Shown here: one piece after another, positions 1 through 23,321 of the stretch
Layout of the letters: each line of letters starts with the position of its first letter
Numbering within the stretch: the stretch's first letter is position 1
Virus record (IMG/VR): IMGVR_UViG_3300031787_000867
Span: 1-23,321 of that record
Strand: one strand, 5' to 3'
Source of the DNA: a virus
Length of the DNA: 23,321 bases
Notes under the pieces: generated by a model
The model's database searches: none
The model's input: the letters and a program-made list of their open reading frames with translations, nothing else
Told to the model about the DNA's origin: nothing
Position numbers and translations under genes: made by a program

Positions 1-1391
1 GCTTCGGTCTGTTCCACCTGATCGGCGGCTTTGCAAACAGCGCCACTAGCTTGATGCGTCAGCTCATCGACGCGGGCACCCTCTCTAACTTGCCGGGCGG
101 TCTGAAGTCCCGTGGTCTGCGGATCAAGGGCGACGACACTCCCATCGCACCGGGAGAGTTCCGCGATGTCGATATTGGCTCGGGCGCGCTGCGGGACAAC
201 ATCCTGCCCCTGCCCTACAAAGAACCCAGCGCTACGCTGTTCAACCTGCTGAACACGGTGGTGGAAGAAGGCCGGCGCTTCGCAGCGACTGCGGACATGA
301 AAGTGTCCGACATGTCCGCACAGGCTCCCGTTGGTACCACGCTGGCACTGATCGAGCGTCAGCTCAAGGTCCTCACGGCTGTGCAGGCTCGGGTGCACTA
401 CGCGCTCAAGCAAGAGCTGCAACTGATCAAGAACCTGATCCGCGACTACACGGACGACGCGTACACCTACGACCCCGACTCCAACGACGGCGCACCGCGT
501 CAGGTCAAGCAGTCGGACTACGACATGGTGGAGGTCATCCCCGTCTCGGACCCCAACGCTGCCACGCTGTCCCAGCGCCTCGTGCAGTACCAAGCGGTCA
601 TTCAGCTCTCGCAAACCGCGCCGGACATCTACAACCTGCCGCAGCTCCACCGTGGGATGCTGGAGGTGTTGGGTATCAAGAACGCGGACAAACTCGTGCC
701 CCTGCCGGAGGACCAGAAGCCCAAGGACCCGGTGACTGAGAACATGGCCTGTCTCAAGGGCGAGCCGCTCAAAGCGTTCCAGTACCAAGACCACGAGTCC
801 CATATCAAGGTGCACATGTCGGCCATGCAGGACCCGATCATCATGCAGCTTGTGGGACAGAACCCCCGCGCTCCGATGATCCAAGCAGCCATGATGGCGC
901 ACATCGCCGAGCACGTTGGCTTCGCTTACCGCCAGAAGATCGAGCAGCAGCTGGGCATGCCCCTGCCACCCGAGGACGAGAAACTGCCGCCGCAGATCGA
1001 GCTGTCGCTGTCTCAGATGATGGCCCAAGCCGCGCAGCAGGTGCTCCAGCAAAACCAAGCCATGGCGGCGCAGCAACAAGCTCAGCAGCAGGCGCAAGAC
1101 CCGGTGCTCCAGATGCAGCAGAAGGACTTGGAGATCAAAGAGAAGAAGGTGCTGGCCGACGCGGCTGCCAAGGCAGACGACCTCGAACTGCGCAAGCAAG
1201 AGCTGGATGCGCGCATGGAGTTGGAAGGCCGCAAGCTTACGGTGCAGGCTCAGAAAGACATGCTGACTCTGGCCGCCAATCAAGAACGAGAAGGCGTCCG
1301 CATGGGCGTCGATATCGCAAAGAGCAAAGCCCAAGCGGCGGCGCAAGCCCGTGCGCAAGCACAACAACAGAGGACCAAGCCTACTAAATGA
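1..1391 (+). CDS. Phage portal protein, C-terminal part (5' end outside the window)
   Basis: The reading frame is open from base 3 and has no convincing start inside the window; the TTG at 51 is internal, so this is a 5'-truncated gene with about 462 codons visible. I recognise the visible segment as the C-terminal half of a phage portal, the dodecameric ring at the capsid vertex through which DNA is packaged and ejected. Characteristic parts near the left edge are the GGLKSRGLRIKGDDTP and LPLPYKEPS stretches, followed by the helical VGTTLALIERQLKVLTAVQ region. The last 130 or so residues are rich in Gln, Ala, Lys and Glu and look like one long helix or coiled coil, as in P22-type portals with a C-terminal barrel. 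The gene ends in an ATGA overlap with the next ORF. Assignment is by family resemblance; the terminase is expected upstream but is not visible. Confidence 0.85.
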   Translation, partial: FGLFHLIGGFANSATSLMRQLIDAGTLSNLPGGLKSRGLRIKGDDTPIAPGEFRDVDIGSGALRDNILPLPYKEPSATLFNLLNTVVEEGRRFAATADMKVSDMSAQAPVGTTLALIERQLKVLTAVQARVHYALKQELQLIKNLIRDYTDDAYTYDPDSNDGAPRQVKQSDYDMVEVIPVSDPNAATLSQRLVQYQAVIQLSQTAPDIYNLPQLHRGMLEVLGIKNADKLVPLPEDQKPKDPVTENMACLKGEPLKAFQYQDHESHIKVHMSAMQDPIIMQLVGQNPRAPMIQAAMMAHIAEHVGFAYRQKIEQQLGMPLPPEDEKLPPQIELSLSQMMAQAAQQVLQQNQAMAAQQQAQQQAQDPVLQMQQKDLEIKEKKVLADAAAKADDLELRKQELDARMELEGRKLTVQAQKDMLTLAANQEREGVRMGVDIAKSKAQAAAQARAQAQQQRTKPTK

Positions 1392-1582
1392 TCCAAGACT
1401 TCGCACGCGTACTGCGCGACAAGATACGCACCGACATGAACAACTACGCCGATGACTTGGCCGGCGGGGCATGTCGCTCTTTTGACGAGTACCAAAAACT
1501 CTGTGGTGTCATTCAAGGTCTAGCCACTGCAGAGCGCCATCTCCTCGACCTTGCAGAGAAAGTTGAAAAATCAGATGAGTGA
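1388..1582 (+). CDS. Small conserved phage protein between portal and GroES-like gene
   Basis: A 64-residue protein whose ATG overlaps the portal stop codon (ATGA), which suggests translational coupling. It is predicted to be mostly helical and amphipathic: an N-terminal RVLRDKIRTDMNNYADDLAGG segment broken before a FDEYQKLCGVIQGLATAERH helix and an acidic tail. I see no membrane segment, signal peptide or catalytic motif. Its position between portal and head-assembly genes suggests a minor head or assembly role, but I do not recognise a characterised function. Its last eight bases overlap the start of the next gene, supporting it as a real translated gene in a packed operon. Confidence 0.7.
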   Translation: MIQDFARVLRDKIRTDMNNYADDLAGGACRSFDEYQKLCGVIQGLATAERHLLDLAEKVEKSDE

Positions 1583-2009
1583 AATCATTCTGCCGCCGGG
1601 CATTACGTTGCCCAAGCACGTCCAACCTCTTGATGCCCCTGAGGCGGATGCAGACAACGAAACCAAGGCCACGGCTTTGCCAACGCCCGCCGGTTACAAG
1701 CTGCTGTGTATCGTCCCAGAAGTTGATGAGAAGATTGCTGGCACGTCCCTCGACCTCGTTCGAGATGCCGCGACTTTGCGAGTAGAAGAACACGCCACCA
1801 CAGTGTTGTTCGTGCTCCGAGTCGGCCCCGACGCGTACAAAGATACCGCCAAGTTCCCCACAGGTGCGTGGTGCAAGGAAGGTGACTTTGTTCTCGTGCG
1901 TACCTACACCGGCACGCGGTTCAAGATTTTCGGAAAAGAGTTCCGAGTCCTGAACGACGATCAGGTGGAGTGTGTTGTTCAAGACCCTCGCGGGCTCACC
2001 CGCGCATAA
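1575..2009 (+). CDS. GroES-like co-chaperonin
   Basis: A 144-residue protein starting at the ATG at 1575 (MSEIILPPG); an in-frame TTG at 1551 gives only a poor alternative start. After an acidic linker of about 38 residues, the rest follows the GroES/Cpn10 pattern. There is a first beta strand (GYKLLCIVPEV), a mobile-loop-like stretch (EKIAGTSLDLVRDAATL), then VLRVGPDAY, GDFVLVRTYTGTRFKIFGKEF and a final strand (VECVVQDP). These match the order of GroES GEVLAVG, VGDIVIFNDGYG and ILAIVE. GroES caps GroEL during folding; phage homologues such as T4 gp31 serve capsid-protein folding. Its place just before the scaffold and capsid genes fits that role. The N-terminal extension is not part of the classical 97-residue GroES. 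Family membership is fairly secure; which protein it helps fold is inference. Confidence 0.8.
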   Translation: MSEIILPPGITLPKHVQPLDAPEADADNETKATALPTPAGYKLLCIVPEVDEKIAGTSLDLVRDAATLRVEEHATTVLFVLRVGPDAYKDTAKFPTGAWCKEGDFVLVRTYTGTRFKIFGKEFRVLNDDQVECVVQDPRGLTRA

Positions 2010-2018
2010 GGAGAGTTC

Positions 2019-2996
2019 ATGTCTGAATATAAGTTTCCCGACGAGCAAGACGACAACACTAGTGTTGACGTCGAGTCCAAGGAAGACAGCGAAGTAAAAG
2101 TCGGCGTTAATGCCGATGAAGTCGAGATCGAGATCGTCGATGACACCCCCGAGCGTGACCGTGGCCGCAAGCCGCTGGATCGTGAAGTGGCTGATCCGAC
2201 GGACGAGGAGATCGATGGCTACTCCGACAACGTCAAGAAGCGCATCAAGGAACTGACCCATGCGCGTCACGACGAACGCCGCGCTAAAGAATCTCTCCTG
2301 CGCGAGAAGCAAGAGCTAGAGCGTCTTGCACAGTACATGGCCCAAGAAAACCAGCGGCTCAAGCAATATGTGCAAACCGGGACCGAGCAGTACGCCGCGT
2401 CTCAGGTGCAAGTTGCGGAGTCTGAGCTGGAAAAGGCCAAGAGTCAGTTGCGCCAAGCCACCGAGTCTTTTGATTCGGACGCCATCATCGCGGCCCAAGA
2501 GGCCATGATGGAAGCTAAGATGAAAGTGCAACAGGCTAAATCTTTTAAGGCGCCCGCTTTACAAGAGCAAGAAGTTGAGGTACAACCCGCTTCACAACCT
2601 GCACCCCGGCAGGAACTGGACCAAAAAACCCTGAGCTGGCAGGCAAAAAACCAGTGGTTCGGTTCGCAGGGGTACGAGGAACTTACCAGCTTCGCACTGG
2701 GGCTGCATCAAAAACTGGTGAACTCGGGGGTAGACCCCCGCTCTGATGAGTACTTCGAGAGGATCGACTCTCGCATGAAGGACAAGTTTCCCGAAGTTTT
2801 CGGGGAGCAACGGTCCCAGCCGCAATCCGGCGGTGGCTCCAGAAAGCCTACGACGGTTGTTGCCCCGGCGTCTCGTTCGACGGGTGCAAAGAAAATCCAA
2901 CTCACGCCGAGGCAAGTCGCTTTGGCTAAAAAGTACGGACTGACCCCGCAGCAATACGCTGCTGAAGTAGCAAAACTGGAGAAATCGAATGGCTGA
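2019..2996 (+). CDS. Putative scaffolding protein
   Basis: A 325-residue protein preceded by a good ribosome binding site (AAGGAGAG a few bases upstream). Three regions can be seen. Residues 1-65 are very acidic (runs of D and E). Residues 70-180 are strongly helical and charged, predicted coiled coil, with heptad-like REKQELERLAQYMAQENQRL and later ESELEKAKSQLRQA. The C-terminal 45 residues are basic (KKIQLTPRQVALAKKYGL and on). An acidic N-terminus, coiled-coil middle and basic C-terminal helix-turn-helix directly upstream of the capsid gene is the usual architecture of phage scaffolds, whose C-terminus binds coat protein during procapsid assembly. No protease is visible nearby, so release could be by exit or by a protease encoded elsewhere. 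The function rests on architecture and position, as scaffold sequences diverge quickly. Its stop overlaps the next start by eight bases. Confidence 0.75.
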   Translation: MSEYKFPDEQDDNTSVDVESKEDSEVKVGVNADEVEIEIVDDTPERDRGRKPLDREVADPTDEEIDGYSDNVKKRIKELTHARHDERRAKESLLREKQELERLAQYMAQENQRLKQYVQTGTEQYAASQVQVAESELEKAKSQLRQATESFDSDAIIAAQEAMMEAKMKVQQAKSFKAPALQEQEVEVQPASQPAPRQELDQKTLSWQAKNQWFGSQGYEELTSFALGLHQKLVNSGVDPRSDEYFERIDSRMKDKFPEVFGEQRSQPQSGGGSRKPTTVVAPASRSTGAKKIQLTPRQVALAKKYGLTPQQYAAEVAKLEKSNG

Positions 2997-3447
2997 AACT
3001 TCTACCCGGACCCCTCGTGACCTCGTGTCACGCGACAAAAGTGCTCGTTTGGTGTACACCCCGCCGAACGCGCTTCCTGATCCGACACCCGAGCCCGGGT
3101 ATGTGTATCGCTGGATTGCGACGCACGTCCTTGGTGAGGCCCAGAACACGAACGTGTCTACCAAGATGCGTGAAGGTTGGGAGCCGGTGAAGGCGGCGGA
3201 CCATCCGGAACTGATGCTGGAAGGTAATGCGAAAACTGGCAACGTCGAACTCGGCGGCCTCATGCTCTGCAAGATGCCCCGTGAACGTGCGCAGGCCCGT
3301 GACGACTATTACGCAAACCAGAATCGCGCCCAGATGGAATCTGTCGATAACAGCTTCATGCGAAATAACGACCCGCGTATGCCTCTGTTCGCCGACCGCA
3401 AGTCGTCGGCCAGTCGCGGAAGCGGATTTGGTTCTGGTTCAAAGTAA
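2989..3447 (+). CDS. Conserved phage protein of the head module, function unknown
   Basis: A 152-residue soluble protein starting MAETSTRTP, overlapping the scaffold stop by eight bases. The middle is the best-defined part: PGYVYRWIATHVLG, then MREGWEPVKAADHPEL, then GNVELGGLMLCKMPRE leading into a helix that ends RDDYYANQNRAQME. The C-terminus is basic and low in complexity (Ser, Gly, Arg). I recognise the style of this protein from other uncultured phages, where it also sits just before the capsid genes, but I know no tested function. A minor virion protein or assembly factor is the likeliest role given its neighbours. No TM segment or signal peptide is present. Confidence 0.65.
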   Translation: MAETSTRTPRDLVSRDKSARLVYTPPNALPDPTPEPGYVYRWIATHVLGEAQNTNVSTKMREGWEPVKAADHPELMLEGNAKTGNVELGGLMLCKMPRERAQARDDYYANQNRAQMESVDNSFMRNNDPRMPLFADRKSSASRGSGFGSGSK

Positions 3448-3462
3448 TCTTTGGAGTTTTAA

Positions 3463-4089
3463 ATGGCTTCTACCGCTTCTCCCTACGGGCTACGACCCGT
3501 AAACCAGTTGGGTGGCACCCCCTATGCAGGTGCAACCCGCACTTACCTGATTGACCCGGCAGGTACCGCTTCGAACATTTACAACGGCTCGCCCGTGTAC
3601 GTGAACTCGTCCGGTTATCTGGCTGTGGCTACCGCCACCGGCGCTGACGCGACGACTAACGGCTTCCCTGTCGGCACCTCTAACACCGGTATCGTGGGTG
3701 TGTTCGTTGGCTGCTCGTACTACAACGCCCAAGGCCAATTGATCTTCTCCCAGTACTACCCCACCGGTGTGACTGGCGTGATCCAAGCCTCGGTTGTTGA
3801 CGATCCCAACGTGGTGTTCCAAGTCCAGTCCGCTGGCTCTGTGACGCAAGCCGCTGTGGGCGCGAACGTGTTCTTCAGCACTGGCGCTGTTGCCACTGGC
3901 AGCACCACCACGGGCAACTCCACGGCTTCTATCGTGGCAGGCGCTTCGGCTGTGACCACCACCGCAGCTTTCCGTGTTGTCGGGTTCCCCAACGTGCAAG
4001 GCTTCTCGGTTGTGGGCGACGCCTACACCGACGTCTATGTGAAGATCAACCCCGGCTATCACACATTTACCAACGCCGTTGGTCTGTAA
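3463..4089 (+). CDS. Probable capsid decoration or head-associated structural protein
   Basis: A 208-residue protein with a short leader containing TTTGGAG before the ATG. It starts with the MASTASPYGLRPVNQLGG segment and is then rich in Gly, Ala, Ser, Thr and Val with few charged residues, which predicts an all-beta virion protein. The N-terminal PYGLRPV..LGG.PYAGATR.Y pattern is familiar from a group of phage structural proteins encoded directly upstream of the major capsid gene. The composition and neighbourhood point to a decoration or head protein. It has no enzymatic motif, TM segment or signal peptide. It shares the preferred codons of the capsid gene (many GGC, ACC, AAC), consistent with high expression. 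The exact place in the particle is inference. Confidence 0.65.
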   Translation: MASTASPYGLRPVNQLGGTPYAGATRTYLIDPAGTASNIYNGSPVYVNSSGYLAVATATGADATTNGFPVGTSNTGIVGVFVGCSYYNAQGQLIFSQYYPTGVTGVIQASVVDDPNVVFQVQSAGSVTQAAVGANVFFSTGAVATGSTTTGNSTASIVAGASAVTTTAAFRVVGFPNVQGFSVVGDAYTDVYVKINPGYHTFTNAVGL

Positions 4090-4102
4090 GGAGTAACATA
4101 AA

Positions 4103-5032
4103 ATGGCTATCTCTCGTGCACAGCTACTTAAGGAACTCCTCCCCGGCCTGAACGCTCTGTTCGGTATGGAGTACGCTCGCTACGGCGAAGAGCACAAAGA
4201 AATCTACGAAATCGAAAAGTCTGAGCGTTCCTTTGAAGAGGAAACCAAGCTGGCCGGTTTCGGTGCTGCACCCGTCAAGAACGAAGGCTCTGCCATCGCT
4301 TACGACAACGCGCAGGAAGCTTTCACTGCTCGCTACACCCACGAAACCATCGCCCTTGGCTTCTCGATCACCGAGGAAGCTGTGGAAGACAACCTGTACG
4401 ACAGTCTGTCTGCCCGCTACACCAAGGCTCTGGCTCGTGGTATGTCCTACACCAAGCAGGTCAAGGGCGCTGCCGTCCTGAACAACGGCTTCAGCCAGAA
4501 CTACCTCGGTGGTGACGGCGTGTCCCTGTTCGGCGTGAACAGCTCCGGCACCCGTGTTGGTCACCCGCTGGTTGGCGGCGGCCAGAACTACAACAGCCCG
4601 ACCACTGGCGTCGATCTGAACGAAACCTCGCTGGAAAACGCCACGATTCAAATCGCTGCGTGGACCGATGAGCGTGGACTGCTGATCGCTGCCAAGCCGG
4701 TCAAGCTGGTGATTCCGCCGAGCCTGATGTTCGTTGCCAAGCGTCTGCTGGACACCGAACTGCGTGTTTCTACTGCTGACAACGACATCAACGCTATCAA
4801 GCAACTGGGCACCATCTCTGGCGGCTACACCGTCAACCACTTCTTGACCGACACGAACGCTTGGTTCCTGACCACGGACGTTCCCAACGGCATGAAGATG
4901 TTCGAGCGTGCAGCGCTGACCACCTCTATGGACGGCGACTTCGACACCGGCAACGTCCGCTACAAGGCCCGCGAGCGTTATTCGTTCGGCTGGTCTGATC
5001 CCCTCGGCATGTGGGGTTCTTCTGGTTCTTAA
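4103..5032 (+). CDS. Major capsid protein (HK97-fold, Mu gpT-like group)
   Basis: A 309-residue protein behind a strong ribosome binding site (TAAGGAGTAACATAAA before ATG). It begins with a helical segment (SRAQLLKELLPGLNALFG) and continues with IYEIEKSERSFEEETKLAGFG, then YTHETIALGFSITEEAVEDN, typical of capsid proteins with a long alpha helix and E-loop. Later AAKPVKLVIPPSLMFVAKRL and GMKMFERAALTTSMDGDFDTGN are the parts I recognise from the Mu-type major head group; the end is RYKARERYSFGWSDPLGMWG. The length suits an HK97-fold protein without a large N-terminal delta domain, in agreement with a separate scaffold gene. It is followed by a strong intrinsic terminator, as often seen for highly expressed coat genes. 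I am confident in the role; the exact subfamily is less certain. Confidence 0.9.
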   Translation: MAISRAQLLKELLPGLNALFGMEYARYGEEHKEIYEIEKSERSFEEETKLAGFGAAPVKNEGSAIAYDNAQEAFTARYTHETIALGFSITEEAVEDNLYDSLSARYTKALARGMSYTKQVKGAAVLNNGFSQNYLGGDGVSLFGVNSSGTRVGHPLVGGGQNYNSPTTGVDLNETSLENATIQIAAWTDERGLLIAAKPVKLVIPPSLMFVAKRLLDTELRVSTADNDINAIKQLGTISGGYTVNHFLTDTNAWFLTTDVPNGMKMFERAALTTSMDGDFDTGNVRYKARERYSFGWSDPLGMWGSSGS

Positions 5033-5049
5033 TCGACCGGAAACTATGG

Positions 5050-5076
5050 AAAAGGGGCCTTGTGCCCCTTTTTCTT
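5050..5076 (+). terminator. Intrinsic terminator after the major capsid gene
   Basis: A perfect nine-base-pair stem, AAAAGGGGC (5050-5058) pairing with GCCCCTTTT (5064-5072) around the loop CTTGT. It is followed by a T-rich run (TCTTTT). It begins 18 bases after the capsid stop. This is the clearest transcription stop signal in the window. It probably trims or attenuates read-through from the head operon into the downstream genes. Confidence 0.85.
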
Positions 5077-5088
5077 TTGCTGTATATT
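5060..5088 (+). promoter_or_regulatory. Weak sigma70-like promoter candidate in the post-capsid gap
   Basis: TTGTGC (5060-5065) and TATATT (5083-5088) are separated by exactly 17 bases, giving four of six matches to TTGACA and five of six to TATAAT. The -35 part lies inside the terminator hairpin. If active, it would restart transcription for the genes from 5180 on. Such matches arise by chance, so this is only a candidate. Confidence 0.25.
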
Positions 5089-5109
5089 GCTTCAAACCCG
5101 GGGTCATCC

Positions 5110-5156
5110 GGTGTTGCTGACAGGTCCCGGCCTGACGACATGCAGACAGCAGCACC
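5110..5156 (+). promoter_or_regulatory. Structured RNA leader upstream of the 5180 gene
   Basis: GGTGTTGCTG (5110-5119) can pair with CAGCAGCACC (5147-5156) over ten base pairs with one G-U. Inside it, CAGG (5121-5124) pairs with CCTG (5131-5134), giving a nested hairpin. The element ends 23 bases before the next ATG and lies in the only sizeable non-coding gap. It could be a 5' stabilising hairpin, a processing site or a translation regulator. I do not recognise a known riboswitch. The pairing is seen directly; the function is inference. Confidence 0.45.
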
Positions 5157-5179
5157 CCAACTCGCATGTGAGGTCATAA

Positions 5180-5719
5180 ATGGCTCGTACTACCTTCCAA
5201 GGTCCCGTCCGTTCGCTGGGCGGTATTTATCAACAGGGCCCCGCTGCCGTTGTCGCAATCACGGCCAGCACCACTCTGAATCCCATTGATCATGGCGGTC
5301 GCATTCTGACTGTTGGTGGCACTCTGGCTGCTAACGTCGTGCTGACGCTGCCCACGATCAACGCCTCGAACAACGACATCACCTCTGGCCCCGGTCAGGA
5401 CCCCAACACCCTGAACAACGAAGGTGTGGTTTACACCATCTGGGTTCCCACCACCATCGCCACCTCCTCGCTGAAGATCGGCACTGACGGCACCGACCGT
5501 TTTGTTGGCTCGGTTCTGTCCATCGACACCGATAGCTCGGGTGCCGCAGTGGGATTCACCGCTGGCGCTAACGACGACTTCATCAACCTGAACGGCGGCA
5601 CCACCGGCGGTGTGGCTGGCACTTGGATTCAGATCGTCGCTGTTGCCGCGCTGAAGTACATGGTCACCGGCACCGTGAATGGCACGGGCACTGTTGCCAC
5701 TCCGTTTGCAACCTCTTAA
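5180..5719 (+). CDS. Probable virion structural protein (beta-rich, decoration-like)
   Basis: A 179-residue protein, ATG preceded by GAGGTCATAA. It starts MARTTFQGPVRSLGG, contains many Thr, Gly, Val, Asn and Asp, and has almost no Lys or Arg in its second half, which suggests an all-beta, surface-exposed virion protein. The N-terminal FQGPVRS.GGI pattern is one I associate with small structural proteins near the capsid gene of uncultured phages. It is the first gene after the terminator and RNA leader and may be expressed separately from the head operon. No TM segment, signal peptide or enzyme motif is visible. Head fibre, decoration or neck protein are all possible. Confidence 0.55.
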   Translation: MARTTFQGPVRSLGGIYQQGPAAVVAITASTTLNPIDHGGRILTVGGTLAANVVLTLPTINASNNDITSGPGQDPNTLNNEGVVYTIWVPTTIATSSLKIGTDGTDRFVGSVLSIDTDSSGAAVGFTAGANDDFINLNGGTTGGVAGTWIQIVAVAALKYMVTGTVNGTGTVATPFATS

Positions 5720-5731
5720 TAGGGCCGCATC

Positions 5732-6022
5732 ATGACGATGCAATATGACGTTAAGTCAACCCATAGAAACTCCTCGGGGTCCATTTTTGGCTCCCGGGCG
5801 CGTATCAAGGGGTTTTCTATCTGCGCGACTGCCAGCCTAGCTGGCTCGTTGTTGCTGAAGGACGGCGGTTCCGGCGGGACCACGGTGATTGAAGTTGACA
5901 TCCCATCTAACTCCAACCCGAACTCGTTTTATATTTTGGTGCCGGGTGAGGGGGTGCTGTGCTCGACTGACATCTACGCATCGCTGACGAACATCGCCAG
6001 CGTCACGGTGTTCTATGGCTAA
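5732..6022 (+). CDS. Small beta-rich phage protein, function unknown
   Basis: A 96-residue protein starting MTMQYDVKSTHRN; a second in-frame ATG two codons later is an equally possible start. After a basic N-terminus (FGSRARIKGFSICA) it alternates short hydrophobic strands and turns (GSLLLKDGGSGGTTVIEVDIP, FYILVPGEGVLCSTDIYASL, ASVTVFYG), consistent with a small beta-sandwich. This kind of compact domain is frequent among phage head or neck accessory proteins, but I cannot name a family. It is 12 bases behind the previous gene, and its last eight bases overlap the start of the next gene. Confidence 0.55.
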   Translation: MTMQYDVKSTHRNSSGSIFGSRARIKGFSICATASLAGSLLLKDGGSGGTTVIEVDIPSNSNPNSFYILVPGEGVLCSTDIYASLTNIASVTVFYG

Positions 6023-6269
6023 GACCGCAGCATGGACTCGCAAGGAAGGCAAGAACCCCAAAGGCGGCCTGAACGCCAAGGGACGAGCCTCCTACAACGC
6101 AGCCAATCCGGGCAAGCCCGGCTTAAAGGCCCCTCAACCAGAGGGCGGCAAACGCCGCGACTCTTTCTGTGCCCGGATGACTGGCATGAAGAAAAAGCTG
6201 ACCTCGGCCAAGACCGCGAACGACCCCAATAGCCGGATCAACAAGAGCCTTCGGGCTTGGAAATGCTGA
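6015..6269 (+). CDS. Small basic phage protein (WTRKEGKNP...GGLN family, possibly DUF6321)
   Basis: An 84-residue, strongly basic protein (about one quarter Lys plus Arg). Its pattern is distinctive: AWTRKEGKNPKGGLNAKGR, then NPGKPGLKAPQPEGGKRR, then SFCARMTGMKKKLTSAKTAN and a terminal SRINKSLRAWKC. I recognise this arrangement from small proteins of many aquatic phages; I believe it is annotated as DUF6321, but I cannot verify that. The role is untested; the charge and lack of hydrophobic core suggest nucleic-acid or virion interaction. It overlaps the previous gene by eight bases and ends one base before the next ATG. Confidence 0.65.
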   Translation: MAKTAAWTRKEGKNPKGGLNAKGRASYNAANPGKPGLKAPQPEGGKRRDSFCARMTGMKKKLTSAKTANDPNSRINKSLRAWKC

Positions 6270-6270
6270 C

Positions 6271-6474
6271 ATGACTGAGAAAACAGAAACCGTTAAAAAC
6301 GTTCTGGACTTCGTGGCCGTGTTCACGGCGATTGGCTCGTTCTTGCAGATTCTTACCCCGGTGTTTGGTCTGATCGGCGCTATCGTGGGGGTCATGCGCA
6401 TCTACGAGATGGCGACCGGGAAAGAGTTTTCTACGCTTTGGCGCAAGAAGGCTGCTGATGCCGAGCACGAGTAA
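6271..6474 (+). CDS. Small membrane protein, possible class II holin
   Basis: A 67-residue protein with a charged N-terminus (MTEKTETVKN), one long hydrophobic stretch over residues 11-43 that could form one long or two short helices (VLDFVAVFTAIGSFLQILTP then VFGLIGAIVGVMRIY), and a basic, charged tail (KEFSTLWRKKAADAEHE). Length, topology and tail resemble class II phage holins such as T7 gp17.5. A more convincing three-TM holin is encoded next to the endolysin at 21499, so this one could be a second holin, an antiholin-like partner or an unrelated inner-membrane protein. It sits far from the endolysin among tiny basic proteins, which weakens the holin call. Confidence 0.5.
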   Translation: MTEKTETVKNVLDFVAVFTAIGSFLQILTPVFGLIGAIVGVMRIYEMATGKEFSTLWRKKAADAEHE

Positions 6475-6805
6475 GAAGCAGCACAACTTTATGGCTGCGG
6501 TGGCTAACAGCCCCGCGTTTGCCAAGAAGGCCGGAGTCCCCGCGAGCGTGGGGAAAGACTTCATCAACGCGGACAAGGGCCGCAAATTTAAAGAAGGTGG
6601 TGACACTATGGCTTCCAAAATGAATGCGGGCTTTATGGCGATGATGGCTAAGAAAAAAGGCATGCCCGCCAAGAAAATGGCTTCTGGTGGAATGACCAAG
6701 ATGGGCGCTGTGAAGACCGCCGCCCCCAGCAAAGACGGTATCGCGTCCAAAGGCAAAACCAAGGGCAAGATGGTCAAGATGGCCTACGGTGGCAAATCCT
6801 GCTAA
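6458..6805 (+). CDS. Basic small protein, DUF3008-like N-terminus plus Lys/Gly-rich repeat region
   Basis: A 115-residue protein starting in the tail of the previous gene (17-base overlap) behind AGAAGG. Residues 1-45 (SKKQHNFMAAVANSP, ASVGKDFINADKGRKF) resemble the small DUF3008-type family. The rest is Lys, Gly, Met and Ala rich, with the end of the cassette motif KDGIASKGKTKGKMV shared with the genes downstream. It then continues nine residues further to a GGKSC end. A second ATG at 6609, preceded by AAGAAGGTGG, could start a shorter protein of 65 residues (MASKMNAGF onward) in the same frame. Function unknown; basic composition suggests a nucleic-acid-associated or packaged protein. Confidence 0.6.
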   Translation: MPSTSKKQHNFMAAVANSPAFAKKAGVPASVGKDFINADKGRKFKEGGDTMASKMNAGFMAMMAKKKGMPAKKMASGGMTKMGAVKTAAPSKDGIASKGKTKGKMVKMAYGGKSC

Positions 6806-6813
6806 GGACTACC

Positions 6814-7011
6814 ATGTACGACGAACTTCAAGCCAAGAAGAAGCCTCGGGGCCTCAAGGGCGGCGTCTATACGGAGGATTCTGGCCTCCCGCCCCCGCAG
6901 GATATTGACGGCGGCTCTGCCCCCCGCAAGCCCAAACCTATGGCCAAAGGCGGCGTTACCCGTGCAGACGGATGCATTGTTAAAGGTCACACCAAAGGTC
7001 GGATGGTCTAA
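6814..7011 (+). CDS. Small basic protein ending in the shared C-terminal cassette
   Basis: A 65-residue protein, ATG eight bases after the previous stop with AAGGAC overlapping that stop. The first 42 residues are proline-, lysine- and glycine-rich and predicted disordered (AKKKPRGLKGG, LPPPQDIDGG). The last 23 residues are the cassette MAKGGVTRADGC then IVKGHTKGRMV. Nearly the same ending is used by the genes ending at 7217 and 7576 with unrelated N-termini. I recognise the ending as recurrent in small proteins of uncultured phages, but know no function. The N-terminus may be a linker for a functional C-terminal tag. Confidence 0.6.
   Translation: MYDELQAKKKPRGLKGGVYTEDSGLPPPQDIDGGSAPRKPKPMAKGGVTRADGCIVKGHTKGRMV
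6940..7011 (+). repeat. 24-codon C-terminal cassette, copy 1
   Basis: Encodes MAKGGVTRADGC then IVKGHTKGRMV and the stop. It is exactly 72 bases and aligns without gaps to copies at 7146-7217 and 7505-7576. Against copy 3 the DNA is largely conserved, including CCCGTGCAGACGG, so a fairly recent duplication or exchange is likely. Confidence 0.8.
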
Positions 7012-7013
7012 AA

Positions 7014-7217
7014 ATGGCCGAGATGTTGACGACCAAAAAGATGTATGAGCAGCTCACTACTGAGCCAGCAAAAGCATCGATGGCGCACACCACCAAGGCT
7101 ATGAACATGGCGAGCAAGATGGGCAAGCCGCCCGAAGAGAAGAAGATGGCCAAGGGTGGCTGCTGCCGTGGCGACGGCATCGCTCAGCGGGGCAAGACGA
7201 AAGGCAGGATGGTGTAA
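7014..7217 (+). CDS. Small basic protein ending in the shared C-terminal cassette (cysteine variant)
   Basis: A 67-residue protein two bases after the previous stop. Its first half is helical and methionine-rich (LTTKKMYEQLTTEPAKASMA, AMNMASKMGKPPEEKK). The last 23 residues are the cassette, here MAKGGCCRGDGIAQRGKTKGRMV in two parts around GDG, with an adjacent Cys pair replacing Val-Thr. The stop overlaps the next ATG (TAATG), so the two are probably translationally coupled. The N-terminal region does not resemble those of the neighbours that carry the cassette. Function unknown. Confidence 0.6.
   Translation: MAEMLTTKKMYEQLTTEPAKASMAHTTKAMNMASKMGKPPEEKKMAKGGCCRGDGIAQRGKTKGRMV
7146..7217 (+). 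repeat. 24-codon C-terminal cassette, copy 2
   Basis: Same length and position relative to the stop as copies 1 and 3, with the conserved frame [MK]KGG....DG....G.TKGR.V. It is more divergent than the other two and closer in its DGIA..GKTKG core to the partial copy in the gene ending at 6805. A purine-rich AAGAGAAGAAG lies directly before its ATG, so independent translation cannot be excluded. Confidence 0.75.
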
Positions 7218-7576
7218 TGGCTAAAGGCAGGAAAACAGCGGCTATGCTTGGGCTTCTTGGCGCAGGCGCACTTGCAGCTAAACAGATTCCGTACTTAGGA
7301 AGAGTTGACCTCGACGCCGGCCCCAAAGCAACAAGGCCCGAGCTTGAGAATAGGATGCCTGAGTACCCGGTTGTATCTGAGGAAGATCGAACAGCCGCCC
7401 GCAAGCGAGTTTATGCCACTGAGCCCAGCCTTCGTGGCACGCTCAGGACTGAAGACTACCGACCAATCCTTTCAGGCACGGGCCTTCCTATTAAGACTGG
7501 TGGGATGAAAAAAGGCGGTGTCACCCGTGCAGACGGGTGCATCACCAAGGGCCACACCAAAGGCAGACTCGTATGA
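7217..7576 (+). CDS. Protein with hydrophobic N-terminus ending in the shared C-terminal cassette
   Basis: A 119-residue protein whose ATG shares a base with the previous stop (TAATG). Residues 8-21 are a short hydrophobic helix (AAMLGLLGAGALAA) after a basic start (MAKGRKT), which could be a membrane or membrane-peptide segment. Residues 25-95 are polar with a Pro/Arg/Glu-rich stretch. The final 23 residues are the cassette MKKGGVTRADGC then ITKGHTKGRLV. The longest of the cassette-bearing proteins and the only one with a hydrophobic segment, so it may place the cassette at a membrane. The stop overlaps the next start (ATGATG). Function unknown. Confidence 0.6.
   Translation: MAKGRKTAAMLGLLGAGALAAKQIPYLGRVDLDAGPKATRPELENRMPEYPVVSEEDRTAARKRVYATEPSLRGTLRTEDYRPILSGTGLPIKTGGMKKGGVTRADGCITKGHTKGRLV
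7505..7576 (+). repeat. 24-codon C-terminal cassette, copy 3
   Basis: Ends the 119-residue gene. It matches copy 1 at all but four of 23 residues and keeps much of the DNA sequence, with changes mainly at third positions. A GGTGGG run lies just before its ATG. Confidence 0.8.
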
Positions 7577-7848
7577 TGGCCAGTCGCGGTATGGGCGCTA
7601 TTGCCCCCAGCAAGATGCCCAAGGGAGTCCGTAAATCTCGGAGAGACGACACGGATTTTACGGAATATGCTGAGGGCGGCAAGGTCAACGCTGCGGGCAA
7701 CTACACCAAGCCGGGGATGCGCAAGTCGCTGTTTGAGTCCATCAAGTCTCAGGCGGTGCAGGGCACGGCGGCAGGGCAGTGGAGCGCGAGAAAAGCGCAG
7801 CTTTTGGCTAAGAAGTACAAGGCCAAGGGCGGCGGGTATAAGGACTGA
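7573..7848 (+). CDS. Small basic protein with GQWSARKAQ motif (DUF5872-like, part 1)
   Basis: A 91-residue protein; the start is the ATG at 7573 or the adjacent one at 7576, both overlapping the previous TGA. An upstream in-frame ATG at 7537 would lie inside the previous gene and is unlikely. The C-terminal 50 residues carry the pattern GGKVNAAGNYTKPGMRKSLF, then GTAAGQWSARKAQLLAKKYK and GGGYKD. I recognise this from many phage proteins and from proteins of algal viruses, and believe it belongs to the DUF5872 group. The function is unknown. The basic, helical character with a central Trp suggests DNA or RNA binding. It is followed two bases later by what looks like the companion domain. Confidence 0.65.
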   Translation: MMASRGMGAIAPSKMPKGVRKSRRDDTDFTEYAEGGKVNAAGNYTKPGMRKSLFESIKSQAVQGTAAGQWSARKAQLLAKKYKAKGGGYKD

Positions 7849-7850
7849 AC

Positions 7851-8084
7851 GTGAAGGCCCCGCAGCAATCGCTCAAGGACTGGACCGCCCAGAAGTGGAG
7901 GACTAAAAGTGGCAAACGCTCTTCTGACACAGGTGAACGGTATCTTCCGGAGGCTGCTATTAAAAGTCTCACTCCGTCTGAATACGCTGCTACAACCCGG
8001 GCCAAAAGAGCGGGTAAAGCCGCCGGAAAACAATTCGTAAAGCAACCACCTAAAGTGGCAGCAAAAACGGCGAGGCATCGATAA
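7851..8084 (+). CDS. Small basic protein, W-T-x-Q-K-W-R-T-K-S-G family (DUF5872-like, part 2)
   Basis: A 77-residue protein with a GTG start two bases after the previous stop. Its core, SLKDWTAQKWRTKSGKRSS then GERYLPEAAIKSLTPSEYAA and GKAAGKQFVKQPPKVAAKT, is a well-conserved pattern that I know from both phages and nucleocytoplasmic viruses of algae. In some of those proteins, as I recall, this part and the GQWSARKAQ part lie in one polypeptide; here they are two adjacent genes. The strongly basic composition points to nucleic-acid binding, but no function is established. The stop overlaps the adaptor gene start (TAATG). Confidence 0.65.
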   Translation: MKAPQQSLKDWTAQKWRTKSGKRSSDTGERYLPEAAIKSLTPSEYAATTRAKRAGKAAGKQFVKQPPKVAAKTARHR

Positions 8085-8782
8085 TGGCAACCTCTGGGAC
8101 CTCAAGCTTTAACCTCGACCTCTCCGAGATCGTTGAAGAGGCGTTTGAGCGCTGTGGCTCAGAACTGCGCACGGGCTATGATCTGAAGACGGCGCGTCGG
8201 TCTTTGAACCTGATGTTCGCTGACTGGGCCAACCGTGGCATCAACATGTGGACGTTTGAGCAGGGCACGCAGACCCTGACTCCGGGGGTGGCTACCTACA
8301 CCCTGCCTGCCGACACGGTTGATCTTCTTGAACACGTCATCCGTACCGGTGCTGGGAATGCCGCCACGCAGGCAGACCTGACGATCACGCGTATCAGTGT
8401 TTCTACCTACGCCACCATCCCCAACAAGCTCCAACAAGGCCGCCCCATCCAGATTTGGATCGAGCGTCTGAACACCCCGCAGTTCACTGTCTGGCCGGTG
8501 CCGGACAGCTCTCAGACCTACCAGCTCGTCTACTGGCGGCTGCGCCGCATCCAAGACGCGGGTAACGGCACCAACACCATGGACATGCCGTTCCGGTTCA
8601 TCCCATGCATGGTGGCGGGTCTGGCCTACTATTTGTCGATGAAGGTCACGGGGGCCGAGGCGCGCATGCCCGTGCTGAAGCAGCAATACGACGAAGCGTG
8701 GGCGCTGGCCGCTGAGGAAGACCGGGAAAAGGCCGCTGTGCGGTTCGTCCCGCGCCGGCAGTACTTGGGTAGCGGCACCTAA
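8084..8782 (+). CDS. Head-tail adaptor, P22 gp4-like
   Basis: A 232-residue protein. The N-terminal helical part (LDLSEIVEEAFERCGSELRT, then LKTARRSLNLMFADWANRG) is the pattern of P22 gp4-type tail accessory factors, which bind below the portal and close the packaged head. A beta region follows (TLTPGVATYTLPADTVDLLE) and the C-terminal helices (PFRFIPCMVAGLAYYLSMKV, KQQYDEAWALAAEEDREKA) end in a basic RFVPRRQYLG. Length is close to gp4-like proteins of this phage group. It is TAATG-coupled on both sides. A second adaptor-like gene is at 9583. The family is recognised from pattern; the exact ring it forms is inference. Confidence 0.75.
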   Translation: MATSGTSSFNLDLSEIVEEAFERCGSELRTGYDLKTARRSLNLMFADWANRGINMWTFEQGTQTLTPGVATYTLPADTVDLLEHVIRTGAGNAATQADLTITRISVSTYATIPNKLQQGRPIQIWIERLNTPQFTVWPVPDSSQTYQLVYWRLRRIQDAGNGTNTMDMPFRFIPCMVAGLAYYLSMKVTGAEARMPVLKQQYDEAWALAAEEDREKAAVRFVPRRQYLGSGT

Positions 8783-9171
8783 TGGCTAATCGGTTTGCTT
8801 CAGGCAAAAACGCCATCGCCATGTGCGATAGGTGTGGGCAGCGCTTTAAGCTGACCGAACTCAAGACTGAGATCATCAAGACCAAACGGTATCAACTGCT
8901 GGTCTGCGGCTCTTGCTGGGACCCGGATCATCCGCAGCTTCAGTTAGGCATGTACCCGGTGGACGATCCACAGGCACTTAGGAACCCCCGCCCAGACAGC
9001 ACGTATCAGGTTGCCGGTACTGGGCCTGATGGGTACACGACTGGGGGCAGTCGGGTTTTTCAGTGGGGGTGGAACCCTGTTGGGGGCGCATCGTTTTTTG
9101 ATGCGGCGCTGACACCAAATAACTTGGTTTTGTCAGTGCAAATTGGTACAGTAACGGTTGCAACGACGTAA
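8782..9171 (+). CDS. Zinc-ribbon protein of the tail region
   Basis: A 129-residue protein with two CxxC pairs, Cys15-Cys18 (MCDRCGQRFKL) and Cys42-Cys45 (LVCGSCWDPDHP), spaced as in a treble-clef or zinc-ribbon fold. After the second pair comes QLQLGMYPVDDPQALRNPRP, a stretch that I recognise as conserved in the same position in related phages. The C-terminal 50 residues are low in charge and beta-like (VFQWGWNPVGGASFF...). It lies between two adaptor genes and is coupled to the first by TAATG. A zinc-stabilised structural part of the neck or a nucleic-acid-binding factor are both possible; I know no tested function. Confidence 0.65.
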   Translation: MANRFASGKNAIAMCDRCGQRFKLTELKTEIIKTKRYQLLVCGSCWDPDHPQLQLGMYPVDDPQALRNPRPDSTYQVAGTGPDGYTTGGSRVFQWGWNPVGGASFFDAALTPNNLVLSVQIGTVTVATT

Positions 9172-9181
9172 GGAGTCGATC

Positions 9182-9376
9182 ATGGACAAGAAAGATTTGG
9201 CACAGGACAAAAAGACGGCGGCAAAGGCTGTGCATATGCACGAGAAAACTCTGCACCCCGGCAAGCCTCTGACCAAAATGAAGGCTGGTGGCAAGACCAA
9301 CGCCGACATGCTCAAGTACGGGCGCAACATGGCTAAGGTCATGAACCAGCGTAGCTCTGGTCGCAAGGGAGGCTGA
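9182..9376 (+). CDS. Small basic phage protein, KAGGKTNADM...GRNMAKVMNQ family
   Basis: A 64-residue protein. The start at 9182 (MDKKDLAQDKK) is chosen because AAGGAG at 9170-9175 stands at a proper distance; a TTG at 9158 would extend into the previous gene. It is rich in Lys, Ala and His in the first part (KAVHMHEKTLHPGKP) and then has KMKAGGKTNADMLKYGRNMA and MNQRSSGRKGG. This pattern recurs in small proteins of uncultured phages. The Lys-Ala-Gly-Gly-Lys block recalls the start of the cassette at 6940 and its relatives, though the rest differs. Function unknown; likely nucleic-acid or virion associated. Confidence 0.65.
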   Translation: MDKKDLAQDKKTAAKAVHMHEKTLHPGKPLTKMKAGGKTNADMLKYGRNMAKVMNQRSSGRKGG

Positions 9377-9377
9377 T

Positions 9378-9575
9378 ATGGCAACGTACAAACAACCCAC
9401 TAAGGTCGCAACTCCGGTTGTCGGTCAGATGCCGGTGAAGGAAGCTTTGAAGGCAAACGTCTCCGTTGCCAACGAGCGCACGAACGAATACGACGGGGTA
9501 AAGACCTCGGGCATCAAGATTCGTGGCACTGGCGCGGCTACCAAGGGCGTGATGGCCCGTGGGCCCATGGCTTGA
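9378..9575 (+). CDS. Small basic phage protein ending in GIKIRGTGAATKGVMARGPM
   Basis: A 65-residue protein, one base after the previous stop. The first 40 residues are polar (MATYKQPTKVATPVVGQMPV onward). The C-terminus, SGIKIRGTGAATKGVMARGP, has a spacing like the cassette core DGIAxRGxTKG at 7146, with three extra residues, so it may be a distant relative of that ending. The pattern is familiar to me from other phages with similar gene order. No domain with a known role can be seen. It ends seven bases before the next start. Confidence 0.6.
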   Translation: MATYKQPTKVATPVVGQMPVKEALKANVSVANERTNEYDGVKTSGIKIRGTGAATKGVMARGPMA

Positions 9576-9582
9576 GGTTTAA

Positions 9583-10290
9583 ATGAACTACGCCGCGTTG
9601 GTCACCGCTATTCAGGACTACACTGAGAACACGTTCGACTATTCGACGACGCCGTCGATCATCAACACGTTTATCAAGCAGGCCGAGCAGCGCATCTACA
9701 ACACGGTGCAGTTCCCTGTACTCCGCAGGAACGTCACTGGCTCCACATCCTCCAGCAACAAGTACTTGTCCTGCCCGGGCGACTTCCTGTCCGTCTATTC
9801 GATGGCTGTGATTGATGCGTCGGGCAACTACGAGTACCTGCTGAACAAGGATGTGAGCTTCATCCGTCAGGCGTACCCCAACCCCAGCACTACGGGCATC
9901 CCCAAGTACTATGCGCTGTTCGGCCCCACGACCACCAGCGGTCCTAGCCCTGTGTTGACGGACGAGTTGAGCTTCATCCTTGCCCCCACGCCAGATGCCG
10001 TTTACACCATCGAGCTTCACTACTTCTTCTATCCGGAGTCGATCACGGTTGCTGCGGACGGGCAGACTTGGCTGGGCGATAACTTCGACACGGTGCTGCT
10101 CTACGGTTCGCTGGTAGAGGCGTACACCTACATGAAGGGTGAGACGGACATGATGGCCCTGTACTCTCAGCGGTACAGCGAGGCCCTGTCTCAGGCCAAG
10201 CGTCTGGGTGATGGTCTGGAGCGCAGCGATGCGTATCGCAGTGGTCAGGCTCGCATGGCTCCTCTACCTCAGAATAACGGAGTTGCCTGA
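9583..10290 (+). CDS. Head-tail adaptor, SU10-adaptor-like
   Basis: A 235-residue protein. It opens with a helical region (YAALVTAIQDYTENTFDYST, FIKQAEQRIYNTVQFPVLRR), then a beta-rich centre (YLSCPGDFLSVYSMAVIDAS, FIRQAYPNPSTTGIPKYYAL) and FILAPTPDAVYTIELHYFFY. The C-terminal helices are NFDTVLLYGSLVEAYTYMKG and YSEALSQAKRLGDGLERSDA. I recognise this arrangement as the group annotated as phage adaptor protein, named after the adaptor of Escherichia phage SU10. It would sit between the portal ring and the tail nozzle. Together with the 8084 gene it gives two neck-ring candidates, as in P22-like and SU10-like tails. The stop overlaps the next ATG (TGATG). Confidence 0.75.
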   Translation: MNYAALVTAIQDYTENTFDYSTTPSIINTFIKQAEQRIYNTVQFPVLRRNVTGSTSSSNKYLSCPGDFLSVYSMAVIDASGNYEYLLNKDVSFIRQAYPNPSTTGIPKYYALFGPTTTSGPSPVLTDELSFILAPTPDAVYTIELHYFFYPESITVAADGQTWLGDNFDTVLLYGSLVEAYTYMKGETDMMALYSQRYSEALSQAKRLGDGLERSDAYRSGQARMAPLPQNNGVA

Positions 10291-10706
10291 TGGCCTTCAC
10301 AGGTAACTTTGCCTGCAACACGTTCAAGACGGGGCTGATGAAGGGCACCTTCGACTTCGATGTCGATACCTATTACATCGCCCTGTACACCAACGCAGCC
10401 TCGTTTGACTACTCGACAACCGAGTACACCTCGACCGGGGAAGTTGTTGCGTCCGGATATTCGGCCAGTCCTCTGACGGTGACTGTGACCCCTACAACTG
10501 GGTCCACCGGGACGGTGGCCTACATCTCGTTCAGTAATGTCTCGTGGACCGCAGCGTTTACAGCACGCGGTGCGCTCATCTACAAGCCCGGGGCTAACGG
10601 GGCTATCTGCGTGCTAGACTTTGGAAGCGATAAGACTTCCACGACGACGTTCACAGTGCAGTTCCCCGCAGCCACCAACACCTCTGCAATCATCCGAATC
10701 GCGTAA
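10290..10706 (+). CDS. Small beta-rich structural protein of the tail module
   Basis: A 138-residue protein coupled to the adaptor gene by TGATG. It starts MAFTGNFACNTFKTGLMKGT and contains DTYYIALYTNAASFDYSTTE, then alternating Thr/Val/Ser strands to ALIYKPGANGAICVLDFGSD. The FKTGLMKGTFDF...YIALYTN pattern is known to me from small proteins encoded beside tail genes of uncultured phages. All-beta composition, no membrane segment and no motif of an enzyme. The gene after it is similar in length class and style and may occupy a neighbouring position in the virion. Probably a fibre-base or tail-surface component; the precise role is unknown. Confidence 0.6.
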   Translation: MAFTGNFACNTFKTGLMKGTFDFDVDTYYIALYTNAASFDYSTTEYTSTGEVVASGYSASPLTVTVTPTTGSTGTVAYISFSNVSWTAAFTARGALIYKPGANGAICVLDFGSDKTSTTTFTVQFPAATNTSAIIRIA

Positions 10707-10715
10707 GGAGCGACC

Positions 10716-11291
10716 ATGTCTCACGAAATTGCTAAAGCCTCTGATGCTGTTGCTGGCGGTCTGGTCGCTGGTACCCGTCACACTGAAACCGCCAAGGCCA
10801 CGGGCCGGTTCCGCATGGAATGCTACGACAAGGACGGCCTACTCAAGTGGTCCGCCGAGGAGAGCAACCTTGTTGTGAACGTCGGCCTCCAGTACATGGC
10901 TGGCACTGCCCTGACCAGCACTGCGCAGATCACCACTTGGTACATCGGCCTGTACGGCGCTGGCGCTTCTAACACCCCGGCGGCTGGCGACACGATGTCG
11001 TCCCACGCTGGCTGGACTGAGGTGACCCCGTACTCTGGTGCGCGTCCCACGGCTACCTTTGCTGCGGCTACCAACGCCAACCCCTCGGTGGTGACCAACA
11101 GCGCCTCCCCGGCCTCGTTCTCCATCAACGCCACGCAGACTGTGGGCGGAGCCTTCCTAGTGAGCAACAGCACCGCTGGTGGCTCGACGGGTACTCTGTT
11201 CTCTGCTGCTGACTTCCAGTCCCCCGGCGACCGCTCGGTTGTGTCTGGCGACACGCTGAACGTCACCTACACCTTCAGCTTGGCGGGTTAA
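10716..11291 (+). CDS. Beta-rich structural protein of the tail module
   Basis: A 191-residue protein with TAAGGAGCGACC before its ATG. Residues 25-60 carry TGRFRMECYDKDGLLKWSAE followed by NLVVNVGLQYMAG, then TTWYIGLYGAGASNTPAAGD. The rest is a Ser/Thr/Ala-rich beta region with a GGAFLVSNSTAGGSTGTLFS strand and a final GDTLNVTYTFSLAG. The ITTWYIGLYG segment resembles DTYYIALYTN in the preceding gene, so the two may share a fold. Family members, as I recall, occur just before tail fibre genes. A tail or baseplate-like surface protein is the likeliest role. Confidence 0.6.
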   Translation: MSHEIAKASDAVAGGLVAGTRHTETAKATGRFRMECYDKDGLLKWSAEESNLVVNVGLQYMAGTALTSTAQITTWYIGLYGAGASNTPAAGDTMSSHAGWTEVTPYSGARPTATFAAATNANPSVVTNSASPASFSINATQTVGGAFLVSNSTAGGSTGTLFSAADFQSPGDRSVVSGDTLNVTYTFSLAG

Positions 11292-11298
11292 TGAGGGT

Positions 11299-11496
11299 AT
11301 GGTCAAGATCGACTTCGAGTTTGACTCCCAGTACGGCGTCTTTCGGGACGCCCTTCACTTGCCCGAGGATCACGGGCTGAGTGACGCTGAGATTCAGGCG
11401 CTGAAACAGCAGCGCTTCGACAACTGGCTCGCCATCGTAACCGCCCCCTCCGAAGAACTACCTCCGGTAGAATCGCCCCCTGAACCGGGGGTGTAA
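11299..11496 (+). CDS. Small acidic protein preceding the giant fibre gene
   Basis: A 65-residue acidic protein that starts MVKIDFEFDSQYGVFRDALH and has a helical centre (LSDAEIQALKQQRFDNWLAI) and a proline/glutamate-rich end (EELPPVESPPEPGV). I recognise the MVKIDFEFD.QYG.FRDAL start from small proteins next to tail fibre genes in aquatic phages. It may be an assembly helper or connector for the giant gene, whose ATG follows the stop directly. The two hairpins just before that ATG lie inside the 3' end of this gene. No function is known. Confidence 0.6.
   Translation: MVKIDFEFDSQYGVFRDALHLPEDHGLSDAEIQALKQQRFDNWLAIVTAPSEELPPVESPPEPGV
11458..11493 (+). promoter_or_regulatory. Tandem hairpins covering the ribosome binding site of the giant gene
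   Basis: CTACC (11458-11462) pairs with GGTAG (11466-11470) around TCC. Four bases on, CGCCCCC (11474-11480) pairs with GGGGGTG (11487-11493) around TGAACC. The second stem contains the only purine-rich stretch before the ATG at 11497. It could limit initiation unless ribosomes finishing the preceding gene open it. Pairing is seen; regulation is inference. Confidence 0.45.
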
Positions 11497-14400
11497 ATGG
11501 CTGATCGTTACTGGGTAGGTGGCACGGGGACGTGGAACACCACCAGCACAACAAACTGGTCCGCATCAACTGGCGGAGCTAGTGGCGCATCTGTCCCCAC
11601 CGTAGCGGACAGCGTCTTCTTTGATCAGGCAGGCACTTATACCGTTACGGTGAACGGAGCCTTGGCGTGTTTGGATATCACGGTATCAGCAGGAACTGTT
11701 ACATTTTCTAGCGCCGGGCTTCCTGGTCTTACAGTTGCCGGATCGATGAGTTTGCTTGCTACCACTACATGGAGCGCTCAAACTACATTTACATTTACCG
11801 CCACTACTACCGGAAAAACTGTAACAGCCAGCAATCCATTTTCTGCTTCAGCCTTTAACTTTAACGGTGTTGGCGGTGGATGGACACTTGGCAGCGCAAT
11901 ATCGACTGGTGGTGGAACGTTTGTTGTAACGGCGGGTAGCGTTGATTCTGCAAATTACAGTATTACCTGCAATCAATTAGGTTTTTCAGGATCATCAGTT
12001 CGATCTTTAATTCTTGGATCAAGTACGGTTACGGTAACCGGAACTCAAGTAAATGTAATCATCGCTGGAACGATAACAAACCTAACTTTTAATGCCGGAA
12101 CTAGCCAAATTAATCTTACAAGTGGCTTGCTCTCAGGGATTTCTTCGGGCGGGCTGACTTTTTATAATATTGCATTTACCGGAACAACTGCCGGAACGCA
12201 CGCCATTACTGGCAGTAACACGTTCAACAACCTTGCATTCACCGCCCCTTCCGCCGCAGGTTTGTCCCTAGTAACATTTAACGCGCAGCAGACCATCAAC
12301 GGCACCCTGTCCACCACGGGCACGGCGGGCAACCGGCGGGTGTTCTTTTCCTCCGCCACCTACGGCATCTCTGTTGACCTAGTAGTCAACTCTGCCCCCA
12401 GCCTGACAGACGCAGACTTCCGGGGTCTCTATGTCAGGGGCACATCGGCCCCCATCAGCGGCACACGAATCGGCAACCGTGGCGAGTGCAGGGGCATCAC
12501 GTTCAGCACGCCAAAGACGGTGTACTTCAACGGATCGGGCGCTGGGCTTAACTGGAGTGGTAATTCATGGGCTTTATCTTCTGGTGGCGCAGTCAGTACA
12601 GATAACGTGCCTTTGGCGCAAGATACGGCCATCATAAACAACTCTTCAGTATTTACGCAGTTGGTCTTAGATACTGCCGTATTGGCGCTCCCGACAATTG
12701 ATTTTTCTACTAGAACCAATGCGTTGAGTGTTACGGGAACTGCGGCAAATACAATTTACGGTTCTTGGACTAATGGGTCTGGCATAACTGTAACGATGGC
12801 AACAATACTTATCTTTCAGGGTGGAGCAACCCAAACCATCACCAGCGCAGGTAAAACATTTTCTGGCCCCATCACCGTCGACACCTACGGCGGCACAGTA
12901 CAGCTTGCTGATGCGTTGAACCTTACGGGGCAGACCTTTACGGTTACAAACGGGACGTTTAGTACGGCAGGCTTTGCAGTAACTGCTGGTATATTTTCGT
13001 CCAGCAACAGCAACGTAAGGACTATTAACCTTGGCGCAAGTGCTATAGTTTTGTCAACCACAAGTGCTCCTGTTGTTTTTACCACCGTAACTAATTTAAC
13101 TTTTAATGCCGGAACATCTACTGTTACTGTTAGTTTTAACGCTGGCGGAAACCAAACTTACAATTGGGGTCAAATAACTTGGTACAATGTAATATACGTA
13201 AATCCATCCTCATTTTCTTATATATTCGGCCAAGCAACAACTTTCAATAACTTAACATTTCCTACGCAGAGTTCGCTTGTACTGACAAATAATATTACAG
13301 TTAATGGCACATTAACATGTAGTGGAGCATCTGCGTCTTCAAGAAACAGCATAGTATCCAATACTCTTGGCACTCAACGCACACTCTCAGTCAACAGCCT
13401 CTCTGCCACTGACTGCGACTTCCGAGACATTAATCTTGCTGGCACTGCTGCGGGGTCTTCGCCAACTCGTGCGGGCAATCTCGGTGGTAATACAAATATC
13501 AACTTCCCCGCAGCCAAGACGGTTTACTGGAACCTAGCGGGCACGCAAAACTGGACAGCCAATGCATGGGCTGCATCATCGGGGGGCTCACCTGCCGTCA
13601 ACAATTTTCCGCTGGCGCAGGATACGGCAGTGTTTGATAACGCCGGTGCTGCGGGCACGATAACATTTAACGGTTCTTTGCCAAATATTGATGCGTCGGG
13701 CAGGACAACCGCCGTCACGTTTACCACTAGTATATTTAGCTTCAATATCTATGGCGATCTAAAACTTGGAACAGGTGTAACTTCTTCCAGTGCATCTGGC
13801 GCACTTGTTTTTGCTAAAGACGGCTCTCAGACAATCACCAGCAACGGCGTTCAGTTTGGCTGCAACGTCACCATCAACCGCCCATCCGCAACCGTCCAGC
13901 TTGCCGATGCGCTATCCCTAAACTCGGCCCGTACCCTGACCCTCACCAGAGGGACGTTTGACGCTGTCACCTACAACGTGACTACGGGGTTGTTTGGAAA
14001 TAGTTCTACCAGCAACACCCTAAGAATGGGGTCCGGCACGTGGACGCTGTCTGGTACGGGGACGGTTTGGAGTTGTTCTGTAGCACCCACGATAGTTTGC
14101 GGAATATCAACAATTGTTATATCTGATACGTCCACAACTGCCAGAGCTTTTGATGGCGGCAACCTGTACTACAACAAGCTGACCGTTGGTGGTGCGACGG
14201 GGACATCTACGCTAACGATTACTGGATCGAACACATTTGGTGAACTAGCTTCTACCAAGACGGTGGCCCATACCATCACACTGCCGTCTAGCACAACAAC
14301 AACGGTTGGAAAATGGTCCGTCACGGGCACTGTGGGCAACGTAGTCACACTGGCCCCATCCACCGCTGTTACCGCGTACACACTCTCCATATCTGGTCCC

Positions 14401-16623
14401 GCCAACACCGGCATCGACTACTTGTCGATCAGCTACTGCACTGTTGCCACCACCAGCCCCGGAGAGTTCTATGTTGGTGTAAACAGCACCAACACCGCTG
14501 GCAACACGCGAGTTATCTTCACTGCTACCCCTGCGGCCCGGACACTCTACTGGGTAGGCGGTACGGGCAACTGGTCTTCTACGACCAAGTGGTCAACATC
14601 TTCTGGTGGTGGCTCTGGCGCGGCTATCCCAACATCCCTAGACGCGGTTGTCTTTGACTCTGCTTCCAACGCCACGGCCTACACAGCCACCATTGACGCA
14701 GGCGTGACTCTGGCTCGGTGTGCATCGTTCACCATGGCTGGCCCCGCCGCAGGTAACGTGACCTTTGCCGGGACTGTGGGTATCGCCTTCCACGGCAACG
14801 TCAGCTTTGCGGCCACCGGTATCACCCGGACATACACGGGCGGTATGCAATGGGCCGGTAATGCCAGCTACACGTTTACCACGAACGGGTTGACGCTAAA
14901 CTCTAATTGCACGGTTACGGGTATTGGCGCGACGTGGACGCTTGGCTCGGCCATTACAACAGGCTCAAATACAACAATAACATATGGAACTTTTAATACT
15001 GCCAATTTTAATTTAACAGGTTCCCTTTTTTCTAGTAATAACGGAAATATAAGGTCTATAAGTTTGGGGTCCAGCACGATCACAAACAATACCACCACAG
15101 CATCGCCTGTCAACCTTACAAATAATACAAACCTTACATTTAATGCTGGCACGTCAACTTTTTTAGATACAACAAATAAAGGTGGCGCTAATTTTAACGG
15201 CGGCGGGTTGACGTTCTATAATGTTTCTTATACTGGGACACTATCTGTTGGTGGGTCTTTGAATATTATAGGAACCAACACGTTTAATTCACTGTCATTT
15301 GCTGGGCAAACGGCTGTTGGTATTTTTACTGTTACGTTTAGTGCCAATCAAACAATTACCACCCTGACTTTGAATGCGGGTTTTTCTTCTGCCTGCCGTA
15401 CATTCCTAGCCTCTGACACAATTGGGACCGCCAGAACCCTAGCAGTCACGACGCTAACCGCAGGCGCTACGGATGTTGATTTCCGAGACATTACGGTTAC
15501 TGGCGCGGCGGCCCCCATTTCAGGCACACGGTTTGGCGATGCTAAGGGCAACTCAGGCATCACCTTCCCGGCAGCGAAGACGGTCTACTGGGCAGTGAAC
15601 ACTGCTAACTGGGGGGCGGGAAGCGCGGGTTCTTGGGCCGCAACATCAGGCGGCGCTGCCGCGAACGATCAGTTCCCCCTCCCCCAAGACACTGCCTACA
15701 TCCCGTTTGCCACGCCCACCAGCGGCAGCACCATCACGGTCAACGCCAACTACAACATTGGCACGATAGAGATGAGCAACCGTAACGGCAGTGCGCTGGT
15801 TACGTTTGCAACGGGCACGACAACGCCTTCGATCTATGGCAACTGGATCAACGGGACGGGAACGACGTTGAGCGGTAACGGAACAATGACGTTTGCTGGT
15901 CGGGGCAGTCAAACAATTAGAAGCGAAGGGAAGACGTTTACGCAAGGCTTCACAATAAATACGCCGGGAGGGTCGGTAACCCTTCAAGATGCCTTTGTCT
16001 GTAATTTAAATGCGGCGGGGGCACTAAGTCCTTTGCAGGGTACTTTTGATGCCGCAACGTATAACGTCACTTTATCAGGGGCGTCATCAGCGGTAAGCGC
16101 TTCCGGGACGGGTGTTCGGACGGTGGCTATCGGTTCTGGAACTTGGACTATTGCCGGAACTACTGGATGGACTGCGGGTACTTCTACCAACCTTACCGTC
16201 ACAGGTACTGGCACCATCACCATGACCAGCGCCTCCTCCAAAACCTTTAACGGAGGCGGTATCTCCTACTCCGGCATCACTCTTGATCAAGGCGGCGCGG
16301 GCGCATTGAGCATCTCGGGCAACAACACCTTCAAGACAATCACCAACACGTACAGCGCCACGGGCGCTACGTCTATTTCTCTTGGTGGCACAACAACAAC
16401 TCTGACCGATCCTTGGACTGCCACGGGCGCAGCCACCCGGGTTCTGACTCTTAGCGGAACGTCTGCCGCTTCTCCCGCCACTCTGGTTTACACCGGCGCA
16501 GGAGTAGCCGCAAACACGGTTGACTACCTTTCCATCAGCAACGTCCGTGCTTACCCACTTGTTGATGAGTGGTACGCAGGGGCCAACTCCACCAACGGCG
16601 GCTCTCTAGGCTGGTACTTCGTT
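11497..16623 (+). repeat. Five tandem ~340-residue modules in the giant gene
   Basis: Module boundaries lie at about 11497, 12514, 13516, 14539 and 15577, a spacing of roughly 1.0 kb. Each module opens with a W..GG/SSGG block and a P(L)AQDTA or PT..D.V.FD segment. Inside is GTFDxATYNVT, then LGSGTWTLxGT, then NLTFNAGTST, FYNVxxTGT and ITGSNTFNNL. Modules I, II and IV end with DFRDI...G.R.GN...ITF; modules III and V end with DYLSIS...GxNSTNxG. Confidence 0.8.
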
Positions 16624-18849
16624 GCCGCAGGCGGCACGGTCTACGCTGCGACCATTACTGAGACGGGTACTGGCTCCGACTCTATCCTTGCCCGGGCGAT
16701 CTTCAACAGCATCATCTCCGAGACCGGCACCGGCACGGACTCCATCAGCGCAAGCCTTGGAGGGATCACCTACCTCGGCACTATTGAAGAGCTTGCCACT
16801 GGCTCTGACGCTGTTCTGGCTCAAGCTATCTTCCGGGCATCGCTGGCTGAGTCTGGCACAGGCACCGACACCATCTCCGCACGGTCTGCGTTTGGCACTG
16901 CGATCCTTGAGTCCGCAACCATTGCCGACACTAACCTTGCCCGGCTGATCGCCCGCGCTACGCTGTCTGAGACCGCCACTGGGTCTGACACTGAGTCCGC
17001 CAGTCTGTCCGCAAACTCTACGCTGGCAGAGACCGCCACAATCACCGACGCGAATGTTGGGCGCATCAGCTTCCCTACGGTCATCAGTGAAACGGCCTCT
17101 GGCTCCGATACCGACGCAGCCAGCCTAACTATTAATCCTGCGATCTCTGAGACTGCCACGGGTACGGATGCTGTTTCTGCCCGGGCGATCTTCCTTGCTG
17201 CGGTTGCTGAGTCCGGCACGATCACAGACCTGATCTCCGCAATCAAGGGGTACTTCGTTGCCATCCTTGAGAGCGCTACTGGCACGGACACCTTCTCTGC
17301 CAAGTACACCACCCTGCCCAGCGTCTCCGAGACTGCCACCATCACCGACGCCAACGTCGGGTTCATCAGTTTTCCCACGACGATTTCCGAGACCGCAACC
17401 GGTACGGATACTGACTCCGCCCAGTACATCACCCGGCCCAGCATTGCTGAGTCCGCTACTGGCACTGAGACTGTCTCTACCCTCTACAGCACCAACCCCA
17501 GCGTTGCCGAGTCTGCTACCGGCACTGAGACTGTCAGCCCGCGCTATATCGCCAATCCCAGCATCGTGGAGTCTGCGTCCATCACTGACGCAGTGGCTGC
17601 CCGGTACATTGCCCTGCCCAGCATCTTTGAGTCTGCCTCCGGGTCGGACATCATCGTTGGTGGCCTGCGCTTCATAGGCGTTATTGCAGAGACTGCTACG
17701 GGTACTGAGACCGTCGCCGCCCGGTACATCACCAACCCATTCATCGCAGAGACAGCCACCGGCTCTGACACAGACGCAGCCAGACTGTCTGCCGCAGGGA
17801 TCATCTCCGAGACCGCAACCGGCACTGAGACCATCACCACCCGGGCCACGTTTAAATCAGATATTGCCGAGTACTCATCAGTCGTTGAGATTGTCCGGGC
17901 ATTCTTCACCGCCGCCGCGCAGGTTAGCGAGCTTGCCACGGGTACTGATCAGGTCAGCGCCTTGCGTGCGTTGGCTGCGGCGGTTGCTGAGACAGCCACG
18001 ATCACAGACAGCCTGTCCGCCCGGGCGGTGTTTATCGGGCTTCTCCAAGAGGCAGCTACAGCCCAAGACGCTGTAAACGCTCCGGGCTCGACCTACAACA
18101 TCTTGATGCAGGAGCTTGCGCAGGCGCAGGATGCGATTACCACGCAGGCCATCTTCTTGGCTTCTCTGGCCGAGACCGCCACCGGCACCGAGACCAACAG
18201 CGCAGCCTTTATCCCCCGGGCCACGATCACCGAGTCGGCCACCATCACGGATGCAGTGAGCGCCCTCCAAGCGTTTGCCGCCAGCATTTCCGAGACCTCC
18301 GCAGCCTCTGACTCAGTGCTGGTTGCTCCGTCAATCTTCAACGCCATTGCTGTTGCCTCTGCTACAGCCCTAGACAATTTAAACGCACCGGGCAGCATCT
18401 ACAACGTCACTATCCCCGAGAGCGCCACCCTGTCCGACAGCGTGATCGGGGCGTTCCTGTGGAACCTGATTGACGATTCCCAGCCGGAAAGCTGGCAGAA
18501 CGTGCTGGACGCACAGTCTGTTACTTGGAGCGCCATAAATGCCAGCCAGACTGCGGGCTGGGGGGAAGTTGATAGTGCGCAGGCTACCTCATGGGGTAAC
18601 GCAGACTCTGCTCAGGCCCCGGGCTGGCAGGACGTGCAGACCTCCCAAACTGGGACTTGGAACTCCGTGGATGACTCCCAGAGCGTTAACTGGCAAAATG
18701 TGGTAGATACGCAGTCGGTTAGCTGGAACGACATAAACGCCAGCCAGAATGCCGGGTGGGGGAACACGGGGAACGCTCAGTCTGGGACATGGAACAACAT
18801 TGACGACGACCAAGACCCGGACTGGGTAGACATCCCGACATTGAATTAG
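11497..18849 (+). CDS. Giant repetitive tail fibre/adhesin-like protein
   Basis: A 2450-residue protein, nearly a third of the window. It is rich in Ser, Thr, Gly, Ala and Asn and very poor in Lys. Three zones are visible. Residues 1-1709 are five modules of about 340 residues, beginning near 1, 340, 674, 1015 and 1361, with starts such as YWVGGTGTWNTTSTTNW and KTVYWN.AG; each is predicted all-beta, like a solenoid or stacked beta-helix. Residues 1720-2323 are thirty repeats of 20 residues. Residues 2325-2445 are eleven repeats of 11 residues with an invariant Trp. There is no signal peptide, TM segment or visible enzyme motif. Position before a tail fibre gene and after neck genes supports a virion fibre or surface adhesin. 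The Trp tract is C-terminal, so it may be a tip, trimerisation or attachment element. It is not a tape measure, as it lacks helical or TM character. Confidence 0.75.
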   Translation: MADRYWVGGTGTWNTTSTTNWSASTGGASGASVPTVADSVFFDQAGTYTVTVNGALACLDITVSAGTVTFSSAGLPGLTVAGSMSLLATTTWSAQTTFTFTATTTGKTVTASNPFSASAFNFNGVGGGWTLGSAISTGGGTFVVTAGSVDSANYSITCNQLGFSGSSVRSLILGSSTVTVTGTQVNVIIAGTITNLTFNAGTSQINLTSGLLSGISSGGLTFYNIAFTGTTAGTHAITGSNTFNNLAFTAPSAAGLSLVTFNAQQTINGTLSTTGTAGNRRVFFSSATYGISVDLVVNSAPSLTDADFRGLYVRGTSAPISGTRIGNRGECRGITFSTPKTVYFNGSGAGLNWSGNSWALSSGGAVSTDNVPLAQDTAIINNSSVFTQLVLDTAVLALPTIDFSTRTNALSVTGTAANTIYGSWTNGSGITVTMATILIFQGGATQTITSAGKTFSGPITVDTYGGTVQLADALNLTGQTFTVTNGTFSTAGFAVTAGIFSSSNSNVRTINLGASAIVLSTTSAPVVFTTVTNLTFNAGTSTVTVSFNAGGNQTYNWGQITWYNVIYVNPSSFSYIFGQATTFNNLTFPTQSSLVLTNNITVNGTLTCSGASASSRNSIVSNTLGTQRTLSVNSLSATDCDFRDINLAGTAAGSSPTRAGNLGGNTNINFPAAKTVYWNLAGTQNWTANAWAASSGGSPAVNNFPLAQDTAVFDNAGAAGTITFNGSLPNIDASGRTTAVTFTTSIFSFNIYGDLKLGTGVTSSSASGALVFAKDGSQTITSNGVQFGCNVTINRPSATVQLADALSLNSARTLTLTRGTFDAVTYNVTTGLFGNSSTSNTLRMGSGTWTLSGTGTVWSCSVAPTIVCGISTIVISDTSTTARAFDGGNLYYNKLTVGGATGTSTLTITGSNTFGELASTKTVAHTITLPSSTTTTVGKWSVTGTVGNVVTLAPSTAVTAYTLSISGPANTGIDYLSISYCTVATTSPGEFYVGVNSTNTAGNTRVIFTATPAARTLYWVGGTGNWSSTTKWSTSSGGGSGAAIPTSLDAVVFDSASNATAYTATIDAGVTLARCASFTMAGPAAGNVTFAGTVGIAFHGNVSFAATGITRTYTGGMQWAGNASYTFTTNGLTLNSNCTVTGIGATWTLGSAITTGSNTTITYGTFNTANFNLTGSLFSSNNGNIRSISLGSSTITNNTTTASPVNLTNNTNLTFNAGTSTFLDTTNKGGANFNGGGLTFYNVSYTGTLSVGGSLNIIGTNTFNSLSFAGQTAVGIFTVTFSANQTITTLTLNAGFSSACRTFLASDTIGTARTLAVTTLTAGATDVDFRDITVTGAAAPISGTRFGDAKGNSGITFPAAKTVYWAVNTANWGAGSAGSWAATSGGAAANDQFPLPQDTAYIPFATPTSGSTITVNANYNIGTIEMSNRNGSALVTFATGTTTPSIYGNWINGTGTTLSGNGTMTFAGRGSQTIRSEGKTFTQGFTINTPGGSVTLQDAFVCNLNAAGALSPLQGTFDAATYNVTLSGASSAVSASGTGVRTVAIGSGTWTIAGTTGWTAGTSTNLTVTGTGTITMTSASSKTFNGGGISYSGITLDQGGAGALSISGNNTFKTITNTYSATGATSISLGGTTTTLTDPWTATGAATRVLTLSGTSAASPATLVYTGAGVAANTVDYLSISNVRAYPLVDEWYAGANSTNGGSLGWYFVAAGGTVYAATITETGTGSDSILARAIFNSIISETGTGTDSISASLGGITYLGTIEELATGSDAVLAQAIFRASLAESGTGTDTISARSAFGTAILESATIADTNLARLIARATLSETATGSDTESASLSANSTLAETATITDANVGRISFPTVISETASGSDTDAASLTINPAISETATGTDAVSARAIFLAAVAESGTITDLISAIKGYFVAILESATGTDTFSAKYTTLPSVSETATITDANVGFISFPTTISETATGTDTDSAQYITRPSIAESATGTETVSTLYSTNPSVAESATGTETVSPRYIANPSIVESASITDAVAARYIALPSIFESASGSDIIVGGLRFIGVIAETATGTETVAARYITNPFIAETATGSDTDAARLSAAGIISETATGTETITTRATFKSDIAEYSSVVEIVRAFFTAAAQVSELATGTDQVSALRALAAAVAETATITDSLSARAVFIGLLQEAATAQDAVNAPGSTYNILMQELAQAQDAITTQAIFLASLAETATGTETNSAAFIPRATITESATITDAVSALQAFAASISETSAASDSVLVAPSIFNAIAVASATALDNLNAPGSIYNVTIPESATLSDSVIGAFLWNLIDDSQPESWQNVLDAQSVTWSAINASQTAGWGEVDSAQATSWGNADSAQAPGWQDVQTSQTGTWNSVDDSQSVNWQNVVDTQSVSWNDINASQNAGWGNTGNAQSGTWNNIDDDQDPDWVDIPTLN
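16654..18465 (+). repeat. Thirty tandem 20-residue (60-base) repeats in the giant gene
   Basis: Consensus [IV][AS]ET-ATGTDTVSAR-hhhxxS, with unit phase kept almost perfectly. Only the second unit is 23 residues and one near the end is 21. ATGTD alternates with ATITD. Unit pairs at about 17014 and 17314 are near copies at a 300-base (five-unit) offset. Synonymous differences between copies are frequent, so the protein pattern is kept while the DNA drifts. Confidence 0.9.
18469..18831 (+). repeat. Eleven tandem 11-residue Trp repeats at the C-terminus of the giant protein
   Basis: Consensus [VI]DxSQxxxWxx over residues 2325-2445, followed only by IPTLN. Gln and Trp are present in all eleven units. 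Units 1-4 resemble units 7-10 (for example INASQTAGWG and INASQNAGWG), giving a higher-order period of six units, 198 bases. Confidence 0.9.
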
Positions 18850-18865
18850 TTACAAGGAGCAACGA

Positions 18866-19852
18866 ATGCCTTCTTCTTATACCCCTCTGTTGGGATTTGT
18901 TCAGCCATCACCGGGGGAACTCACGAATACGTGGGGCGGTGTTGTTAACACCCAGCTTACTGACTTGGTTGAGGACGCGATTGCTTCCGCGTCCACTCAG
19001 AGCGTAACGGCTGGCGATTGGACGCTGACTACTGATGGCGGCGGCGCTGCCAACCAAGCACGTAGTGCGATCCTGATTGCTACGGGGACTCCGGGCACGA
19101 CACGCAACATCTATGCGCCCAAGCAGGACAAGGTTTACGTTGTTATCAACAACTCAGACAGCAGCGTAGTTCTCAAGGGCGGTCCTACCTCCCCGACAAC
19201 GGGTGTCACTGTTGTGGCTGCTGGGATTTCTCTAATTGCTTGGAACTCCAACGTCGGAGATTTTGTTGCTGCGGCGGCAGGTGTTACGAGCCTAACTGCC
19301 GGGTCGGGGGTAAGTGTCAGCGCTTCAACCGGTGCAGTGACGGTAGCCAACACGGGCGTGACCAGCGCAGTTGCTGGGACAGGTATTGGTGTCAGCGGCG
19401 CTACGGGCGCAGTGACCTTTACGAACTCTGGGGTCACCAGTCTCGTTGCGGGGACTGGAATTAGTGTCAGCGGCGCTACTGGCGCAGTCACTGTGAGTTC
19501 AACCGCTGCCGGTACGGTTACATCTATCACCGCAGGTGCTGGCCTGACCGGCGGCACCATTACTACCAGCGGGACTATTGCGCTGGACTACTACACGGGT
19601 AGCTCTACTTCTAATAGCAGTTTCCCGATTGGTTCTTATGTATTTGTTAATGATCAATCTACTCCCCCTAACAGAAATCAATCAGCGTCTGTTTATTTTA
19701 ATTCTTCTACGCTTTATGATTTTAATTTTTTCTCTGGTGGTGGTTCAACAGCTCTAGCTGGAACATGGCGATCCCGAGGGGTAACTAGCATTTCCCAAGG
19801 TTATCCTTGCTCTTATGGTTTAAATTTAACCCTAATGCAACGCACCGCCTAA
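18866..19852 (+). CDS. Tail fibre / receptor-binding protein
   Basis: A 328-residue protein with ACAAGGAGC before the ATG. The N-terminal part (LLGFVQPSPGELTNTWGGVV, TDLVEDAIASAS) and the following beta region (PGTTRNIYAPKQDKVYVVIN, SSVVLKGGPTSPTTGVTVVA) are typical of tail fibre shafts of aquatic phages. Residues 139-213 hold three 25-residue repeats of the GVTSLVAGTGISVSGATGAV type, with a fourth, diverged copy next. The last 75 residues form a different domain (YPCSYGLNLTLMQRTA end, with LAGTWRSRG), like the small C-terminal tip domains of fibres that end in a W/LMQR-x-A motif. The tip is AT-rich compared with the shaft. It likely decides host recognition. It is followed by a small gene that could help fibre assembly. 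Confidence 0.75.
   Translation: MPSSYTPLLGFVQPSPGELTNTWGGVVNTQLTDLVEDAIASASTQSVTAGDWTLTTDGGGAANQARSAILIATGTPGTTRNIYAPKQDKVYVVINNSDSSVVLKGGPTSPTTGVTVVAAGISLIAWNSNVGDFVAAAAGVTSLTAGSGVSVSASTGAVTVANTGVTSAVAGTGIGVSGATGAVTFTNSGVTSLVAGTGISVSGATGAVTVSSTAAGTVTSITAGAGLTGGTITTSGTIALDYYTGSSTSNSSFPIGSYVFVNDQSTPPNRNQSASVYFNSSTLYDFNFFSGGGSTALAGTWRSRGVTSISQGYPCSYGLNLTLMQRTA
19280..19504 (+). repeat. Three 75-base direct repeats in the fibre gene
   Basis: Units at 19280-19354, 19355-19429 and 19430-19504, each encoding a 25-residue GVTS..AG.G..VS..TGAVT unit. Units two and three share long stretches such as GTGTCAGCGGCGCTAC. They make this gene prone to unit gain or loss. Confidence 0.8.
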
Positions 19853-19861
19853 AGGAACATC

Positions 19862-20158
19862 ATGCATACTATTGGCACCATTACTTTTGGCGCGATCCGC
19901 AACGTCCGCAAGTCGGGCGACGAAGAAGGCGTTTATTTCGCGGATGTAGAAATCTCTCCTGAAGAAGGATTCCCGTTTGAGGTCTGCCTGTACTGCGCTC
20001 GCTCTGACGACTACGCCAAAACCGGCAAGTGGGTGTACCAGCAGATCGTTGACGGCAACATCGAAGGCCAGATCACCCAGCTTGCGCCCGGCGTTGACCC
20101 AGTGACTGGGCAGCCTCAACCGCAGCAACCAACCACTCAAGGGGCGCAGACGCTGTGA
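19862..20158 (+). CDS. Small protein after the tail fibre gene, function unknown
   Basis: A 98-residue, mildly acidic protein with AAAGGAACATC before the ATG. The first 75 residues look like a compact alpha/beta domain (TIGTITFGAIRNVRKSGDEE, VYFADVEISPEEGFPFEVCL, CARSDDYAKTGKWVYQQIVD). Next come NIEGQITQLAPGVDPVTGQP and a Pro/Gln-rich tail. The gene directly follows a fibre gene, the usual site of a fibre-assembly chaperone. The GKWVYQQI...G.I.QL arrangement recalls the end of some fibre-associated small proteins, but I cannot match it to a known chaperone family. It overlaps the next gene by a GTGA. Confidence 0.5.
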   Translation: MHTIGTITFGAIRNVRKSGDEEGVYFADVEISPEEGFPFEVCLYCARSDDYAKTGKWVYQQIVDGNIEGQITQLAPGVDPVTGQPQPQQPTTQGAQTL

Positions 20159-20427
20159 TCCCGGTCGCTCCCCGCTTCACCGTCACGCAGAACGGGACGA
20201 CGCTTACCGTCTACCATGCCGACGCTGGGCAGGGGCTACCGCGCCATGAGCACCTGTACTCTCATCTAACCATCTGCACCGCCGGGCGTTGCGTTGTCCG
20301 CAAGGAAGGCCGTCAGTTGGAGATGACCAAAGACACCCAGCCCGTGAACCTTGTGGGCAGCGAATGGCATGAGATTGAAGCGCTTGAAAACGGCACGGTT
20401 TTCGTGAATGTCTTTGCCTCTGTCTAA
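20155..20427 (+). CDS. Small cupin-fold protein
   Basis: A 90-residue protein with a GTG start overlapping the previous stop. The sequence follows the two cupin motifs: motif 1 around LPRHEHLYSHLTICTAGRCV (His31, Glu32, His33, His37) and motif 2 around NLVGSEWHEIEALENGTVFV (His72, Asn79). His31, His33 and His72 are plausible metal ligands. Cupins include sugar isomerases, dioxygenases and ligand-binding proteins. At this size it is a single-domain member and could bind a small ligand or metal. Why a phage encodes it between fibre and lysis genes is unclear: a modifier of fibre or surface sugars is one thought, a virion metal-binding part another. The fold call is reasonable; function is not known. 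Confidence 0.65.
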   Translation: MIPVAPRFTVTQNGTTLTVYHADAGQGLPRHEHLYSHLTICTAGRCVVRKEGRQLEMTKDTQPVNLVGSEWHEIEALENGTVFVNVFASV

Positions 20428-20429
20428 TC

Positions 20430-20885
20430 ATGATCGACCCAATCACCGCATTTGCCACTGCGCAAGCTGCGGTGGCGGGCATCCAGAAAGCGCTCAAGCT
20501 GGGAAAGGACATTACCGGCTGCATCAAGGAGTTCTCGGCGCTTTTTGAATCAGCCGACGTTATCAACAAGGCAGCGAACGATGCCAACGCTGGGAAGTCC
20601 GATGCGGCGCAGGCGATGGAGATCGTCATGCAGCAAAACAAGCTGCGTGAGGACATGGAGCATTTAAAGCATCAATTGGTCTACGGAGGTTACCCAGAGT
20701 TGTGGACCCTCTTTCTCCAGAAGCACATGGAGATTCAAAGGGCTAGGAAGAAGAGGGAAGCAGAGGAGAAGGCGGCGAAGCTAAAGCGTAGGCAAGAGCA
20801 GGCGATGTTTGTCCTGTACACCTGCATCACCGTTGGGTTTGTTGCTTTCCTCATCGGCTTCGTTTACATCATCATGCAGGTATGA
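20430..20885 (+). CDS. Membrane-anchored protein of the lysis region
   Basis: A 151-residue protein. Residues 1-75 are helical (MIDPITAFATAQAAVAGIQK, KDITGCIKEFSALFESADVI), residues 75-125 a charged helix or coiled coil rich in Lys, Arg and Glu (EIQRARKKREAEEKAAKLKR), and residues 126-149 a single TM helix (MFVLYTCITVGFVAFLIGFV) at the very C-terminus. The MIDPITAFATAQAAVAGI start is one I recognise from small proteins of T7-like and other aquatic phages, without known function. A tail-anchored protein next to holin and endolysin may act in lysis or membrane binding. It lacks the lipobox or Rz/Rz1 arrangement of spanins. It overlaps the next start by four bases. Confidence 0.6.
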   Translation: MIDPITAFATAQAAVAGIQKALKLGKDITGCIKEFSALFESADVINKAANDANAGKSDAAQAMEIVMQQNKLREDMEHLKHQLVYGGYPELWTLFLQKHMEIQRARKKREAEEKAAKLKRRQEQAMFVLYTCITVGFVAFLIGFVYIIMQV

Positions 20886-21499
20886 GTGAAGAGAAGATCA
20901 ACCACAACAGCCTGATCGACAAGGTCCTCGGGTATGTGGACTCTCCGTTTAAATTGTTTGCCATCGTGCTGATGGCTGTCTTCGCGTTCACTGGATACTT
21001 TGTCTGGCAGAACCAAGAGTTTCTGATCGGTGCGTACAAGGAGCAGAAGAAGCTGCCCACGATTGCCGAGGACCGGGTAGAGGACGTGGCCGCGCATCTG
21101 TTTAAAAACACAGGTGCCGTGGTGGTAGCGATCTTTAAAGTGAACCCGATCTTTGGAACTCGTGTCCTGTACCGGGCCTACACCAAAGACGGGCGAGATA
21201 AGACGCATGAGGGGCTAGATGTTGGCCTGTTCACCCCCAACGCCGCTAACAATCGGGATGTAGTGGCACTCATGGCAGGAGAGATTCCGTGTGGCGCGTA
21301 CAAAACCGCGCAGTCTGAGATCGGGCTGTGGTATATCGAAAAGGGCGTCGTCTACGGCTGCCGAGTCAGCGTCCCGCCCGAGCAGGGTAAATTTATAGGC
21401 CAGATCACGGTAGGCTGGAAAGAGGAGCCACCGGATGTAGATGCGTACAGGGTTCTTTTGCAGATCGCAGCAACCATGTTATCTAGGAGCAAACAGTAA
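20882..21499 (+). CDS. Inner-membrane protein with an external C-terminal domain
   Basis: A 205-residue protein with a short N-terminal segment, one TM helix at residues 22-42 (PFKLFAIVLMAVFAFTGYFV) and a large domain after it. Positive charges before the helix are few, but the N-terminus is probably inside, placing the C-terminal domain in the periplasm. That domain starts with a helix (IAEDRVEDVAAHLFKNTGAV), has strands (VVVAIFKVNPIFGTRVLYRA), and ends with GVVYGCRVSVPPEQGKFIGQ then ITVGWKEEPP, a layout reminiscent of GAF/PAS-like sensor domains. As I recall, related proteins exist beside phage holins, but no function is known. A role in lysis timing or superinfection is speculation. It is coupled to the holin by a one-base overlap (TAATG). 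Confidence 0.55.
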   Translation: MSEEKINHNSLIDKVLGYVDSPFKLFAIVLMAVFAFTGYFVWQNQEFLIGAYKEQKKLPTIAEDRVEDVAAHLFKNTGAVVVAIFKVNPIFGTRVLYRAYTKDGRDKTHEGLDVGLFTPNAANNRDVVALMAGEIPCGAYKTAQSEIGLWYIEKGVVYGCRVSVPPEQGKFIGQITVGWKEEPPDVDAYRVLLQIAATMLSRSKQ

Positions 21500-21996
21500 T
21501 GGAATGGCTTAAACAAATCGCCCCCACTATCGCTACAGCGATGGGTGGCCCCTTGGCCGGTATGGCCGTCTCTGCAATCTCCAAGGCTATTGGCGTGGAG
21601 CCGGAGAAGGTCGGAGACATGATCTCCAACAACAAACTGACCGCCGAGCAGATCGCGCAGGTCAAGATAGCTGAGATTGAGCTTCAGAAACAGGCGCAAG
21701 AGCTTGGCCTGAACTTTGAAAAGCTGTCGGTAGAAGACCGCAAATCCGCTCGGGAGATGCAGGCTACGACCCGCTCTATCGTGCCCCCGGCGCTGGCTGC
21801 GATTGTCACCGTCGGGTTCTTTGGCATCCTTGTGATGATGCTGCTGGGCAAAGTGGACTCCAACAACCCCGCCATCCTGATGATGCTGGGCTCCCTCGGC
21901 ACCGCATGGACGGGCATCATTGCATACTACTTTGGCTCCAGCGCAGGCTCCCAAGCCAAGACCGATCTTCTCTCTAAGGCACCAGCAATCAAATGA
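21499..21996 (+). CDS. Holin, three-TM type (GTA holin-like)
   Basis: A 165-residue protein. It has an N-terminal hydrophobic/amphipathic segment (residues 8-30, ATAMGGPLAGMAVSAISKAI), a long polar helical stretch with QIAQVKIAEIELQKQAQELG, then two strong TM helices at 94-117 (IVPPALAAIVTVGFFGILVM) and 124-146 (AILMMLGSLGTAWTGIIAYY). This matches the holin of three TMs first named from gene transfer agents, in which EDRKSAREM before the first TM is well conserved. It forms membrane lesions that let the endolysin out. It lies just before the endolysin gene with a four-base ATGA overlap, the expected arrangement. High confidence. Confidence 0.85.
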   Translation: MEWLKQIAPTIATAMGGPLAGMAVSAISKAIGVEPEKVGDMISNNKLTAEQIAQVKIAEIELQKQAQELGLNFEKLSVEDRKSAREMQATTRSIVPPALAAIVTVGFFGILVMMLLGKVDSNNPAILMMLGSLGTAWTGIIAYYFGSSAGSQAKTDLLSKAPAIK

Positions 21997-22514
21997 AAGA
22001 AAACTTCGACTCCGCTCTTGAAGCCATCCTCCACCACGAGGGTGGGTATGTAAATCATCCGGCTGACCCCGGCGGCATGACCAATCTGGGCGTCACCAAG
22101 CGCGTCTGGGAAGAATGGGTCGGCCACGAGGTGGACGAGAAGACCATGCGGGCGCTGACCCCTGAGATTGTTGGCCCCATGTACAAGGCCAAGTACTGGG
22201 ACAAGATCAAGGGCGACGATCTCCCTGCCGGGGTGGACTACATCGTGTTTGATGCCGCTATTAACTCTGGCCCGGGCCGGGCGGCTAAGTGGCTACAGCA
22301 AACCGTGGGGGCGATTCCAGACGGGATGATTGGCCCCGGAACGCTGGGTAAAGTGGCGGCTATGCCTGCGGACGATATTGTGGAAAAATACCAGCAAACC
22401 CGCTTGGAGTTTCTGCGGTCCCTGTCAACTTGGAACACCTTTGGTAAGGGGTGGGGTCGCCGGGTCCAAGAGGTCCAAGTCACTGCCGCCAAGATGACCG
22501 AGTCTGAGGCGTAA
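21993..22514 (+). CDS. Endolysin, GH108 muramidase with C-terminal peptidoglycan-binding domain
   Basis: A 173-residue protein. The N-terminal part (FDSALEAILHHEGGYVNHPA, DPGGMTNLGVTKRVWEEW) is the GH108/N-acetylmuramidase pattern, with the EGGY motif supplying the catalytic Glu16. Residues 75-150 resemble the PG_binding_3 domain (YIVFDAAINSGPGRAAKWLQ, QTVGAIPDGMIGPGTLGKVA). The C-terminus is a long helix (VQEVQVTAAKMTESEA). It cleaves the glycan backbone of peptidoglycan. There is no signal peptide, so it depends on the holin. Length matches canonical single-chain members (about 170-180). The two-domain form is common in phages of Gram-negative bacteria. Coupled to the holin by ATGA. Confidence 0.9.
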   Translation: MKENFDSALEAILHHEGGYVNHPADPGGMTNLGVTKRVWEEWVGHEVDEKTMRALTPEIVGPMYKAKYWDKIKGDDLPAGVDYIVFDAAINSGPGRAAKWLQQTVGAIPDGMIGPGTLGKVAAMPADDIVEKYQQTRLEFLRSLSTWNTFGKGWGRRVQEVQVTAAKMTESEA

Positions 22515-22524
22515 GGACGCACCC

Positions 22525-23321
22525 ATGCCGCTCCAAAAAATCCTTCTCAAGCCCGGTGTAAACCGAGAAAACACCCGCTACACCAATGAAGGCGGTTGGT
22601 ACTCGTGCGACAAGGTGCGGTTTCGTCAGGGTACGCCCGAGAAGGTTGGCGGCTGGGAGCAGATTTCTGCCTACACATTTGAGGGCATATGCCGGTCCTT
22701 GTGGACATGGTCGTTAATCAGCAACCCATCGGTGGTGACGGGGGTCGGCACAAACCTCAAGTTCTACATTGAACAGGGTGGCGCTTACAACGACATCACC
22801 CCCATCCGGGCAAACTCCGGGGCGCTTAGCAACCCCTTTGCAGCCACCACAAGTTCTACAACCGTCACCGTCACGGACACGGCACACGGCTGCACCACAG
22901 GGGACTTTGTTACCTTCGCCGGTGCGTTGGGTCTTAGTTATCAGACGTTTACACGCTCCACGGCTACGCAGTTTATTTTGACTTCCGCACTGGCTACCAA
23001 CACGCCGGTGGTTTTGTCCGTCTCTTCTGGTGGCTCTCTACCGGCGGGGTTGACCGCCGGAGTGGTGTATTACATCCTTGTGGTGTCTGGCACCACAGTC
23101 AGCTTCACCAACAACATAGGCGGTGCGGCCATCACCACAACCACGGCAGGCTCTGGCACTTTCTCTCTGGAGGTTAATCAGGGCATTACCGCCGCTGTGT
23201 TGAACCAGAACTTCCAAGTCACGGTCCTCACCGCCAACACCTACACCATTACCACTTCTGTCGCTGCCACTGCATACGATACTGGAGGGGGTGGTACTAG
23301 CGTCAACGCCACGTATGAAAT
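22525..23321 (+). CDS. Large tail/DNA-stabilisation-type protein, 3' end outside the window
   Basis: Starts at the ATG after AAGGACGCACCC and stays open to the last base (265 codons seen). The N-terminus is diagnostic: PLQKILLKPGVNRENTRYTN, then EGGWYSCDKVRFRQGTPEKV and GGWEQISAYTFEGICRSLWT. I know this start from large tail proteins of phages with gp4/SU10-like adaptors, sometimes labelled tail or packaged-DNA stabilisation proteins. A Thr/Ser/Gly-rich beta region follows, with the repeat-like TTTVTVTD..HGC.TGDFVTF and QFILTSALATNTPV parts. It lies outside the main structural operon, just behind the lysis genes, which is typical of this group as I recall. Likely a nozzle or hub protein; full domain structure cannot be judged here. 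Confidence 0.7.
   Translation, partial: MPLQKILLKPGVNRENTRYTNEGGWYSCDKVRFRQGTPEKVGGWEQISAYTFEGICRSLWTWSLISNPSVVTGVGTNLKFYIEQGGAYNDITPIRANSGALSNPFAATTSSTTVTVTDTAHGCTTGDFVTFAGALGLSYQTFTRSTATQFILTSALATNTPVVLSVSSGGSLPAGLTAGVVYYILVVSGTTVSFTNNIGGAAITTTTAGSGTFSLEVNQGITAAVLNQNFQVTVLTANTYTITTSVAATAYDTGGGGTSVNATYE

What the first reader, a model, noticed from the sequence alone, without database searches (positions are those of the whole stretch)
6458..7576. Shared 24-codon C-terminal cassette on unrelated tiny basic proteins
Three consecutive genes end in an ungapped 72-base cassette (6940-7011, 7146-7217, 7505-7576), each opening with Met (MAKGG or MKKGG) and closing in TKGR[ML]V just before the stop. 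A fourth gene (ending 6805) holds a partial copy, DGIASKGKTKGKMV, nine residues from its end. The N-terminal parts do not resemble each other: disordered Pro-rich, Met-rich helical, and hydrophobic-anchored. A constant ending on variable bodies looks like a transplantable tag, for example for virion targeting, packaging with DNA or binding a shared partner. This is the best candidate here for an undescribed system. The tag function is inference.
Basis: partly seen in the sequence, partly recalled or inferred. Interest (0 to 1): 0.8.

Follow-up and report, generated by a model that had tools for sequence, protein, structure and literature searches.

The report
Swappable C-terminal tag on phage proteins
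One lineage of viruses of bacteria carries a fast-changing set of small, unrelated proteins that share nearly the same 16-residue ending, which looks like a swappable address label, perhaps for loading proteins into the virus particle.

Summary
Confirmed: three consecutive genes end in the cassette and a fourth holds it nine residues from its end. It is no local duplication: a tag profile hits 508 ORFs in 201 loci, 383 of 508 closed hits ending within one residue of the stop. Bodies form 146 families, 218 by stricter clustering; representatives of 135 agree only in GGxVxSASxRADGIAQRGKTKGRMV. Third codon positions vary while the peptide is kept, so selection acts on the peptide. DUF6321 occurs tagged (13 ORFs) and untagged (127). 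In 89 loci 228 of 233 tag ORFs lie between capsid-side and portal-adaptor genes; in 17 long records matches occur at one place each. Sampled by adaptor, 39 of 41 loci of the window's clade have tags, 0 of 41 of a sister clade. Flanking genes persist while tagged bodies turn over. Best reading: a docking tag for a lineage-specific late partner, most likely a virion-loading signal working like T4's capsid targeting sequence. Partner and packaging are unproven. No family model or paper found in my searches describes it.

The parts
6940..7011 (+). C-terminal tag of carrier P2 (MAKGGVTRADGCIVKGHTKGRMV, stop)
7146..7217 (+). C-terminal tag of carrier P3 (MAKGGCCRGDGIAQRGKTKGRMV, stop)
7505..7576 (+). 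C-terminal tag of carrier P4 (MKKGGVTRADGCITKGHTKGRLV, stop)
   Evidence: 83% DNA identity to the P2 tag over 53 bases
6734..6775 (+). internal tag copy of P1 (DGIASKGKTKGKMV), nine residues before its end
6458..6805 (+). P1: N-terminal MPSTSKKQ module (phrog_16759, and the start of two PHROGs called 'virion structural protein'; 76.7% identical to phiKZ PHIKZ165.1 over 43 aa) plus tag
6814..7011 (+). P2: Pro-rich body plus tag
7014..7217 (+). P3: body plus tag; orthologues carry different tag versions
7217..7576 (+). P4: body with hydrophobic start plus tag
6015..6269 (+). DUF6321 gene at the edge of the island; untagged here, tagged in 13 related ORFs
4103..5032 (+). major capsid protein, on the left side of the tagged island in related loci
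8084..8782 (+). portal-adaptor gene (named from the annotation of relatives), right side of the tagged island
9378..9575 (+). small protein with a second, possibly related C-terminal motif, GIKIRGTGAATKGVMARGPMA

Best explanation
The ending is a short C-terminal docking motif that phages of one short-tailed (Pam1-like) lineage append to a rapidly changing set of small proteins, encoded in one island between capsid and portal-adaptor genes. Shown by sequence: it is modular, it is selected as a peptide, it is tied to that island and that lineage, and the bodies turn over much faster than the tag or the flanking genes. Inferred: the tag binds one structural partner of the lineage (inner capsid face, scaffold, portal or packaged DNA) so that the variable bodies are carried in the particle and delivered with the genome. 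[quoted passage not shown]
For: Peptide-level selection: in 310 distinct tag DNAs the mean entropy is 0.63, 0.55 and 1.59 bits at codon positions 1, 2 and 3; over the 11 codons that my tag regex did not fix it is about 0.92, 0.80 and 1.63 (from the per-codon values). Modularity: DUF6321 with and without tag; P3 bodies with several tag versions; a helical module with tag A in five ORFs and with other tails elsewhere (the tag-B case L050 judged by eye). Position: 228 of 233 tag ORFs between head gene and adaptor, none upstream, none on the opposite strand, in 89 loci; 47 pattern matches in 17 long records, and in the 13 records with two or more they lie within 2.3 kb, reversed-pattern control 0. 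Clade: 39 of 41 against 0 of 41; best shared C-terminal pattern in 18 of 53 families against at most 2 of 30. Turnover: at 75-85% adaptor identity 41 of 430 tagged bodies have a homologue among the partner's tagged bodies, while DUF6321 is kept in 196 of 200 and the short genes at 7573 and 7851 in 142 of 170 and 120 of 149. P1's first module is also the start of two PHROGs called virion structural protein. T4 internal proteins are described as highly diverse with only a conserved targeting sequence (PMC3012670, passages).
Against: I found no virion proteome of a tagged phage (one name searched) and no partner. At E up to 0.01 none of the 135 carriers scanned matches a family named as internal or ejection protein; besides DUF6321 and the P1 module the hits are single and mostly weak, such as two tape-measure PHROGs, TonB and TolA models and four PADLOC models. 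No tagged body covers half or more of a capsid, scaffold or tail protein of the window. AlphaFold gives no confident structure for the tag. Basic charge is only partly special: bodies without their last 15 residues have median +5 with 28 of 382 negative, against median +5 with 100 of 286 negative for ORFs in the untagged sister clade's interval. Short disordered bodies can lose detectable homology fast, so part of the turnover may be a limit of BLAST. Of 138 body families only 6 showed both states, and for four of these the untagged example ends in a shortened tag and one looks like an overlapping ORF, so the with-and-without case rests on DUF6321. T4's signal is N-terminal and cleaved (recalled).
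Confidence: 0.5

Rival explanations
1. The tag is a generic nucleic-acid-binding tail. The glycine-rich basic motif, with its Walker-A-like GxxxxGKT, contacts DNA or RNA phosphates, and the carriers are histone-like condensing or nucleoid-remodelling proteins, packaged or not.
For: K and R interchange at three positions. 431 of 461 tags match [AG]x4GK[ST], a pattern recalled from memory. Bodies are mostly basic.
Against: Uncharged positions that my regex did not force are also conserved, e.g. A in 255 and S in 213 of 284 distinct tags. The tag is tied to one clade and one locus, which a generic DNA binder would not need.
Confidence: 0.2
2. The tag docks carriers on a host or phage factor in the infected cell (protease adaptor, membrane, transcription machinery), and the carriers are late takeover or anti-defence proteins that never enter the virion.
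For: Fast turnover of bodies is typical of host-interaction genes (general knowledge). No carrier matches a known structural family except the P1 module and two weak tape-measure hits.
Against: In 17 long records the tag pattern occurs only at one place each, which in 89 loci lies between head and adaptor genes. A strict pattern found only 4 stretches in the genome collection of 84,980 species, so the motif does not look borrowed from hosts.
Confidence: 0.2
3. The tag is a recombination joint: a conserved DNA stretch at gene ends that lets phages swap upstream genes by homologous recombination, with little function of its own.
For: Two tags in the window share 83% DNA identity over 53 bases. 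Tags within one locus are slightly more alike than between loci, 0.738 against 0.698, and 0 of 500 label shuffles reach this.
Against: Third codon positions vary almost freely (1.59 of 2 bits) while the peptide is kept; a DNA joint would conserve all three positions. Exchange may be a by-product.
Confidence: 0.05
4. A recent local tandem duplication of one gene end, with no wider meaning.
For: The P2 and P4 tags are close at the DNA level.
Against: Hundreds of ORFs with unrelated bodies in other phages carry the tag.
Confidence: 0.02

Closest known systems
Capsid targeting sequence (CTS) of phage T4 internal proteins
   Same: A short constant peptide on a highly diverse set of small phage proteins (PMC3012670, passages).
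   Different: T4's CTS is N-terminal and removed in maturation (recalled). This tag is C-terminal, lies in a podovirus lineage and is a different sequence; packaging is not shown.
Encapsulin cargo-loading peptides
   Same: A short C-terminal peptide that recruits cargo proteins to an HK97-fold shell (general knowledge; one search showed only a listing with starts of abstracts).
   Different: Different setting. No shell partner has been shown here.
Pam1-like podoviruses (Pag-Yong1, MinM2, Pra-JY27, DSL-LC04, HTVC023P, CRP-902)
   Same: Related capsid (53-69% identity) and adaptor genes. Pag-Yong1 and MinM2 hold one tagged protein in the stretches read, ending GRDGCAKRGRTKGRFI, and Pra-JY27 has the identical protein.
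   Different: DSL-LC04, HTVC023P, HTVC027P, CRP-902 and ct7L0027 show no such tag in the stretches read. Pam1 itself was not examined.
Second C-terminal motif GIKIRGTGAATKGxMARGPMA and the N-terminal RGMG[CA]ATRGG motif of the sister clade
   Same: Similar core R-x-x-G-x-A-x-[KR]-G; intermediate forms such as RGDGAAIRGKTRGGIR; one type of helical body occurs with either ending.
   Different: Tag B sits almost always on one family (115 of 124 clustered bodies; at least four of the nine others are tag A forms caught by the regex). Homology of so short a motif is unproven.

Membership tests
T4-type capsid targeting sequence / internal proteins | Constant short targeting peptide on otherwise highly diverse small proteins | tested here: met
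   Constant peptide and diverse bodies. That it targets anything is not shown.
T4-type capsid targeting sequence / internal proteins | Peptide at the N-terminus | tested here: not met
   383 of 508 closed hits end within one residue of the stop
T4-type capsid targeting sequence / internal proteins | Cleaved by the prohead protease at an L/I-x-E type site (recalled) | tested here: inconclusive
   Glutamate is nearly absent from the tag columns listed (one of 284 at one position), so such a site is unlikely inside the tag; the bodies were not examined for it.
T4-type capsid targeting sequence / internal proteins | Carriers packaged in the virion and injected | not testable with these tools
   No proteome of a tagged phage at hand (no held paper names Pag-Yong1).
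Encapsulin cargo-loading peptide | C-terminal peptide binding a conserved pocket of an HK97-fold shell | not testable with these tools
   No tool for complexes; the PDB profile search gave no meaningful hit.
Walker A P-loop NTPase | GxxxxGK[ST] within a P-loop NTPase fold | tested here: not met
   The pattern is present in 431 of 461 tags, but the tag is mostly terminal, has no confident predicted fold, and no NTPase family was among the Pfam hits of 135 carriers.
DUF6321 | Pfam PF19846 above its cut-off | tested here: met
   Window gene 6015-6269 scores 71.2 bits against a cut-off of 28.5. This describes one optional carrier, not the tag.

The most novel reading that the evidence does not exclude
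A whole phage lineage uses an uncleaved C-terminal loading tag to put an open-ended, fast-exchanging repertoire of unrelated small effectors into its particles: a plug-in delivery system, with related motifs at either terminus (tag A, tag B, the N-terminal motif of the sister clade) docking on the same head-tail partner.
Probability: 0.35. Interest if true: 0.88.

Novelty: new variant of a known kind. Interest (0 to 1): 0.72.

Why it matters
If the tag loads proteins into particles, it gives a one-motif way to list the cargo of a large group of mostly uncultured phages: more than a hundred protein families without annotation could be recognised as packaged or injected proteins from their last 16 residues. 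It would also be a portable loading signal outside T4, and it makes the open question of what small proteins short-tailed phages carry into cells directly testable in cultured cyanophages. Even if the role is different, a peptide under strong selection on so many unrelated bodies at one locus marks an undescribed shared partner.

Tried and rejected
Rejected: local duplication; a DNA-level joint as sole cause; transmembrane or ejection-channel bodies as the common theme (7 of 403 distinct bodies pass the hydrophobicity cut); a P-loop enzyme; a match to solved structures (nothing meaningful; no PDB match to the window capsid at E 0.001); a defence or known-family identity of the bodies (only DUF6321 and the P1 module are convincing).

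Led nowhere: tblastn of the bare 23-aa tag, of the 27-aa consensus and of the protein at 9378 against phages (none; the first two queries are probably too short). One search was void because my pattern was one N short; one search showed this. Papers: TKGRMV, RGKTKGR, DUF6321 and Pag-Yong1 gave no paper in the held library; GAATKG gave three unrelated listings; some searches were seen as listings. Of PMC9382816 and PMC3012670 I read only the passages shown.

Limits: loci are not all independent (some contigs were fetched twice, some are near-identical). ORFs are stop-to-stop, bodies start at the first Met, so some carry upstream read-through. Loose clustering has one chained cluster of 137 (P1-type); strict clustering gives 218 families of 392 bodies, 175 of them singletons. 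23 carriers were too short to cluster, and 135 of 146 families (bodies of 58 aa or more) went into A1. 461 ORFs of the 508 that the profile hit carry the regex DG-x4-G-x-T-x-G and were used for bodies and tag statistics, so the invariance of those five residues in later calls is forced; the near-terminal position is not (200 of 248 carriers at 14-15 residues from D to stop in loci, whose pattern has no stop). One search used 90 loci with both flanks and left out P1-type and DUF6321 carriers and bodies under 42 aa. One search left out P1-type tags and repeated bodies (326 of 369 used). In one search only 41 of 80 loci in each clade had both flanks and were counted; the 80 per clade are the best matches of capped lists. 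In that census 80 of 88 tag ORFs lay between the flanks.

Full report
Observation. The window is a 23.3-kb virus record of IMG/VR holding head and tail genes of a tailed phage: portal end, a scaffold-like gene, capsid at 4103-5032, a run of tiny genes at 6015-8084, then adaptor and tail genes. The core pattern occurs three times, against none in 100 shuffles. The four bodies do not match each other.

The tag is widespread and terminal. In these 200 loci and the window a profile built from 284 distinct tags hits 508 ORFs at E below 1e-3; 383 of 508 closed hits end within one residue of the stop. The commonest residues are GG-x-V-x-S-A-S-x-R-[AG]-D-G-[IC]-A-[QT]-[RK]-G-K-T-[KR]-G-[RK]-[MIF]-[VCI]; D, G, G, T and G are partly forced by my patterns. 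One representative each of 135 body families has a majority residue only in this stretch, apart from the start and one Pro. The bodies form 146 families by loose linkage, or 218 of 392 bodies by strict linkage. Scans of the 135 with Pfam, PHROGs, PADLOC and NCBIfam name only DUF6321 and the P1 module convincingly; other hits are single and mostly weak, for instance TolA 4.6e-6, TonB 0.0012 and two tape-measure PHROGs at 0.003-0.007.

It is a peptide tag and it moves. Of 310 distinct tag DNAs the mean entropy is 0.63, 0.55 and 1.59 bits at codon positions 1, 2 and 3; over the 11 codons that the regex left free it is about 0.92, 0.80 and 1.63. The DUF6321 body occurs as 13 tagged and 127 untagged ORFs (alignment of 8 tagged and 30 untagged). 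The other five families that one search lists with both states are weak cases: four show a shortened tag in the untagged example and one looks like an overlapping ORF. P3 orthologues carry several tag versions; one that is 88% identical to the window's P3 has another version. A helical module seen untagged at window 9182-9373 is found with tag A in five ORFs (37-64 aligned residues, 39-57% identity), and a similar body, judged by eye, carries the second motif in L050.

It belongs to one locus and one lineage. In 89 loci with a head gene and the adaptor on one strand, 228 of 233 tag ORFs lie between them, 0 upstream, 5 downstream, 0 on the other strand. In 17 records of 39-64 kb there are 47 pattern matches; in the 13 records with two or more they lie within 2.3 kb, and the reversed-pattern control is 0. 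In the genome collection of 84,980 species a strict pattern found 4 stretches. An AT-rich pattern gave 83 further loci; with those four, 85 of 87 hold at least one of ten core genes of the window's lineage, the exceptions being a 1.4-kb fragment and L207. Relatives of the capsid and adaptor place the window among Pam1-like podoviruses. Sampled by the adaptor gene rather than the tag, 39 of 41 loci near the window have at least one tag between the flanks, and 0 of 41 near phage DSL-LC04 do. In the same interval the best four-residue C-terminal pattern is shared by 18 of 53 body families in the first set and by at most 2 of 30 in the second.

The bodies turn over. Between loci whose adaptors are 95-99.5% identical, 44 of 83 tagged bodies have a homologue among the partner's tagged bodies; at 75-85% it is 41 of 430, while DUF6321 is kept in 196 of 200, the gene at 7573 in 142 of 170 and that at 7851 in 120 of 149; the best tag match stays at 81% mean identity (P1-type and DUF6321 carriers left out). 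Short disordered proteins lose detectable similarity fast, so this may overstate replacement, but the two short control genes do not show it. Tags within one locus are slightly more alike than between loci (0.738 against 0.698; 0 of 500 shuffles reach it), which fits exchange inside a genome or adaptation to one partner.

How it may work. A mostly terminal peptide without a confident predicted structure, kept under selection, on bodies that change almost freely, encoded among head-tail genes of one lineage, is what a docking tag for a structural partner predicts. [quoted passage not shown] P1's first module is also the start of two PHROGs called virion structural protein and of a small phiKZ protein. 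I put 0.5 on virion loading, 0.2 on a nucleic-acid-binding tail and 0.2 on an intracellular partner. Against virion loading: no proteome, no partner, no known internal protein among the bodies, and a charge bias that the untagged sister clade partly shares.

Related motifs. The gene at 9378-9575 ends in RGTGAATKGVMARGPMA; relatives of it are in 39 of 41 loci of the tagged clade and 0 of 41 of the other. In the other clade RGMG[CA]ATRGG stands near the N-terminus of a small protein (54 of 55 hits); in DSL-LC04 that gene lies just before the adaptor. Forms such as RGDGAAIRGKTRGGIR are intermediate. Whether these are one motif family is open.

Verdict. A real, modular C-terminal tag, not described in the libraries and papers that I searched. 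Membership in the T4 family is not claimed, since the N-terminal position is not met. Works-like is the claim.

Noticed in passing
window 9378-9575: Second conserved C-terminal motif (GIKIRGTGAATKGVMARGPMA), mostly on one family, found in 39 of 41 loci of the tagged clade and 0 of 41 of the DSL-LC04 clade.
   Followed up: partly
window 6458-6586: The N-terminal MPSTSKKQ module of P1 is shared with small proteins of giant phages such as phiKZ (PHIKZ165.1, 76.7% identity over 43 aa); 201phi2-1 also matches.
   Followed up: partly
window 9182-9376: Helical HExxxHxGxPxTK module that occurs with different C-terminal tails in related loci.
   Followed up: partly
L207:165-2132: A tag in a Patulibacter MAG contig is read in frame after a bacterial membrane-protein-like ORF at the contig end; probably a chimeric assembly.
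   Followed up: no
window 11497-18849: A 2450-aa ORF with many repeats spaced by 60 bases, perhaps a giant tail-fibre or adhesin-like protein.
   Followed up: no
L211:15873-16607 and L211:26698-27078: Two proteins of Pelagibacter phage HTVC023P end in RGxGAAxRGxxFxGV[KF], similar to tag B.
   Followed up: partly
L163:1589-2143: One tagged body is rich in beta-strand-like repeats (VSGGYNPKSKVVGGRYQEEGFSAGLGYDP), unlike most others by eye.
   Followed up: no
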